From Veillonellaceae bacterium (GTDB lineage Bacteria; Bacillota_C; Negativicutes; UBA1444): a DNA stretch of 64,000 nt. The stretch covers positions 1-64,000 of the forward strand of contig JAAZNU010000021.1 of assembly GCA_012798135.1 (NCBI GenBank), read 5' to 3'. How positions within the stretch are numbered: position 1 is the stretch's first letter; each line of letters begins with the position of its first letter. Under the pieces are notes generated by a model. That model was not told where the DNA came from. It saw only the letters and a program-made list of their open reading frames with translations, and searched no databases. The position numbers and the translations under genes were made by a program. Shown piece by piece: positions 1 through 64,000 of this stretch.

Positions 1-97
1 CGAACAGGGCGAGCGCCAGTTCTCCCGTCAGTCGGTATGGTGCGGGCCGTTCTTCGATATGATGAAGCAGGCGCGAAACCAACTGCGATTCAGACAT
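1..97 (-). CDS. Unidentified protein, N-terminal fragment cut by the window edge
   Basis: Only the first 32 codons are present. The ATG at position 97 (minus strand) is preceded by a good ribosome site (GGAGGAAAGG, about 6 nt away), and the frame is open to the edge. The start reads MSESQLVSRLLHHIEERP, followed by more helical-looking sequence. It overlaps the end of the next upstream gene by 8 nt, so it belongs to the same minus-strand glycosyltransferase operon. The fragment is too short to assign a family; a further glycosyltransferase or transport component is only a guess from context. Confidence 0.6.
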   Translation of the reverse strand, partial: MSESQLVSRLLHHIEERPAPYRLTGELALALF

Positions 98-1154
98 TCG
101 ATTTCCTTTCCTCCCGGCGCAGGCGCTGGACCTCGCGGGCAATCAGCGGGATGGTGACCGCCGGCGACTCGCGGCGGATGATGGCACGCTCCACCTGCCA
201 CGGCGACCATTGGGACGAGCAATGGTCGAACTTTCTTGCTTCATACAGGGCCACGATCGGTTTGCCCAAGGCCACGGCCAGATGCAACGAGCCGGTGTCC
301 GGGCTGACGACGGCTTCGCAATGTGAAACCAGCGCCGCCCAGCGCGGCAGCGGCAGTTGTCCGGGCAACAGCAGGGCCGGGTCCGGTTCTTTTGCCAGAA
401 AAGATTCCACCTCCGCCTGCAACTCTTTGTCGCCGGGACCGAACGTCAGCAGTACCCGGTTCACACCCGGCAAATCGCGTATTGTCTGCACCATAAACAG
501 AAAATCCGCCGTGCTCCAGCCGTTCGTCGGCCATTTGAACGCGCCGTGAATTCCGACCATGCCGGCAGCGGGAGCTCCCTGGGCCGCCAGCCACTCCTGC
601 GCCCAGAGTTGGGCGGCCGGCTGAAGCGGAACCTCCAGAGGACCGGGCAGATCCGCCGGCAAGCCGATGGCGCGACCGATCGCATCGAGTTGCAAAACCT
701 CGTGCGGGACCTTTTCCCCGGCTGCCACCCGTTCGTCCACCCGGGACACGACGGCGTGAGTCAGCCACAACGGGCGGAGCAGACGGACCAGAATCCGCCG
801 CGAGTAAACCAGCCCGGCCCGGACCGGCGCTCCCGACAGGCGACCCAAGATATAGGAAATTGTGCGGGGTGACAGCGTCAGACACAAATCCCAGTTCGTC
901 AGCCACAATTCCTGCAGAAACCGCCATTTTTGTCGCAATGGCCAGCTGGCGTCGTATACCATGATTTCGTCGATCGCGTCCCAGCCTTCGAGCGCCTGGG
1001 CATTGGCCGGCGATGCCACCAAAGTAAAACGGCGGTCCGGCAAAGCCGTCCGCAGTTTTCGGATGAGCGGCGTGGAAAGCAACAGGTCGCCCAAGTGATC
1101 GGTTCGCAGGATCAGCACATTTCGGACCGTCGCGAAATCGACCGGCCGGTTCAT
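90..1154 (-). CDS. Glycosyltransferase family 9 (heptosyltransferase-like)
   Basis: 354 aa, a usual length for ADP-heptose:LPS heptosyltransferase-type GT9 enzymes. The N-terminal Rossmann half opens with NVLILRTDHLGDLLLSTPLI, the typical GT9 start. The C-terminal nucleotide-sugar half has the hallmark block VVSPDTGSLHLAVALGKP, with the D-T-G-x-x-H motif. It should move a sugar from a nucleotide donor onto a lipid-linked core or glycan at the inner face of the membrane. It overlaps its upstream neighbour by 4 nt (ATGA) and the downstream gene by 8 nt, so translation is probably coupled. The donor sugar cannot be read from sequence. A second GT9 lies two genes upstream. Confidence 0.9.
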   Translation of the reverse strand: MNRPVDFATVRNVLILRTDHLGDLLLSTPLIRKLRTALPDRRFTLVASPANAQALEGWDAIDEIMVYDASWPLRQKWRFLQELWLTNWDLCLTLSPRTISYILGRLSGAPVRAGLVYSRRILVRLLRPLWLTHAVVSRVDERVAAGEKVPHEVLQLDAIGRAIGLPADLPGPLEVPLQPAAQLWAQEWLAAQGAPAAGMVGIHGAFKWPTNGWSTADFLFMVQTIRDLPGVNRVLLTFGPGDKELQAEVESFLAKEPDPALLLPGQLPLPRWAALVSHCEAVVSPDTGSLHLAVALGKPIVALYEARKFDHCSSQWSPWQVERAIIRRESPAVTIPLIAREVQRLRREERKSNV

Positions 1155-2041
1155 GGCTGCCGGTCCTTATAGCCGCACAGATAATAATATTGGCGGGTGA
1201 ATTCCTGGCCCCAACGTGTCTTCCACAGCTTTGAACGCAGCGTAGCCCGCCAGGACGGAACGGCGCAGACCAGAGCGTGCACCCCCAGAGTGAGGGGATT
1301 CACGCCGAGCCGCAGCAGTACGGAGCGATCCTGATGCTTGTTGTAGAAACGCCGGGTCGCCACGCCCGAATGCCATTTCTTGTCGCAGCGTTCCTCGAAC
1401 GGAACCGGATGCCAGTGGTAATTGACCGCTTTGGCGTTGTAGAGGATCGGATAGCCCGCCTTTTGCAGGCGGTAGCCGAGCTCCAGATCCTCATGCCCAT
1501 ATACCGTGAAGTTCTCGTCGAAACCGCCGACATCGAGCAGAGCCTGGCGCGGCGCCGATGCGTTGCCGGTCAGGAAAAACAGCCAGGACATTTCCTTATC
1601 GTTGCGGCCATGCAGGTGGCGTCCCTTGTCGTACGGGTTGTCCCGCACCTGCTCATACTCCTCGTAGGTATTCACCTGTACTTCCAGACCGACGACCGCC
1701 GAATGCGGCCGCTCGCGGTGCAGGCGCAGATGTTCTTCGAGCAGGTTGGGCGAGGCCAGAATATCCGCGTCGGTGAACAGCACGAACTCGCCGGTCGCCT
1801 CCCGGATTCCCGCATTGCGGGCACCGCTGCGGCCTCGGTTTTCGGCGGGACGGATATGGCGGAGGTTGGGAAGCGCCAGCTCCGCGACGAGTTCGGCCGT
1901 ACCGTCGGTCGAGCCGGAATCGCACAGCAGCAGTTCGTATTGGTTGGCCGGCAGCGTTTGTTTGGCCAGTAACGGCAGCACACGTTCCAAAGTTTCCCGG
2001 CGGTTGAACGTCGGAATGACGACACTGATCACGGGAGTCAT
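1151..2041 (-). CDS. Glycosyltransferase family 2
   Basis: 296 aa GT-A-fold inverting transferase. Residues 4-12 (VISVVIPTF) and the CDSGSTDGT block near residue 40 form the nucleotide-binding start. A DADI stretch near residue 92 takes the DxD metal-binding position. GHEDLELGYRL near residue 185 is the ED catalytic-base region of the GT2/GT7 C-terminal part. Soluble, no membrane segment seen. ATGA overlaps on both sides tie it into the four-gene minus-strand operon that alternates GT9 and GT2 enzymes. Acceptor and donor unknown. It is a paralogue of the GT2 at 3042-3953. Confidence 0.9.
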   Translation of the reverse strand: MTPVISVVIPTFNRRETLERVLPLLAKQTLPANQYELLLCDSGSTDGTAELVAELALPNLRHIRPAENRGRSGARNAGIREATGEFVLFTDADILASPNLLEEHLRLHRERPHSAVVGLEVQVNTYEEYEQVRDNPYDKGRHLHGRNDKEMSWLFFLTGNASAPRQALLDVGGFDENFTVYGHEDLELGYRLQKAGYPILYNAKAVNYHWHPVPFEERCDKKWHSGVATRRFYNKHQDRSVLLRLGVNPLTLGVHALVCAVPSWRATLRSKLWKTRWGQEFTRQYYYLCGYKDRQP

Positions 2042-3045
2042 AACAATTCCTCCACTGCCGCACAGAGGTCGGCGTAAAATTCATCGCGGGAACCAGGCGC
2101 GGGCCGTCGGAGGATCCGGTGCGGAACCTGCCAGGGCGACCAGCGGGAGGAGGCATGGACAAAATTTTTCTCGGGAAAGACGACTGCCGCCGGCGTGCCG
2201 ACCGCCGCCGCCAGATGCACCGCGCCGGTGTCCATGGACACCAGCGACCGGCAACGGGCGATCAACGCAGCCCATTGCATCAGTTCCAGACGACAGAACA
2301 GGCGGTATCGTTCCGCCGGCAAAACCGCCGCGGCGGTTTCAAAAAATTTCTCTTCGCCCGGTCCCGCCGTTACCGCCAGGCGAGCTTGCGGGAACCGGTC
2401 GAGCAATGAACGGGCGGCTGTCAGGCACGCTCCGTCTCCCCAGCCCTCCGAGGTCCATTTGGCCGACAAATGCAGGCCGATCAGCGGAGCGGCGGGGTCC
2501 GGCGTCAGTCCGGCCAGAGCCGTCCCTGCCCAAGCGCGGGTCGCCGGCGGCAGCATCAGACGCATCGGTCCGGCTGCGTCCGGACAGCCGGCCAATCCGG
2601 CCAGGGCCGCATAGCGTTCGACTTCATGTATGGATGCCTGCGCGGGGTCGTTCGGCGCCGGCAACCGGTGGGTCAAGGTCAGATGGCGCAGCAGCGTCTT
2701 GGGGAGCTGCGACCACCCCGGGTCGAAGCCGACGCGTATTGTCGCGTTCGACATGTAGGTCCAGACAGCCGGCCAGAACTTCTCATTCAGGCAAAAGACC
2801 AGATCGAAACCGGCGGCGCGAATCCGTTTCCCCAGATCGCATTTTTGCGTCCGGGACATATTGGCGAGCTCATGCACCCACAGATGCGAAACGCGCGGGT
2901 CGGCGTCAAACACCGAGGCGCCGCGCGGCGAAGCCAAGTACGTGATCTCACAATCCGGCCAGCGATGCTTCAGACCGTCGAGCAGCGGCAGCGAAAGCAG
3001 AGTGTCGCCCAATCCGTCGAGACGGATGATCAGAATCCGGTTCAT
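2038..3045 (-). CDS. Glycosyltransferase family 9 (heptosyltransferase-like)
   Basis: 335 aa. The frame is open further upstream, but the ATG at 3045 is chosen because it overlaps the stop of the preceding gene as ATGA and gives the canonical GT9 start MNRILIIRLDGLGDTLLSLP. The C-terminal half has LVSMDTGAVHLAAAVGTP, the GT9 D-T-G-x-x-H donor-binding block. It is a clear paralogue of the GT9 at 90-1154 (also sharing the SSRWSPWQV stretch near the C terminus). Likely adds a heptose or other sugar to a lipid-linked acceptor on the cytoplasmic side. Substrate inferred only at family level. Confidence 0.9.
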   Translation of the reverse strand: MNRILIIRLDGLGDTLLSLPLLDGLKHRWPDCEITYLASPRGASVFDADPRVSHLWVHELANMSRTQKCDLGKRIRAAGFDLVFCLNEKFWPAVWTYMSNATIRVGFDPGWSQLPKTLLRHLTLTHRLPAPNDPAQASIHEVERYAALAGLAGCPDAAGPMRLMLPPATRAWAGTALAGLTPDPAAPLIGLHLSAKWTSEGWGDGACLTAARSLLDRFPQARLAVTAGPGEEKFFETAAAVLPAERYRLFCRLELMQWAALIARCRSLVSMDTGAVHLAAAVGTPAAVVFPEKNFVHASSRWSPWQVPHRILRRPAPGSRDEFYADLCAAVEELL

Positions 3046-3953
3046 GCGGTTCGTTCGGGCCGCCGGGTATCCCCATTGCGGACGGCGTCGAAAAATTTGA
3101 AGCTGCACAGGATGCGGGCGCACCAAAACGGCCAGCCGCGCAACGGTCCGTCCGGCGCGTTGTCCACACCGTTTTGAAACACGGACTCGAAAGGACGGAG
3201 CAGCCGGTCCAGCAGCATTCGCGGCCGAGTGATCCCGGTAGCCATATGGGCGTTGAGGGTGGGCCGTTTCTTGATATAGACCAGAGCGCTGCGACCGCTC
3301 GAAGCCGCCTGCCGCAGCATGCCGGGCAGATCCTTCTTCTGCTTGGGCGGTTTATAGTGCGATACGATCGCCTTGTCGTTGGTCCGGCGTTCCAGACCGA
3401 GCTGCTTCAGTCGCCAGCCCAGCTCGAGGTCCTCCCAGCCGTACTCCAGAAAATCCTCATCGAACAGCCCGGCTTCCTCGACGAATTTCTTGCGGACCGA
3501 CACATTGCTGGTCCAGAAGAAGGAGCGGGAATAGTCGGCCATCACATATTTGCGGGGACCGCTTGGGTCCAGTTCTTCGATGTGGTTGACCCAACCCAGC
3601 ACCACCGCCCGCGGATACTGACTGTGCACGGCCAGATGCTCCCGCAGCAAAGAAGGATCGGCGAACGTATCGTCGTCCATGAACAGGATGATCTCGCCGT
3701 CGCAGTTGCGGATGCCCAGATTGCGGGCGCGGGCCAAACCGTCGTTGGCTTTGGAAAAAACCTTGATCCGGCAACCGCCTTCGGCTGCCAGGGCGCGAGC
3801 CATATCCGCCGAACCGTCGGTGCTGCCGTCGTCCACGAACACGATCTCGTACTGGTCCTGGGGGAGATCCTGGGCCATCAGGGCCCGCAGGGAGCGTTCC
3901 AGCAAATGTTTGCGGTTGTAGCTGCAAATCTGGACGCTGATGCGAATGGGCAA
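3042..3953 (-). CDS. Glycosyltransferase family 2
   Basis: 303 aa, first gene of the minus-strand operon. I place the start at a TTG (3953): AAAGGTGG lies 7 nt upstream and the protein then begins PIRISVQICSYNR, matching GT2 starts. The open frame further upstream runs through the intergenic region and looks non-coding. VFVDDGSTDGS, then LFMDDDTF (DxD metal site) and YGWEDLELGWRL (catalytic-base region) are all present. Domain order matches the GT2 at 1151-2041. Likely makes one linkage of a cell-surface glycan. Confidence 0.88.
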   Translation of the reverse strand: MPIRISVQICSYNRKHLLERSLRALMAQDLPQDQYEIVFVDDGSTDGSADMARALAAEGGCRIKVFSKANDGLARARNLGIRNCDGEIILFMDDDTFADPSLLREHLAVHSQYPRAVVLGWVNHIEELDPSGPRKYVMADYSRSFFWTSNVSVRKKFVEEAGLFDEDFLEYGWEDLELGWRLKQLGLERRTNDKAIVSHYKPPKQKKDLPGMLRQAASSGRSALVYIKKRPTLNAHMATGITRPRMLLDRLLRPFESVFQNGVDNAPDGPLRGWPFWCARILCSFKFFDAVRNGDTRRPERTA

Positions 3954-4140
3954 AATGAAACCACCTTTACAAACAGGATATGGGAGGGATTTCCCAAAAA
4001 TAGAAACACAATATGTGCTGAATGTGATACAATACGAAGCGTAACCCGTATCCATAAACACACTTATTCTATTATAAATCATCATGCCGGCGGATGCCAG
4101 CATGGTTTCAACAGAATTGCCACGGATGGGAGGAAATATT
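3954..4140. promoter_or_regulatory. Divergent intergenic region with promoter candidates
   Basis: 187 nt between the minus-strand operon and the plus-strand ugd operon. On the minus strand an exact TATAAT lies at 4076-4071 with CTGGCA (4100-4095) 18 nt upstream, a plausible housekeeping promoter for the GT2/GT9 operon. On the plus strand TATTAT at 4070-4075 could be a -10, but no good -35 accompanies it. GGGAGGAA at 4128-4135 is the ribosome site for ugd. No conserved structured leader was seen. Confidence 0.45.
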
Positions 4141-5481
4141 GTGCGCATTTGTATGGTCGGAACCGGCTACGTCGGCCTGGTGACGGCGGCCTGCTTTTCA
4201 GAGCAGGGCAACGAAGTCTGGTGCGTCGACGTCGACAGCGAAAAAGTGCAACAACTCCAGAACGGCCGGATCCCGATCTTCGAACCGGGTCTGCAGGACA
4301 TCGTGAAGCGCAACGCCGCCGAGGGCAATCTGCATTTCACCACCGACCTCGCCGAGGGCGTGCGGAACAGCCTGTTCATTTTCATCGCCGTGGGCACGCC
4401 CACATTGGCCGACGGATCTTCGGACCTGCAATATGTGTTTGAAGTCGCCCGCGGCATCGGTGAATGCATGGACGCCTACAAACTCGTCGTCGTGAAATCC
4501 ACAGTGCCGGTGGGAACGACGCTCGCAGTCGGGGAGGCGGTCCGACGGGAACTGACGGCGCGGCAGCTCGCCGACCTGGATTTCGACGTGGCGTTCTGCC
4601 CGGAATTTCTGAAGGAAGGCTCGGCGGTCGAAGATTTCATGAAACCGGACCGCATCATCATCGGCGCCGGGAACAGCCGTGTCGCCGAACTGCTGAAGGA
4701 ACTGTACTCGCCGTTCAACATGCGTGAGCCCCGCATCCTGACCATGGGCATCGCTTCGGCGGAACTGAGCAAATATGCCGCGAACGCCATGTTGGCCACC
4801 CGCATCAGCTTCATGAACGAGCTGGCCGGTTACTGTGACCTGGTGGGCGCCGACATCGAGGAGATTCGTCGGGGGATCGGCGCCGATTCCCGGATTGGTT
4901 CGGCGTTTCTCTACGCCGGTCTCGGCTATGGCGGTTCCTGTTTCCCGAAGGATCTGAAAGCCCTGATCGGCACGGCGGCGACCCGCGACTACGACTTTTC
5001 CATCCTGCGCGCCGTGGAGGATGTCAATCAGCGGCAGCGGCAGCGCCTGCTGGATAAAATTCGGCAGCACTTCGCCGACGATCTCACCGGCCGCCGGTTC
5101 GCCCTCTGGGGCCTCAGTTTCAAACCGCACACCGACGACATCCGGGAAGCCCCGGCCCTCGACCTGATCCGGGCCCTGCTCGTCGCCGGTGCCAGCGTGG
5201 CCGCATTCGATCCGGCCGCCGCGGCGAACGTTCGCAAAGCCCTTGGCGACAACCCGGCGATCCAATATGTGCAGGATCGCTACGAAGCGCTGCGCGACGC
5301 CGACGCCCTGGTGCTCGTCACCGAATGGCCGGCGTTCCGCAAACCCGACTTCGACCGCATGAAAACCCTGCTGAAACAGCCGGTCATCTTCGACGGCCGC
5401 AACCAGTTCGACCCGCCCCAACTGCGGCGGCAGGGCTTCACCCTGTATACGATGGGCAGGGGGCGCCATGGACAAGATTGA
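4141..5481 (+). CDS. ugd: UDP-glucose 6-dehydrogenase
   Basis: 446 aa. Oxidises UDP-glucose to UDP-glucuronate with two NAD+, supplying acidic sugars for surface glycans. The GTG at 4141 is chosen because GGGAGGAA lies 5 nt upstream and the NAD-binding strand follows at once (GTGYVGL at residues 7-13). The catalytic cysteine is Cys267 in GYGGSCFPKD. The central dimer domain (SAELSKYAANAMLA) and the C-terminal UDP-binding domain (LWGLSFKPHTDDIREAP) are intact. It overlaps the next gene by 14 nt, and that gene's product uses UDP-glucuronate, so the two form a pathway pair. Probably the first gene of the plus-strand operon. Confidence 0.95.
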   Translation: MRICMVGTGYVGLVTAACFSEQGNEVWCVDVDSEKVQQLQNGRIPIFEPGLQDIVKRNAAEGNLHFTTDLAEGVRNSLFIFIAVGTPTLADGSSDLQYVFEVARGIGECMDAYKLVVVKSTVPVGTTLAVGEAVRRELTARQLADLDFDVAFCPEFLKEGSAVEDFMKPDRIIIGAGNSRVAELLKELYSPFNMREPRILTMGIASAELSKYAANAMLATRISFMNELAGYCDLVGADIEEIRRGIGADSRIGSAFLYAGLGYGGSCFPKDLKALIGTAATRDYDFSILRAVEDVNQRQRQRLLDKIRQHFADDLTGRRFALWGLSFKPHTDDIREAPALDLIRALLVAGASVAAFDPAAAANVRKALGDNPAIQYVQDRYEALRDADALVLVTEWPAFRKPDFDRMKTLLKQPVIFDGRNQFDPPQLRRQGFTLYTMGRGRHGQD

Positions 5482-6466
5482 CGGCGACATCCTCGTGACC
5501 GGCGCGGCCGGCTTCATCGGCTACCATCTTTGCCGGCGGCTGCTGGCGGCCGGCGCGGCCGTCACCGGCCTCGACAACCTCAACGACTATTACGATCCGG
5601 CGCTGAAACAGGCCCGACTCGACCAACTCCGGGAGTTTCCCGCTTTTTCGTTCCGGCGGCTCGACCTGGCCGACCGTGAGGCGATGGCGGCGCTGTTCGC
5701 CGAGCTGCGGCCCGCCTATGTGGTTCACTTGGCTGCCCAGGCCGGGGTGCGCTATTCGGTCGACCATCCGCATGTCTACATCGAAAGCAACATCCTGGGC
5801 TTTCTCAACATTCTGGAGGGCTGCCGCCACACCGGCGTGAAACATCTGGTGTACGCCTCCTCCAGCTCGGTGTACGGCCTGAACACAAAAATGCCGTTTG
5901 CCGTCGCGGACATGACCGACCGGCCGGTCAGCCTGTATGGTGCCACCAAAAAGGCCAACGAGCTGATGGCCCATTCTTACAGTCATTTATACGGAATCCC
6001 GGCGACCGGCCTGCGATTCTTCACCGTCTACGGACCATGGGGCCGCCCCGACATGGCGTATTTTTCCTTCACCCGCGACATCCTGGCCGGGCGGCCGATC
6101 CGCCTGTTCAACCATGGCCGGATGCAACGCGACTTCACCTACATCGACGACATCGTCGAAGGCATCGTCCGGTTGCTGGACCATGTCCCGACCCGACCGG
6201 AACCCGCCCTGCCGCCCTGCCGCGTCTATAACATCGGCAACGAGAATCCGGTGGAGCTGGAGCGGTTCGTGCAGATCATCGAGGAGTGTCTCGGCAAGCA
6301 GGCTGTGATCGAATATCTGCCGATGCAGGCCGGCGACGTCGTGGCCACCTACGCCGACATTCAGGACTTGACCGACGCTGTCGGGTTCCATCCCGCCACG
6401 CCGCCGGAAACCGGCCTGCGCAACTTCGTCGAGTGGTATCAGGGCTATTATGCGACTGGCCGTTGA
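5468..6466 (+). CDS. UDP-glucuronate 4-epimerase-like NAD-dependent epimerase
   Basis: 332 aa extended SDR enzyme. TGAAGFIG (residues 11-18) is the NAD-binding glycine motif; Y157-x3-K161 (YGATK) is the catalytic pair, preceded by ASSSSVYG. The stretch DNLNDYYDPALKQARL after the first fold is typical of the CapI/GAE-type UDP-glucuronate 4-epimerases that make UDP-galacturonate. Placement directly after ugd, with overlapping reading frames, fits that reaction. The gene overlaps the following GT4 by 17 nt. A different UDP-hexuronate or UDP-hexose epimerase remains possible. Confidence 0.88.
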   Translation: MDKIDGDILVTGAAGFIGYHLCRRLLAAGAAVTGLDNLNDYYDPALKQARLDQLREFPAFSFRRLDLADREAMAALFAELRPAYVVHLAAQAGVRYSVDHPHVYIESNILGFLNILEGCRHTGVKHLVYASSSSVYGLNTKMPFAVADMTDRPVSLYGATKKANELMAHSYSHLYGIPATGLRFFTVYGPWGRPDMAYFSFTRDILAGRPIRLFNHGRMQRDFTYIDDIVEGIVRLLDHVPTRPEPALPPCRVYNIGNENPVELERFVQIIEECLGKQAVIEYLPMQAGDVVATYADIQDLTDAVGFHPATPPETGLRNFVEWYQGYYATGR

Positions 6467-7526
6467 TCTGTCCTTTTTTGTCGCCGATCAGCGGGGCATG
6501 GGGCGGGTCGTGCGCTGCCTGTTGCGGGAACTGCTGGCGGATACGACCGACGAATGGCTGTTCTTCGTCCGTAAACCGGCCGACATCGTGCCGGTCGGAA
6601 ACTGGGTCCGGGAAGTCAATCCGGCGTTGCGGACAAAAACTATATTGGCCGGCGACCTGCCGCAAGAGGCGACCGAAGTCTGCTGGTATCCCTGGAATCG
6701 CGTGGACGTTCAGCCCCGCTCCGGCCGGCGCGTTGTCACCATCAACGATGTCAATCCGTTCGTGTATCCGTATCGGAGCCTCTGGCGCCGGTGGGACCAG
6801 CGCCGGGACGAGAACCGGTTCCGGCAGGCCGCGCGCCTGGCCGACCGGATCGTGACGATTTCGGAATTTTCCCGGCAGGAGATTTGTCGCTATCTTGGCG
6901 TTGACGCAAAAAAAATTCAGGTGATGCCGTTAGGCGTCGACAGTAACTGGTTTTCACCGGCCGCGGCGGAACCCGCCGGCGTAACAACCGCACCGCGCCT
7001 GTTGTATGTGGGGTCGGACGACGAACGCAAAAACCTGCGACGGTTGCTGGAAGCCATGATCATCCTGCATCGGCGGCTGAATTGCCCGGCAATGTTGACC
7101 TGCGGCGGCCTGGGCGATGCGGCGGCTGCCCAATACGCCGCCACCCTGAAGGATGGCGGTATTGCCGCCTCTGTGAGCTTTGCCGGCTTTGTGCCTGACG
7201 ACCGACTGCGCGCGATGTACGCCACGGCGGACTTGTTTGTCTTTCCCTCCCTGTATGAGGGATTCGGCCTGCCGCTCCTGGAAGCGATGGCGGCCGGACT
7301 GCCGGTCGTTTCCTCCCGGTCGGCGTCATTACCGGAAGTCGGCGGCGAAGCCGCGGTATATTGCGATGCGACCGATCCGGCGGCGCTGGCGGCGGCGATC
7401 CGCGATACCTGGCGCAATCCGGCTTTGCGTGCGCAGCTCATAAAGGACGGCCGGGCGCGAGCGGCCCGGTTCACCTGGGCGCGGGCGGCGCAGGCCTGGC
7501 GGGAGATTATATTAAAGGAGCAATGA
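6450..7526 (+). CDS. Glycosyltransferase family 4
   Basis: 358 aa GT-B retaining transferase. The N-terminal acceptor domain starts RLAVDLSFFVADQRGMGR; the linker carries TISEFSRQEI. The C-terminal donor domain has LYVGSDDERKNLRRLLEA and FPSLYEGFGLPLLEAM, the E-x7-E motif of GT4. No membrane segment. The start codon lies inside the epimerase gene (17 nt overlap), so it is translationally coupled to the uronic-acid genes and may transfer one of those sugars. The exact donor is not deducible. Confidence 0.9.
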   Translation: MRLAVDLSFFVADQRGMGRVVRCLLRELLADTTDEWLFFVRKPADIVPVGNWVREVNPALRTKTILAGDLPQEATEVCWYPWNRVDVQPRSGRRVVTINDVNPFVYPYRSLWRRWDQRRDENRFRQAARLADRIVTISEFSRQEICRYLGVDAKKIQVMPLGVDSNWFSPAAAEPAGVTTAPRLLYVGSDDERKNLRRLLEAMIILHRRLNCPAMLTCGGLGDAAAAQYAATLKDGGIAASVSFAGFVPDDRLRAMYATADLFVFPSLYEGFGLPLLEAMAAGLPVVSSRSASLPEVGGEAAVYCDATDPAALAAAIRDTWRNPALRAQLIKDGRARAARFTWARAAQAWREIILKEQ

Positions 7527-7527
7527 C

Positions 7528-8652
7528 GTGACGGAACGAATTCTCCAGATTAATGAAGGCAGTGCGTTGCTCGGCGGAACCGAGCAGCATTTTCAGGATC
7601 TCTGCACTTTACTGACCGAGCAGGGCCATCAGGTGCGGACTTTCTGCCCGGGCGACATCACGGTGCAACCCGGCCGCCAGGAGATCGGCGGGGCGCTGAC
7701 CACCCTGCTGCGCCAATTTCGGCCGGACATCGTTCATGTGCACGGCCTCCGGACCAAACATCTCTGGATTCTGGAGCATATCGGCAACCAGGGATATCCG
7801 ACAGTGCAGACTTGGCACGATCATGCCGCCTTTTGTCTGAACCAGTCCCTGTATAGCCGCAAACGGGGTTGTTGCGAGCGCTGCCGGGGCGGACATTACC
7901 TGAGTGCAATCGGTTGTGTCGACCTATTGACGGCCATGTCGGCGTATTGGCGGCGAAAAGTACTGGGAGTCGATCCCTATCGCCAGTTGCGGCGGGTCAT
8001 CGTGCCCAGCCGGTATCTGCTGGATAAAGCCCAGGAATGGGGGATGCCCCAGAAAATTCGTCATATCTACAATTTTACCCGCAACATCACACGCCTTCCC
8101 GTCACCTCGCGTCAGGCCGACCTGATCGTCTATTCCGGGAGATTGTCCCGGCTAAAGGGTTTGGACGTACTGCTTGAGGCGGTCCGGAGCATGGACTGCC
8201 GCTTGATGATTCTGGGCGACGGCGAATTGCGGAACAAAGTCGTGCAAGCGGTGGAGACGAGCGCCCCGGGCAAGATCCTCTGGCAAGGATTTTGCACGGG
8301 AAAAGAATACTGGCAATACCTGGAGCAGGCATCGGTGCTGGTGCTGCCGTCGATTTGTCCGGAAAACTGTCCGCTGACGATCGTCGACGCCTTTTCCATC
8401 GGCATGCCGGCCGTCGGTACGAGCATCGGCGGATCGCGTGAACTGATCGGCGACCGTGGCGAACGGGGATTGCTGGTCCCGCCCGCCGACGCGAATGCGC
8501 TGCGCAAGGCGCTGACCACCATGCTGTCGCCCGGACACGGCACCCGCGCCAAAGGGGAAGCCGGGCGGCGTTTTGTCACGGACAACATGAGTTGGGAACA
8601 TTATTATCCGGCGCTGTTGGATTGTTACCGGGAGGCCGTGAATGAGCGATAA
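7528..8652 (+). CDS. Glycosyltransferase family 4
   Basis: 374 aa. Starts at GTG 7528, seven nt after AAAGGAG. GT4 features: LLGGTEQHFQDLCTLL in the N-terminal domain, VYSGRLSRLKGLDVLLEAV at the start of the donor domain, and PSICPENCPLTIVDAFSIG as the E-x7-type nucleotide-binding helix (here ENCPLTIVD, the second acidic residue being D). A cluster CCERC near residue 114 is a C-x2-C-type pair reminiscent of a small metal-binding insert seen in some GT4 enzymes. One base separates it from the preceding stop, and it overlaps the next gene by 11 nt. Confidence 0.88.
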   Translation: MTERILQINEGSALLGGTEQHFQDLCTLLTEQGHQVRTFCPGDITVQPGRQEIGGALTTLLRQFRPDIVHVHGLRTKHLWILEHIGNQGYPTVQTWHDHAAFCLNQSLYSRKRGCCERCRGGHYLSAIGCVDLLTAMSAYWRRKVLGVDPYRQLRRVIVPSRYLLDKAQEWGMPQKIRHIYNFTRNITRLPVTSRQADLIVYSGRLSRLKGLDVLLEAVRSMDCRLMILGDGELRNKVVQAVETSAPGKILWQGFCTGKEYWQYLEQASVLVLPSICPENCPLTIVDAFSIGMPAVGTSIGGSRELIGDRGERGLLVPPADANALRKALTTMLSPGHGTRAKGEAGRRFVTDNMSWEHYYPALLDCYREAVNER

Positions 8653-9898
8653 CCTGCCAAAATGGAAGCGAGCCCTGCGGTTTGATTCGATCTTTTATCT
8701 GGACATGCTGTTCTTGTACATGGCGACTTCCCTGTTCGGCCGGCGTTACGCCACGTATCCCCTGATCGTGCTTGGCCTCTGGCTCATCCATACCTTGGCC
8801 CGCGCCCACACGCGCCGGCTGCTGCTGGACACGGTCCGCGGCCGGTACAGGGTCCTGGCGATTGCTGGACTCGTGTTGCTTTATGGGATTTTGAACTACG
8901 CCAGTACGACGATCAATGGCGGCAGGGCTAATGCCTGGGACGGCTGGGAACGGGTGACCGGCTGGCTGTTCTGCGGTTTGGCGGGAGTCTGCCTGGCATC
9001 CATCCATCCGCCGACCGGAATCTATCGGCGGTTTTGCCGCTGGCAGGCGGCGATGCTGCTGCTTTTGGCCGGCATCATCGTCGGTTCGGCGCTGGGCTGG
9101 GTTCCGTTTGTCCGACTGGGCGTGCTGGATTTCAAAACCAAGATCGATACGATTCTGGAAATGCTCGTCCTGGCGGCCTATGTGAATGCCATCGCCGGTA
9201 CGGACCTGCCCAAACGGGACCGAATCCTGCAGGGGCTGGCGCTGGCGGCGGGCATGGCCGGGATCCTGGTCATGGGGACGTCCCGGTTGCTGATTCCGGT
9301 GCTGGCGTTGGGAATCCTGCTCGCAGCCTGGGTCGGCCGAAACCGCGCCCTGGCGTTGGCGCCGGCAGTGGTGGCCTTGCTTGGGCTGACGGCTTTTCTG
9401 CTGCGGCCGGAGGCGGTCCGGGCGCTCACCGGGATCCAGCTGACGGACCCGCTGTATTGGCGCCTGAAGATTCTCAATCATCGGGACATCCTCTGGCAAC
9501 TGAGTCTGGTCATGTTCGCCACTCAGCCGTGGTGGGGAGTCGGCCCCGGCAACTTCGCCCGGGTCAGCGAGGCAACCCGCCAGGCCCTCGGCATTGCCGA
9601 CCCGTCGGGGCAACAGTACATCCACGCCCACAACATCTGGTGGAACCCGTTCGTCGCCTGCGGCATCTTCGCCGGCCTGACGCATACTCTGCTGATGATT
9701 TACGTCCTGGGGCTGACCCTGGCCAGGCTGGAAGAGAAACGCACCCGAGCGCTGGCGCTGAATCTGCTGATGATCTGGCTGGTCTACCAGTTCTACGGGC
9801 TGGTCGAACTGGCGCCGACGATGGAAGAAATCATTCCTTATGTCTGGGGCGGCACGGGCCTGCTGGCGGGGACGGCCGCAGCGCCGGACCATTCCTGA
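8642..9898 (+). CDS. O-antigen ligase / polymerase-like membrane protein
   Basis: 418 aa and strongly hydrophobic, with about ten predicted membrane spans (for example 24-46, 75-93, 140-160, 195-245). The periplasmic loop after WWGVGPGNFARV with YIHAHNIWWNPF matches the Wzy_C/WaaL loop, whose conserved H and R residues are needed for ligation or polymerisation. It would act on undecaprenyl-linked glycan at the outer face of the inner membrane. Family members include both WaaL ligases and Wzy polymerases, and sequence alone does not decide between them. It sits in the ugd operon between two GT4s and a GT2. Confidence 0.85.
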   Translation: MSDNLPKWKRALRFDSIFYLDMLFLYMATSLFGRRYATYPLIVLGLWLIHTLARAHTRRLLLDTVRGRYRVLAIAGLVLLYGILNYASTTINGGRANAWDGWERVTGWLFCGLAGVCLASIHPPTGIYRRFCRWQAAMLLLLAGIIVGSALGWVPFVRLGVLDFKTKIDTILEMLVLAAYVNAIAGTDLPKRDRILQGLALAAGMAGILVMGTSRLLIPVLALGILLAAWVGRNRALALAPAVVALLGLTAFLLRPEAVRALTGIQLTDPLYWRLKILNHRDILWQLSLVMFATQPWWGVGPGNFARVSEATRQALGIADPSGQQYIHAHNIWWNPFVACGIFAGLTHTLLMIYVLGLTLARLEEKRTRALALNLLMIWLVYQFYGLVELAPTMEEIIPYVWGGTGLLAGTAAAPDHS

Positions 9899-9918
9899 GT
9901 ACGGAAGGGGAGATCAAT

Positions 9919-10818
9919 TTGTCCATTACCGCCGTCATGTTGATGGGAGCGAAACGGGAACCGTTCCTCGGCGCTTGCCTGGCCAGTATCCGCGACGCGG
10001 TGGACCATCTGATCGTCAACGACAACTCCGGCCTGGCGGAACATCCGAACCTGTCGACGATGCAGGCATCCGACCTGTATCGGGCCGGCCGGGTCACCAT
10101 CGTGCCGTCGGCATTTCTGGGCTTCGGTCCCTGTCGGGACCTCTGCCTGGACGAGCTGCGCAAAACGGCCGAGCCGGGCCGCTGGGTGATCTTCGTCGAC
10201 TGCGACGAAGTTCATGTGCCGGCGATCAGCCGGGTAACAAAAGGATTGCTGCCGCGACTGCCGGAACGGATCGGCATCGTGGACGGCTACTTTTATCAGA
10301 TCTTTCAGAGCCCGCGCCTGCTGAAATCACTGGACCACCGGCACAATCTGATGTTCCGGTTTCATCCCGACATCCACTGGACCGGCCAGGTGCATGAAAA
10401 ACTGGCGGGCCTGACCGGCAAGCGGCTGGTCATTCCGTATCGCTATTTTCACTACGGCTATCTCGAACCGCCGGCGGTCATTGCCGACAAGTGGCGTTTC
10501 TACGGCAGCCTGGGGGACCCCCGGTCCGGCCGCCAAAGCGAGGCGGCCGGCGAATTCATGCAACAGGAACTGCAAGGTCTGCTCAGGTTCTACGGCGACC
10601 ATCCCGCACCGGCATTAGGGCCGATCCGGGATTATGAACGGGACAACGGCGACTGGCTGAACCAGATCGCCGAGTTGACCGGCCGGCAAGCGCTGTTTGC
10701 CGTCAAGTCTCGTCTGCGTTTTCTGCAGATCGCGGCCAAGATGCGCTACCTGCTGTTCCAGGCCACTCGCCGGCTGACGGATTGTCCGGAGGCGCAAGCG
10801 GAACTGACTGTCTCCTGA
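9919..10818 (+). CDS. Glycosyltransferase family 2-like protein
   Basis: 299 aa. The open frame extends far upstream inside the preceding gene, but the real start is most likely the TTG at 9919, with AAGGGGAG 6 nt before it. GT-A features are VNDNSG near residue 34 and VIFVDCDEVHVP near residue 91, which supplies the DxD-like metal site. A His-rich stretch (DHRHNLMFRFHPDIHW) and a helical C-terminal tail follow, as in SunS-like or TPR-linked GT2 proteins. Last gene of the ugd operon, followed by a terminator. Donor and acceptor unknown. Confidence 0.8.
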   Translation: MSITAVMLMGAKREPFLGACLASIRDAVDHLIVNDNSGLAEHPNLSTMQASDLYRAGRVTIVPSAFLGFGPCRDLCLDELRKTAEPGRWVIFVDCDEVHVPAISRVTKGLLPRLPERIGIVDGYFYQIFQSPRLLKSLDHRHNLMFRFHPDIHWTGQVHEKLAGLTGKRLVIPYRYFHYGYLEPPAVIADKWRFYGSLGDPRSGRQSEAAGEFMQQELQGLLRFYGDHPAPALGPIRDYERDNGDWLNQIAELTGRQALFAVKSRLRFLQIAAKMRYLLFQATRRLTDCPEAQAELTVS

Positions 10819-10870
10819 GCGTCAAACAACCTGACAAAAAAACTACAATTGGAAATAAAAAAATTTTTTG

Positions 10871-10894
10871 AAGCCGCCGTTGGCGGCTTTTGTC
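10871..10894 (+). terminator. Rho-independent terminator of the ugd operon
   Basis: AAGCCGCC (10871-10878) and GGCGGCTT (10882-10889) form a perfect 8-bp stem with a 3-nt loop, followed by a T-rich tail. It lies about 50 nt after the stop of the GT2 gene. Confidence 0.85.
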
Positions 10895-10968
10895 ATTTGC
10901 TGACGTTCTCTGTCACTTAAAACGTCGATCAGATATTTCTATTATTGGATATTGTTAATTTGGGTAGG

Positions 10969-10997
10969 TTGTTAATAATATTTCAGGGGTATAGAAT
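10969..10997 (+). promoter_or_regulatory. Putative promoter of the replication module
   Basis: TTGTTA (10969-10974), 17-nt spacer, TAGAAT (10992-10997), in an AT-rich stretch about 100 nt before the XRE regulator gene. The remaining bases between the terminator and this site include a 6-bp inverted repeat GACGTT/AACGTC (10902-10926) and show no gene. Confidence 0.5.
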
Positions 10998-11094
10998 AAA
11001 AAAAGAGAAAATTAAGAAGCACGATCATGGCGACCAGACAAGCCGCCGGCGGCCCAGACGGCCGCGACATCTTACAAAGAAAAGAGGTGACCCT

Positions 11095-11337
11095 ATGAGC
11101 GCGATTCTGTATGGCCCGATTCTGGGAAAAATCCGCCGCGATAAAATGATCAAGGCGGACGTCATCGCCCGCCATGTCGGTATTTCGGCAGCGACCTATT
11201 CCCGGATCGAGACCGGCCGCCGCAGCGCAAGCTACGAGCGGGTCACGGCCATTTGCGATGAGCTCGGCATTTCGTTGCCGCAGCTGAACGAATTGATCAT
11301 CCAGGTTCGTCCCATAAATCATGTAGCAAAGGAGTAA
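11095..11337 (+). CDS. XRE-family HTH transcriptional regulator
   Basis: 80 aa. ATG at 11095, with AAGAGGTG about 5 nt upstream. The core KIRRDKMIKADVIARHVGIS followed by AATYSRIETGRR is a textbook Cro/C1-type helix-turn-helix (recognition helix around residues 30-42). Such small one-domain regulators commonly control phage, plasmid or satellite genes. The gene heads a four-gene run with an excisionase-like protein, a replication initiator and a helicase loader, which suggests control of that module. No other domain is present. Confidence 0.88.
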   Translation: MSAILYGPILGKIRRDKMIKADVIARHVGISAATYSRIETGRRSASYERVTAICDELGISLPQLNELIIQVRPINHVAKE

Positions 11338-11341
11338 GATA

Positions 11342-11596
11342 ATGGATATAGATGAAACCATCAATATGGAAGGAAAGAAGAAATTGGAAAAGTTCAGTAC
11401 TGTAAGCGGAATCGAAAGGGAACGGTTCCTTCGCCTCGATGACGTCGCCGCGCACTTGCTGCTCAGCGTTCGGACAGTGGAGCGACTGTGTCACGAGGGT
11501 AAGTTGCCATACAATAAGGTAAACCGCTCCGTTCGAATTTCTGAGGAAGACTTGAAGAAGTATGAGGATTCCGTTCATCGGGGTGGTACGACATGA
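11342..11596 (+). CDS. Excisionase-type HTH DNA-binding protein
   Basis: 84 aa. After a charged N terminus, residues 29-75 read RLDDVAAHLLLSVRTVERLC followed by HEGKLPYNKVNRSVRISEEDL, the MerR-like winged helix of the excisionase (HTH_17) family. These proteins bind DNA as recombination directionality factors or as regulators of mobile elements (AlpA-like). ATG at 11342 lies 4 nt after the XRE gene stop region, and it overlaps the next gene by 4 nt. No integrase is in the window, so a regulatory role is as likely as excision. Confidence 0.82.
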   Translation: MDIDETINMEGKKKLEKFSTVSGIERERFLRLDDVAAHLLLSVRTVERLCHEGKLPYNKVNRSVRISEEDLKKYEDSVHRGGTT

Positions 11597-12237
11597 ATTA
11601 CATTGCCCAGATGAACGGATTCCGGCGCTGGCGCGGGGAGCATACGCTCCCCGCCTCGGCCCAGCTGTTGTGGTACACCTTGACCGGCGAACAGAATATT
11701 CGCCTCTGGCCCCTAGAGTTCTCGTTGTCCGTGACCGACCTGCGCCGGATGATGGGCGGAGTGTCCGTCAATACCTTCCGGCGGGCCCGGAACTTCCTGA
11801 TCGAAGCCGGGCTGCTGGAAGCGGACATGGCGGCGGTCGGCGGTGAAATATCCCGGTTCCGCCTGAAGCCGCTGTACGAGGAGAAGACGGACCCGTCCGG
11901 GGACGGATCACCGGACGGATCATCAGACGGGTCAGCTGACCGATCACCGGACGGGTCCCCAGACGGGTCAACGGACCCGTCCAAATCCGTGAAAACGCCG
12001 GTAAATCAGGCGCCGACGCATCCCCTAAAACCTAAAACCCCAAACGTTATAAACGTTATAAACACTAGTGGTGTTACCAGGGAGGGAGAACAGAATGGCA
12101 GAAGTGTCGGAAGTCGACTGGCAGGCAATGTTGGACCGGTTCCGAAAGTATGCGCAGGAGGCGCCACCGGGACCGGCCGATTCCGATCCCGACCCGGGCC
12201 CACCGACTGGGGGCGCGAGCAGCAACACGGACTGTGA
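11593..12237 (+). CDS. Phage/plasmid-type replication initiator with internal iterons
   Basis: 214 aa. Residues 1-100 look like the winged-helix N domain of phage replication initiators (LPASAQLLWYTLTGEQN, LRRMMGGVSVNTFRRARNFL). Residues 100-131 are a repetitive D-G-S-x tract encoded by eight in-frame 12-bp repeats, followed by a Pro-rich linker. The last 48 codons overlap the next gene in another frame and look like its shadow, so the biological C terminus could be shorter in related elements. No catalytic motif is visible. The gene order initiator then DnaC-like loader is as in lambdoid O-P. Family assignment is from features, not from a confident match. Confidence 0.65.
   Translation: MNYIAQMNGFRRWRGEHTLPASAQLLWYTLTGEQNIRLWPLEFSLSVTDLRRMMGGVSVNTFRRARNFLIEAGLLEADMAAVGGEISRFRLKPLYEEKTDPSGDGSPDGSSDGSADRSPDGSPDGSTDPSKSVKTPVNQAPTHPLKPKTPNVINVINTSGVTREGEQNGRSVGSRLAGNVGPVPKVCAGGATGTGRFRSRPGPTDWGREQQHGL
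11889..11984 (+). repeat. Eight tandem 12-bp iterons inside the initiator gene
   Basis: Eight consecutive 12-bp units start at 11889, 11901, 11913, 11925, 11937, 11949, 11961 and 11973, with consensus GGACGGGTCACC. The first and last units carry the variant core GGACCCGTCC, a near-palindrome that frames the array. Because 12 is a multiple of 3, the units encode D-G-S-x. The layout (iterons in the initiator gene, AT-rich tract just after, helicase loader next) matches lambda-type origins. Confidence 0.8.
12023..12075. other. AT-rich tract with short direct repeats, candidate unwinding element
   Basis: Directly 3' of the iterons lies an AT-rich stretch with CTAAAAC twice (12025-12038), AAACGTTAT twice in tandem (12042-12050, 12051-12059) and an inverted repeat AACAC/GTGTT around CACTAGTG (12061-12075). 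It stands out from the GC-rich surroundings. It is a plausible duplex-unwinding element for an origin, and it also sits just before the ribosome site of the loader gene. Function is inferred. Confidence 0.5.
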
Positions 12238-12835
12238 CGGGGCCCGCCTGGAAGCTTGCGGCGTGTTCGCCCGCTATCACGGAGCCACGTTCGAGAACAT
12301 CGAAGACCGGGGCGTGCCGGCCGAACTTCGCGGTCAGGTCGACGCCGTGCGCGGTTACGCCGACGCGATCGACGACAACATTCGACAGGGTTGCGGCCTG
12401 CTGCTGCGGGGACCGGTAGGAACGCTGAAAACCACCCTGGCGGTGGCGGTGCTGCAATGCTGGCTGCGCCGGGGCGGTTCGGCCCGGTTTTTGACCATGC
12501 CGTCGCTCGTCGACAACATTTTCGCCGCTAAGGCGGTATCCCCGGACGAATGGAATCAATTCGAAATCCGGCTGCGGCAGACGCCGCTGCTCGTGCTCGA
12601 CGACCTCGGCGCGGAATGGTCGAGTGGCTGGCCGCTCACCAAAGTCGACGCCATCATCGCCGAACGCTACAACCGACGGCGTTCGACCATCATCACCACG
12701 AACCTCGGCAGCGCCGCCCTGCGCAGCCGCTACAGCGACCGGATGGTCGACCGGCTGCGGGGCACCTGCCGGATCATCACCTTCAACACCCCGGCCAGCT
12801 TGCGCCGGTCGCCACTTGCGTCTGACGCAAGCTAA
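12095..12835 (+). CDS. DnaC/IstB-like helicase loader ATPase
   Basis: 246 aa AAA+ ATPase. ATG at 12095 after GGGAGGGAG. Residues 1-85 are a variable helical/linker N terminus expected to touch the helicase. The Walker A region reads RGPVGTLKTTLAVAVL, with Leu where the canonical GxxxxGK(S/T) has Gly before Lys. Walker B is LLVLDDLGAEW, and IITTNLG gives the sensor region. Near the C terminus, SDRMVDRLRGTC matches the DnaC arginine-finger region. It would load the replicative helicase at the adjacent iteron origin. Its start is 143 nt inside the initiator frame, shifted by +1. An IstB transposase partner is unlikely because no transposase is adjacent. Confidence 0.85.
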   Translation: MAEVSEVDWQAMLDRFRKYAQEAPPGPADSDPDPGPPTGGASSNTDCDGARLEACGVFARYHGATFENIEDRGVPAELRGQVDAVRGYADAIDDNIRQGCGLLLRGPVGTLKTTLAVAVLQCWLRRGGSARFLTMPSLVDNIFAAKAVSPDEWNQFEIRLRQTPLLVLDDLGAEWSSGWPLTKVDAIIAERYNRRRSTIITTNLGSAALRSRYSDRMVDRLRGTCRIITFNTPASLRRSPLASDAS

Positions 12836-12875
12836 ACCCTTTGACTATCAGGGTTCACGGGACTATAATATAGTC
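12835..12875 (+). promoter_or_regulatory. Strong promoter with overlapping operator-like palindromes
   Basis: TTGACT (12841-12846), 17-nt spacer, TATAAT (12864-12869): a near-consensus housekeeping promoter. A perfect 7-1-7 palindrome GACTATA-A-TATAGTC (12861-12875) covers the -10, and AACCCT/AGGGTT (12835-12840, 12850-12855) flanks the -35. Both look like repressor sites. The promoter fires into the structured RNA and the DUF1659 cluster. Confidence 0.8.
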
Positions 12876-13014
12876 ATAAGGTTGATTTTACAAAGTTCAT
12901 AGCGCTTTGGCGGGAGAAAAGGCGCAAAAAATATGGGTATAACGCGATTACGCGTTTACCATAGATCTACTCCCGCCTCACGAAAAGGCACGACTGACCG
13001 GTCGTGTCTTTTCG
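12876..13014 (+). ncRNA. Putative structured leader RNA or small RNA ending in a terminator
   Basis: Between the promoter and the DUF1659 gene, an RNA of about 140 nt would fold strongly. GGCGGGAG (12909-12916) pairs with CTCCCGCC (12970-12977). Inside, AACGCG/CGCGTT (12941-12946, 12951-12956) closes an ATTA loop, extended by ATGG/CCAT. A competing helix GCGC/GCGC (12902-12925) could disrupt the outer stem. A 14-bp terminator-like hairpin follows. The arrangement fits an attenuator, riboswitch-like leader or free sRNA. I do not recognise the family. Confidence 0.55.
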
Positions 13015-13020
13015 TATTTC
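12981..13020 (+). terminator. Terminator-like hairpin before the DUF1659 gene
   Basis: CGAAAAGGCACGAC (12981-12994) pairs with GTCGTGTCTTTTCG (13001-13014): 14 bp with one G-U, 6-nt loop, then TATTTC. It could end the leader RNA or act as a conditional terminator in front of the DUF1659 gene, whose ribosome site begins about 20 nt later. Confidence 0.65.
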
Positions 13021-13052
13021 CCGGGAAATCTTTCGCAAAGGAGGGATGAAAC

Positions 13053-13271
13053 ATGGCTGTTACCAGCAATCCGCAATCAGGCCGCCTCACCATCGATGTG
13101 ACCGAGACCGTCGACGGCAAGGAAACGGTGCGGTCCCGGAACTTCACCGGACTGAAGGCCAGCGCGACCGACCAGGCCGTCTACGACGTCGGCATGGCGA
13201 TCGGCAGCTTGCAGAAGTGGCCGATCGTCAGAATCAGCCGCACCCACGAAATCTTCCTCACCAGCGAATAA
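13053..13271 (+). CDS. DUF1659 domain protein
   Basis: 72 aa, covered entirely by the DUF1659 pattern: MAVTSNPQSGRLTIDV at the start, a middle FTGLKASATDQAVYDVGMAI and an end IVRISRTHEIFLTSE. ATG at 13053 after AAAGGAGGG. Function unknown; DUF1659 proteins are small Bacillota proteins that, from memory, usually sit next to DUF2922 and YvrJ genes, as here. No signal peptide or membrane segment. The stop codon lies in the loop of a long hairpin (13250-13290), which suggests processing or decay control of the mRNA end. Confidence 0.88.
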   Translation: MAVTSNPQSGRLTIDVTETVDGKETVRSRNFTGLKASATDQAVYDVGMAIGSLQKWPIVRISRTHEIFLTSE

Positions 13272-13290
13272 GCGCTGGGTGAGGAAGATT
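13250..13290 (+). other. 17-bp hairpin spanning the DUF1659 stop codon
   Basis: 13250-13266 pairs with 13273-13290 over 17 bp with a single bulged G at 13279 and a 6-nt loop (13267-13272) that contains most of the TAA stop. No T-run follows, so it is not a classical intrinsic terminator. It may protect or process the transcript next to the large folded RNA. Confidence 0.7.
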
Positions 13291-13308
13291 GGATTGACTC
13301 ATCTCCGA

Positions 13309-13520
13309 ATGAGGGAGTGCTGAATAATAGAGGCTTGCATTGGCGGGAATCGTGTCATTCGTCGGCGAAGCGGAGCTGTTTGTCCGGGTAAAACCGACAG
13401 GAAGTCGGTTTTAGTCCCGAGCGACCGGAAGGAGCTTTCGGGACGGCCCGGCAAAGGCGACGCGAACCGTAACGAATGCTGATGATCGCCACAGCAAGCC
13501 GGTTATTCAGCCTGCCTCAT
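13309..13520 (+). ncRNA. Large structured RNA of about 210 nt, family not recognised
   Basis: A chain of perfect, nested complementary arms joins the ends: 13309-13314/13515-13520 (6 bp), 13319-13327/13503-13511 (9 bp), 13332-13338/13494-13500 (7 bp), 13341-13345/13487-13491 (5 bp), 13356-13362/13472-13478 (7 bp) and 13384-13388/13447-13451 (5 bp). The last helix encloses two hairpins, 13390-13398/13404-13412 (9 bp) and 13414-13420/13438-13444 (7 bp). There is no open reading frame with a ribosome site. CTCAT at 13298-13302 could compete for ATGAG (13309-13313). It could be a cis leader of the DUF2922 gene or an independent RNA. raiA-type RNA is one family to test; I cannot confirm it. Confidence 0.72.
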
Positions 13521-13556
13521 GGAAAACAAATCAATTCCAGAAAGGAGGAAACCGCC

Positions 13557-13769
13557 ATGGATAAGGAAGCAGAACTCGTCTTCGGCACCTCGCTCGACAG
13601 CCAGCACACCATGAACGTGCAGGACCCGCGCGACGACCTCACGCTGGCCCAGACCCGCGCCGTCATGCAGACCGTCATCACCCAAAACATCTTCGCCACG
13701 AAAACCGGCGAACTGGTCAGCATCGGCGAAGCCCGCATCCACACATCCGAGACCACCCCGCTGGTCTGA
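13557..13769 (+). CDS. DUF2922 domain protein
   Basis: 70 aa. ATG at 13557, preceded by AAAGGAGG at a spacing of 8 nt. The sequence AELVFGTSLDSQHTMNVQDP, then LTLAQTRAVMQTVITQNIF and a C-terminal IGEARIHTSETTPLV is the DUF2922 pattern. Unknown function; typically paired with DUF1659 (13053-13271) and YvrJ in Bacillota. No signal peptide or membrane segment. Its leader overlaps the 3' end of the large folded RNA by proximity (37 nt), so RNA folding could control it. Confidence 0.88.
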   Translation: MDKEAELVFGTSLDSQHTMNVQDPRDDLTLAQTRAVMQTVITQNIFATKTGELVSIGEARIHTSETTPLV

Positions 13770-13786
13770 ACCGGGCGGGAAACGAC

Positions 13787-14020
13787 ATGGAACTGACACA
13801 AATGGTTGGTCAAGTCGGTTTCCCGATCGCGGTCGCCATGTGGCTGCTCGTCCGCCTGGACAAGAAACTCGAGTCCTTCGAACGGGCAGCCGCGGCGCTC
13901 GCGGCTCGCCTCGAGGAGCACAGCAACCGCTGCCTCGAGTGCCGGGAATACCGCCGCCACAATACTGAATCTGGACATACGCAATGTCCGAAAGACTGTC
14001 AGACGCAGTGTCAGGCATAG
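13787..14020 (+). CDS. YvrJ family membrane protein with cysteine-rich tail
   Basis: 77 aa. The N-terminal part (MVGQVGFPIAVAMWLLVRLD at residues 5-24) is the YvrJ signature with one membrane segment, followed by an amphipathic helix. YvrJ proteins are often about 50 aa; here a tail adds C-x2-C (CLEC) and CPKDCQTQC, five cysteines in total, which suggests metal binding or disulfide links. The ribosome site is weak (GGGCGGG). Function unknown. It follows DUF2922 by 17 nt and is probably cotranscribed. Confidence 0.82.
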   Translation: MELTQMVGQVGFPIAVAMWLLVRLDKKLESFERAAAALAARLEEHSNRCLECREYRRHNTESGHTQCPKDCQTQCQA

Positions 14021-14041
14021 CATTATGTTGCGTCAGAAGAG

Positions 14042-14137
14042 AATTTTGGCTTTTATGTAGGTGGCATTAGATTGAGCAGTGTAATTTGTCGACGAATTCC
14101 TGCGATAATCTACAGCCACCGGCATAAAACCAAAACT
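14042..14137. repeat. 92-nt extended imperfect hairpin / long inverted repeat
   Basis: Nested arms: TTTTGG/CCAAAA (14044-14049, 14130-14135), TTTTATG/CATAAAA (14051-14057, 14123-14129), GGTGGC/GCCACC (14060-14065, 14115-14120), TAGATT/AATCTA (14068-14073, 14107-14112), GCAG/CTGC (14076-14079, 14100-14103) and AATT/AATT (14083-14086, 14095-14098), with the loop around GTCGAC. Small, regularly spaced internal loops separate the arms. No gene is inside. It could be a folded RNA, a MITE-like relic or a cruciform site; it lacks the boxes of an integron attC. Confidence 0.7.
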
Positions 14138-14159
14138 TTTGGATTAAATTTGGATTAAA
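14138..14159 (+). repeat. Tandem 11-bp direct repeat upstream of the acidic-protein gene
   Basis: TTTGGATTAAA occurs twice in tandem (14138-14148, 14149-14159), immediately after the long hairpin and about 10 nt before a TATGAT-like box and the AGGAGG ribosome site of the next gene. It may be a regulator-binding site. No convincing -35/-10 pair was found. Confidence 0.45.
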
Positions 14160-14186
14160 TCTTGATTATGATAGGAGGTCCTCAAC

Positions 14187-14429
14187 ATGAACCCATGGAT
14201 CAAATATAACGAAGCCGTCCTGGCCATCCTGAACGTCGTCAAACAGACCGTGCCGCTGACCGGCGCCCAGCGGCGGCGGGTCGACGAAGCCAAAGAACTC
14301 GTCGAGGCGGCCATCGACATCATCGAGATCGAGGACGACGACGAATATGACGATGACGATATCGACAATGACGACATCGACGAAGACAAGCCGGACGATG
14401 AACCTGTCGACGGGCGTCGCCTACAGTGA
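14187..14429 (+). CDS. Small acidic protein of unknown function
   Basis: 80 aa with a strong AGGAGG 9 nt before the ATG. Residues 1-50 form a helical stretch (YNEAVLAILNVVKQTVPLTG). Residues 50-70 are almost only Asp, Glu and Ile/Tyr (a run of D-D-D-E-Y-D type), then a short tail. No signal peptide or membrane segment. Such acidic tails may bind divalent metal or basic partners, but no family is recognised. It ends 4 nt before the amidase start, in the same operon. Confidence 0.75.
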   Translation: MNPWIKYNEAVLAILNVVKQTVPLTGAQRRRVDEAKELVEAAIDIIEIEDDDEYDDDDIDNDDIDEDKPDDEPVDGRRLQ

Positions 14430-14433
14430 CCGC

Positions 14434-14955
14434 ATGAAAATCCTCATCGACCCCGGCCACTCCGGCCCCGGCGAGCCGGGCGCCTGCGCCGGCGATGTCA
14501 CTGAAGCCGCCGTCGTCCTCGCCATCGCCCGCCTCGCCGCCGCCCGGCTGCGCGAGCGCGGCCATACTGTCCGCCTGACCCGCGACGGCGACATCGACGA
14601 CGACGGCCTGACCTGGCGGGCCGAGATGGCCAACGACTGGGGCGCCGACCTCTTCCTGAGCATCCACGCCAACAGCGCCGCCGACCCGGCCGCCCACGGC
14701 ACCGAAGTCTGGCACTACCCAGGCAGCCGTGCCGGCCGTCGCCTGGCCCGCCGCATCCAGCGAGCGATCGTCCGCCGACTGGACACTGCCGACCGGGGCG
14801 TCAAGCCGGCCACCTTCACCGTCCTGGCCGCGACCGACTGCCCGGCCGTCCTCATCGAGACGGCCTTCCTCTCCAACTCCGCCGACCGCGCCTTGCTCAC
14901 CGTTCCCGCACGGCAAGCCGACTTCGCCGCCGCCATCGCTGCTGCGGTCGGCTGA
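14434..14955 (+). CDS. N-acetylmuramoyl-L-alanine amidase (Amidase_3)
   Basis: 173 aa, the bare catalytic domain. Zinc ligands are visible: His in ILIDPGHSG (residues 3-11), Glu in VTEAAVVLAIA and His in LFLSIHANSAAD; the catalytic Glu is in VLIETAFLSN. It cleaves the lactyl-amide bond between MurNAc and L-Ala. The ATG at 14434 is preferred because the catalytic strand follows at once, although a longer start at 14398 is possible and neither has a strong ribosome site. There is no signal peptide or cell-wall-binding domain, so it resembles a phage-type endolysin or an enzyme exported by other means. Last gene of the DUF1659 cluster. Confidence 0.88.
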   Translation: MKILIDPGHSGPGEPGACAGDVTEAAVVLAIARLAAARLRERGHTVRLTRDGDIDDDGLTWRAEMANDWGADLFLSIHANSAADPAAHGTEVWHYPGSRAGRRLARRIQRAIVRRLDTADRGVKPATFTVLAATDCPAVLIETAFLSNSADRALLTVPARQADFAAAIAAAVG

Positions 14956-14989
14956 AGAACCTGAAAATCAAACAGTTGGACAATCATTG

Positions 14990-15024
14990 ATCCTGCTTCC
15001 GGATTCCCGGCAGCAGGATTTTTG
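14990..15024 (+). terminator. Rho-independent terminator after the amidase gene
   Basis: ATCCTGCT (14990-14997) and AGCAGGAT (15012-15019) form an 8-bp stem with an internal CCGG/CCGG extension, followed by TTTTTGC. It closes the DUF1659-amidase operon. Confidence 0.88.
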
Positions 15025-15149
15025 CATAGTATGGCGGAAATCAGTCGACATACTGACAAACTATTGACTTGCCGTTGCATTGCTTGGCAGGATTTCGAGC
15101 GGGCAGAGAGAATATTGATCATTTAAAGGCCATCCAGGGAGGTTTTTCA

Positions 15150-16877
15150 GTGCAGGACGCAGATGTGCAGGACGACGATTCCAGGAAGCAGGATGAGCGC
15201 TGGGAACTGGCCAGTTGGGCCGCCAACGAGGGTATCTGGGACTGGGACATGCGGACCAATCAGGTGTATCATTCGGCGGTCTGGTACAAGATGTTCGGCT
15301 ATGCGCCGGGCGAGGTGCCGGATACGTCGTGGACTTGGGAAAGCCTGTTGCATCCGGATGATGCGCTGCGGGTGATCGCCGAGCGGCGCGCTCATATCGA
15401 GGGGCGGACGCCCCAGTATTATTCCGAGCACCGGGTCCGCTGCCGGGACGGCCAGTACCGCTGGTTTCTGTCCCGAGGAAAGGTGCTCCGCGACGCGACG
15501 GGCATTCCGGTGCGGATGATCGGTTTTTACACGAATATCGAGGAGTCGATCCGGGACCGCCTTCGTCTGAAACGCCAGAACGAAGCCTTGAAGAGCCTGT
15601 ACGAAATCTCGCTGCGGGCGATCGGCGATGAGGCCCATGATGTGACCCTGACCGCGATATTGGACCGCATTCGGGAATTCATGGCGGCGGACAAGGCGTA
15701 TCTGACGATTTACGACCCGGAAGACGACATCATGCGAACGCACAGCACGTCGGGTTCCGTGGGGCCTTGCATGCAGGAGTCCCGCCGGGGCGATTATCTG
15801 GTCGGCAAGATCTGGGAGGCCGGCGACTATCTGTGTGTCGACAACTATAGCCGATGGGCGAACCAAGCGCCGATTCCGGATGCCGGCGCGATCCGGACGG
15901 CCTGCGGTGTGCCGCTGAAGCTGGGCACGGAGACACTGGGCGTCATAACGGTCGCCTTTGATGCCAGCCGGCAGATCCTGCCGGAGGAGGTCGATATGCT
16001 GCGCCAGTTCGCGGCGATTACCGCCCTGGTCAGCCGCAACCGCCAGATGTCGTTCGATCTGCTGGAGGAGAACTACCAGCGGGCGACGTTGGAAAATTCC
16101 CTATACCAGAGCGAGCGGATCGATTTTCTGAATGAACTCCTGGAGGGCAAGCCGATGTCGAACCGTCGCGCCGCGGCGCAGGCGGCGCGGGTCGGTCTGC
16201 CGCCGCAGTCGGGATATCTGGCCATGGTGGCCGGCAACGACTGCGATGCGGCGCAGATCGTGCTGCAGAGTCCGTTGCTGCAGTCGACGCTGGGCCTGAC
16301 GGCCTGGCGGCACGCCGGCCAGTTGTATCTGCTGGCGCCGCAGCCGCTGCCGGCGAATGACCGGCTGGAGTTGTCCCAGCGGGCCGAGGATTTGCGCCAG
16401 GCGATCCGGGAACGGACCGGCCTGGAGATTTCACGCTTGGGGGTCGGCCTGTATTGTCCCAGCCTGAAGGATATCGCCGCCGGTTACTACCAGGCCGCCG
16501 AGGCGCTGGAGTTCGGCCAGCGGATTTATCCGAAGCAGACGGTACACCATTACCTGGACATCGGGATGCTGCGGATCCTGGCCCGCAATGGCGACCGCAG
16601 CCAGATCGACCTGTTCATCCGGCACACGCTGGGCAAGTTGCTCGACTACGACCGGGAAAAGAACGGCCATCTGGTGGAAACCCTGGCCGCGATCCTGCAG
16701 GGGCGGAGCCTGCACAGCGTAGCCGAGGGGTTGTATGTCCACCCGAAGACGCTGCTGTTCCGCAAGCACCGGATCGAGGAACTCCTGGGAGAATCCCTCG
16801 ACAGTCCGCAGTTGCGGCTGAACCTTGGACTGGCGTTCCAGCTCAATGAACTGCGGGAGAAAAAAATAAGAGTATGA
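15150..16877 (+). CDS. PAS-GAF-PucR-type transcriptional regulator
   Basis: 575 aa. GTG at 15150 with GGGAGG 9 nt upstream. Domains: a PAS_3 sensor at about residues 15-140 (EGIWDWDMRTNQVYHSAVW; LLHPDD; RWFLSRGKVLRDATG), a GAF domain at about 155-320 (KSLYEISLRA; TACGVPLKLGTETLGVITVA), a middle region related to GGDEF-like CdaR/PucR regions, and the PucR HTH_30 at the C terminus (LVETLAAILQGRSLHSVAEG followed by LYVHPKTLLFRKHRIEELLG). Cytoplasmic one-component regulator that binds a small ligand through PAS or GAF. It lies just upstream of the polysaccharide operon and may control it through the palindromes at 16889-16917. Confidence 0.88.
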   Translation: MQDADVQDDDSRKQDERWELASWAANEGIWDWDMRTNQVYHSAVWYKMFGYAPGEVPDTSWTWESLLHPDDALRVIAERRAHIEGRTPQYYSEHRVRCRDGQYRWFLSRGKVLRDATGIPVRMIGFYTNIEESIRDRLRLKRQNEALKSLYEISLRAIGDEAHDVTLTAILDRIREFMAADKAYLTIYDPEDDIMRTHSTSGSVGPCMQESRRGDYLVGKIWEAGDYLCVDNYSRWANQAPIPDAGAIRTACGVPLKLGTETLGVITVAFDASRQILPEEVDMLRQFAAITALVSRNRQMSFDLLEENYQRATLENSLYQSERIDFLNELLEGKPMSNRRAAAQAARVGLPPQSGYLAMVAGNDCDAAQIVLQSPLLQSTLGLTAWRHAGQLYLLAPQPLPANDRLELSQRAEDLRQAIRERTGLEISRLGVGLYCPSLKDIAAGYYQAAEALEFGQRIYPKQTVHHYLDIGMLRILARNGDRSQIDLFIRHTLGKLLDYDREKNGHLVETLAAILQGRSLHSVAEGLYVHPKTLLFRKHRIEELLGESLDSPQLRLNLGLAFQLNELREKKIRV

Positions 16878-16888
16878 ATTATCCTGCA

Positions 16889-16945
16889 CGGTGCACCGAT
16901 TATCTAAAATGGATAATGAAACGAACTGGGTATTCCTGATATAAT
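16889..16945 (+). promoter_or_regulatory. Promoter and operator candidates of the polysaccharide operon
   Basis: An extended -10 (TGATATAAT, hexamer 16940-16945) has ATGAAA (16916-16921) 18 nt upstream. A perfect palindrome CGGTGCACCG (16889-16898) and an inverted repeat ATTATC-7-GATAAT (16899-16917) abut or overlap the -35, the expected place for a repressor or activator. The regulator gene just upstream is the obvious candidate, but this is inferred. Confidence 0.65.
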
Positions 16946-16988
16946 CATTGGGTAGGTTCCAGGTTGGGGAGGGTTTGCCGTTCATACG

Positions 16989-18413
16989 TTGAAATTGTTG
17001 GGCCGCCGGGCCAGCCGTTATGTATTCATCATTCTGGATTATATCGGCTTGTTGGCGGCTTTGCGACTGGCCGAATGGGTCCGAAACATCCTGTTTGTGC
17101 CGCGGGGCTGGGCGGAAACCGTGACCAGCTGGAACGACACATGGGCTTATTTCGTCATTCCGGCGGTATATTTGGCGTTCTTCTTTTCGGAGCGGCTGTA
17201 CGAGCCGCACCGGTTCTTGTGGAAACGGATGCAGAGCTTGGCGCGCGCTTGCTTTTTCGCGACTCTGGTGTTATCCGCGCTGAATTATTTCGTCAGCGGC
17301 GAGCGTCAGTTTTCCCGGGTGCTGATGCTGTTGACGGCAGTCTTTTCGTTTGGGCTATTGTTCACGCTACGCTATGCGGTGAAACGGCTGCTCGGAATGG
17401 TCGGACTTTGGCAGGTCCCGGTGCTGGTCGTCGGCGCCGGCCGAACCGCGGAACTGCTTGATCAGGCGTTTCGCCAGGACCCGAATCTGGGCTACCGGAT
17501 CGCGGGCCTGCTGGAGGATCATCCGGAGGAGCGTTCGCTGACCGCCAAATATCCGGTACTCGGGACGTTCGACGATGCCGAGTGCGTGATCCGCCAATAC
17601 CGGATCGAGACGGTGATCCTGGCCGCGCCCGGCTTGCCCAGCCCGGAACTGATCCGGCTATTTTGCCGAATTCAGCACGCGACCCGCGATGTGGCGATCA
17701 TTCCGGATTTGTTCGGCCTGCCGGTAGGCAATCTGGAGATCGAGACGTTTTTCGACCAGAAACTCGTGCTGCTCCGGACCCGCAATAACATGGCCGGCTT
17801 CTTAAACCGAACGTACAAGGAAGTGCTCGACATCGCCGGCTCCTTGTCCGGTGTATTCATTTTTTTGCCGGTGTATCTGCTGCTCAGCATCCTGATCTAC
17901 CTCGATTCGCCGGGACCGATCCTGTTTTCCCACCGCCGGGTGGGCCGGAACGGCCGGGAATTCAACTGCTACAAATTCCGGACCATGGTGCCGGACGCGC
18001 ATGCGGCGCTGCAACGGTATTTGTCGGAGCATCCCGAGTCCTTGCAGGAATGGGAAGAAACATATAAACTAAAGGATGATCCGCGGATCACCCGGCTCGG
18101 TCGTTTCTTGCGGCGGACGAGCCTGGATGAGCTGCCGCAGTTCCTGAACGTGCTGAAAGGCGAGATGAGCCTGTGCGGGCCGCGGCCGATCGTGCAGGAC
18201 GAAGTGCGCAAGTACGGCAAATTCATCGAGGACTATTACCTGGTCAAGCCGGGCATCACCGGCCTGTGGCAGGTCAGCGGCCGCAATGACGTGTCGTATG
18301 ACGACCGGGTGCGGATAGATTCCTGGTATGTGCGCAACTGGTCGGTGTGGCTGGACCTGGTGATCCTGTTGAAAACCGTGCGGTATGTATTGAGCGGAAG
18401 AGGGGCGTATTAG
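16989..18413 (+). CDS. Undecaprenyl-phosphate sugar phosphotransferase (WbaP/WcaJ type)
   Basis: 474 aa polyprenyl-phosphate hexose-1-phosphate transferase, which starts glycan assembly by loading a sugar-phosphate on undecaprenyl phosphate. Four N-terminal membrane spans (about 10-30, 50-68, 85-105, 112-130), then a CoA-binding-like domain ([19 protein letters not shown]), a fifth hydrophobic segment ([20 protein letters not shown]) and the catalytic C domain: [40 protein letters not shown] and SLCGPRPI. The TTG at 16989 is 15 nt from GGGGAGGG, a long spacing, but no better start is in frame. First gene of the rfb operon. Confidence 0.92.
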
Positions 18414-18418
18414 CGGCA

Positions 18419-19477
18419 ATGAAGAAAATTTTGGTTACCGGCGGCGCCGGCTTTATCGGCAGCAACTTTATCCATGAAGCGTTGCAGCGCACCGGAGTGC
18501 AGGTGCTGAATTTCGACAAGTTGACCTATGCGGGTAATCTTGACAGCTTGAGCGATCTGACCGAGCATCCGGCTTATCGGTTCGTCCGGGCGGATATCTG
18601 CGATTCGGCGGCCGTCGCGCAGACCGCTGCGGAATTCCAGCCGGACGCCATCGTCCACTTCGCGGCGGAGTCACACGTGGACCGTTCCATCGACGGACCG
18701 GCGGCGTTCATCCAGACCAATATCATCGGCACATTCAATCTGTTGGAGGCGGCGCGGCAATACTGGAAGCAACTGCCGCCCGAGAGAAAGAATGCGTTCC
18801 GATTCCTGCACGTATCGACCGACGAAGTGTACGGCTCCCTGGGAGCAACCGGTCTGTTCACCGAAGACACCCCCTACGCGCCGAATTCGCCGTATTCGGC
18901 TTCCAAAGCCTCGTCGGACCATCTGATCCGCTCCTATCACCATACCTACGGGTTACCGACGCTGACCACCAATTGTTCGAATAACTACGGCCCCTATCAG
19001 TTTCCGGAGAAGCTGATTCCGTTGATGATCCTGAATGCTCTGGCCGGCAAACCGTTGCCGGTCTACGGCGATGGGATGCAGGTGCGCGACTGGCTATACG
19101 TGGCGGACCACTGCCGGGCGATCCTGACCGTGCTGGATCAGGGCAAACCCGGTGAAACCTACAATATCGGCGGGCACAACGAAATGCCGAACATCCGGAT
19201 CGTTCAAAAAATCTGTGCACTGCTGGACGAGTTGCGGCCACGTGCCGACGGCAAACCCTATGCCGAACAAATCACTTATGTCACGGACCGGCCGGGGCAT
19301 GACCGGCGTTATGCCATCGACGCCGGCAAGATCGGCCGGGAACTGGGCTGGTTGCCGCAGGAGACCTTCGACACAGGGATACGAAAGACTGTGGAATGGT
19401 ATTTGGACAACGCCGCCTGGTGCGAGCGGGTGACCTCAGGGAAATATCGTCAGGAAAGGCTGGGAACCTCACTATGA
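18419..19477 (+). CDS. rfbB: dTDP-glucose 4,6-dehydratase
   Basis: 352 aa. Second step of dTDP-L-rhamnose synthesis: converts dTDP-glucose to dTDP-4-keto-6-deoxyglucose. [11 protein letters not shown] (residues 7-17) binds [15 protein letters not shown] carries the Asp/Glu catalytic pair; Y159-x3-K163 (YSASK) completes the site; [14 protein letters not shown] is the substrate loop. The start at 18419 directly follows the sugar-phosphotransferase gene, and ATGA overlaps rfbA. Full length. Confidence 0.96.
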
Positions 19478-20349
19478 TCAAAAAGGGAATCATTCTGGCC
19501 GGCGGCAGCGGGACCCGCCTGTATCCGCTCACGAAATCCGTATCCAAACAGCTGATGCCGATCTATGACAAGCCGATGATCTATTATCCACTGGCCACCT
19601 TGATGATGGCCGGCCTTCAGGACATCCTGATCATCACCACGCCCGAGGACCAGTCGATGTTCCACCGGCTTCTGGGCGACGGATCGCAGTGGGGAATCCA
19701 ACTGACGTACGCCGTGCAACCCTACCCGGGCGGACTGGCCCAGGCCTTTCTCGTGGGCGCCGAGTTCGTGGCGGGCGAGCCTTGCGCGCTGGTGCTCGGC
19801 GACAACATCTTCTACGGTCACGGTCTGATCCGCAAACTGCGGGATGCGGCCACGCGCGACAGCGGCGCGACCGTGTTCGCCTACCACGTGCCGGACCCCG
19901 AGCGTTACGGGGTCGTGGCCTTCGACGCGTCGGGCCGGGCCAACTCGATCGAGGAGAAGCCGGCGCAGCCGAAATCCAACTATGCCGTGACCGGCCTGTA
20001 TTTTTACGACGAGAAAGTATCCGAGATCGCCACCCAGTTGAAACCGTCGGCCCGGGGCGAGCTGGAGATCACCGACCTGAACCGGGTGTACCTGGAAGCG
20101 GGCGCTTTGCAAGTGGAAACCTTGACGCGGGGCTTTGCCTGGCTGGACACCGGTACCCACGAATCGCTGGTGCATGCCGCGACCTTCGTGCAGACGATCC
20201 AGGAACGGCAGGGCTTCATGGTATCCTGCCCGGAAGAGATCGCCTACCGGATGGGCTGGATCACCGCCGCCGACCTGACCCGGCTGGCCGAGCCGGTGAA
20301 AAAGAACGGCTATGGCCAATACCTGCTGAAGATCGCGGCGGAGGGGTAA
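19474..20349 (+). CDS. rfbA: Glucose-1-phosphate thymidylyltransferase
   Basis: 291 aa. First step of dTDP-L-rhamnose synthesis: glucose-1-phosphate plus dTTP to dTDP-glucose. [20 protein letters not shown] (residues 7-26) is the nucleotide-binding signature; [26 protein letters not shown] (metal-binding Asp) and [20 protein letters not shown] are all intact. ATG 19474 overlaps the rfbB stop as ATGA. Full length, no oddities. Confidence 0.96.
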
Positions 20350-20350
20350 A

Positions 20351-20902
20351 ATGAATGTTATCGCGACGGAGCTGCCGGGGGTTTTGATCGTCGAGCCGAA
20401 GATGTTTCCCGACGCCCGGGGTTTTTTCGTGGAAACCTATAATAAGGAACGTTATGCCGCCTGCGGGATTACCGCCGATTTTGTGCAGGACAACCTGTCT
20501 TTTTCGTCCCGGGGAGTTCTGCGCGGCCTGCATTACCAAAATCCGCACACCCAGGGCAAGCTGGTGTACGTTCTCGCCGGCGAGGTCTGGGATGTGGCGG
20601 TGGATATCCGTCCCAATTCGCCGCAGTTCGGGCGGTGGACGGCGGTAACGCTGTCGTCGGACAACAAGCGGCAGTTTTATATCCCGCCGGGATTTGCCCA
20701 CGGGTTCTGCGTCCTGTCCGAAACGGCGCTGTTCACCTATAAATGTACAGATTTATATCATCCGGAATGCGACGGTGGCATCCGCTGGGACGACCCGGAT
20801 ATCGGGATCGCCTGGCCGGTGGCGGCGCCGTTGCTGTCGGACAAAGATAAGAAGCAGCCATTGTTGAAAGATGTGCCGACAGGGAGGTTGCCGCAGCGAT
20901 GA
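20351..20902 (+). CDS. rfbC: dTDP-4-dehydrorhamnose 3,5-epimerase
   Basis: 183 aa cupin-fold epimerase, third step of the dTDP-L-rhamnose pathway. Seen: FPDARGFFVETYNKERY, QDNLSFSSRGVLRGLHYQNP with the catalytic His, GEVWDVAVDIRPNSPQFG with the conserved Asp, and IPPGFAHGFCVLS. Begins one base after rfbA and overlaps rfbD by 4 nt. Confidence 0.96.
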   Translation: MNVIATELPGVLIVEPKMFPDARGFFVETYNKERYAACGITADFVQDNLSFSSRGVLRGLHYQNPHTQGKLVYVLAGEVWDVAVDIRPNSPQFGRWTAVTLSSDNKRQFYIPPGFAHGFCVLSETALFTYKCTDLYHPECDGGIRWDDPDIGIAWPVAAPLLSDKDKKQPLLKDVPTGRLPQR

Positions 20903-21732
20903 GAATATTTTTGACGGGAGCCAACGGCCAGCTGGGCCGGGAACTGCAAAAACGGCTGCAGGGAACGGAATTCCTGGCGACCGATATGCAGGAACTCGAC
21001 ATCACGAATGAGGCCGCCGTATCGGCGATGATCGGTCAATTCCGGCCGGACGCGGTGATTCACGGGGCGGCCTGGACGCAGGTGGACGCCGCCGAAGAAA
21101 AAGTCGATTTAGCCTACAAAGTGAACGCGATCGGTACGCAGAACATCGCGATGGCCTGCCGGGAGTGCGGCGCGGCCATGGTCTACATCAGCACCGACTA
21201 CGTGTTCGACGGACAGTTGGGCCGGGCCTATGCCGAGACTGACGCGACCAACCCCCTCAGCGTCTACGGCAAGTCCAAATACGCCGGCGAAGTGCTGGCC
21301 CGGCAGGCGAACGACCGTCTGTTCGTGCTGCGGACCGCCTGGCTTTATGGCGACGGCCCGAACTTCGTGCGGACCATGCTGAAGCTCGGGCAGGAACGCG
21401 AGGAGCTGCAGGTGGTGGACGATCAGTACGGCTGCCCGACGAGTACGGTAGATCTGGCGGAGGCGGCGCTGCGGATCCTCGGGACGAAGCGTTACGGGAC
21501 CTATCATGCGGTCAACTCCGGCGTGACGACCTGGTACGGATTCGCAAAAAAAATCTTCGAGCTGGCCGGCAATACGAAAGTGAAAGTGACGCCGGTGACG
21601 ACGGAGCAGTTCGTCCGTCCGGCGCCGCGCCCAGCCTATTCGCCGCTGGATACGCGACTGCTGCGGCTCGCGCTGGGCTGGAGTCCGCGTCCGTGGGAAG
21701 AGGCGTTGGCGGAATACCTGGGGCGGCTATGA
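20899..21732 (+). CDS. rfbD: dTDP-4-dehydrorhamnose reductase
   Basis: 277 aa. Last step: NAD(P)H reduction to dTDP-L-rhamnose. FLTGANGQLGRELQ (NADPH loop), DAVIHGAAWTQVDAAE, YISTDYVFDG and Y-x3-K in NPLSVYGKSKYAGE are present; VVDDQYGCPTSTVDLAEA is a strong rfbD marker. ATGA overlaps rfbC and the next glycosyltransferase. Completes rfbBACD. Confidence 0.96.
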   Translation: MRIFLTGANGQLGRELQKRLQGTEFLATDMQELDITNEAAVSAMIGQFRPDAVIHGAAWTQVDAAEEKVDLAYKVNAIGTQNIAMACRECGAAMVYISTDYVFDGQLGRAYAETDATNPLSVYGKSKYAGEVLARQANDRLFVLRTAWLYGDGPNFVRTMLKLGQEREELQVVDDQYGCPTSTVDLAEAALRILGTKRYGTYHAVNSGVTTWYGFAKKIFELAGNTKVKVTPVTTEQFVRPAPRPAYSPLDTRLLRLALGWSPRPWEEALAEYLGRL

Positions 21733-23738
21733 ACCGCAAACGTCTCGGAATCCCACTGATCGGCGGGAAAAAATGGATGGGCGGCATCTCCTACACGGAA
21801 TTGCTGCTGAAAGCGCTTCAGACCATACCGCCGGAGCAACGTCCGGAGTGCATCGTCGTCATGGACGCGGCCAGCCGGGAAAACTGGCCGTTATACACGC
21901 CATTGGCCGGCTTTTTTTCGCGGTGCGTTTTTCTGGTCTCGCCGGAGACTACCGATGAACAAAAAAGCGACATCGCCCGCGAGGTCGGGTTAGCGGTCGA
22001 ATTTGCCGCGGCGGCGGATTTGTTCGAGCACATTGACGTTTATTTTCCGGCCATTTTCTCCGCTATCCCCGGCGGCAAGGCCATATCCTGGATTCCGGAC
22101 TTCCAGCACTGTTTTTGGCCGGAATTTTTTGCGCCGGGCGAACGGCGGGACCGTGACAAAAATATGGCGAAAGTGCTGGAGCAGGCCGACATGCTCGTGT
22201 TTTCCAGCCAATCGGTGCAAGCCGACTTTCAGCGCTACTATCCGGCAACGGATATTCCGACGGCGGTCCTGCCGTTTTACTCGCTGCCGGAACCGGGATG
22301 GTACGCGGGGGATCCTGCTGCCACAGCGGCGAAATATGGGTTGCCGGAGCGATATTTCATCTGCTGCAACCAATTTTGGCTGCACAAAAACCATAAATTG
22401 CTCGGAGATGCTTTGGCCATCGTCAAGGAGCGGCACGGCGTGGAAATTCCCCTCGTGTGCACCGGCAGCACGACCGAATACCGCGCTCCGGAATATGCCG
22501 AACTGCTGCGGCAGTACTGGCTGTCCCGGGGCATCGCGCAGCAGGTTACCGTGCTGGGGATGATTCCCCGCGCGGATCAAATCCAACTGATACGGCGCAG
22601 CTTGGCCGTGGTGCAGCCGTCCCTTTCCGAAGGCTGGAGCACGGTGGTCGAAGACGCCCGGGTGCTGGGAAAGATCACGTTACTTTCCTCATTGCCGGTG
22701 CATCGTGAACAGCAGCCGGCCGGCGCCGCCTTTTTCGATCCGTGGAATGCGGCGGAACTGGCTGAATTAATATATGAAGGGTGGCGGCAATATTCGCCGG
22801 GACCCGATCCGGCGGCGGAAGCGCGGGCTCGCGAATCGATCCCGGAATTGGTGCGGGAGTTTGCCGAAAAGTTCCTTGCCGTGACCGAAACTGTCCTGGC
22901 TTTGCCGTCCCGACTCCGGGCGACGACATGTCAGCCGTCCCCGCCGGTATCGTCAATGCGCGACATCCCCTCGCAATTGCAGGAATGGGGGTCTGATCTG
23001 CTGGGACGGTTCGGGCTGTTGGTGCAATTGCTCGCGGGGAAAATACCGGCGACTGCACCGATCACAGTCTGGAAGGGGGGCATCGGCCCGCTGCATCTGG
23101 CGCTGCAATCGTTGGGAAATCCGGTTCTGGCGGCCGGAAACCAACCCGTGGAACAGTCGTTTTTGGATCTTTTGACGCAGAACTCGGTTCCATTTCTGCC
23201 GTCACTGCCCGAGGGCGCCGAGCTGGCCGTAGTGGCCGACGCGGCGGATTGGGAAACGGTGGCGAGCCGGCATCCGCAGCGAATCACCCTGACCTGCCCG
23301 ACCGCCGAGCGAGCCGACTGGCTTCAGCGTCTCACCCAGGCAGGCTATGGCAATCAGGTGGAACAAAGGGGCGGCGACTGGACTGCCATCGCCGGTGCGA
23401 TGGAACCTTGGGCGACACCGCAAATGCCCCTTGCGCCGTCTCTGATCGCCGACCGATGCGCCAGCCAGGCCTATCGGAACCTGCGGGAGGCGCGGGACGA
23501 TCTGCGGACGGCGCTGACGGAAAGCGAAGACGACCGGGCGGCGCGCCTGGAAATCATGCAACGCCTGGAACGCTGGCTCCACGACAGCGAAGCCCATCGG
23601 GCGGCGCAGGGCGAACTCATCGAGCGTCTGTTGCGCGAAAACGGGGAAATGAAGCAAAAACTGAACTTCGTAAACTCGCATCTGCTGGTTCGCGTTGCCA
23701 AGAAACTCGGCGTCATTTCCCGCAAACGCATTGAATGA
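21729..23738 (+). CDS. Large glycosyltransferase family 4 protein with C-terminal coiled coil
   Basis: 669 aa. ATG 21729 overlaps the rfbD stop (ATGA). The GT-B catalytic part spans about 1-400: GGKKWMGGISYTELLLKAL, SWIPDFQHCFWPEFF, FICCNQFWLHKNHKLLGDAL and VVQPSLSEGWSTVVEDARVL (acidic donor motif). Residues 400-560 form a second, poorly conserved domain resembling a degenerate Rossmann fold. Residues 570-660 are a charged coiled coil (LREARDDLRTALTESEDDRA and on), as in chain-length or complex-forming transferases. Directly after rfbD, so a rhamnosyltransferase is a reasonable guess. No methyltransferase motif could be confirmed in the middle domain. Confidence 0.85.
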   Translation: MNRKRLGIPLIGGKKWMGGISYTELLLKALQTIPPEQRPECIVVMDAASRENWPLYTPLAGFFSRCVFLVSPETTDEQKSDIAREVGLAVEFAAAADLFEHIDVYFPAIFSAIPGGKAISWIPDFQHCFWPEFFAPGERRDRDKNMAKVLEQADMLVFSSQSVQADFQRYYPATDIPTAVLPFYSLPEPGWYAGDPAATAAKYGLPERYFICCNQFWLHKNHKLLGDALAIVKERHGVEIPLVCTGSTTEYRAPEYAELLRQYWLSRGIAQQVTVLGMIPRADQIQLIRRSLAVVQPSLSEGWSTVVEDARVLGKITLLSSLPVHREQQPAGAAFFDPWNAAELAELIYEGWRQYSPGPDPAAEARARESIPELVREFAEKFLAVTETVLALPSRLRATTCQPSPPVSSMRDIPSQLQEWGSDLLGRFGLLVQLLAGKIPATAPITVWKGGIGPLHLALQSLGNPVLAAGNQPVEQSFLDLLTQNSVPFLPSLPEGAELAVVADAADWETVASRHPQRITLTCPTAERADWLQRLTQAGYGNQVEQRGGDWTAIAGAMEPWATPQMPLAPSLIADRCASQAYRNLREARDDLRTALTESEDDRAARLEIMQRLERWLHDSEAHRAAQGELIERLLRENGEMKQKLNFVNSHLLVRVAKKLGVISRKRIE

Positions 23739-23762
23739 GCGGAAACAGGTGAAACGGATATT

Positions 23763-24569
23763 TTGATAAAGAGCTGGAACGAACTGTTGCGCGTGCTTTG
23801 GCGCTATCGACATATGATTTGCCATTTGACGGCCAGCCAATTGGTCCAACGTTACCGGGGATCGTTTCTCGGTATCCTGTGGACATTGGTGCAGCCGCTT
23901 CTGATGCTGGGAATTTATAGCTTTGTCTTCGGCGCCATCTTTCGTCCCCGCTGGATGGCGGAAGGCGGGGGAACTTCCTTTACCTTGGTGCTTTTCTGTG
24001 GATTGACGGTCTACGGATTTTTTTCCGATTCCCTATCCCGCTCGACCGGATTGATTACGGGGAACCCGAACTATGTAAAGAAAATCATTTTTCCGCTGGA
24101 AGTCCTGGCCGTCACCAACGTAATGGCTTCGTTCGTGCAAAGCCTGGCGGGATTCGGCATATTGCTGCTGGCGCAGCTTTGGCTGCATGGGTTTGCGCCC
24201 TGGACTGTAGTGCTGTTTCCGTTGGCTTTTTTGCCGCTGTTCCTGATCACGCTGTCACTGTGTTGGTTTTTTTCCTCATTGAGCGTATATTTTCGGGATA
24301 TGGAAAACATAATGGGGCTAATCCTCTCGGGACTCATGTTCCTCAGCCCCGTGTTCTATTCATTGCAAGCGGTGCCGGAAAAAGTGCGGCCGCTATTTTA
24401 CCTGAATCCGGTGACCTGGGCGGTGGAGGATTTGCGCCGGGTGCTGCTGTGGGGCGAAAGCCTGGACTGGCGGATCTGGGGGTTGCAGCTTTGCTTCGCC
24501 GGAATCTTGCTGGGCCTGGCGTATCGTTGGTTCAAAAAGTTGCAGCCCGGATTCGCCGATGTGCTGTAA
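23763..24569 (+). CDS. wzm: ABC-2 polysaccharide exporter permease
   Basis: 268 aa with six predicted membrane spans (about 30-52, 70-90, 108-132, 140-165, 172-192, 232-252). The N-terminal SQLVQRYRGSFLGILWTLVQ and the ...SGLMFLSPVFYSLQAVPE segment are characteristic of Wzm/TagG-type O-antigen exporter permeases. TTG start at 23763 after AGGTGA. Paired with the ATPase gene 16 nt downstream. Together they move an undecaprenyl-linked glycan across the inner membrane. Confidence 0.93.
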   Translation: MIKSWNELLRVLWRYRHMICHLTASQLVQRYRGSFLGILWTLVQPLLMLGIYSFVFGAIFRPRWMAEGGGTSFTLVLFCGLTVYGFFSDSLSRSTGLITGNPNYVKKIIFPLEVLAVTNVMASFVQSLAGFGILLLAQLWLHGFAPWTVVLFPLAFLPLFLITLSLCWFFSSLSVYFRDMENIMGLILSGLMFLSPVFYSLQAVPEKVRPLFYLNPVTWAVEDLRRVLLWGESLDWRIWGLQLCFAGILLGLAYRWFKKLQPGFADVL

Positions 24570-24585
24570 GGTAAGGGGGAGCTCC

Positions 24586-25950
24586 ATGCGCAAGCCGATT
24601 TTGCAGGCGGCGGGACTGGGCAAGTATTACGGCCTGTATGATTCGCCGTTGCAACGGATGGCGGATCTGCTTTGGCATAAACGGCAAAATGGTTTTTGGG
24701 CCCTCCGCAATGTGAACTTCGATGTAGCAGCGGGGGAAAGTTTTGCGATCATCGGCCGCAACGGCGGTGGCAAAAGCACGCTGTTGCAGTTGATTGCCGG
24801 GGTGCTGCAGCCGACGGAAGGCGTTCTGGACGTGAACGGCAGCGTATCGGCTCTGCTGGAGCTGGGCAGCGGCTTTCATCCGGAATTCACCGGCCGGGAA
24901 AACGTGTTCCTGTATGGCGATCTGCACGGCATTCCCCGGCAGGAAATGAAAGCGCGTTTTGACGAGATCGTTGCCTTCGCGGAGATCGGTTCGTTTTTGG
25001 ACCAGCCCGTGAAATATTATTCCAGCGGCATGTTTGTGCGTCTGGCTTTTGCCGTGGCGACTTCCATGTCGGCGGAGCTGCTGCTCATCGACGAGGCCCT
25101 GGCGGTCGGCGACGTTTTTTTTCGACAGAAATGCTATGACCGGCTGGAAACGCTACGACGCCAAGGGACGGCCATCATCCTGGTTTCTCACGCCATGGGC
25201 GAGGTTCAGGAGTTTTGCCAGCGGGCGCTGTTATTGCAGGAGGGCGCACCGGTCTATCTGGGGAAGGTGCAAGAGGCGGTCAACCGCTATTATCTGCTGT
25301 ACACCGACCCGGCAGCGGCCATCGCCGGCGGAATGACGGACTCGACCGACGGAACATCGGCGGGAGTTCCGGGAGGATGCGCCGGGGATGACAGCCGGTC
25401 CGGCCTGATTTTGGCGGCGGAAGCCCGCGAGGTATCCAACGGGGAGGCCACGTTCGTCGGCATTTCGTTGTGCCGGCCCGACGAATCGCCCTGCCGGATT
25501 TTCGCCCAAGGCGATACCGTGGTTTGCACTTACGCGTTCGACGTGCACAGACCGGGCGAGGTGCCGGTGACCGGACTGGTGCTGCGCAACGACAAAAATA
25601 TCGTCGTACACGGCAAAAGCTCCCTGATGACGACGGCGAAAGCCGAGAGCAACCGGACGCAACCGGGACGGATCGTCTGCCGCCAGGAGATCCGGCTGAA
25701 TCTGGCGGTAGGCGAGTATACGATCGAGGCCGGGTTGGGGTTCCTGGACCAAAGCATCTATGACCGGCGGCAATTTTTGCCGCACGAAGAGGTGGAAGCG
25801 GCACAATCGCGATCCTGCGTGGTATCGGCAGCGGCGATGCTGGCGGTCGTCCGGCGAAAATCCGGGGAGCCGATGCAGCTGACGCATCACGGACTGTGCG
25901 ACTTGCCGGGAACGATGCACATCTTTTGGCAGGACGAGGAGGATTTATAA
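24586..25950 (+). CDS. wzt: ABC polysaccharide exporter ATPase with glycan-binding C domain
   Basis: 454 aa. ATG 24586 after AAGGGGGAG. Residues 1-245 are the nucleotide-binding domain: GRNGGGKST Walker A (about 62-70), an ABC signature reduced to YYSSGMFVRLAFAVA, Walker B ELLLIDEALAVGD and the switch His in LVSHAM. Residues 290-454 form the Wzt_C beta-sandwich (ISLCRPDESPCRIFAQGDTV, GLVLRNDKNIVVHGK), which in O-antigen exporters recognises the modified non-reducing end of the chain. That fits the nearby methyltransferase, which could cap the chain. Confidence 0.93.
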   Translation: MRKPILQAAGLGKYYGLYDSPLQRMADLLWHKRQNGFWALRNVNFDVAAGESFAIIGRNGGGKSTLLQLIAGVLQPTEGVLDVNGSVSALLELGSGFHPEFTGRENVFLYGDLHGIPRQEMKARFDEIVAFAEIGSFLDQPVKYYSSGMFVRLAFAVATSMSAELLLIDEALAVGDVFFRQKCYDRLETLRRQGTAIILVSHAMGEVQEFCQRALLLQEGAPVYLGKVQEAVNRYYLLYTDPAAAIAGGMTDSTDGTSAGVPGGCAGDDSRSGLILAAEAREVSNGEATFVGISLCRPDESPCRIFAQGDTVVCTYAFDVHRPGEVPVTGLVLRNDKNIVVHGKSSLMTTAKAESNRTQPGRIVCRQEIRLNLAVGEYTIEAGLGFLDQSIYDRRQFLPHEEVEAAQSRSCVVSAAAMLAVVRRKSGEPMQLTHHGLCDLPGTMHIFWQDEEDL

Positions 25951-25957
25951 AAAAAAA

Positions 25958-26020
25958 AAGTAAAAATTTACTTAAAAGTGAAAAGGAATATTTCATTTTG
26001 GAGCGAATCAAGATATAATA
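25958..26020 (+). promoter_or_regulatory. AT-rich gap with hairpin and possible promoter before gmd
   Basis: After an A-run, the palindrome AAGTAAA-AA-TTTACTT (25958-25973) may weakly end the wzm-wzt transcript. TATAAT at 26015-26020 has only a poor -35 (TTCATT, 25993-25998). It probably provides a secondary start for gmd. Confidence 0.4.
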
Positions 26021-26069
26021 CATAATGAGTATGAGCCAAGAGAATGACCATTTTGAAAGGATAGTGCGA

Positions 26070-27164
<1,095 letters not shown>

Positions 27165-28116
27165 CCCGGAGGAACGTCGGCGACGACAATATCCGGATCC
27201 GGGGGAAGATCGGCGGGAAGAGGATTGGTGGGATGCTCATGCCGAGATTGTTGAGAGTGTGTGGGCAATGCCGGAGCCCTTGCGCAATGCGATCCGACAG
27301 CCGTATTTACGGCGGGCGGCCCGGTTTTTTTCCACCGCGACGACGCATCGCCCGGTGGAAATTCTCGAGGTGGGCTGCGGCAGCGGTTGGGTAGGCCAGA
27401 TGCTGGCCGAGGAAGGTTCCCTGCATATTACGGGAATCGACCTGTCGCAGCGCCAGCTCGAATTGGCCGAACGCAATGCGGCGCAAAAAGGCCTGCAACA
27501 CTGTTGCAGGTATGAACGGGCCAATCTGGCCGACTATGTGGTCGGCAGGCAACGGCAGTTCCACGGTGTGATCCTCCATGCGATCCTGCATCATTTGTCT
27601 TGGGATGAGATGGACAAAGTGATGTCGGAGATCGCCAGGATCGGATCAGGCACTCGTGTATATATATATGAACCCGTGCATCTGGAGCGCCTTCCGCCGG
27701 CGCCGACCTGGTTCAAACGATGCATGTGGGCCCCTCTGAAGGCGGCGCAAACACGAGCCGCGCACTATGGGACTGTTCGAGAGGGAGCAAAAATCGAAGC
27801 GTTAAATCAGGCTTGTCGTGAAGCGCAATCCAACGGTTGGGTGCTTTCCCCAAAAGAAATTGTGTTTCACGAGCAGGAATTTTTAACGTGGTTATCGAAG
27901 AGAGTGGATGTATATCGACAGACCTTATGCAATCATGTTTCCATTCCTGTGGCGCAGGCGGCATGCTTTTATCCGGATGACCGGTTCTGGCGGGATATGA
28001 GGAACTGGATCTTACCGTGGAGCATGGCGATGGATCGTCTGCTGGGAAGCACCGGGCTGATACGCCGGGTAGCAGAGGATTATGTGTTCATGGGGTATGA
28101 GTGTGCTGTCAAATAG

Positions 28117-28310
28117 AAGAGTGTTGATCGATTCCGGGTTACGTTCCGCTGGGTAACAATAGGCAACAAGGCGGGCGGACCGGGAGAGCGGGACACGATT
28201 CAGGAGGTGACGCCATCTAATAGGTGGGGACATGAAGATAGGAATGCTTCGGTCCAAGTCGGTTATCGGATCACAAAAAAAATAGTTTATAACAAGAAGG
28301 AGGAAATTTG
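28117..28310 (+). promoter_or_regulatory. Long untranslated leader of the RTX gene
   Basis: 194 nt without a gene. An end-closing helix is possible between TGATCGAT (28125-28132) and ATCGGATCA (28265-28273) with one bulged G, and smaller hairpins lie inside (GTTAC/GTAAC; CCATC/GGTGG). AGAAGGAGG lies 7 nt before the ATG at 28311. No clear promoter hexamers were seen. The region may be a folded 5' leader that stabilises a highly expressed mRNA; I recognise no riboswitch family. Confidence 0.4.
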
Positions 28311-31199
28311 ATGTCTACTATTACTTTCGGACTTGTTGCAGATGCGCATAATTATGCCAATTTGTCGGTGAATCCTGTTGGCTGGAATGCAGAGCAGAAG
28401 GTGTTCTGGGGCAATACAGCGGCTGATTTGTTTGCGTTTACGAACGATGAAATGGTTACGGCTTTCACCACTGGGCAGATGACTCTTCAAGGCGGTGGCG
28501 GCGCCGACACATTATCTTTCTCAGCGGCAGATGGGAATGATCTGACATTTAATTTTGGCTATCTGGATTTTTCCAAATCCGGGCAAACTTATCACGTCGA
28601 AGGCTCTGATTTTAATGACACTTTCCAATGGACGGGCTCAAACAGCACGAAATTCACGGCGATTGACGGCGGAGCAGGAAATGATACATTGACCTTTGCC
28701 GGTGCGACGTCGGGAGTCAAGATTAATTTGTCCGACTCCATCTTCGCGAACTTGGAAAATATCATTGGTAGTTCCTACGCGGATACTTTGAATGGTTCCT
28801 CAATTAGCGAAGTAATTGATGGCGCCGGGGGAAAAGACCGCCTCTGGGGCGGCGCTGGTTCTGTCGCTGACGTTCTCACAGGTGGCGCGGATGCCGATAC
28901 CTATTATTTCGGAACGGGTGAAGGTGCGGATACGATTACCGGGAGCACGACCGACAACGCAAATGATGTTGTTCGCTTGAACGGTGTGAACTTCGCAGAC
29001 TTGACCTTTGGGCAACTTGTATCTGCTTCTGATACTGAAGCCGTTATTGGATTTAAGGATACCACTGGGTATTCCGGGACTTTAACGTTGGCTGATTTCC
29101 AAACATATAGCAATGACGCCGCGAAACGGGTAAATAAATTTATCACCGATGATTTGACTTTTGGTTTGGCGATTGCCTCGAATACCGCAACTAATTTGAC
29201 GGGTACCACGTTGGCGGATTATCTGCTTGGTGGCACCGGTGCTGATACCCTGACTGCTGGCGCTAGCGATAGTCTCTTCGGCGGCGCGGGAAATGACATA
29301 CTGAACTATTTCGCAACGGCTGCGTACTTTGATGGCGGTTCCAATGTTGCCGGCGGTGATACCTTGACTGCTGCGACCCTCACGGCCGGCGTCGAAATTA
29401 ACCTTTATGACAGCAAGTTCAAGAATATTGAAGTTTTGAATGGTAGCAGTCTCAATGATACTCTTCGGGGTTCAACTGTTGCAGAAGCCATTCTGGGTGT
29501 TGATGGCGCTGACATTCTTTGGGGTGGTGAAGGCGCAGCGAATGACACACTTACAGGTGGAGTTGGTGCTGATACCTTCTGGTTTAAGGCTAATGAAGGC
29601 CTGGATTCGATTGTTGTCGAAGCGACTACGGCAAACGCGAAATCGGATGTTGTTCGCTTGGACGGCTTGAATTTTGCTGATTTGACTTTTGGTGTTGTAA
29701 ATGCAGCAAATGATGGGATTATCGGGTTCAAAGATACCACCGGCTATGAAGGCTCACTGACAATCGGCAATTTTGCCCAATTTAGCAACTCGGCAGCCAA
29801 TCGTATCAATAAGTTTGTTACTGATGACTTGACATTCGGCCTGGCTATTGCGACCGCCACTTCGACATCTCTGGCCGGAACTACTCTCAACGAGTACTTG
29901 ATGGGCGGAGTAGGCAATGACACGTTGACTGCTGGCGCCGGCGACACACTCTTCGGTGGAGTTGGAAATGATATTCTCAACTACTTCGCAACTGCATCGT
30001 CTTTCGATGGCGGCGCTAATGATGATACCCTGACGGGTGTCAACTTGACCAGCGCTATGGATGTCAACCTTTACGACAGTGCGATCAAGAATATTGAGGT
30101 GTTGGTGGGCACTAGCCTGAATGACGTTCTGCGCGGTTCGACTCTCAACAACACGCTGGAAGGCGGTCGGGGAGCGGATCATCTGTGGGGCAACCAAGGC
30201 AATGATGTGCTGACTGGTGGAGCTGGGGCCGATACTTATTGGTTCGGTCAGCTTGATGGAATTGATACGATCACTGAAGGCGGGGCCAATGATGCAAGTG
30301 ACGTAGTAAAATTCAAGGAACTGACTTTCAGCCAACTGACCTTCGGAATGGATGCAACAAAAGAAGATCTGGAAATTACCGTTGATGGCGATTCTGCGAC
30401 CAAGCTTGTCTTGACAGACTGGGTCATCAACCGTAACGCCACGAATTCGAATCGCATCAGCACTTTTGTCACGGAAGATTTGACGTTTGGTTTGGCGATC
30501 GCCAATGATGACGGCGGAAATCTCTGGGGCACAGCGCAAGCTGATTGGATTGTCGGTGGTGCTGGAGCCGACTCGATCGGCGCTTCTGCCGGAGCGGATA
30601 CCATTTCTACTGCGGCCGGCGACGATACTATCACTTATCGTGCGACAGCAGCGACGATTGATGGCGGGGAAGGCACCGACACGTTGAATGCAGCTTCTGC
30701 ATCCGCAGCAGTTGATATTGATTTGCGAAATGTCGACGCAACATTGACCAACTTCGCCAATATTGAATATGTTGCTGGCTCGTTGTACAATGACATTCTG
30801 CGTGGCTCTTCGAATGCTGAAACCCTTGTTGGCGGCTCTGGTAATGACGCACTGTGGGGCGCAGCAGAAAACGATACTTTAGAGGGTGGCGCAGGAGCAG
30901 ATACTTACTGGTTCGGCGGTAGCGACGGATCGGATGTTATTGTTTCGGCTACGACCAACAGTATTGATACTGTGGTGTTCTCCTCAATCAATGGAGTCCA
31001 AATTGGCGGTGCTGATTTGAAAACGGTTGAACTTAGCGGCGACAATTTGGTGATTACTTTGTCAACTGATGATTCGTTGACATTGAATGACTGGAACCTC
31101 GGTTCCGGCAACAAACTCAACAAGTTCAACTTTGGTGACAATGGCAATTACTCCCTGGCCTTCACCGATGGAGCAGCCGTTTGGACCAAACTTAGCTAA
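28311..31199 (+). CDS. RTX-repeat calcium-binding surface protein, probable type I secretion substrate
   Basis: 962 aa with no signal peptide and no cysteine seen, both typical of type I-secreted RTX proteins. About four tandem units of roughly 215-225 residues start near 60, 281, 506 and 721. Each contains GGxGxD-type nonapeptides (GGTGADTL, GGAGNDIL, GGAGADTYWF) and ends in NKF-(I/V)-T-(D/E)-DLTFGLAIA; the last copy ends at SLAFTDGAAVWTKLS. Calcium binding after export should fold the repeats. The size, monotony and strong ribosome site fit an S-layer-like or adhesin protein, not an enzyme; no catalytic domain is seen. The N-x-S/T sequons are numerous. The downstream exporter and GT41 genes suggest it is exported and perhaps glycosylated. 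Codon use is AT-richer than its neighbours. Confidence 0.88.
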   Translation: MSTITFGLVADAHNYANLSVNPVGWNAEQKVFWGNTAADLFAFTNDEMVTAFTTGQMTLQGGGGADTLSFSAADGNDLTFNFGYLDFSKSGQTYHVEGSDFNDTFQWTGSNSTKFTAIDGGAGNDTLTFAGATSGVKINLSDSIFANLENIIGSSYADTLNGSSISEVIDGAGGKDRLWGGAGSVADVLTGGADADTYYFGTGEGADTITGSTTDNANDVVRLNGVNFADLTFGQLVSASDTEAVIGFKDTTGYSGTLTLADFQTYSNDAAKRVNKFITDDLTFGLAIASNTATNLTGTTLADYLLGGTGADTLTAGASDSLFGGAGNDILNYFATAAYFDGGSNVAGGDTLTAATLTAGVEINLYDSKFKNIEVLNGSSLNDTLRGSTVAEAILGVDGADILWGGEGAANDTLTGGVGADTFWFKANEGLDSIVVEATTANAKSDVVRLDGLNFADLTFGVVNAANDGIIGFKDTTGYEGSLTIGNFAQFSNSAANRINKFVTDDLTFGLAIATATSTSLAGTTLNEYLMGGVGNDTLTAGAGDTLFGGVGNDILNYFATASSFDGGANDDTLTGVNLTSAMDVNLYDSAIKNIEVLVGTSLNDVLRGSTLNNTLEGGRGADHLWGNQGNDVLTGGAGADTYWFGQLDGIDTITEGGANDASDVVKFKELTFSQLTFGMDATKEDLEITVDGDSATKLVLTDWVINRNATNSNRISTFVTEDLTFGLAIANDDGGNLWGTAQADWIVGGAGADSIGASAGADTISTAAGDDTITYRATAATIDGGEGTDTLNAASASAAVDIDLRNVDATLTNFANIEYVAGSLYNDILRGSSNAETLVGGSGNDALWGAAENDTLEGGAGADTYWFGGSDGSDVIVSATTNSIDTVVFSSINGVQIGGADLKTVELSGDNLVITLSTDDSLTLNDWNLGSGNKLNKFNFGDNGNYSLAFTDGAAVWTKLS

Positions 31200-31224
31200 T
31201 CGTATCCTTTGATTCCGAGTCTCG

Positions 31225-31262
31225 GAGCCGGGCTGGATGTTGTTCCAGCCCGGCTCTATTTT
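31225..31262 (+). terminator. Strong rho-independent terminator after the RTX gene
   Basis: GAGCCGGGCTGGA (31225-31237) pairs with TCCAGCCCGGCTC (31244-31256): 13 perfect pairs, 6-nt loop, then TATTTTAATTT. It isolates the RTX mRNA from the exporter operon, consistent with higher expression of the substrate. Confidence 0.93.
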
Positions 31263-31297
31263 AATTTGCGGCTTGTACAGTCAATTGACTTTTCCAG

Positions 31298-31326
31298 GTG
31301 ACGAAAGCGACATAAATTGGTATAAT
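31298..31326 (+). promoter_or_regulatory. Promoter of the type I secretion operon
   Basis: GTGACG (31298-31303), 17-nt spacer, extended -10 TGGTATAAT (hexamer 31321-31326). It lies about 40 nt before the first exporter gene and downstream of the RTX terminator. Confidence 0.75.
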
Positions 31327-31367
31327 ACAAAAATAGGACTGCGATTCGATCAGAAAAGAGGAGTTAC

Positions 31368-33500
31368 ATGCCGCAACCACCAGAATTCCAAGATAAACCG
31401 GAGCCGTTATTGGCTTGTCTATTGGCCGTGGGACAATTATTCGGCATGACCGACGAAAACCAGCTGCAGTGGATTTGGGCGGCAACCGCCGACGCCGACG
31501 AATGGACGAAGGTCCAGACTGTGGCCCGGCAGCTGAACTGGCGGTTGGAGCAGCTGACGCCGGTACCGGGAGCGCCCTTACGTCTGCCCATCCCCACGCT
31601 CGGCATTCTCAAAGCCGGCGGGTATTGCCTGTTGGGGCAGAAAATCGGCACGAAGATCAATGTTTTTTCGCCGGTGACCGGACCGGGACTGGAACCGGTT
31701 GAGGCGGTGCTCCAAGCCTGCGAACCGACTTTTTGGGGATTTTATCCGCCGTTTACCTGGAAAAGCTGGCTGCATAAATATAGTCTCGACTGGTTTTTGA
31801 CCGTCATCTTGCATTATCGGCACTATTTCTGGGAGATCATTTTGGCGGCATTCTTCCTGCAGACCTTTGGCATCCTGACGCCGCTGTTCACCCAAGTCAT
31901 CATCGACAAGGTCGTCGGCAACGCGGGCATCTCCACCTTGAATGTGCTGGGCATCGCCCTGATTGTGCTGTATCTGTTCCAGGCCGGCATGGGAATGTTT
32001 CGAACCTATCTGTTTACGCATATCACGACCAAGCTGGATGTCATTCTGGGCACACGCCTGTTTCGTCATCTGGTGTCTTTGCCATTGCCCTATTTTGAAA
32101 ACCGGCGGGTCGGCGATACCATGATGCGCGTGGGCGCGTTGAACAGCATCCGTAGTTTTTTGACCGGATCGACCATTACATTGTCGCTGGATGTTGTTTT
32201 TTCCTTGGTTTTTTTATTGGTGATGCTGTTTTACAGCGTTTCCCTGACTTTGCTGCTGATGCTGTTTTTGCCGCTGTTCTTCCTTCTGAACTATTTCGCC
32301 ACGCCGCTGTTCCGACGTCGAATCGAGGCTGTCTGGGTCGCGGGCGCCGAGAAAAACAGTTTCGTTGTCGAAGCGATCACCGGCTTCAGCACGGTGAAAA
32401 GCATGGCGATCGAACCCCGATTCAAAGCCCGTTGGGAAGAATTGGTCGCCGGCAACGCGGCTGCGAACTTTAGTACAACAACCTTCCAATTGGGGTTGGG
32501 GAGTGTTTCTTCATTCCTGCAGCAGTTATCCACGTTGACGATCCTGTGGTTGGGCGGCAACAAGGTGATGCAGGGCGAACTGACGCTGGGGCAGCTGATC
32601 GCGTTCCAGATGTTGGCGGCCCAGTTCATCGGTCCCATCATGACGCTGATGACTTCCTGGCAAAGCGTACAGCAATCGGGTTTGGCCATGGAACGGATGT
32701 CCGATATTCTGCATAGCGCTCAGGAGCCAGTCTTGGCGCCGCTGCGGCAGAAATTGCCGGCGATCCGCGGTGCGGTCCGGATCGAAAATTTGGTGTTTCG
32801 ATACCGGGCGGATCTGGAGCCGGTGGTGCGGGGCATTTCGATCGAGATTCCGGCCGGTGCCAGGGTGGGGATCGTCGGCCGTTCCGGCTCCGGCAAGAGT
32901 ACGTTGGCAAAATTGCTGCAGCGCCTCTATGCGCCCGAGCAAGGGGAGCTATATATCGATGGCATCCCGACGGGCAAGATAGAGCCGCAATGGCTGCGTC
33001 GCCAAATCGGCGTTGTCTTGCAGGAAAATTATCTGTTTAACGGCAGTATCCGGGACAATATCGCCCTCACGCGTCCCAGCGCGGGCATGGAGGAGGTGTT
33101 GGCGGCGGCGAGGCTGGCCGGGGCTCATGAGTTTATCCTGGAATTGCCGGAGGGCTACGACACCAAGGCCGGCGAACGCGGCGCCGCGCTGTCGGGCGGA
33201 CAGCGGCAGCGTATCGCCATTGCCCGGGCGTTGCTCAACAATCCGCGGATTTTGATTTTCGACGAGGCGACCAGCGCCCTGGATTACGAATCGGAGCGGA
33301 TCCTGATGCAGAACCTGGGCGCCATTTGCCAAGGACGCACGGTGTTTTTCATCGCGCACCGCATGTCGACCGTGCGGCGCAGCGATATCATCCTCGTGAT
33401 GGAGCAGGGGCGCATAGTGGAAACCGGGACGCATGAAACCCTTTTGGCGGCGAAAGGCTTGTATGCCCATCTATATCAACAGCAGGAAGGTTTGCGATGA
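31368..33500 (+). CDS. Type I secretion ABC exporter (HlyB-like), first copy
   Basis: 710 aa. Residues 1-135 are a C39-like domain without the catalytic cysteine arrangement (as in HlyB, a substrate-docking domain). Residues 150-430 hold six membrane spans of the ABC exporter core (GILTPLFTQVIIDKVV is typical). Residues 475-705 are the ATPase: GRSGSGKST Walker A, VVLQENYLFNGSIRDNIA Q-loop, LSGGQRQRIAIARAL signature, ILIFDEATSALD Walker B and IAHRMST switch. Overlaps the HlyD gene by 4 nt. Expected to export the RTX protein with HlyD and an outer-membrane TolC not present in the window. Confidence 0.93.
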   Translation: MPQPPEFQDKPEPLLACLLAVGQLFGMTDENQLQWIWAATADADEWTKVQTVARQLNWRLEQLTPVPGAPLRLPIPTLGILKAGGYCLLGQKIGTKINVFSPVTGPGLEPVEAVLQACEPTFWGFYPPFTWKSWLHKYSLDWFLTVILHYRHYFWEIILAAFFLQTFGILTPLFTQVIIDKVVGNAGISTLNVLGIALIVLYLFQAGMGMFRTYLFTHITTKLDVILGTRLFRHLVSLPLPYFENRRVGDTMMRVGALNSIRSFLTGSTITLSLDVVFSLVFLLVMLFYSVSLTLLLMLFLPLFFLLNYFATPLFRRRIEAVWVAGAEKNSFVVEAITGFSTVKSMAIEPRFKARWEELVAGNAAANFSTTTFQLGLGSVSSFLQQLSTLTILWLGGNKVMQGELTLGQLIAFQMLAAQFIGPIMTLMTSWQSVQQSGLAMERMSDILHSAQEPVLAPLRQKLPAIRGAVRIENLVFRYRADLEPVVRGISIEIPAGARVGIVGRSGSGKSTLAKLLQRLYAPEQGELYIDGIPTGKIEPQWLRRQIGVVLQENYLFNGSIRDNIALTRPSAGMEEVLAAARLAGAHEFILELPEGYDTKAGERGAALSGGQRQRIAIARALLNNPRILIFDEATSALDYESERILMQNLGAICQGRTVFFIAHRMSTVRRSDIILVMEQGRIVETGTHETLLAAKGLYAHLYQQQEGLR

Positions 33501-34888
33501 TGAAACAGATAAAGCAGAAACTGCAGCAATGGCTGCAATGGGGCAAACAGTTGGCCGAGCGGTTCGATCAGGCCCAGCGGGAACGGGACGAGAACGAATT
33601 TCTGCCGGCGGTGCTGGAAGTGACGGAGACGCCGCCTTCCCCCATCGCCAGGATCATTCTCTGGACCTTGATGGCGCTGTTGGTAGTCGGTGGGTTGTGG
33701 ACCCTGTTGGGGCATGTGGATGAAGTGGCGGTTGCGCCCGGCAAGATCATCCCCCGGGGACAGGTCAAGGTGATCCAGTCCGAATACAAGGGGAGCATCA
33801 AGTCCATCAAGGTCAAGGACGGACAGCTGGTCAAAGCCGGCGATGTATTGATTGAACTGGACCAGACGGTTTCGGCCGCGGACCTGTCGCAGATGCGCAA
33901 ACAGGTGAACTTCTACCGGCTCCAGTTGGAACGCCTGGAGGCCGAGCAGCTCGGCTTGCCGTTCCAGCCCCAGGTGACGGCGGATATGGACCCTGTCGAC
34001 GTGGCGACGCAGAAAAAACTCTTTGATAGCCGGACCACGGAAATTCGCCACCGGCTGTCCCAGTCGGCAGCGAAAATCGCCGAGCAGCGCGCGCAGCTAC
34101 TGACGGCGGAAACGAACCTGCGCAAGTATACCGAATTGCTGGCTATTGCCGTCGAACGCGAACGACGCATGCAGGAACTGTTGCAGGAAAATGCGGTTTC
34201 GCTGTTTGCCGTGCTGGAATACCAGTCCAAACGAATCGAGCTGGAACAGAACGCGGCGGCGCAGCAATCGGAAATCCAGCGGGTGAGTTCCGCGCTGCAG
34301 CAATCGATGCAGGAATGGGCCGGCATCAAGTCGGAACGCGACAAGGAGATCGCCACGAAGGTCGTGGACGACCGCAAACAATTGCGTGTGTATGAAGAAG
34401 AATTAAAGAAAGCCGAACAAAAGAATCGGCAGTCGACCCTGGTGGCGCCGGTCGACGGCCGGGTCGCGCAGTTGTCCGTGCATACGGTCGGCGGCGTGGT
34501 GACCGAGGCGCAGGCATTGCTGGTCGTGGTGCCGGATGGTACCACCATGGAGGTGGAGGCTTGGGCTGCCAATAAGGATATCGGGTTCCTGCGGGTGGGA
34601 CAGCCTGCGGAAGTAAAGATCGAGACCTTCAATTTCCAGCGCTACGGGACCATTGACGCCACCGTCACGGAAATCAGCGCCGACGCCACCGAGGACAAGG
34701 CCAAGGGGTTGGTATACCGGATGGTGTTGCGGCTAGAGCGGCAGGATGTGGATGTCAGCGGGCAGAATGCGCCGCTCAGCCCCGGCATGAGCGCAACGGC
34801 CGAAATCAAGATTCGCCAGAAACGGATCATCGAGTTCTTCCTCGATCCGTTCCGCAAATACAAGAGCGAAGCCCTCAGGGAGCGTTGA
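33497..34888 (+). CDS. Type I secretion membrane-fusion protein (HlyD-like)
   Basis: 463 aa. Short cytoplasmic N terminus, one membrane span (about 52-72), a lipoyl half-motif (VIQSEYKGSIKSIKVKDGQL), a long periplasmic coiled coil (about 130-310, RRMQELLQENAVSLFAVLEY and flanks), the second lipoyl half (STLVAPVDGRVAQLSVHTVG) and a beta-barrel end with MSATAEIKIRQKRIIEFFLD. Bridges the inner-membrane exporter to an outer-membrane channel, strong evidence of a diderm cell. ATGA overlap with the first exporter; one base before the second. Confidence 0.93.
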   Translation: MMKQIKQKLQQWLQWGKQLAERFDQAQRERDENEFLPAVLEVTETPPSPIARIILWTLMALLVVGGLWTLLGHVDEVAVAPGKIIPRGQVKVIQSEYKGSIKSIKVKDGQLVKAGDVLIELDQTVSAADLSQMRKQVNFYRLQLERLEAEQLGLPFQPQVTADMDPVDVATQKKLFDSRTTEIRHRLSQSAAKIAEQRAQLLTAETNLRKYTELLAIAVERERRMQELLQENAVSLFAVLEYQSKRIELEQNAAAQQSEIQRVSSALQQSMQEWAGIKSERDKEIATKVVDDRKQLRVYEEELKKAEQKNRQSTLVAPVDGRVAQLSVHTVGGVVTEAQALLVVVPDGTTMEVEAWAANKDIGFLRVGQPAEVKIETFNFQRYGTIDATVTEISADATEDKAKGLVYRMVLRLERQDVDVSGQNAPLSPGMSATAEIKIRQKRIIEFFLDPFRKYKSEALRER

Positions 34889-34889
34889 T

Positions 34890-37010
34890 ATGATCATTCA
34901 AGGAACCGACTCCGCCGTAGGGGCGCTGGTAGCCGTTGCTAAGTACTATGGCATTCCCGCCGAATATGAGCAGATCAAACGGGCCTATGTGGTGCGTCCG
35001 GAGGGAATGGATACGCTGACATTTCTGCGGGCGGCCAAAGATATCGGATTGAAGGCCAGGCAGTTTATTGTGCAGGAAAAAGCACTGTTCACAATACCAT
35101 ACCCTGCAGTTGCCGTAATGAAAGGGAATGTATTCATATTACTATTACGATGTGAATCAGATAAGGTTGTATTCTTTGAGCCGGTAACAAACAAAAACCT
35201 TGTCTTTACAGTCGCGGATTTTGTTGATCGTTGGGCTGGCGAAGTAGTACTAGTATCGAGACGCTTTTCGCTGGACAGGGTTAAGCAGAAATTCGGCATG
35301 ACCTGGTTTGCCCCACAGGTTCTGAGATACAAAAAACAGCTCTTATGGGTATTGGGATTATCGCTATTATTGCAACTTGCTGGTTTGGCGACTCCCTTAT
35401 TCACACAGGTGATCATTGACCGGGTATTGGTTCATCGCAGCCTGAGTACTTTAAACATTCTGCTGTTGGGGATGCTGGCACTATATATTTTCCAGGTTTG
35501 GCTGATGGCGTTGCGTTCCTATCTGTTCTCCCATACGACCAGCAAGATCGATGTAGTGTTGTCGACACAGTTGTTCCGCCAGGTCACGTCGCTGCCGCTC
35601 AGCTATTTCGACCGGTGGCAGGTCGGGGACGTCGTCTCCCGGCTGGGCGAGTTGGAGAAGGTCCGCAGCTTTTTGACCGGCGCCGCGCTGACCATCGTGC
35701 TGGATATCGTCTTCGCCGTCGTCTATGTCGGCGTGATGTTTCTTTACAGCAGCTGGCTCAGCTTGGTCGTGCTCGTCGCCCTGCCGCTGTACCTGACGCT
35801 GCAGCTGGTCGTCACGCCGATCTTCAAGCGGCTGCTGAACCAAATGTTTCTGATCGGCGCGGAGAATCAGTCGTTTCTGATCGAAGCCGTTACCGGCGTC
35901 GAGACCGTCAAGGCCGTCTCCGTGGAAGGCAATTTCGTGCAGCGCTACGAGCAGATTTTAGCTCGGTTGTTGAAAGCGACCTTTTCGACGGCGAATCTGG
36001 TCAATGTCGCCGGCGCGATCGCGACGTTTATCCAGCAGTTGTTCACGCTGCTGGTTCTGTGGATCGGCGCGTATTTGGTCATGGAAGGCCGGCTGTCCGT
36101 CGGCGAACTGATTGCCTTCCAGATGATGTCCGGCCAGGTCATCGCGCCCATTCTGCGCCTGATCAACATGTGGCAGGCATTTCAGCAGACCCGCGTTTCG
36201 CTCGAGCGGGTGGGCGATATCATGAATGCGGATATCGAACCGGCGTTCAATCCCAACCGGACCAGCCTGCCGACCGTAAACGGCGAGATCGTGTTCGAAC
36301 GGGTTTCGTTCAAATACCGCGACGACGGCGCCGAAGTGCTGCGCGGCGTGTCGTTCCGCATTGAGCCGGGAATGCGGGTGGGAATCGTCGGTCGCTCCGG
36401 CTCCGGCAAAAGCACCGTGACCAAGCTGATGCAACGGCTCTATGTGCCGAATTTCGGTCGGGTATTGATCGACGGCGTCGATCTGGCCCAGATCGAGCCC
36501 TCCTGGCTGCGACGACAGATCGGCGTGGTCCTGCAGGAGAATTTTTTGTTCAATGGGACCATTGCCAGCAATATCGGCATTGCCGATCCCGGGACTTCCC
36601 GGGAACGGATCGAGACCGTGGCGGAGCTGGCGGGCGTGTCCCAATTCCTGGCCGATATGCCGGAGGGGCTGGAAACGCAAGTCGGGGAGCGCGGCAGTCG
36701 GCTGTCCGGGGGACAACGGCAACGCGTGGCGATTGCTCGGGCGTTGCTGACCGATCCGCGAATTCTCATTTTCGATGAGGCGACCAGCGCCCTGGATGTC
36801 GAATCGGAGCAGGTCATCATGAACAATCTGGACAAAATCGCCGCCGGCCGGACGATGATCCTGATTGCCCATCGCCTGTCCACCGTGCGTTATTGCGACA
36901 AGATCCTGGTCATGGATCACGGGCAGATCATCGAAGAGGGCACGCACGAGGAACTGATGGCGCGGCCGGGCATGTATCACTATCTGCAGCAACAGCAGGA
37001 TGCGCTGTAG
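34890..37010 (+). CDS. Type I secretion ABC exporter (HlyB-like), second copy
   Basis: 706 aa. Residues 1-130 are a C39-like domain: TDSAVGALVAVAKYYGI aligns with the peptidase start but Ser8 takes the catalytic-Cys place, so it should bind, not cleave. Six membrane spans at about 155-440, then an ATPase with GRSGSGKST, VVLQENFLFNGTIASNIG, LSGGQRQRVAIARAL, ILIFDEATSALD and IAHRLST, all intact. It shares layout with the copy at 31368-33500. The first ~550 nt are clearly AT-richer than the rest of the gene, a sign of recombination. It may form a heterodimer with the first copy or export a second substrate. Confidence 0.93.
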   Translation: MIIQGTDSAVGALVAVAKYYGIPAEYEQIKRAYVVRPEGMDTLTFLRAAKDIGLKARQFIVQEKALFTIPYPAVAVMKGNVFILLLRCESDKVVFFEPVTNKNLVFTVADFVDRWAGEVVLVSRRFSLDRVKQKFGMTWFAPQVLRYKKQLLWVLGLSLLLQLAGLATPLFTQVIIDRVLVHRSLSTLNILLLGMLALYIFQVWLMALRSYLFSHTTSKIDVVLSTQLFRQVTSLPLSYFDRWQVGDVVSRLGELEKVRSFLTGAALTIVLDIVFAVVYVGVMFLYSSWLSLVVLVALPLYLTLQLVVTPIFKRLLNQMFLIGAENQSFLIEAVTGVETVKAVSVEGNFVQRYEQILARLLKATFSTANLVNVAGAIATFIQQLFTLLVLWIGAYLVMEGRLSVGELIAFQMMSGQVIAPILRLINMWQAFQQTRVSLERVGDIMNADIEPAFNPNRTSLPTVNGEIVFERVSFKYRDDGAEVLRGVSFRIEPGMRVGIVGRSGSGKSTVTKLMQRLYVPNFGRVLIDGVDLAQIEPSWLRRQIGVVLQENFLFNGTIASNIGIADPGTSRERIETVAELAGVSQFLADMPEGLETQVGERGSRLSGGQRQRVAIARALLTDPRILIFDEATSALDVESEQVIMNNLDKIAAGRTMILIAHRLSTVRYCDKILVMDHGQIIEEGTHEELMARPGMYHYLQQQQDAL

Positions 37011-37020
37011 GGGAATGAAT

Positions 37021-39030
37021 ATGGACAGCATCCGTTCACTGATCGCCGAAGCCTTGCCCGCCGGCTGGGGAAGAGTAGTTCAGGTTTATGAACAGAATGC
37101 CGCCAGGCAGGATCCGGTGAAATTGTCGCTGTTCACGGATCTGTATTTTGCCGAGTGCTTGCGGACCGCCGGACAGCGAACGCCGGATGGCAGCATTTGG
37201 CTGATATCCACACAGTGGTACAGTCACCGTTCGCTGCCCGCCAACGGATATGATCTGCCGGCCGGGGAGGCGGAGCGGGTCGCTCAGCTGCAACAGCTCA
37301 TCCGCCAGGAATTCGACCGCACGTTCGTAGCGTCGGCCGGCGCATTGCCCGGATTGGATGAACCGACCGCGCGCCGGGCCATTAATATGTGGCGGGATGT
37401 ATTCCTTTCTTCGCAGTCGGCGCTGAACCAACAGACGCATTCCCCCCTGAGTTGGCCGGACCCGGCGATGCCGGGAACCTTGGAGCAGCCAGCTGAGACG
37501 GCTCGCGAATATTTGCGGCTGAGTCTGCATTTCCCGTTCGCGGCGGAACGATTCGCCGTGAACGCGGCCATCGTGCTGCTGGCGCCGAATGTGCCGGTCT
37601 ATGCGAAAGTGCTGCTGAGCATGTGGCTGATGAATATTCCCCGCTATAATGCCACACAGTATCATCGCCAAAGAATCGCCGAGCAACTGCCGGTACTGGT
37701 CCGCTGTTCGCGCATGCGGCCCAACTGGATGGATCCTTTCTTTCATGTGCTGGTGGAATGGTGGATGGTGGCGCTGTTTCGCCTGGCCTATATTCATGAG
37801 GACAATGCCGAACTGACGAAGCTGTTCGGCGAGTTCGTGAGAGGACAGATGCGTCGCCTTTTGCCCCAGTACTGCGCGCCCATGCAGTCGCCTGAGCGGC
37901 CGGCAAATTTTCCGCGAAAAATACGGATCGGTTATCTTTCCCATCGGTTCAGCGCGAATGCGGTGACGTTTTACATGGCGAACCGACTGATCCGGCATGA
38001 TCGCAATACGTTCGAAGTCCATGTATTCGCGCTCGGGACCCGGCAGGATGATATGACGGATGTGCTTCGCCGCCATTGCGACCGGTTTGTCCGCCTGGAG
38101 AACGCCCTGGATTATCCCCAAATCGCCCAGACGGTGCGGGACAGCCGTCTCGATGTGCTGATTTTCGCGGATATCGGCATGGAAATCCACAGCTACCTAT
38201 TGGCGGGCATGCGATTGGCTCCCGTTCAGGCCGCTCTTTTGGGGCACGCCTCGCCGACAGGGTTGCCGACCATGGATTATTTCTTTAGCAGTGAGGTGGA
38301 GCCGGCCCAGGCTCAAACCCAGTATCGGGAGAAACTGGTGCGCCTGCCGGGACCGGGCGCCGATCAGATACTGCCGCCGGGGCTGCGGAACAGCGGCAAG
38401 GGCGGATTCACCCGGGAGCAGCTGGGAATCCCGGCCGACGCCTTTGTCATGGTGTCCTGCGCCAATGGCATGAAACATGTGCCAGAACGCGATTTTTTGT
38501 GGACCGAGATCCTGCGGCGCATTCCCAATGCCTGGATTCTCCTGAAGCCGTTTAGCCCGGGCGACCGTGATTCCCGGCTGCAGGAGCGCATTCGCCAAGC
38601 CGGCCGTCTGGCCGGGGCGCCCGAACGGATCCGGTGCATCGACGGCCTTTCCCGCCATCAGGATTTATTTTCTCTGCTCGGTCTGGCGGATTTGCAGTTG
38701 GACACCTATCCGTTCAATGGCTGGACGACAACGATCGAGGCCTTTTGCGTCGCGTTGCCGACGGTCACGCAAGAAGGGCAGGGTTACCGCAGCCGGATTG
38801 GCGCCGCGTTCCTGCGATCCATGGGGATCCGGGAAGGGATCGCGGCGAACGAGGCGCAGTATGTCGCATGGACGGAACGGTTCGCGAAGGACCCGGCCTT
38901 GTGCCGCTGGGTACGAAATCGGATTCAGGCGACGCGGCAGCCGTTGCTGTTCGAAAATTTAGCAGTACAGATGGATTATGAAAACCATTTGATTGCAATG
39001 GTCAGGGAACGGGAAGGAGAGGCAAGATGA
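37021..39030 (+). CDS. GT41-type (SPINDLY/HMW1C-like) protein glycosyltransferase
   Basis: 669 aa. ATG 37021 with AGGGG 7 nt upstream. N-terminal 290 aa are helical, as in the AAD-like domain of HMW1C enzymes. The C-terminal half is GT-B: KIRIGYLSHRFSANAVTFYM, LDVLIFADIGMEIHSYLL, LLGHASPTGLPTMDYFFSSE, VMVSCANGMKHVPERDFLW, WILLKPFSPGD and DTYPFNGWTTTIEAFCVALP. GT41 enzymes act in the cytoplasm on proteins (O-GlcNAc transferase; HMW1C glucosylates Asn in N-x-S/T). Location next to the exporter and RTX gene makes the RTX protein the leading acceptor, by inference. Overlaps the next gene by 4 nt. Confidence 0.85.
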   Translation: MDSIRSLIAEALPAGWGRVVQVYEQNAARQDPVKLSLFTDLYFAECLRTAGQRTPDGSIWLISTQWYSHRSLPANGYDLPAGEAERVAQLQQLIRQEFDRTFVASAGALPGLDEPTARRAINMWRDVFLSSQSALNQQTHSPLSWPDPAMPGTLEQPAETAREYLRLSLHFPFAAERFAVNAAIVLLAPNVPVYAKVLLSMWLMNIPRYNATQYHRQRIAEQLPVLVRCSRMRPNWMDPFFHVLVEWWMVALFRLAYIHEDNAELTKLFGEFVRGQMRRLLPQYCAPMQSPERPANFPRKIRIGYLSHRFSANAVTFYMANRLIRHDRNTFEVHVFALGTRQDDMTDVLRRHCDRFVRLENALDYPQIAQTVRDSRLDVLIFADIGMEIHSYLLAGMRLAPVQAALLGHASPTGLPTMDYFFSSEVEPAQAQTQYREKLVRLPGPGADQILPPGLRNSGKGGFTREQLGIPADAFVMVSCANGMKHVPERDFLWTEILRRIPNAWILLKPFSPGDRDSRLQERIRQAGRLAGAPERIRCIDGLSRHQDLFSLLGLADLQLDTYPFNGWTTTIEAFCVALPTVTQEGQGYRSRIGAAFLRSMGIREGIAANEAQYVAWTERFAKDPALCRWVRNRIQATRQPLLFENLAVQMDYENHLIAMVREREGEAR

Positions 39031-42000
39031 AGATCGCCCATATCAATCTGAGTGATGTACGGGAAGGCGTCAGCGGCACGATTCGAACACTAATGGATGC
39101 ACAAATCGCTCATGGCGATCAGCCGTTTCTGTTTTGTGCATTTCAGGGGACGCCAGATAATGAAATACGTTTGATGCCTCAGATCCAGAATGATCCGTGG
39201 CAACATACGATGGAGTCTTTTGAGTCTCGGACAGGATTATTCGGACTAAGTGCAACCCGTTTAATGAATCTTTGGCGTCATCCGGACTTTGAGCAGGCCG
39301 ATATTGTCCATTTGCACGTAGCAACATCTAATTATTTTTCTTATTTGCTATTGCCGTCGCTAGCCAGCAAACCCTTGGTTTGGAGTATTTATGATGCGCA
39401 ACCTTTTACTGGGGGGTGTTCTCATACCGCTATCTGTGAACGATGGAAGAAACAACAATGCGAATCTTGCCCCCAGGTTCCAACAGCGCAACAGCCGCAT
39501 CAAAGGGATTTGTATCGGTTTAAAGAGGCACTGTATGGAATTACGCCGATGGCAATAGTGACACCGAATATGTGGCTGACTGAACAGGTGAAGACGAGTA
39601 TTCTGTCCAATCATTTTGTGACTGAAATTCAACCGGCAATTGATTTGGCTTTCCTTCAACGGGTAGATCGTCAAAAGATACGACAGCGAATGTCTATACC
39701 CCAGGAGGCATTCGTTATTGCATTTGCTTCACCGGGGGGGTTGACCAACCCTTTGTACGGCGGAATGTATTTGCAAAAAGTACTCAATAATTGGAAAGAC
39801 GATAACCGGCAGGTCGTTGTGTTGCTTTTTGGTTGCGACGACAAGGACAGCATTTTGCCTCCGCCTTTTACATCTCATCCAATTCCGTTGGGAATTTCTC
39901 CGCTTCAACGCAGTGCAGTCCTGCAGGCGTCTGATGTTTTTTTGCAGTTATCGCCACACGACGCAACGGCATTATATATGTTGGAAGCTGCTGCTGCAGG
40001 TGTTCCGCCCGTGGCATTCCCCGTGTCGGCAGCGGGGAGTATGGTGCGGCATCTCGAGGATGGATATCTATCCTCGTATAGTACTGTAGAGGGAATTATC
40101 AACGGGTTGCGTTTTTTGCGAAATAAGCCAAGGTTCTTGCGCCAGATTGGTGAACAGGCTGCGCGACGGGTTTGGCAGCGCCATCAGCCCGAAGAAGTTG
40201 CCAATGCCTATCGCAATCTTTATGAAGAGATGGTGTCGGGGAGTAAAATAATTAGTCTGGAAACACCTCAAAGCGAGGCGATTTCAAGTATCCCCAGATC
40301 GGGACTTGATGTGGAAGAACTGCTGAAAATGACCGGCATAAGTCGGCGCGTAGGTCAGTTACTGGAACAGGGTATTCCGGAAAAATTATGGTCGGACTTG
40401 ACCGCGCAATGGGATCGTTTCCCGAAAGAACGAGAATGGGAACGCGGTGTTTTTGTGGATTTGTATCTGACCTGCGTGATCCAACAAACACAGCAACCAA
40501 TGTTTCCGATGCTGCTTGTAGAGACCATCTCCCAATGGTTTCGATTGCGCCAATTGCCAGCAAGATGCGGCAATTTTTCCCCAACTGAGAAGTTGGCCTT
40601 ACATGCATGGACAAAAGCGGTTCGCTATGCCTTGACTAATTTTCTGCAGGCCACACCAATCGAATTTTTCAGAGAATTGTCTTCCTATCAGCAAGGATGC
40701 CTAATCAATCTTTGGCGAATACTATTTTTTAATGATTTTGCGACGCCATATTTAGAAGAAGACCTTCATAAAAAGGATCGGCGCAATATTGAAGCAACTA
40801 CTAGCCCGCGGCGAATTTATCCGGACTTGTTGCTGCGTTCCATGTATACACCATATCCGCCGGAAAGCGTCAAGCTGGATATGGTTCGACTATTGAAACC
40901 AGACATACCGATCGCCTTGCAGGTCATATTGGCATTTTGGATTGTTAGCGCTCCTTACTATACAGGCGATGAAAAGAGTCAGCGGATCATGCGGCGCAAT
41001 GTTACGGCTTTTTTACAAGGGGCTATGCAGACTCCGGAAACACTACCTGCGCCGTTTTATAATGGGGTAGTTGATTACTTGGTTCCCCAATTTTGGCGCG
41101 CCGCATATATGGGGGGGAATTTAGTCAAGGAACTGACCTTGTTTGGTGATTTTTTACATCAACAGATGAAACGATTCCATCCCACCCTGGTTGAGGTTAT
41201 TCCTCCCACCCCGTTGAACGACGAACGGCGACTGCGTATTGGTTACTTTTCAAGCAATTTCTATCGCCAAGCCGTTAGCTTTTATATGGCAAATCGATTT
41301 TTTTATGCAGATCGGCAGAAGTTTGAGATTCAGGTGTTTTCATTAGAAAAGAGGCATGATAATTTAACGGATCGAATTAAAGGATATAGTGATCGGTTTA
41401 CTACCTTTAATAACCCGGCAGATTTATCAGGAATGGCTCAAACCATAAAAAATAGTGGATTGGACATTTTGATTTTTGCTGATATTGGTATGGATAGTGT
41501 TACATATCAACTTGCCGCCATGCGGTTGGCTCCCGTGCAGTGCGTTTTGGTTGGACATGCTGCAACGACAGGACTACCAACTATTGACTATTATATTAGT
41601 GGCGATTTTGAGGCGCCAAATGCACAGGATCATTATCGGGAAAAATTGGTGAAATTGCCTAATTTGGGTGCGGCGCAAATGTACCCACCGTTTCCTCCGA
41701 CAGGTAAATTGACGCGCCAAGATTTCGAATTGCCAGAAGAATTTGTGTTGCTGGTATCATGTGCAAATGGCATTAAACATGGATGCCAACGCGATAAGTT
41801 GTTAGTTCGTATTTTGCAACAAGCGCCTAACGCCATGATTGTTCTTAAACCATTTATGGATCCGTCAATGGTGCACATTCAATGGATTGAGAGAATTCAA
41901 AACGCCGCACGCGAGGGAGGGGTAGCGGATCGGTTGCGAATAATCAAACCTTTGGCGCAATCGCAGCATTTGCTTGATTTCCTCTCCTTGGCTGATATAC

Positions 42001-42335
42001 AGTTGGACACTTATCCATATGGCGGCTGGACAACTAATATGGAAGCCGTCTACGCCGGGCTGGCAATTGTCACGCAAGAAGGGGACCAAGCAAGAACTCG
42101 TTGGGGCTCGCATATTTTGCGCGCTTTGGGTGTTAAGGCGGGAATTGCACGTAATGAGGAAGAATATGTGCGTCAGGCTGTCGAACTGGCTACGAATCGT
42201 GAACTGCGAGAGCAAGTCCGAAAACAAATCAAGGAACGTGCCTGCGATGTTCTGTTTAACGGTGCTGCAGCGCAAGCGGACTATGAGGCAGAATTGATGC
42301 GCATTTACACAGACTCCCTTCAGCACGGAAAGTAG
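39027..42335 (+). CDS. Two-domain glycosyltransferase: GT4 fused to GT41-like
   Basis: 1102 aa. Residues 1-410 are GT4-like (HINLSDVREGVSGTIRTLMD; VWSIYDAQPFTGGCSH with a Cys cluster; DVFLQLSPHDATALYMLEAA). Residues 440-1102 are colinear with the GT41-type protein encoded just upstream (IGYFSSNFYRQAVSFYMANR; LDILIFADIGMDSVTYQLAA; LVGHAATTGLPTIDYYISGD; LVSCANGIKHGCQRDKLL; DTYPYGGWTTNMEAV). So the gene looks like a duplicated GT41 fused to a GT4. One chain could add the first sugar to protein and extend it. Noticeably AT-richer than the upstream copy. Confidence 0.85.
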   Translation: MKIAHINLSDVREGVSGTIRTLMDAQIAHGDQPFLFCAFQGTPDNEIRLMPQIQNDPWQHTMESFESRTGLFGLSATRLMNLWRHPDFEQADIVHLHVATSNYFSYLLLPSLASKPLVWSIYDAQPFTGGCSHTAICERWKKQQCESCPQVPTAQQPHQRDLYRFKEALYGITPMAIVTPNMWLTEQVKTSILSNHFVTEIQPAIDLAFLQRVDRQKIRQRMSIPQEAFVIAFASPGGLTNPLYGGMYLQKVLNNWKDDNRQVVVLLFGCDDKDSILPPPFTSHPIPLGISPLQRSAVLQASDVFLQLSPHDATALYMLEAAAAGVPPVAFPVSAAGSMVRHLEDGYLSSYSTVEGIINGLRFLRNKPRFLRQIGEQAARRVWQRHQPEEVANAYRNLYEEMVSGSKIISLETPQSEAISSIPRSGLDVEELLKMTGISRRVGQLLEQGIPEKLWSDLTAQWDRFPKEREWERGVFVDLYLTCVIQQTQQPMFPMLLVETISQWFRLRQLPARCGNFSPTEKLALHAWTKAVRYALTNFLQATPIEFFRELSSYQQGCLINLWRILFFNDFATPYLEEDLHKKDRRNIEATTSPRRIYPDLLLRSMYTPYPPESVKLDMVRLLKPDIPIALQVILAFWIVSAPYYTGDEKSQRIMRRNVTAFLQGAMQTPETLPAPFYNGVVDYLVPQFWRAAYMGGNLVKELTLFGDFLHQQMKRFHPTLVEVIPPTPLNDERRLRIGYFSSNFYRQAVSFYMANRFFYADRQKFEIQVFSLEKRHDNLTDRIKGYSDRFTTFNNPADLSGMAQTIKNSGLDILIFADIGMDSVTYQLAAMRLAPVQCVLVGHAATTGLPTIDYYISGDFEAPNAQDHYREKLVKLPNLGAAQMYPPFPPTGKLTRQDFELPEEFVLLVSCANGIKHGCQRDKLLVRILQQAPNAMIVLKPFMDPSMVHIQWIERIQNAAREGGVADRLRIIKPLAQSQHLLDFLSLADIQLDTYPYGGWTTNMEAVYAGLAIVTQEGDQARTRWGSHILRALGVKAGIARNEEEYVRQAVELATNRELREQVRKQIKERACDVLFNGAAAQADYEAELMRIYTDSLQHGK

Positions 42336-42346
42336 GCGGTAATCGT

Positions 42347-43579
42347 ATGAGGTTTCTGTTTTTGCATAGTTCTTTTCCGGCGCAGTTTTTCTATTTAGCT
42401 CGCTATTTGGGGACATGCGGTCATCAAGTCGTTTTTTTGACGAAAAGTGATGAAGGCGGCGAAATATCTGGAATAAGACGAATTGTTTACAAACCGGCAC
42501 GTGATCCATCTCGTCATACCCATCCCTACCTGCTCGGCTTGGAAAAAGCTGTTTTGGAGGGACAAGCTGCCTTTCAAACTGCATGGGCACTCAAAGAACA
42601 GGGCTTTGTGCCGGACGTGATTATTGGCCATTCGGGTTGGGGATCAACCTTATATATGAAGGATTTGTATCCCAATGTGCCGTTTTTGGGATATTTTGAG
42701 TGGTTTTATCGGGCGCATGGGTCAGATGTTGGGTTTGGGCCGAATGAAAAGGTTGGGCCAGATGATGAATGCAGGATTCGGACCAAGAATGGACCGATTT
42801 TGTTGGATCTTTTTGGATGTGACGTCGGCATCAGCCCAACCTATTGGCAGCATAGCCAGTTCCCTGTAGAGTATTGCCAAAAAATTAAAGTCATTCACGA
42901 TGGAATCAATACGGAGATATGTAAACCCCAACCCAATAGAAAATTGATGTTGCCACAACAAAATCTGGACTTGTCCCATGCGCAAGAAATTGTCACGTAT
43001 GTAGGAAGAGGTATGGAGCCATATCGAGGGTTCCCCCAATTCATGCATGCCGTTTCACTTTTGCAAAAACGACGTCCGCAGTGCCATGTCGTCATCGTGG
43101 GGGGCGATGGGGTATTTTACGGGACCCCACCGTCGCAAGGAGACACTTGGAAAAACAAAATGTTGAACGAACTGTCGCTTGATCTCAATAAAATCCATTT
43201 CACCGGATATCTCAATAGAAATGATTATTTGACGGTATTGCAAGCATCAACTGTTCATGTTTATCTCACTCGTCCATTTGTGCTTTCCTGGTCGATGCTT
43301 GAGGCAATGGCCTGCGGATGCACGCTTGTCGCATCGGCAACGCCACCGGTGCAAGAAGTAGTGCTGGATCGGGTAAACGGTTTGCTGACAGACTTTTTTT
43401 CTCCACAGCAGCTTGCGGGTCGGATAGAAGAAGCTTTGGATGATCGACAGTTGCGTGTGGCGTTGTCGCATCGCGCACGAGAAACGGTGCTTGACCGCTA
43501 TGACTTGCGCAAGATGCTACCACTTCAGATTTCTTTACTGCAGGATACAATTGAGTCGTGTAGGAGAGTAAAAGCGTGA
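42347..43579 (+). CDS. Glycosyltransferase family 4, tandem paralogue 1 of 3
   Basis: 410 aa GT-B enzyme. Begins RFLFLHSSFPAQFFYLARYL; shares with the next two genes IIGHSGWGSTLYMKDLYP, GYFEWFYRAHGSD, VTYVGRGMEPYRGFPQFM and FVLSWSMLEAMACGCTLVAS, the last being the donor-side acidic helix. Starts 11 nt after the GT4-GT41 fusion and overlaps paralogue 2 by 4 nt. Soluble, cytoplasmic. The family resembles actinobacterial/cyanobacterial GT4 enzymes with this FPxQF start. Sugar unknown. Confidence 0.88.
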   Translation: MRFLFLHSSFPAQFFYLARYLGTCGHQVVFLTKSDEGGEISGIRRIVYKPARDPSRHTHPYLLGLEKAVLEGQAAFQTAWALKEQGFVPDVIIGHSGWGSTLYMKDLYPNVPFLGYFEWFYRAHGSDVGFGPNEKVGPDDECRIRTKNGPILLDLFGCDVGISPTYWQHSQFPVEYCQKIKVIHDGINTEICKPQPNRKLMLPQQNLDLSHAQEIVTYVGRGMEPYRGFPQFMHAVSLLQKRRPQCHVVIVGGDGVFYGTPPSQGDTWKNKMLNELSLDLNKIHFTGYLNRNDYLTVLQASTVHVYLTRPFVLSWSMLEAMACGCTLVASATPPVQEVVLDRVNGLLTDFFSPQQLAGRIEEALDDRQLRVALSHRARETVLDRYDLRKMLPLQISLLQDTIESCRRVKA

Positions 43580-44829
43580 AGATCATGTTGCTCCATCCTA
43601 ATTTTCCAGCACAGTTTCTCAACCTTTGTGAAGTTTTGGGGCGCCATTCTGATTATGAAATTGTATTCTTGACATGCAAAAAAGAACATGAGCTTCCGGG
43701 GGTTCGAAAGGTATATTTTGAAGACTCGAGTGCGCCACATCCCGAAACGCATCAATATCTTCATTCGATAGAGAAAGCAATATTGCAAGGTCAATCAGCT
43801 TACAAAGCAGCTTTGAGTCTGAAACAATCCGGCTTTGTTCCGGATGTAATTTTGGGTCATTCCGGTTGGGGATCCACTCTCTATATGAAGGATTTATTCC
43901 CCCAAGCGGCATTGATCGGTTATTTTGAATGGTTTTATCACGCGCACGGCAGCGATTTGGACTTTGATCCAACCGATCAGCCCAACGTTGACAATCAATT
44001 GAAAACGCGAACGATTAATGTTCCGTTCTTGATGGATCTTTCCACTTGCGATGCAGGGATCTGCCCAACCCAATGGCAAAAGCAGCAGTTTCCATTAGAG
44101 TATCAAAAGAAGATCTGGGTTTGTCACGATGGTGTTCAAACCGAACGTTATATTCCGGCAGAAGGGGCCAAGATTCACTTTCCTGACCTGGGAATTGATT
44201 TGTCAAATGTCGATGAGGTGGTGACCTATGTGGGTCGGGGTATGGAGCCTTATCGAGGGTATCCTCAGTTTATGCAAGCGATGGCTTTGGTTCTAAAGCG
44301 AAGACCGGAGTGTCATGTTGTTATTGTTGGCGCGGAAAGAATTGCCTATGGCGGGAAAAAACCTACCGGATATAAGTCATATAAAGAATGGGCGCAAAAA
44401 GAAATTGATCTTGACTGGACTAGAGTCCATTTTACGGGACTTTTGCCCCGTATTCGGTATCGAAATGTATTACAAGCCTCAAGTGTTCATGTTTACCTGA
44501 CGCGTCCGTTTGTGCTGTCATGGTCCATGCTGGAAGCAATGTCTTGCGGTTGTTTACTTGTTGCTTCCAGCACGCCTCCCGTGAAAGAAATGGTGGTTGA
44601 TGGTGAAAATGGATTATTGACAGATTTTTTTGATGTCCAAGCTATTGCTGCACGTGTCGAAGAGGCATTGGCTCGTCAAAGTGAGCTGAAAATAATCCGG
44701 ATTGCCGCGCGGCAAACAATTGTTGATAATTATGATTGGCGAAAATTATTACCGCAACAATTGAATTTTTTGAAGTACATGGCACAAACGGTGAAGGCAA
44801 AAACTCTGCATACAAGGAATATCCAATGA
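43576..44829 (+). CDS. Glycosyltransferase family 4, tandem paralogue 2 of 3
   Basis: 417 aa. Begins KIMLLHPNFPAQFLNLCEVL and keeps every block of its neighbours: LGHSGWGSTLYMKDLFP, GYFEWFYHAHGSD, VVTYVGRGMEPYRGYPQFM, FVLSWSMLEAMSCGCLLVAS. ATGA overlaps on both ends indicate coupled translation. AT-rich codon use like paralogue 1. Tandem divergence suggests each copy makes a different linkage of the same glycan. Confidence 0.88.
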   Translation: MKIMLLHPNFPAQFLNLCEVLGRHSDYEIVFLTCKKEHELPGVRKVYFEDSSAPHPETHQYLHSIEKAILQGQSAYKAALSLKQSGFVPDVILGHSGWGSTLYMKDLFPQAALIGYFEWFYHAHGSDLDFDPTDQPNVDNQLKTRTINVPFLMDLSTCDAGICPTQWQKQQFPLEYQKKIWVCHDGVQTERYIPAEGAKIHFPDLGIDLSNVDEVVTYVGRGMEPYRGYPQFMQAMALVLKRRPECHVVIVGAERIAYGGKKPTGYKSYKEWAQKEIDLDWTRVHFTGLLPRIRYRNVLQASSVHVYLTRPFVLSWSMLEAMSCGCLLVASSTPPVKEMVVDGENGLLTDFFDVQAIAARVEEALARQSELKIIRIAARQTIVDNYDWRKLLPQQLNFLKYMAQTVKAKTLHTRNIQ

Positions 44830-46040
44830 AAGTATTGTTCGCTCATCGCGTATTTCCCGGCCAATTTAATCATTTGGTTCAATACTTGTCACGAGATAAT
44901 CGGCATACCGTGAAGTTTTTAGCCTATCAACTCCACGAAGAACCGCCTGCAGCCGTGCAGGTCGTTCGCTATCAACCAAGCCGGGCCGCCCACGACACGA
45001 CACATCCGTGTGTGATGAGTAGCGAGAGCGCCGTGTTATTCGGCCAGGCCGCCTATCGGGCGGCAGCGCAGCTGAAGTTGCAAGGATTCGAACCGGACGT
45101 GATTTTTGGTCATTCCGGCTGGGGACCGACCCTGTATTTGCGGGATTTATTTCCGAAGGCAATTTTTCTCGGCTATTTTGAATGGTTTTACAGGGCTCGC
45201 GGTTCGAGCCACGGCTTCCATCCCAATATCCCATTGACACCGGAGTTCGAGCAGCAGATTCGGACCAAAAATGTGCCGATTTTACTGGATTTGACGGCAG
45301 CGCAAGCGGGGATAACGCCCACGCACTGGCAGCGGCAGCAGTTTCCGGCCGAATATCGCCACAAGATCGAAGTCATTCATGATGGCGTTGACACGGATTT
45401 TTTTTCGCCGGCCCGCCAGGATTTGCATTTGCCGCGTCTGGGACTGGATCTGCGGGGCAAAAGGCAGATCGTGACCTATGTGGCAACGGGCATGGAACCG
45501 ATGCGAGGTTTTCCGGAGTTCATGAAAATGGCTTCCTGGCTTCAACGGCGCTTTCCTCACTGTGAAGTGGTGGTGGTGGGGGAAGACCGGACGGAATATT
45601 CCAATCCGCTCGCCAGCGGCAAGACGTATCGTCAACTGATGTTGGAACTGTTTCCGTATGATATGGGGAGGCTGCATTTTACCGGCAGGCTTTCGCTCGA
45701 GGAATATCGCCAGGTGTTGCAGGCATCGGCCGTCCACGTGTATCTCACTTTTCCGTTCATATTGTCTTGGTCGGCGTTGGAGGCGATGTCTTGCGGGTGT
45801 CTGGTGGTCGGTTCGGCAACTCCGCCGGTACAGGAAGTGATCCAGGATAAAACGAATGGATTGTTGGCGGATTTTTTCGATGTAAGGGGATTGGCGGAAC
45901 GGGTGGCGATGGTTTTGGACAATCCGGCAGCCTTTGATTTCTTGCGCGAAAACGCCCGTGAGACAGTCTTGCAGAAATACGATTCCCGATTGATGCTTGA
46001 GCGGCAGTTGAACTTTGTCCAACAAAGGGGGAACCTTTGA
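44826..46040 (+). CDS. Glycosyltransferase family 4, tandem paralogue 3 of 3
   Basis: 404 aa. The frame is open upstream, but ATG 44826 overlaps the previous stop and gives the shared start KVLFAHRVFPGQFNHLVQYL. Shared blocks: IFGHSGWGPTLYLRDLFPKA, GYFEWFYRARGSS, VTYVATGMEPMRGFPEFM, FILSWSALEAMSCGCLVVGS. It is visibly more GC-rich than paralogues 1 and 2, so it probably has a different history or represents the native copy. Confidence 0.88.
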   Translation: MKVLFAHRVFPGQFNHLVQYLSRDNRHTVKFLAYQLHEEPPAAVQVVRYQPSRAAHDTTHPCVMSSESAVLFGQAAYRAAAQLKLQGFEPDVIFGHSGWGPTLYLRDLFPKAIFLGYFEWFYRARGSSHGFHPNIPLTPEFEQQIRTKNVPILLDLTAAQAGITPTHWQRQQFPAEYRHKIEVIHDGVDTDFFSPARQDLHLPRLGLDLRGKRQIVTYVATGMEPMRGFPEFMKMASWLQRRFPHCEVVVVGEDRTEYSNPLASGKTYRQLMLELFPYDMGRLHFTGRLSLEEYRQVLQASAVHVYLTFPFILSWSALEAMSCGCLVVGSATPPVQEVIQDKTNGLLADFFDVRGLAERVAMVLDNPAAFDFLRENARETVLQKYDSRLMLERQLNFVQQRGNL

Positions 46041-47683
46041 TGGATTCATCATTGTGGAAGCATATCCCGCCAGATGCAAAGAATGTTCTATACTTTGATT
46101 GTGGTGATGGTTCTGGCATGGAATCATTACGACAGCAATACCCGGATATCACTTTAATCGGTGTCCAAGGAAATCCGGACCTACGTGAAAAGGCAACTCA
46201 ACGAGGTTTTTGGGTCGCGGAAAATGCGGCCCAAGCCTTGACAAAGGCTGAAATGCTTGGCGACAGTATTGACGCTTGGATAATAGACAAAAGAGCATGG
46301 AATGACGAAACTCTGACACACGCTTGTCGAAGTGATTTTTACCAACTATTACGGATAGGTGCAACAATAGTGTGGACCATTTCGAATAATCAATACTGGG
46401 GGTATTTGGTTAATACAATAGTTGGAAAGAGTGAAGAAACAGGGCGCCATAGTGTACAAGATATGGTGAATGAATTAACTCGAGCGGGTATTACTGATAT
46501 TGAAACAATAGACCGTTTTGAAAATGTCGGACAAGACTTTATTACGGTCAAAACACTGTTAAGTCCATTGATTGATGCAATGCGTCTGCCCAAGGATGAA
46601 TGGGATCAGCGTATCCGAATTGACACAGTAACGCTCAGAGGCCGATACAGGATAGTTAAGAAGCCGTCAATTTCTATTTATTCCATTTTGGGTGAAAAAA
46701 AAGTATGTGCTCGTGTAAGAATAGACGAACCGCACAGTTTTTTGAAAACATTGCCTCAGATATCCTGTGCGAGTTTTGATTCATTGAAGGATGTATCTTC
46801 GGTTCCCAAAGGACGCTTGGTGTGGATATGGCAAAGGCTGCTGATGTCGAAGACTGGCATGCTGGCGTACCAGAACCAACTGATTGATAAATATTCAGCT
46901 GTTACTATTCAAGAGTGGGATGATGACCCGTTACACTGGGGCGAGCATTTTCAGCAGAGTAATTTTATGGAATTTCGCAGCGCCCATGCGATCCAGACAT
47001 CGACGCTGGCTTTGGCGGACTATTTTCGCCAATTTAATCCCGAAGTAAGGATTTTTCCTAATTGTATTGCGTCACTACCGCCGTTGCAGTTAACAACTAA
47101 GGCTGTTTCAACGATATTTTTTGGGGCTCTTAACAGGAAAGCGGATTGGGAACCAATCATCCCTACACTCAATAGGGTGTTGCACGAGCACGACCAGAAG
47201 GTACGGATGCTTGTTGTATTTGATCGGGAATTCTTTGACCAAGTTAAGTGCAGCGACAAGCGCTTTGTTCCGTTTTGTTCCTACCCGCAGTATAAATATT
47301 TGATGCAGCAAAGCGACATTGGATTATTGCCTCTTTTACCGACTCGTTTCAACAAAATGAAATCGGACTTAAAATTTGTTGAGTGTGCTGCCTGGGGAAC
47401 TGTAGCTTTGGCAAATCCTACCGTGTATTCTGATACGATAGAACATGGTGTGACAGGATGGCTGTATGAAACGGAGGACCAGTTTTACGACGGGTTAAGT
47501 GGACTGTTGAATGATGATATTTTACGAGCCCGAATTGCAGAAAATGCTTGGCAGTGGGTAAGGAAGCATCGCTTGCTCAGTATGCATTTTCGGGAGCGCT
47601 TGGAGTGGTATGAATCGCTATTTGAACGCTATGTCGAACTTACTGCTGCGATCAAGAAACGAGTTCCTAATATTTGCGGTTGA
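46040..47683 (+). CDS. Fusion of methyltransferase-like domain and GT4-like domain
   Basis: 547 aa. ATG 46040 (AAAGGGGG 9 nt upstream). Residues 1-170 look like a class I methyltransferase lacking strong catalytic hallmarks: VLYFDCGDGSGMESLRQQY, TLIGVQGNPDLREKATQRG. Residues 260-530 look like a GT-B donor/acceptor pair: RLVWIWQRLLMSKTGMLAYQ, IQTSTLALADYFRQFNPEVR, QQSDIGLLPLLPTRFNKMKS, KFVECAAWGTVALANPTVYS. The GT part resembles the rhamnan-type GT1/GT4 regions found in surface-glycan clusters. AT-rich. Last gene of the tandem GT run. Confidence 0.7.
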   Translation: MDSSLWKHIPPDAKNVLYFDCGDGSGMESLRQQYPDITLIGVQGNPDLREKATQRGFWVAENAAQALTKAEMLGDSIDAWIIDKRAWNDETLTHACRSDFYQLLRIGATIVWTISNNQYWGYLVNTIVGKSEETGRHSVQDMVNELTRAGITDIETIDRFENVGQDFITVKTLLSPLIDAMRLPKDEWDQRIRIDTVTLRGRYRIVKKPSISIYSILGEKKVCARVRIDEPHSFLKTLPQISCASFDSLKDVSSVPKGRLVWIWQRLLMSKTGMLAYQNQLIDKYSAVTIQEWDDDPLHWGEHFQQSNFMEFRSAHAIQTSTLALADYFRQFNPEVRIFPNCIASLPPLQLTTKAVSTIFFGALNRKADWEPIIPTLNRVLHEHDQKVRMLVVFDREFFDQVKCSDKRFVPFCSYPQYKYLMQQSDIGLLPLLPTRFNKMKSDLKFVECAAWGTVALANPTVYSDTIEHGVTGWLYETEDQFYDGLSGLLNDDILRARIAENAWQWVRKHRLLSMHFRERLEWYESLFERYVELTAAIKKRVPNICG

Positions 47684-47735
47684 TGTGCATGGAATAAGTA
47701 AAAAAAGTGCTGGAAGTATTGCAGGAATAAATGGG

Positions 47736-47764
47736 TTGCTATACGAATTATTCTCAAGTATGCT
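47736..47764 (+). promoter_or_regulatory. Putative promoter before the epimerase gene
   Basis: TTGCTA (47736-47741), 17-nt spacer, TATGCT (47759-47764), in the 108-nt gap after the fusion gene; AAAGGAG follows. It would start a second transcript for the AT-rich methyltransferase block. Confidence 0.45.
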
Positions 47765-47791
47765 ATTATTTTTCCACAAAGGAGTTAATAT

Positions 47792-48667
47792 GTGATTAAT
47801 ACCATAGTTGTCCTGGGAGCAGGAGGATTTCTTGGTCGTTATATCTGCCGGGAATTTTCTTTGCATGGTCATCGTGTGGTTGCTGTTGGGCATACATCTC
47901 CAGCTAAGGATGAAGCAGCGCGTTTTGTTCGAGGAGACCTGCTGGAAATGGATTTGGGGGCAGTGTTTGCCGAGGAAAAACCCAGATGGGTGGTGAATGC
48001 TGCTGGAACCGCTTCAGTAAGCAAATCATTTGAAGATCCTTATAAGGATTGGCAGCAAACTGTGAACCTTCAAGCAAGAGTGCTGGATGGACTTAAAAAA
48101 TACATACCCAATAATATATATTATGTTTTTTTGTCGAGCGCTGCAGTGTATGGAGAGCCTCAACATTTACCAATTTCTGAAGACGCCCCATGTTGTCCTA
48201 TTTCTCCTTATGGCATGCATAAATGGCAGGCAGAATTGCTTCAAGAAGGGTACAGACGGTTTTTTGGCTTGAAAGGAGCTGTGCTACGAATTTTTTCTGC
48301 ATATGGAGAAGGGCTGAATAGACAAGTCGTATATGAATTAAAGGAACGGATCCGACAATCAGAAAAGCAACTCGTGGTTTATGGGACAGGGGCGGAAACG
48401 CGGGATTTTATTCATGCCAGCGATGTTGCACGGGCCGTGTACCATATCTCATCTAAAGAAGCCGGCGGCATATATAATGTTGCATCTGGACATTCGACAA
48501 GTATTGCTGATTTGGCTAAGCATTTAGTAATGAAGATTAAACCGGAATTATCGATTACTTTTAGCGGCAAGGGGAAGACGGGTGATCCAGTAAAATGGGA
48601 GGCAGATATTTCTCGGCTTTGCGCGACGGGCTTTTGTGTATCTCATAGTGGTATGGATAAGTTGTGA
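47792..48667 (+). CDS. NAD-dependent epimerase/dehydratase (extended SDR)
   Basis: 291 aa. GTG 47792 after AAAGGAG. VVLGAGGFLGRYICREF gives the glycine-rich NAD loop; WVVNAAGTASVSKSFEDPY, VFLSSAAVYGEPQHLP and Y-x3-K in SPYGMHKWQAELL form the active site; VVYGTGAETRDFIHASDVAR and YNVASGHSTSIADLA follow. Probably modifies a nucleotide sugar (4-epimerase, dehydratase or reductase). Which one cannot be told. AT-rich, in the middle of the methyltransferase/glycosyltransferase block. Confidence 0.85.
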   Translation: MINTIVVLGAGGFLGRYICREFSLHGHRVVAVGHTSPAKDEAARFVRGDLLEMDLGAVFAEEKPRWVVNAAGTASVSKSFEDPYKDWQQTVNLQARVLDGLKKYIPNNIYYVFLSSAAVYGEPQHLPISEDAPCCPISPYGMHKWQAELLQEGYRRFFGLKGAVLRIFSAYGEGLNRQVVYELKERIRQSEKQLVVYGTGAETRDFIHASDVARAVYHISSKEAGGIYNVASGHSTSIADLAKHLVMKIKPELSITFSGKGKTGDPVKWEADISRLCATGFCVSHSGMDKL

Positions 48668-48726
48668 GTCATGATGTTGTATCACCAACCATATTCAGTA
48701 AACTTGGGTAATGGAGTGTGAGATAG

Positions 48727-49554
48727 ATGGCGAAAGGTCGTCTACATTTTTTACAGTGCTATAGCGGTATTGTCGAAAAATTAATTGAAATGTTTCAACT
48801 ATCCGATCCTGCGATTCAAGAGATATTCATTCACAAATTTATGGCTCATGAAAATTACCGCAAACAATTTTTAGCATTTAAGAAGCAGTTTGATCAAAAT
48901 CCGCGAGAGTTTATAATTGACTGGGAAGAAAGATTTCCTTGTCTGGATGATAGTACTCAGGGCTTGGGATTTGAGCCGCATTATACTTATCATACTGCAT
49001 GGGCTGCTCGAATCTTGGCGGAAAACCGACCAAGATGCCATGTGGACATTTCATCTGCATTATATTTCGCGACCATTGTTTCTGCCTTTATTCCTGTTCA
49101 ATACTACGAATTTCGACCTCCCAACATAAAACTGAGTGGATTAAATGCACAATCAATCGATCTGCAACAATTACCTTTTGAAGACAATAGTGTTGATTCG
49201 CTTTCGTGTATGCATGTGGTTGAGCATTTGGGGCTGGGGCGATATGGGGACTCCTTGAATTCCGATGCTGATTTGCAAGCGATTCAAGAGTTAAAACGGG
49301 TGCTTGCCCACAACGGTTCACTTTTGTTTGTTGTTCCAATTGGCAAAGCCCGGATTCAATATAATGCGCATCGAATTTATTCATATGAACAAATTGTAGG
49401 ATATTTTTCCGAACTTTCTTTACGGGAATTTTCATTAATACCGGATAATGCGTTACAAACAGGGATGATTCGTGATGCCACCCGGCAAGACTGTGATTTG
49501 CAGTCATGGGGATGCGGTTGTTTTTGGTTTGTGAAAAATGAATCCAGGAGTTGA
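48727..49554 (+). CDS. DUF268-type SAM-dependent methyltransferase
   Basis: 275 aa. The pattern HYTYHTAWAARILAENRPRC followed by HVDISSALYFATIVSAFIPV, LPFEDNSVDSLSCMHVVEHL and GLGRYGDSLNSDADLQAIQE fits DUF268, a methyltransferase-like family common in glycan clusters. Motif I is degenerate (HVDISS rather than DxGxG), as is usual for this family. Overlaps the FkbM gene by 17 nt. Likely modifies a sugar or a sugar-linked group; exact reaction unknown. Confidence 0.8.
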   Translation: MAKGRLHFLQCYSGIVEKLIEMFQLSDPAIQEIFIHKFMAHENYRKQFLAFKKQFDQNPREFIIDWEERFPCLDDSTQGLGFEPHYTYHTAWAARILAENRPRCHVDISSALYFATIVSAFIPVQYYEFRPPNIKLSGLNAQSIDLQQLPFEDNSVDSLSCMHVVEHLGLGRYGDSLNSDADLQAIQELKRVLAHNGSLLFVVPIGKARIQYNAHRIYSYEQIVGYFSELSLREFSLIPDNALQTGMIRDATRQDCDLQSWGCGCFWFVKNESRS

Positions 49555-50377
49555 TGGTGGCGTGATAAATGAGTTATTGGCGGCATTAGAGGCGGATGCT
49601 GGGAAGTATCAGTACCAGCAATTGTATGAAAATTTGCACAGGATAGCTCTTAAGGGAATGAATATTGGCAGTGGAGCTGGTGTGGAAAAAAGCGGTGAAA
49701 AGGCAGCCATAGAATATATAAAGAAGAAATTGTATTCCCGTTATCAAACAGAGAAGTTTATGTTATTTGATGTGGGCGCGAATGTTGGCTCTTATTCTTT
49801 GCAGTTAGCTGATTTGTTTGGTGACAAGGCGGTCATATGTGCATTTGAGCCGTCAAAATCAACTTGTGAACGTCTTCATAGTACTGTTGCTCCTTGCGGC
49901 AATGTGCAAGTATTCAATTTCGGATTTGGCGAGAATAACTCACGGATGCAGCTTCACTACGATCAAGAAGGGTCGGGTTTAGCGTCCTTGTATGCTCGAC
50001 AGATTGACCACTTTGGAATAGTTCTGGACAAAGGAGAAGAAGTTGTAATTTGGAAGCTGGATGATTTCTGCGGAAAAGCCAATATTGATCATATTCATTT
50101 TTTGAAACTGGACGTTGAGGGGCATGAACTTGCAGTTTTGAAAGGCGCTGAACGTATGATTGCGAATGATGCTATTGATTTTGTGCAGTTTGAGTTTGGC
50201 GGCTGTAACATCGATTCACGGACTTATTTTCAAGATTTTTTTCGATTGTTAAATCGGCAATACCAGATATTTCGCATTTTGAAAGATGGCATCTGGCCGA
50301 TAAATCGTTACCGTGAAGAACTGGAGTGCTTTGTTTGTTCCAATTATTTGGCACAGCGGAGAAATGCCGATATTTGA
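49538..50377 (+). CDS. FkbM-family methyltransferase
   Basis: 279 aa. FMLFDVGANVGSYSLQLADL (motif I), ICAFEPSKSTCERL (acidic motif II), FNFGFGENNSRMQLH and the strong FkbM marker HFLKLDVEGHELAVLKGAER. FkbM enzymes O-methylate sugars and natural products. The start lies 17 nt inside the DUF268 gene, so the two are coupled. AT-rich. Confidence 0.9.
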   Translation: MNPGVDGGVINELLAALEADAGKYQYQQLYENLHRIALKGMNIGSGAGVEKSGEKAAIEYIKKKLYSRYQTEKFMLFDVGANVGSYSLQLADLFGDKAVICAFEPSKSTCERLHSTVAPCGNVQVFNFGFGENNSRMQLHYDQEGSGLASLYARQIDHFGIVLDKGEEVVIWKLDDFCGKANIDHIHFLKLDVEGHELAVLKGAERMIANDAIDFVQFEFGGCNIDSRTYFQDFFRLLNRQYQIFRILKDGIWPINRYREELECFVCSNYLAQRRNADI

Positions 50378-50392
50378 GGAGACGCCGCCTGT

Positions 50393-51622
50393 ATGATTCA
50401 AATCAAACCTGCTATTCCCCCAATAATGCGATCAAGGTGTCCCCATTGCGGTGAGATCTGTCAAGCAACTTCGATTTTATGGCAAGGAATACATGTATGC
50501 AAAGCTGTCAGATGTTCGAACTGCAGCACTCTGTTTGTAGAAGATTTGCCAATCGGCCATGCAATAATAGCTGGATTCAAAGTGGATTTGACGCATATGA
50601 TCGGTATGCAAACTTATGGAGAAAAAGGATATCAATCTTGGTTTGGCAGACCTTTTCTCATGTCATTACTATCCCCGAATGAAAAAGAAAATATAGAAAT
50701 AAACAAGGAAGTATTTTGGAACTCGACAGATGTTATCATAGTAAACTGCCTTGATTATCTTTATGGACACTCGCTTTTGAAATTATTAAATGTTGAATAT
50801 TATGTCAACCGATATCCACAATATGGCGTGATAGTAATTGTGCCCAGAGTTCTACGATGGATGGTGCCAGAGGGTGTGGCGGAGATTTGGGAAATTGACT
50901 TGCCTTTCGTTGACTTTCTTCAATTTTTCCCATCATTAAACAGTGCCATCGGAAAAGAATGTGAGCGTTTTTCCTCCATATATTTAAGTAAAGCATATCC
51001 TCATCCCAAATATTTTAATATTTCTTTATTCACAAGGATCAAGAAGCATTCGTTTTCTAAAGAAGAATGGAGAATTACGTTTGTTTGGCGCAGTGACAGA
51101 ATTTGGTGTAAAGAAGGGGTGTATGTTAAGGCGCTAGAAGACTTTCAGAGCAAAAATAACGCAATTCAGACCCAAATTAGTAATGTTTGCGAATTGTTTC
51201 TGCGTCTAAAAAGAGTGTTTCCTGCTGCAATCTATACCGTGGCAGGCTTGGGGTGTGAGGGAAGGTTGCCAGAATGGATTGATGATTGTCGTGTTGACAA
51301 ATATTCTTTTGATGATGAGAAGAGAGTATGCCAGATCTATTCTGACAGCAGGCTCGTAGTTGGCATCCATGGGTCTAATATGATTTTACCTTCGGCACAT
51401 GCGGGACTAACTTTAGATATTATTCCGGATGATCGATGGGGTAATCTTGGGCAAGATATTGGATATCAAGAAGAAGACATCCGAATGATTGTTCATCGTT
51501 ATATTCATGTTCCCGTGCAGGTGGAAGTTAAGCAAATAGCTTGGATTGCTGAAAATCAAATAAAGAATTATTCCCATCATCATAAGCTAATGAATTATAT
51601 TCCGCAAAGACCCAATAGTTAG
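50393..51622 (+). CDS. Zinc-ribbon protein with GT61-like C-terminal motif, otherwise unrecognised
   Basis: 409 aa. N-terminal Cys pairs CPHC (16-19) and CSNC (41-44) form a probable zinc ribbon. The remainder is not clearly assignable, but near the C terminus LVVGIHGSNMILPSAHAGLT resembles the GT61 (DUF563) donor motif around its conserved HG. Preceding it, WRITFVWRSDRIWCKEGVYV is typical of the central strand of such GT-B proteins. A glycosyltransferase is therefore likely, though weakly supported. AT-rich, between an FkbM methyltransferase and a CgeB-like fusion. Confidence 0.6.
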   Translation: MIQIKPAIPPIMRSRCPHCGEICQATSILWQGIHVCKAVRCSNCSTLFVEDLPIGHAIIAGFKVDLTHMIGMQTYGEKGYQSWFGRPFLMSLLSPNEKENIEINKEVFWNSTDVIIVNCLDYLYGHSLLKLLNVEYYVNRYPQYGVIVIVPRVLRWMVPEGVAEIWEIDLPFVDFLQFFPSLNSAIGKECERFSSIYLSKAYPHPKYFNISLFTRIKKHSFSKEEWRITFVWRSDRIWCKEGVYVKALEDFQSKNNAIQTQISNVCELFLRLKRVFPAAIYTVAGLGCEGRLPEWIDDCRVDKYSFDDEKRVCQIYSDSRLVVGIHGSNMILPSAHAGLTLDIIPDDRWGNLGQDIGYQEEDIRMIVHRYIHVPVQVEVKQIAWIAENQIKNYSHHHKLMNYIPQRPNS

Positions 51623-51665
51623 TGTTTTGAATGGATATTATATTAGCGATGAAGTGGAGGAAACC

Positions 51666-53564
51666 ATGAAACTGGTTTATCTTACAACATGTTATCCAAT
51701 ATACATCAATAAATTCTATGAGAAAAATCCGGAACTGTTGCGCATGAGTTATTCTGAACAAGAAAAGTCCTTGGATTATGATGCTTTTGCTTGGGCGGAT
51801 TATTGGACACACGCTTTGCAGCCGCTTGGTTATGAAGTAATGGGAATTCGGGCAAATGTGCAACCTTTGCAGTATGCATGGACACAGGAATATGGGACTC
51901 AATCTCCAATAACTAATTGGGTGTTGGATGTTCCTGTGGAACAGATTCGACGCTTTAAGCCCGATGTCTTATTTATGGACGAGTATTCCGCTTTTTCACG
52001 ACAATGGCTTGAAAATATTCGACAGGTGTGTCCATCGATTCGTTTAGTGTTGGGATGGTGTGGTGCGCCGTACCAAGATGCAAGTGTTTTTAAGGGATAT
52101 GATGTGGTTCTCTCCTGTGTGCCGGAATTGGTGGAAGAATTCCGGGCAATGGGACATCAGAGCGTTCATTTGAATCATGCATTCGATCCTCGAATTTTAG
52201 ATCGCGTAGATGTTTCAAAAAAGCCATCCATCGATTTTTCTTTTATCGGCCAAATCATGGTCGCAAAACAGTACCATTTGCAGCGAGCCGTTTTATTGCG
52301 CGAAATAGTAAAACACATTGATATTCAAATTTTTTCACCGATGACAGAGAGTTCGCAACAGATTCCAGAGCTTAGACCGTTTCTGAAACCAAGTGTTTTT
52401 GGCTTGGAAATGTTTCAAAAATTGTGGGATTCACGCATGACATTTAATTCCCACATTGGAGTTTCCGTTAATCACGCTTCGAATATGCGGATGTTTGAGG
52501 CTACCGGGATGGGAACATGTTTGGTGACGGATTGGAAAGATCATATTTCGAACATATTTGAACCGGATAGAGAAGTAGTGGTCTATAAAAATGTTGAAGA
52601 GTGCATCAGTAAAGTAAGGTGGTTATTGACGCATGAAAAAGAAAGAAATGACATTGCGGAAGCCGGAAAGAAACGTGTTCTTCGTGAACATACTTTTTCT
52701 CATCGAGCATTATCACTTGACCGATTGATCAGAGAAAAATTGGGCAAAATACATAATTCGCCAATAACAGCTTCCAATGTGGCGTCAAAGCAATTTGGCT
52801 TTTGGGGCGATTATCACACTTGGAATGATGCCGTTCAAAATTCTAGCGGATATGATAGTGGGATTGTATTTGACAAAGTAAAAGAATCGCTTTTGAAAGT
52901 CAAAAATGGTGAGGCAGCGTATGAGAGAGATACGGTACTGTTCCACAAGATTCAATATTCATGGCCGCTGCTCGCTTCATTGCTTTGGATTGCCTCACGC
53001 AATAACAGTCGGTTGAAAATTCTTGACTTTGGCGGATCACTTGGAAGCTCATATTTTCAGAACAAAGGTTGGTTGATGCACCTAACAGAACTGAGTTGGA
53101 ACATTGTTGAACAATCCCACTTTGTTGAATATGGGAAACAATGTTTTGCAGATCAGCATTTGCATTTTTTTTATTCAATGGATGAATGTATTGAGACCGA
53201 AAAACCGAGAACATTGCTATTAAGCAATGTTCTCGGGTATCTTGAAAAACCCTATGGATTTTTACAGAAAGTTATGGACATGGATTTTGATTATATAATT
53301 TTTGACAGAACCCCATTTTTATTATCAGACGCTGACAGATTGACGGTGCAGGTTGTATCGCCTGATATTTATGAGGCTAGTTATCCTTGCTGGTTGCTCA
53401 GTGTGAATAAAGTGCTGCGTTTACTTATGGGAAAATATGAGATGAAAGTGGATTTTCCCGTGTATTCTGAACCACTTGAGATTCCCGGAGTTTCTGGGGG
53501 GCGCTATTTAGGGTTTTTATTAATGAAAAGAGGCATTACTTTGAGCGGAAATGGGGATAATTAG
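51666..53564 (+). CDS. Fusion of CgeB-like glycosyltransferase and TIGR04325-type methyltransferase
   Basis: 632 aa. ATG 51666 after GGAGG. Residues 1-370 are CgeB/DUF3880-like GT-B: KLVYLTTCYPIYINKFYEKN, VLFMDEYSAFSRQW, FIGQIMVAKQYHLQRAV, GVSVNHASNMRMFEATGMGT. Residues 390-630 match the methyltransferase family TIGR04325: FGFWGDYHTWNDAVQNSSGY, GEAAYERDTVLFHKIQYSW and KILDFGGSLGSSYFQNKGW (motif I). One protein would thus transfer and then methylate a sugar. AT-rich. Confidence 0.82.
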   Translation: MKLVYLTTCYPIYINKFYEKNPELLRMSYSEQEKSLDYDAFAWADYWTHALQPLGYEVMGIRANVQPLQYAWTQEYGTQSPITNWVLDVPVEQIRRFKPDVLFMDEYSAFSRQWLENIRQVCPSIRLVLGWCGAPYQDASVFKGYDVVLSCVPELVEEFRAMGHQSVHLNHAFDPRILDRVDVSKKPSIDFSFIGQIMVAKQYHLQRAVLLREIVKHIDIQIFSPMTESSQQIPELRPFLKPSVFGLEMFQKLWDSRMTFNSHIGVSVNHASNMRMFEATGMGTCLVTDWKDHISNIFEPDREVVVYKNVEECISKVRWLLTHEKERNDIAEAGKKRVLREHTFSHRALSLDRLIREKLGKIHNSPITASNVASKQFGFWGDYHTWNDAVQNSSGYDSGIVFDKVKESLLKVKNGEAAYERDTVLFHKIQYSWPLLASLLWIASRNNSRLKILDFGGSLGSSYFQNKGWLMHLTELSWNIVEQSHFVEYGKQCFADQHLHFFYSMDECIETEKPRTLLLSNVLGYLEKPYGFLQKVMDMDFDYIIFDRTPFLLSDADRLTVQVVSPDIYEASYPCWLLSVNKVLRLLMGKYEMKVDFPVYSEPLEIPGVSGGRYLGFLLMKRGITLSGNGDN

Positions 53565-53565
53565 C

Positions 53566-53976
53566 ATGTTTGAACAAATCGTATCGAGTGATAAAATTGT
53601 AGCTATAATCATCCGAAATCAGGTCACTGACCAGGGAGTGCATTTCCTCACGCCCGACGATTTTTCGCAGCAATTGGCTTATATGCACCATCCGGCCGGT
53701 AAAGTCATACCGCCGCACATTCACAATTTGGTTCCCCGGCAGGTGCACTATACGCAAGAAGTGCTTTTTATCAAGCGTGGTAAATTGCGGGTGGATTTTT
53801 ATGACGATAATCGGGAATATTTGGAGAGCAGGGTGTTGCAGGCGGGTGAGGCCATTCTTTTAGCTTCTGGCGGACATGGGTTTGAGGTGCTGGAAGAAGT
53901 AGAAATGATTGAAGTGAAGCAAGGACCATATTCCGGCGAGTTGGATAAGACCCGGTTTGAACCGGTCAAAAAATAA
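53566..53976 (+). CDS. Cupin-domain protein
   Basis: 136 aa. ATG 53566, just after the preceding stop. A single beta-barrel: YMHHPAGKVIPPHIHNLVPR carries the metal-binding His pair, QEVLFIKRGKLRVDFYDDN is motif 1 and AGEAILLASGGHGFEVLEEV motif 2. Small cupins next to DegT aminotransferases often process or regulate nucleotide-sugar steps (WbuC-like). Reaction unknown. Its GC content starts to rise relative to the block upstream. Confidence 0.8.
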   Translation: MFEQIVSSDKIVAIIIRNQVTDQGVHFLTPDDFSQQLAYMHHPAGKVIPPHIHNLVPRQVHYTQEVLFIKRGKLRVDFYDDNREYLESRVLQAGEAILLASGGHGFEVLEEVEMIEVKQGPYSGELDKTRFEPVKK

Positions 53977-54000
53977 GTATGATTGCTGTTGAGGTGGCAT

Positions 54001-55137
54001 ATGGCGGATAGATTCGTTCCGGTAAATGAGCCTCTGTTGAAAGGCCATGAACAGGAATATCTGATTGAGTGCATTAAAACAGGCTGGATTTCTTCGGAAG
54101 GTCCGTTTGTGAAACAGTTTGAACAGAAGATGGCTGGTTTTGCAGGGAGAAAGCATGGGATCGCAGTCTGCAACGGGACAGTGGCATTAGAGCTGGCTAT
54201 GGCATCTTTGGCATTGGAGCCCGGGAGCGAAGTGATCATGCCTTCCTTCACGATTATTTCTTGTGCCGCCGCGATTATTCGAACGGGTTGTGTTCCTGTT
54301 TTGGTCGATTGCGACCCGGATACGTGGAATATGGATGTTGACCGGATTGAGGAAAAAGTAACTGCTCGAACTCGTGCGATCATGGTAGTCCATATTTACG
54401 GTTTACCGGTAGACATGAACCCTGTTCTGGCGTTGGCAGAAAAATATGGATTGAAGATCATTGAAGATGCAGCCGAGATGCACGGCCAGACTTATAATGG
54501 AAGACCTTGCGGAAGTTTTGGCGAGGTCAGTACCTTTAGCTTTTACCCTAATAAGCACATCACCACGGGCGAAGGCGGTATGGTGTTGACCGATGACGAC
54601 GCATTGGCCGCCAGGGCACGCTCATTGCGCAATCTTTGCTTTCAACCTGAAAGAAGATATGTACATGAAGAGCTCGGATACAATTTTCGCATGACCAATT
54701 TGCAGGCGGCCCTCGGGGTGGCTCAATTAGAACAAATTGACGAGTTCATCGTTCGAAAACGGCAAATCGGACATTTGTATACGAAACTTTTGGGTGAAGT
54801 ACAGAATATTCAGTTGCCGTTGACCCGTATGCCGTATTCAGAAAATATTTATTGGGTTTATGGTATTGTGTTGCGTGACGAGATCCCATGCTCTGCGGAG
54901 CGCGTCATGGCGCTTTTGGGGGAAAATGGCGTCGCGACCCGGGCGTTTTTCTGGCCCATGCACGAACAACCTGTGTTCATGCGGATGGGATTGTTTTCTG
55001 GCGAAGCATATCCCGTTGCCGAACGATTGGCCCGTCGTGGGCTGTACCTTCCCAGCGGGCTGGGGATCAGCAATGAAGATATAGTGTATGTGGCCGATAC
55101 TGTGAAACAGGTCTTAAAGGAGATTGCTGCAAAATGA
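54001..55137 (+). CDS. DegT/DnrJ/EryC1 aminotransferase, perosamine-synthase-like
   Basis: 378 aa PLP sugar aminotransferase. FVPVNEPLLKGHEQEYLIEC and TGWISSEGPFVKQFEQKM are typical of GDP-perosamine synthase; the PLP lysine is K185 in FYPNKHITTGEGG; LGYNFRMTNLQAALGVAQLE follows. The likely reaction is transamination of GDP-4-keto-6-deoxymannose (from Gmd) to GDP-perosamine; the precursor enzyme is in the same window. Other 4-keto-6-deoxy sugars remain possible. Overlaps the next methyltransferase by 4 nt. Confidence 0.85.
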   Translation: MADRFVPVNEPLLKGHEQEYLIECIKTGWISSEGPFVKQFEQKMAGFAGRKHGIAVCNGTVALELAMASLALEPGSEVIMPSFTIISCAAAIIRTGCVPVLVDCDPDTWNMDVDRIEEKVTARTRAIMVVHIYGLPVDMNPVLALAEKYGLKIIEDAAEMHGQTYNGRPCGSFGEVSTFSFYPNKHITTGEGGMVLTDDDALAARARSLRNLCFQPERRYVHEELGYNFRMTNLQAALGVAQLEQIDEFIVRKRQIGHLYTKLLGEVQNIQLPLTRMPYSENIYWVYGIVLRDEIPCSAERVMALLGENGVATRAFFWPMHEQPVFMRMGLFSGEAYPVAERLARRGLYLPSGLGISNEDIVYVADTVKQVLKEIAAK

Positions 55138-55892
55138 AAGTGTTTGGCGATCAGTATTCCCAATATTATAATCTCTTGTACAGCGATAAGGATTACCCCG
55201 GGGAAGCCCGATACATTGATGAATTGATTCAAAGGTATTCGCCGAATGCGCGAACGCTGCTGGATCTCGGCTGTGGAACCGGGCGTCATGATGAGTGCCT
55301 TCGCGATCTTGACTATCAGGTCCATGGCGTGGATGGCAGTGGCGACATGCTGCAGATAGCTCGAAGAGCTGCTGACGGCGTGAGTCTTCAATACACGGAA
55401 GGCGATGTTCGATCCGTCCGTTTGCAACAGAAATTCAATGCTGTCGTTTCTTTGTTTCATGTGATGAGTTACCAAACGAGTAATAGCGATTTGATCCAAG
55501 CCTTTATCACCGCAAGGGAGCATCTGCTGCCGGGGGGCGTGTTTATTTTTGATTGCTGGTATGGGCCGGCGGTTTTAACCGATCGGCCGGTGGTTCGGAT
55601 TAAACGACTGGAAAATGAGCGGCTGGAAGTTACACGCATTGCGGAACCCCTGATGCATCCCATGGAGAATGTGGTCGATGTGAACTATCACTTGTTTATT
55701 CGAGATAAACAAAATGATAGTGTAGCCGAATACAAAGAACTTCATAAAATGCGATATTTGTTTTCCCCTGAGGTGGAATGGATGCTTGACCAGGCTGGTT
55801 TAGTACTTTCGGATTCATTTGAGTTTTTGACCGGCAGGACTCCGGGTTATGATACATGGGGTGTTTGTTTCGTCGCAAAGCGGAAAGAATAA
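55134..55892 (+). CDS. Class I SAM-dependent methyltransferase
   Basis: 252 aa. LLDLGCGTGRHDECLRDLDY (motif I), VHGVDGSGDMLQIARRA (motif II), YTEGDVRSVRLQQKFNAVVS and SLFHVMSYQTSNSDLIQAF. The layout resembles N-methyltransferases acting on amino sugars (TylM1/DesVI type). Coupled by a 4-nt overlap to the aminotransferase, so N-methylation of the new amino group is an attractive guess. Confidence 0.88.
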   Translation: MKVFGDQYSQYYNLLYSDKDYPGEARYIDELIQRYSPNARTLLDLGCGTGRHDECLRDLDYQVHGVDGSGDMLQIARRAADGVSLQYTEGDVRSVRLQQKFNAVVSLFHVMSYQTSNSDLIQAFITAREHLLPGGVFIFDCWYGPAVLTDRPVVRIKRLENERLEVTRIAEPLMHPMENVVDVNYHLFIRDKQNDSVAEYKELHKMRYLFSPEVEWMLDQAGLVLSDSFEFLTGRTPGYDTWGVCFVAKRKE

Positions 55893-55908
55893 AGGTGGAC
55901 AGTGTTCG

Positions 55909-56967
55909 GTGAGAGTGGGTGTTTTTTTCTCAAATTCCGCTCCAACCAGCGGTGGTGAATACTCTTTTCAAAATGTGGTCTATTCGGCGTTGAAACATGT
56001 CGAAACACGACATCGGTTCTATTTTTTCTTCAACAAACTGGATGCTCAAGCAGTTCGCGCGCTGGTGGATGTGATTTGGTTTGTGTCGCCATTTCATGAA
56101 CTGATTGATGATGTCCCGTATGTCACTACCTTATGGGATTTACAGCATCGACTTCAGCCCTATTTTCCCGAGGTCAGTGCATATGGCAATTGGCAGAGAC
56201 GGGAACAATTGCACAGTACCCTTCTGAATCGGGCTTCTTATGTGATCGCCGGAACAGAAGTCGGCAAGCAGGAAATTATGCGATTTTACCATGTTCCGGA
56301 AGAACGGGTTCGGGTATTGCCGTTTCCGGCTCCGCGGCGACAAACAAGGTTGCCTGCCATTGAGGGGAAAGATGAAGAGATACTCAAGGCTATTGGGGTA
56401 ACGAAGCCGTTTTTGTTTTATCCCGCACAATTTTGGGCGCATAAAAACCATATTCGGATTTTGCAGGCGGCTAAGCGACTGCAATCAGAACATGGGGTGA
56501 ATTTTTCTGTCGTTTTTACCGGCTCGGATAAGGGCAATGCTGCATACATATACCAGCAGACCATTGATTTACAGATGCATGGACAGGTGTTTTTTCTCGG
56601 ATTTGTAAAACAAGAGATTCTGGAGTGCTTATATCGGAGCGCGTTTGCGCTGGTTTTTCCAACTTTTTTTGGGCCGGATAATTTGCCGCCTTTGGAAGCA
56701 TTCTCTTGGGGATGTCCCGTCATCGCCTCAAGCGTGGCAGGCGCCGCTGAACAGTTGCAAGATGCCGCAATGCTCTTTGATCCGCGAAGCGAATGTGAAC
56801 TGACGAATGCCCTTTGGCGTCTCTATGGCGATCAAATGTTGCGGAAGCGGCTGATTGAATCGGGATACCGGCGAGTCGAGGAAATCGGTACGGCTGACGA
56901 CTATGTAAACAGAATGATGGATATTTTCGATGAGTTCGAACCGATTCGTCAGTGTTGGGGGAATTGA
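55909..56967 (+). CDS. Glycosyltransferase family 4
   Basis: 352 aa. The start is uncertain; GTG 55909 (AGGTGG upstream) gives VRVGVFFSNSAPTSGGEYSF, a normal GT4 beginning. YVTTLWDLQHRLQPYFPEVS, YVIAGTEVGKQEIMRFYHV, FLFYPAQFWAHKNHIRILQA and VFPTFFGPDNLPPLEAFSWG (acidic donor helix) are all present. It may attach the amino sugar made by the preceding genes. Confidence 0.88.
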   Translation: MRVGVFFSNSAPTSGGEYSFQNVVYSALKHVETRHRFYFFFNKLDAQAVRALVDVIWFVSPFHELIDDVPYVTTLWDLQHRLQPYFPEVSAYGNWQRREQLHSTLLNRASYVIAGTEVGKQEIMRFYHVPEERVRVLPFPAPRRQTRLPAIEGKDEEILKAIGVTKPFLFYPAQFWAHKNHIRILQAAKRLQSEHGVNFSVVFTGSDKGNAAYIYQQTIDLQMHGQVFFLGFVKQEILECLYRSAFALVFPTFFGPDNLPPLEAFSWGCPVIASSVAGAAEQLQDAAMLFDPRSECELTNALWRLYGDQMLRKRLIESGYRRVEEIGTADDYVNRMMDIFDEFEPIRQCWGN

Positions 56968-57020
56968 GTTGTTGCGCGATAGGCGAAGATGGCCCGGCGG
57001 AAAGGTACAGGATAGGGACG

Positions 57021-57764
57021 ATGACTAGTAATCCGGCCATTCTTACTGTGATAACGAGTCTGCGGAAAACGAACATTGATGTACAGCGACAGGCATTGGA
57101 AACGTGGCGGAAATGCGGCTTCAGCATCATTTCGGTCAATGCGGCTGAAGATATCGATGTAGTGGGCGAACATTTTCCGGGAGTGGGATTTGCAATTGAC
57201 AGGAATGCCAAACGTGATTCCTCGGGAAATTATTATGTCATGCTTGATTCGATGCTTGCTGAGCTACGACATAGCAAAGGACGGTATGCTGCGATCGCCT
57301 ATTCGGATGTTTGCTTTTCATCGGAAATTCTTCCCTTGCTAACTAATAATGTGGAAGAATCAATTGTATTCGGGACTCAGATTTCAGCAGAAACATTGGA
57401 AAAGGCGACAGAGAACATATGGGGAAAAGGATTTGATTTTCTTTTTTTTGACAAAAAGAGTTCGATTCATTACCCCGCTGCCGATTTTTTGTATGGTGCT
57501 TGTTGGTGGGATTGTTGGTTGCTGGTGAATTCGGTCATCCACAACGTTTCCATCAAGCGAATATCTGAACCTGCAAAGTATTATCAAAGTCAACCGGCAA
57601 ATCGTGAGGCAGATAAGGGATTGGTCGAGTTCGCGCATTTGATGGCACGAAAAATCGACGCTACAACTATTGATCGTGGTCATAATGTCCCAAAATATTA
57701 TTATAATACCATGCAATATCTTTGGGATCGATCTATTCCTTTATTTGGTGAGAGAAACGCCTGA
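57021..57764 (+). CDS. Unrecognised protein in glycan cluster, possibly glycosyltransferase-like
   Basis: 247 aa starting at ATG 57021 (AGGGACG upstream); an upstream in-frame start at 56952 exists but lacks a good ribosome site. Begins NPAILTVITSLRKTNIDVQR, with ISVNAAEDIDVVGEHFPGVG and AAIAYSDVCFSSEILPLL, which look like the first strands of a GT-A Rossmann half, without a clear DxD. YGACWWDCWLLVNSVIH is notable for Trp and Cys. No family match from memory. No membrane segment. Confidence 0.6.
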   Translation: MTSNPAILTVITSLRKTNIDVQRQALETWRKCGFSIISVNAAEDIDVVGEHFPGVGFAIDRNAKRDSSGNYYVMLDSMLAELRHSKGRYAAIAYSDVCFSSEILPLLTNNVEESIVFGTQISAETLEKATENIWGKGFDFLFFDKKSSIHYPAADFLYGACWWDCWLLVNSVIHNVSIKRISEPAKYYQSQPANREADKGLVEFAHLMARKIDATTIDRGHNVPKYYYNTMQYLWDRSIPLFGERNA

Positions 57765-57788
57765 GACTATTCGAAAGGTGATGGGATC

Positions 57789-58730
57789 TTGAACATCCAA
57801 GACAAAATTTTTATAGCCGGCCATCATGGCTTGGTTGGTTCGGCGCTGACGCGAGCCTGGCAGGCGGCCGGCTACAGTAATATTGTCGGGCGGCGCAGCG
57901 CGGAGCTGGATCTGCGTTGCCAGCAGGCGGTGGAGGAGTTTTTTGCCGCAGAAAAGCCGGATTACGTGCTGCTGGCGGCGGCGAAGGTCGGCGGAATCTG
58001 GGCCAACAGCACCCAGCCGGCGCCGTTTCTCTACGACAACCTGATGATGGCCGTGAACGTGATCCACGCGGCGTATCGGCACGGCGTGAAAAAACTGCTG
58101 TTTTTGGGCAGTTCTTGTATCTATCCCAAACTGGCTCCGCAGCCGATCCGCGAGGAATCGTTGCTGACCGGACCGCTGGAGCCGACGAACGAAGCCTATG
58201 CGATCGCCAAGATCACCGGCCTGAAGCTATGCGAGATGTACAACCGCCAATACGGTTCCTGTTTCATCAGCGTGATGCCGACCAACCTTTACGGTCCGAA
58301 TGACAATTTCAACCTGGAGACGTCACATGTGCTGCCGGCGCTGCTGCGCAAGTTCCACGAAGCGAAGGTGGCTGGCGCGGAGCAGGTGGTGGTGTGGGGC
58401 ACCGGTTCGCCGGTGCGGGAGTTCCTGCATGTGGATGATCTGGCCTCGGCTTGTCTGCATTTGATGCGGACGTATGATGGTTCGCAGGGGATCGTCAACA
58501 TTGGGACCGGGTCGGGGGTTACGATCGCCGAACTGGCGGAGATGGTCAAGCAGGCGGTGGGTTTCGGGGGAAAACTGGTGTTTGACAGTTCCAAGCCGGA
58601 CGGTACGCCGGTGAAGATCAATGACAATAGCCGGTTACGGCAATTGGGCTGGTGTCCGACCATCACGTTGCGGGAAGGGCTGGAGCGGACGTATCGCTGG
58701 TATGTGACGGAAGGGCCGGGTAAAGCATGA
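57789..58730 (+). CDS. fcl: GDP-L-fucose synthase
   Basis: 313 aa. Epimerase-reductase converting GDP-4-keto-6-deoxymannose to GDP-L-fucose. TTG 57789 after [29 protein letters not shown] (NADP loop), [36 protein letters not shown] (catalytic Ser/Cys), Y-x3-K in [14 protein letters not shown] and [14 protein letters not shown] are all diagnostic. GC content is back to the high level of the left part. Its partner gmd is 31 kb upstream, an unusual separation. Confidence 0.95.
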
Positions 58731-59464
58731 ACCAATCCACTTTTTCGTACAAAAACGATTTTTATGGCGCGGTGATGCTGAACCCGTCCACTTTGGCGCG
58801 GATCGCCACGGCGACCGCGACATGGCGGGAAATTCTGGCGTTTCACGGACAGCTGGCTTCGGACGAATATGTGGAGTATCTGGATGCCTTTTACCGGGAG
58901 GGGGTCCGGCGGTTTGGCGATCACTGGGTGTACATGGACATCGTGAATGTCCTGTATGCGGCGGCGAAGACCGTGCAGCCGGAACGTTATCTGGAAATCG
59001 GCGTTCGCCGGGGCCGCTCGGTGTGTACGGTGGCCAGAGGCTGCCCGGCGGTGCGGATCGTGGCCTGCGATATGTGGCAGACGAATTATGCCGGCATGGA
59101 AAACCCTGGCCCCGCGTTTGTGGCGGAGGAATTGCAGCGTCATGGACTGGCCGGCGACGTCGAATTTTTGAACGGGGATAGCCATGTATTGCTGCCGCAA
59201 TATTTCGCGGATCATCCTGGTGTTGAATTTGATATGATCACGGTCGACGGGGATCATTCCGAGCCGGGCGCATTGGCTGACCTGTGTACGGTCATCCCGC
59301 ATCTGGCCGTGGGAGGGGTTTTGGTTTTTGATGATATTGTCCATCCGGAGCATCCGTATCTGCTGTCGGTGTGGCGAACCGCCCTGTCCCAGTTTCCCTG
59401 CTTATCCGGTTACGAGTTCACGGAAATGGGCTATGGCGTGGCGTTTGCCGTGCGCCGGCGCTGA
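58727..59464 (+). CDS. Class I SAM-dependent methyltransferase (Methyltransf_24-like)
   Basis: 245 aa. [18 protein letters not shown] is motif [15 protein letters not shown] motif II, and [20 protein letters not shown] with [18 protein letters not shown] matches the Methyltransf_24/TylF-like core with its metal-binding Asp residues. Overlaps fcl by 4 nt. Probably an O-methyltransferase on a sugar; substrate unknown. Confidence 0.87.
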
Positions 59465-59480
59465 GACGGGAGGCTGACCG

Positions 59481-61415
59481 ATGGCGGCAGTGGTGCATAT
59501 TGCCCTGGGAATCCATGATCCCAAGGGGGATTTTTCCTGTCATGCCGGCGCGATGCTGGCTTCATTGTTTTTTGGCACTTCGGGCCCGGTCTGCGCCCAT
59601 GTGGTCCATGACGAAACGCTGACGGCGGCTAATCAGCGAAACTTGTCGGCAATCGCGCAGCGCTTCCAAAAAGAGTTGCGTTTTTACCCGGTCAGTTTGC
59701 CGGATGAATATCACGCACTCAGCGGCCACGTGACCAAGGGGGCGTTGTTCCGGCTGTTGCTGCCGGAGTTGCTGGATATTCCCCAAGTGATTTATCTGGA
59801 CTGCGATATTGTCGTTACTTTGGACATTCGGCAATTGTGGAACATTGACCTACGTGGGCGTTCGGTCGCCGCCGCACCGGATCCAGGCGTTCCGACATTC
59901 CCGGCAGTGATCCGGCAGCGGATCGCGGCAACAGGCGTGGCGCTAGACGGTTATTTCAACAGCGGCGTCATAGTTTTGAATTTGGCCAAAATTCGGCAAA
60001 TCGGCAATTTGTTTCAGCAGGCCATCCACTATTTAAAAACGCATCCGGAATCGGTATTTCACGATCAGGATGCGTTGAACTTTTTGTACCAAAAGGATTG
60101 TTTGCCACTGGATTCCCGGTTCAACCGGATCGTATCCCGGGCCGAGCCGCAGGTGATGCGCGTGCCGGCGATCTGGCATTTCGCGGGCGTGAAGCCGTGG
60201 CAGCAGTATACGTCGTCGTTGGATATGCTGTATTGGAAGGCGCTGTCTCTGACGCCCTGGCAGGGGGAGGTGCTGGACCGGTTGGCGGCGGCCATGTCGG
60301 CGACTCTGGCTAGGGTGAACGCGAATATGGCGCGGCGGCGCTGGGTGACATTGTTTCCGGAAACCGAAAACGTGCATTTGGCAAAGGACGTGGGAATGAT
60401 TCCCTACGTGATGCGTGAACATTTTGGCTGGGATTCCGCAATCGCCTGTTATCCGAATGGGGACTATCCCTATCTGCAGCGGGAAGTTCGCGGTTTGAAA
60501 ATCGACTTTCTGGACCGGGAATCAGTGAATTCTTTGGAAGCCGGTTGCGAGTATATCAAAAGACATGCAACCCGGATCGATGTGTTGCATGTCTTCCACC
60601 TGTGTATTCGGACTTTTCAATGGATTACCCTGTACAAGGCGCTGAACCCGCGGGGAAAAGTATATCTGAAGTTGGATGCGGATGTCATCATTCTCAATGT
60701 GAAATTGACGGAAGCCATGCTCAAGGTATTGAAGATGTGCGATTTGATCAGCATCGAGACACGGTATCTATATACCCGGTTGAATGCAACATGGCCGGTT
60801 CGGGTCGAATATATTCCCAATGGCTTTCATGATTTTTATGATCGGGAGCCGGTACAGTGGGAAGAAAAGCAAAATGTCATCTGTACCGTCGGCCGGATCG
60901 GGACCGAACAAAAAGCCAACGAAATACTACTGGTGGCGTTTAAAGCAGCGGCCCAGCATATTCCGGATTGGAAATTGAGATTGATCGGCCCGGTCGAAGA
61001 AAGTTTCAAACCATATATTCAAAGATTCTTTGCCGAAAATCCGCAACTTGCGGAAAGAGTGGTTTTTACCGGAGAGATCGGCGATAAACGGCTGATGGAG
61101 GCGGAATATCGCCAGGCTAAAGTGTTTTGCCTGACTTCGGCATGGGAGAGTTTCGGCATTGTATTGGTCGAAGCCCTCAGAAACGGCTGCTTTATTCTGT
61201 CTACCAACGTGGGGGCGGCCAACGACCTCACCTGTGCCGGCAATTTTGGGGATCTGTTCCCGGTAGGGGATACGGAGCAATTGGCGAATCTGTTGATGGC
61301 AATCTGCAACAACCAGGCACGGCTGCAGTCGGTTTGTGAAGCCGGCCCGCTTTACGCCGAAGAAAATTTCCGCTGGGATACGCTTTGCCGAAAAATTGCC
61401 GACCGGTTGGCCTAG
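59481..61415 (+). CDS. Two-domain glycosyltransferase: GT8 fused to GT4
   Basis: 644 aa. Residues 1-265 are GT8 (GT-A, retaining): VVHIALGIHDPKGDFSCHAG, GALFRLLLPELLDIPQVIYL, DCDIVVTLDIRQLWN (DxD), GYFNSGVIVLNLAKIRQIG and HDQDALNFLYQKD with a C-terminal HFAGVKPW. Residues 290-644 are GT4: VGMIPYVMREHFGWDSAIAC, NVICTVGRIGTEQKANEIL and LTSAWESFGIVLVEALRNG (E-x7-E). Last plus-strand gene before a convergent pair; only 26 nt separate the stops. Confidence 0.88.
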   Translation: MAAVVHIALGIHDPKGDFSCHAGAMLASLFFGTSGPVCAHVVHDETLTAANQRNLSAIAQRFQKELRFYPVSLPDEYHALSGHVTKGALFRLLLPELLDIPQVIYLDCDIVVTLDIRQLWNIDLRGRSVAAAPDPGVPTFPAVIRQRIAATGVALDGYFNSGVIVLNLAKIRQIGNLFQQAIHYLKTHPESVFHDQDALNFLYQKDCLPLDSRFNRIVSRAEPQVMRVPAIWHFAGVKPWQQYTSSLDMLYWKALSLTPWQGEVLDRLAAAMSATLARVNANMARRRWVTLFPETENVHLAKDVGMIPYVMREHFGWDSAIACYPNGDYPYLQREVRGLKIDFLDRESVNSLEAGCEYIKRHATRIDVLHVFHLCIRTFQWITLYKALNPRGKVYLKLDADVIILNVKLTEAMLKVLKMCDLISIETRYLYTRLNATWPVRVEYIPNGFHDFYDREPVQWEEKQNVICTVGRIGTEQKANEILLVAFKAAAQHIPDWKLRLIGPVEESFKPYIQRFFAENPQLAERVVFTGEIGDKRLMEAEYRQAKVFCLTSAWESFGIVLVEALRNGCFILSTNVGAANDLTCAGNFGDLFPVGDTEQLANLLMAICNNQARLQSVCEAGPLYAEENFRWDTLCRKIADRLA

Positions 61416-61441
61416 GCGGTTCGGAGGGCCGGAAAAATGCT

Positions 61442-62401
61442 TTAGTCTGTGTGCCGGCATTGCGAGTTGATGTTGTGCAGGACCACGGCGTGGGGGTTGT
61501 CGCAGCTCAGGGCAAACGCGACCAGGTCGGCCAGGTTTTCCTGCAGGATATTGTTGCAGATGCCATGGTTTTCGGTGGTCAGTGTCTGGACCATGTCCAC
61601 GATGATTCGTTTTTTGGTGAGCGGGTCCAGCGGGGATTCTAATACGCAGTGAACGATACTGCGCAGAAAATCGGTATACGCCGTCGGGCTAGCCGTGTGG
61701 GTATGGTCGATGCTCTGCATGTTGCGCCGGATGGTGAACGGTTGCTTCGTCCGACAGCGGTAATAGAACAACGGTTCCGCCACTTTGGCGAATTCGCCGT
61801 GCAACAGCAGTTCGGCGATGAGGATGACGTCTCCCGCGAATTCGCTGCGGTATAGTTTCGTTTTGCGCAGGATGTTCGGCCGGATCACTCCGTAGATCGC
61901 CCACCAGCCGGTGCGGCGGAATACCTCGTGCAGGCGCTGCACGACATCCATTCCCTCGGTGCCGATGTTGACGGCGTCGATGGGATTGGCGCTGCCGATG
62001 CGGTTTCCCGCTTCGTCGATCAGGACGATTTCCGACAGCGCCAGAACGGCGCGCGGCGTTTGCCGCAATTTGGCCAGGCATTTTTGGATGTAGTCGGGGT
62101 GGAACAGGTCGTCCTGCGCCGCCCACATGAAGTATTCTCCCGTCGACAGTTCAAAGGTCCGGTTGAAGTTTTTGGCGCCGCCGAGCCGCTGCTCGTTGAC
62201 GACGACCTCGATCCGGGGATCCCGGGCGGCGAATTCGCGGCAGATGGCCACGGTTTCGTCGGTGGAGCCGTCGTCACAGATCGTGAGCCGAAAATCGGCA
62301 AAGGTCTGGTTGACGAGGGAGTGCAAGGTTTGACGGATATATTGCGCTCCGTTGTACACCGGCATGCCGATGGACACGGCGGGCGAAGGTTTATTGCTCA
62401 T
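61442..62401 (-). CDS. Glycosyltransferase family 2
   Basis: 319 aa. ATG 62401 is chosen: AGAGGA lies 8 nt upstream and the GT2 start follows (AVSIGMPVYNGAQYIRQTLH). CDDGSTDETVAICREFA, GGAKNFNRTFELSTGEYFMW and AAQDDLFHPDYIQKCLAKL (metal-binding DD) are present. The C terminus is helical. It overlaps the TPR-GT9 gene by 11 nt. Convergent with the GT8-GT4 gene. Confidence 0.9.
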   Translation of the reverse strand: MSNKPSPAVSIGMPVYNGAQYIRQTLHSLVNQTFADFRLTICDDGSTDETVAICREFAARDPRIEVVVNEQRLGGAKNFNRTFELSTGEYFMWAAQDDLFHPDYIQKCLAKLRQTPRAVLALSEIVLIDEAGNRIGSANPIDAVNIGTEGMDVVQRLHEVFRRTGWWAIYGVIRPNILRKTKLYRSEFAGDVILIAELLLHGEFAKVAEPLFYYRCRTKQPFTIRRNMQSIDHTHTASPTAYTDFLRSIVHCVLESPLDPLTKKRIIVDMVQTLTTENHGICNNILQENLADLVAFALSCDNPHAVVLHNINSQCRHTD

Positions 62402-63683
62402 GCGAATCATCCTCTGCGGTTTTTTGGCGGAGAGCATGCCGGACCCGCGCCAGCACGTCATCCCATTGCCCGGGGATTGTCTGGCGGAACAGCCGGAAAC
62501 CGGGGTACCAGGGGCTATCCGAGCGACGCAGCAGCCAGCGCCATTCGTTGGCGAACGGCAGCAGCAGCCAGGCGGGCTTGCCCAGGGCGCCGGCGACATG
62601 CGGCACGGAGGTGTCGATGGAGACGAGCAGATCGAGCTGGTCCAGCAAGGCGGCGGTGTCCGCGAAGTCGTTGATATTGCCGGACAGATCGATCAGGTTG
62701 GGGTGTTCGGCGGCCGCCTGCCGCAGTTCGGCGGCTGCCGGGCCTTTTTGGACGCTGAACCACCGGGTGTTCGGGACGGAGAATAACTGCGCCAGCTGCG
62801 GCAGCGGGCAGGTGCGGACCTGGCCGAGCTTGTCGAGCGGGTTGCAGGTCCAGACAAAGCCGATGTTGCGAATGCCGTTTCGCTGGCGATGAGGCGCCAG
62901 CAGGGTGCGCCACTTGTCGCGGCAGACCGGGGGCGCCGTCAGATAGGGCGTCTGGTTGGGGAGGCTGTCCAGCGTCGTTCCGCACAGATGCGGCAGGCTT
63001 TGGATGGGTACGGCCCAGTCGAATTTCAGGCGCTCGAGCGTTTCGACGGACTGTTCGATGACCTGGTCGGCGCCGGCGGCGGTGGACAATAGCGGGATGA
63101 GGGCGGAGCGGGTGCTGAGGATGACTTTGCCGCCCAAGGCTTTGACGTAGGGGAGGTAGCGGCAAAACTGGATGTCGTCGCCCAGCCCCTGCTCATGATA
63201 GACGACGAGGGTCTGGCCGGGGAACAACTGTCCCCGCCATTGTTTTTGTTCCGGGTACCACTCGTAACGGGGCTTGTATTCCGGCACCTGACGGCGCCAT
63301 TCGTATTCCGCCCAGCCTTCCGGATATTTACCGGCCAGGAGCAGCGCTTGCGCGAGGTTGAAACGGATGGCCGGCCGGTTGTCTTTTTCCCAGGCCGTTC
63401 GATAGGCGGCGATGGCTTTGTCGGTTTGTTGCAGCCATTGCAGCACGACGCCGAGATTCAGAAAATAGTCGCTGTGCGCCGGGTCCAGCCGGCAGGCTTC
63501 CTCATAGGCGCGGGCGGCGGCGGCCAGATGGTAGCCGGAGCGCAACAGGTTCCCATATTGGTAGAATCCGTCGGCGTGTCCGCGATGGGCTGCCAGATGC
63601 TGCTGCAGACAGGCCAGGGCTTGCGGGATTTCCTGTTTCTCCAGATGTTTCTGATATTGTTCGTAGGGAGTCAGGATGGGCAC
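62391..63683 (-). CDS. TPR protein with GT9-like glycosyltransferase domain
   Basis: 430 aa. Residues 5-140 form three to four tetratricopeptide repeats (GNLLRSGYHLAAAARAYEEA, LGVVLQWLQQTDKAIAAYR, FNLAQALLLAGKYPEGWAEY). Residues 150-415 carry a GT9/GT41-like C domain: LVVYHEQGLGDDIQFCRYLP and LLVSIDTSVPHVAGALGKPA (D-T-x-x-x-H motif). Such proteins are common in glycoprotein and flagellin-glycan clusters. The start is uncertain: the GTG at 63683 overlaps its own GGAGG, so a CTG a few codons later could be used. Confidence 0.85.
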   Translation of the reverse strand: MPILTPYEQYQKHLEKQEIPQALACLQQHLAAHRGHADGFYQYGNLLRSGYHLAAAARAYEEACRLDPAHSDYFLNLGVVLQWLQQTDKAIAAYRTAWEKDNRPAIRFNLAQALLLAGKYPEGWAEYEWRRQVPEYKPRYEWYPEQKQWRGQLFPGQTLVVYHEQGLGDDIQFCRYLPYVKALGGKVILSTRSALIPLLSTAAGADQVIEQSVETLERLKFDWAVPIQSLPHLCGTTLDSLPNQTPYLTAPPVCRDKWRTLLAPHRQRNGIRNIGFVWTCNPLDKLGQVRTCPLPQLAQLFSVPNTRWFSVQKGPAAAELRQAAAEHPNLIDLSGNINDFADTAALLDQLDLLVSIDTSVPHVAGALGKPAWLLLPFANEWRWLLRRSDSPWYPGFRLFRQTIPGQWDDVLARVRHALRQKTAEDDSHEQ

Positions 63684-63708
63684 CTCCAGACCGCGCGGGA
63701 TGTTCTTC

Positions 63709-63777
63709 GTCTATTGTAACGGGGATGATCGGCAATAGACAAGGAGTTTTTGCTGATTTGGCGAAAAAATCAATAAT
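63709..63777. promoter_or_regulatory. Divergent promoter region between TPR-GT9 and protease genes
   Basis: Minus strand: TTGTCT (63742-63737), 18-nt spacer, TACAAT (63718-63713). Plus strand: TTGCTG (63750-63755), 16-nt spacer, AATAAT (63772-63777). An 8-bp inverted repeat GTCTATTG/CAATAGAC (63709-63716, 63733-63740) overlaps the minus promoter and could be an operator. Confidence 0.55.
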
Positions 63778-63812
63778 GGAATGATTCGGGCAATAGGAAT
63801 GGAAAGGGGTAA

Positions 63813-64000
63813 ATGCTGGTGGCTACATTGTCGGTTTCGACGGTTTCCTCGTCCGGAAGCAATGCCATTGACGCCTTGCTATACGGAACTTGCTGGAGTA
63901 CAGGCAGCATTTCATTTAGCTTCCCGGTGGACGGGTCCACGTTTGTGTCCGATTACTCGGATTCCCAGGAGTATGAGCGAGGCTTCGAGGCCTTGTCCGC
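63813..64000 (+). CDS. Serralysin-like M10 metalloprotease, N-terminal fragment
   Basis: The open frame runs to the window edge (62 codons). NAIDALLYGTCWSTGSISFS followed by FPVDGSTFVSDY and a YERGFEAL stretch matches the N-terminal end of serralysin-family metalloproteases, which are exported by type I systems and usually carry C-terminal RTX repeats. No signal peptide, as expected. Either ATG 63813 or GTG 63819 (9 nt after AAGGGG) is the start. The catalytic HExxH region lies beyond the edge, so enzyme activity is inferred. A second possible cargo for the exporter at 31368-37010. Confidence 0.8.
   Translation, partial: MLVATLSVSTVSSSGSNAIDALLYGTCWSTGSISFSFPVDGSTFVSDYSDSQEYERGFEALS

Follow-up and report, generated by a model that had tools for sequence, protein, structure and literature searches.

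A dispersed, MITE-like structured repeat with putative paired CsrA sites, represented by a copy between the DUF1659 and DUF2922 genes of a Veillonellaceae bacterium

CsrA and RsmA are sequestered by RNAs (CsrB, CsrC and RsmX/Y/Z) that come from dedicated sRNA genes, one or a few in number. When Gardner and Eldai (2014) reported CsrA-binding motifs in TwoAYGGAY and proposed CsrA-binding sRNAs in Clostridia, predicting this family as a clostridial counterpart, RNAs of this kind were known from Gammaproteobacteria only (PMC4333381). One stem of TwoAYGGAY has, according to the same paper, tandem G-A pairs. TwoAYGGAY had been listed as a likely RNA and an unlikely cis-regulator (Weinberg 2010, PMC2864571), and Rfam assigns the type Cis-reg to it (RF01731). 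In the titles and abstract beginnings of the papers listed on CsrA with clostridial sRNAs or sponges and on CsrA with REP and MITE repeats, TwoAYGGAY is nowhere described as mobile or multi-copy; a prior description elsewhere is possible.

The element addressed here lies in the window, i.e. the whole stretch of 64,000 nucleotides that was analysed. Like CsrB, CsrC and RsmX/Y/Z, it displays GGA in hairpin loops and a motif of the CAGGAAG type; unlike them, it carries two sites on a long rod, occurs as dispersed copies and is only predicted to bind CsrA. MITEs and REP/REPIN repeats are likewise short, non-coding, dispersed, intergenic and bordered by inverted repeats. The present repeat differs from them by its two asymmetric internal hairpins with an invariant GGA, and by arms that co-vary between copies (L037 versus L044); neither a transposase nor a target duplication was found in the searches reported below.

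A rod capped by two hairpins

The spacer between the DUF1659 and DUF2922 genes had been predicted to hold a large, strongly folded element, and this folding is real. Indeed, the fold of the region 13230-13530 has an energy of -149.7 kcal/mol (z -10.8), a stability that none of 100 shuffled sequences equals, and that of the element alone (13314-13517) has -106.5 kcal/mol (z -8.5), equalled by none of 200. Stacked helices form a rod capped by two hairpins (13390-13412 and 13414-13444). This architecture, which the original prediction had proposed, is seen in the window fold and again in the consensus structure of the 24 full copies described below. The separate 17-bp hairpin that it had placed around the stop codon of the preceding gene was found as well, at 13250-13290; in it the last bases of the DUF1659 gene are followed, after the stop codon, by their near-perfect inverted copy (17 bp). 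This hairpin falls outside the repeat, whose borders were inferred from relatives. On the other hand, the proposal that a CTCAT motif competes with the outermost helix to give two states concerns the outermost arms; these vary from copy to copy, and the comparison offers no backing for such a switch. The structured element and its repeat nature are established.

The features of the locus are given below; R1 and R2 are covariance models built respectively from six copies (double changes in 27/47 pairs) and from the 24 full copies.

12841-12869, + strand: sigma-70-like promoter match (TTGACT-17-TATAAT, 11/12 consensus, pattern match only), 5' of DUF1659 and reading towards the element
13053-13271, + strand: DUF1659 gene, left neighbour (PF07872, 62.2 bits)
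13250-13290, + strand: separate hairpin, -27.5 kcal/mol, whose loop contains the stop codon TAA of DUF1659 (13269-13271); outside the repeat and the aligned core
13314-13517, + strand: whole structured repeat element (fold z -8.5; ends placed by eye from homology borders among the copies of genome G001)
13335-13499, + strand: conserved core (R1 152.1 bits, R2 138.8 bits; the window copy is in both models, so these scores arise by construction)
13390-13412, + strand: hairpin 1, 9 bp, loop AGGAA with a C-G closing pair; CAGGAAG inside, GGA at 13400-13402
13414-13444, + strand: hairpin 2, GGA at 13427-13429 (27 nt after that of hairpin 1)
13557-13769, + strand: DUF2922 gene, right neighbour (PF11148, 70 bits)
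14062-14120, + strand: stump of a second repeat copy just 3' of the YvrJ gene (R1 27 bits, E 1e-5; R2 25.9 bits, E 2e-5)

The plus strand of the window bears the GGA loops, folds the more stably of the two and is also the sense strand of the DUF1659-DUF2922-YvrJ operon. Two promoter-like sites occur in 12600-14400, versus 0.7 in shuffled sequences. The DUF2922 gene, which has its own ribosome site, comes directly 3' of the rod, which in the window is not followed by a T-tract. The stump downstream of YvrJ retains the base of the rod and has lost both terminal hairpins. The leader that separates the promoter match from DUF1659 (12876-13055) also folds strongly (z -5.3), includes a 16-bp hairpin at 12980-13015 and matches no Rfam family at cut-off.

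Copies in relatives and their dispersal

Scanning genomes with an alignment of DUF2922 led to two loci, one from a Sporomusaceae MAG (L002, genome G001) and one from a Clostridia MAG (L001, genome G002). The DUF1659-DUF2922 spacer of the former carries the same rod and two hairpins, but here it is the opposite strand that corresponds to that of the window. The spacer between the DUF1659-like and DUF2922 genes of the latter has a different structure, without any match to the repeat models at E up to 1; this structured spacer (4740-4994) contains repeated CAGGTAGC units. R1 finds 14 matches in G001 and 14 in another genome, G003, and R2 again gives 14 and 14. A class-wide search of 300 genomes returned matches in these two only, its negatives being weak as the best nine candidates per genome were scored; the collection contains just two genomes from the family and order of G001. 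The full copies number 24, one from the window, 12 from G001 and 11 from G003. A blastn comparison of the spacer with phage and plasmid sequences gave no match, and none of the viral contigs searched with the DUF2922 alignment was confirmed. One contig of the viral collection (L116, 1733-1866) displays a hairpin-pattern match with a weak R1 score (24.9 bits).

The comparison with relatives that had been suggested as a check on the structure gives a clear answer, since compensatory double changes (at least one) affect 30/41 consensus pairs in a MAFFT alignment of the 24 full copies. This alignment was cut at the model match borders and is not structure-biased, unlike the model-fitted alignment of 28 matches, which leans towards structure and in which the stump from the window is included together with further partial matches. 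In the latter, 91.2% of cells pair versus 72.7% after shuffling, and covariation amounts to 0.475 versus 0.163 +/- 0.010 for shuffled alignments (reached in 0/500), and does not exceed 0.091 when the partners are slid. Furthermore, the GGA strand is the better-folding one in every copy out of 24 except L041 (23/24), and there are 61 G-U cells across these copies versus 21 A-C cells.

The original prediction treated the element as a property of the DUF1659-DUF2922 spacer, a view that its distribution contradicts. Two of the five DUF2922 loci of G001 have it in this spacer, both times in the orientation opposite to that of the window, and the other three (L004, L006 and L007) have a short spacer devoid of it. 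Further G001 copies lie at unrelated loci with unrelated neighbours. Near two of the DUF2922 loci of this genome, a group II intron domain (L004, 1088-1164, 44.7 bits) and a long ORF resembling a reverse transcriptase by eye (L002, 5768-7606) were noticed.

Copies found at unrelated G001 loci fall into groups whose members share 81-90% identity (L027, L029 and L033), 87% (L037 and L044) or 76-81% (L035, L039 and the copy at 1237 of L042). Homology within these groups stops at inverted repeats (GGAACCGCTGAAATAAT...ATTATTCAGCGGTTCC in the group of L029 and L033), giving an end-to-end length of about 205-210 bp. The ends of the window element (GGAGTGCTGAATAATA / TTATTCAGCCTGCC) are diverged, and a search tolerating up to three mismatches finds the G001 end GGAACCGCTGAANTAAT at a single site of the window, 48005, away from the element, for 0.71 expected by chance. 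Searching for this end gave 17 matches in G001 versus 3 for the reversed control, and 3 in G003 versus 2. Since the end is enriched in G001 but not in G003, the terminal repeat marks only a G001 subgroup. In this subgroup the repeat displays clear terminal inverted repeats, one of the traits of MITEs; another, a short, non-coding sequence present in several copies at unrelated loci, was found as well.

Facing inverted-repeat pairs are 208-317 bp apart in G001 and G003, both of which consist of many contigs, and none is spaced at insertion-sequence length. Direct similarity between the two flanks exceeds the 95% level of cross-pairs in 1/24 window-type copies, a test in which duplications of a few bases are undetectable, and inverted flank repeats that could be insertion scars exceed it in 1/24. 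Adjacent copies in opposite orientation occur as one pair in each of these genomes, at G001:C51:95356/95620 (L042, 1237-1668) and G003:C119:5097/5439 (L028, 1501-2007). Globally, the element is a copy of a structured, MITE-like repeat, dispersed and about 205 bp in length.

Relation to TwoAYGGAY

The Rfam scan of the window yields no family at cut-off, raiA included, and the eight matches listed for 12820-14100 at E up to 10 do not comprise raiA. The original prediction had called for a comparison with raiA and other large bacterial RNAs and considered the family unknown, but a described relative exists. Indeed, the best permissive match is TwoAYGGAY (13368-13465, + strand, E 0.65), at 23.8 bits for a gathering cut-off of 43 bits that the best relative, at 38.9 bits, does not reach either. 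In G001 and G003, where R1 has 28 matches, RF01731 has 14 at E up to 1; every one of these coincides with a repeat copy and lies below cut-off. The alignment to this model, over 1-168, and the 24-copy consensus both give a rod closed around two adjacent hairpins, as in TwoAYGGAY. The GGA that TwoAYGGAY requires in both terminal loops is present in 24/24 copies, and the full AYGGAY is literal in some copies, that of the window excepted.

In the reverse direction, R1 recovers 7/22 RF01731 loci, and R2, for E up to 0.01, recovers 23/33, with place and strand in agreement. As L053 and L101 are the same copy, the latter figure corresponds to 22/32 distinct loci, which comprise 13/13 from genome G417 and 9/19 from other genomes. 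This family, too, is multi-copy: of 199 genomes sampled from the phylum, 26 have RF01731 matches at E up to 0.001 (21 over cut-off), with at least 13 copies in the top genome, a lower bound as 13 candidates were scored per genome. To judge from sequence and predicted fold, the repeat of the window is a divergent relative of TwoAYGGAY that lies outside the curated bounds of this family. Both have a long rod and two adjacent GGA-loop hairpins, and TwoAYGGAY is likewise multi-copy in many of its genomes; they differ in that the sequence of the window's group has diverged and in that its terminal repeats are unlike those of the G417 copies.

The 13 TwoAYGGAY copies of G417 (L101-L113) align closely and none of them lies between divergent genes. 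Their flanks were compared for 12 copies, L111 being left out because its ends were not found. In 11/12 copies, the two flanks resemble each other more than the left flank resembles the right flank of any other copy. The same terminator-like hairpin lies on both sides of the copy, over 20-31 bases in 10/12, as though a complete terminator had been duplicated on insertion. Among RF01731 loci (18 of 20 fetched, one of which, L053, is a G417 copy), flank similarity is above the 95% level for 4/18 in direct and 9/18 in inverted orientation. The RF01731 copy of genome G331 (L063, 1501-1656, minus strand) has a 21-base perfect repeat with a hairpin on both flanks. A search of the literature for IS1182-type terminator targeting found none.

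Putative CsrA sites and competing readings

GGA occurs in hairpin 1 and in the hairpin 2 stretch of every one of the 24 copies, and the second GGA always follows the first by 26-28 nt. This spacing falls among the 10-63 nt over which CsrA bridges two sites, with an optimum above 18 (PMC7652899). Hairpin 1 contains the exact Rsm/CsrA consensus [A/U]CANGGANG[U/A] quoted in PMC6849547 in half of the copies (12/24) and CA(N)GGANG in 23/24, and ANGGA occurs in the hairpin 2 stretch of 17/24. The complementary strand of the core has the exact consensus in 0/24. The window copy fits only the looser form, with CAGGAAG and a loop of five bases instead of six; CAGGAAG agrees with the CsrB repeat type, CAGGA(U/A/C)G (PMC7652899). 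The weight of the consensus 10-mer comes from its place in a conserved loop and not from its rarity, since it has nine further occurrences in the 64-kb window on either strand. The nine-pair stem of hairpin 1 counts against recognition by CsrA because most hairpins obtained by SELEX had four or fewer contiguous pairs (PMC7652899).

The distribution of csrA is consistent with such a link. The gene is found over the Pfam cut-off in 136/199 genomes of the phylum, including 25 of the 26 TwoAYGGAY carriers versus 111 of the 173 other genomes (Fisher p 3.4e-4, a value that ignores kinship and completeness); the single carrier without it, G478, was rechecked. Both G001 and G003 have csrA.

On balance, the element is probably a mobile, structured CsrA-binding element, a reading in which transcription, binding of CsrA and mode of movement are all inferred. 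The GGA strand would be transcribed, in the window as part of the DUF1659-DUF2922-YvrJ operon, and the transcribed rod would present its two hairpins in such a way that one CsrA dimer bridges both. Such an RNA could serve as a decoy for CsrA or, within the mRNA that contains it, as a segment to which CsrA binds. The repeat would have spread through genomes by transposition, without a transposase of its own. Mobility is suggested by subgroups that are 76-90% alike at unrelated loci, by the terminal inverted repeats of G001 and by the empty DUF1659-DUF2922 sites of the same genome. The orientation relative to neighbouring genes counts against this reading, since it is about even, many copies therefore not lying on the sense strand of the adjacent gene. 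Indeed, among 27 elements (24 full and 3 partial), 7 are sense, 9 antisense, 6 convergent, 2 divergent and 3 unassigned according to a home-made, codon-based and crude gene caller, which also provided the stop-codon distances given below.

The repeat might instead act at the DNA level: a transposase would recognise the folded single strand through its GGA-loop hairpins, as for REP hairpins and single-strand transposons, the RNA being incidental and CsrA irrelevant. This alternative is unlikely, although it accounts readily for the terminal inverted repeats, the dispersal and the occurrence in both orientations. The bias towards the GGA strand could also result from folded single-stranded DNA (the element folds with z -7.4 as such). 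Against it stand the exact CsrA consensus in hairpin 1 of half of the copies and the co-occurrence of csrA; furthermore, no autonomous partner or transposase was located in G001 and G003 by a search that relied on inverted repeats only.

A bulky structure that ends or protects transcripts at their 3' end, irrespective of CsrA, appears quite improbable. A gene stop codon is found within 35 nt of the core in 9/12 full G001 copies, at L033 the stop codon is even supplied from within the terminal repeat of the element, and the absence of TwoAYGGAY copies between divergent genes in G417 fits as well. However, such a close stop codon is found in just 1/11 full G003 copies, and the distance is 63 nt in the window, where the rod is followed not by a T-tract but directly by a gene with its own ribosome site. 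The position of the copies may merely reflect where insertion is tolerated, and a 3'-end role leaves the invariant GGA of both hairpins unexplained.

A cis-regulatory, riboswitch-like RNA of the DUF2922 gene, to which the position just 5' of its ribosome site and the Rfam type of TwoAYGGAY would point, is very improbable and largely refuted by position and orientation: the same spacer carries the element reversed at two G001 loci and lacks it at three, and the neighbours of other copies are unrelated, observations that rule out an operon-linked riboswitch. Chance complementarity, in favour of which no point was found, can practically be dismissed given the folds (z -10.8 and -8.5), the 30/41 pairs with double changes and a covariation above that of shuffled alignments.

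The reading as a mobile CsrA-binding element can be extended, as a tentative proposal drawn from comparison of sequences, to TwoAYGGAY as a whole. TwoAYGGAY and the group of the window may form a class of mobile repeats with ready-made paired CsrA sites, the spread of which would seed CsrA decoys; some of them, as in G417, may use intrinsic terminators as insertion sites and duplicate the entire hairpin, which would be an unusual mode of insertion. If this is true, a family that Rfam types as 'Cis-reg' would be recast as a mobile repeat, and, if these repeats carry paired CsrA sites, the copy number gained could shape CsrA regulation in Firmicutes.
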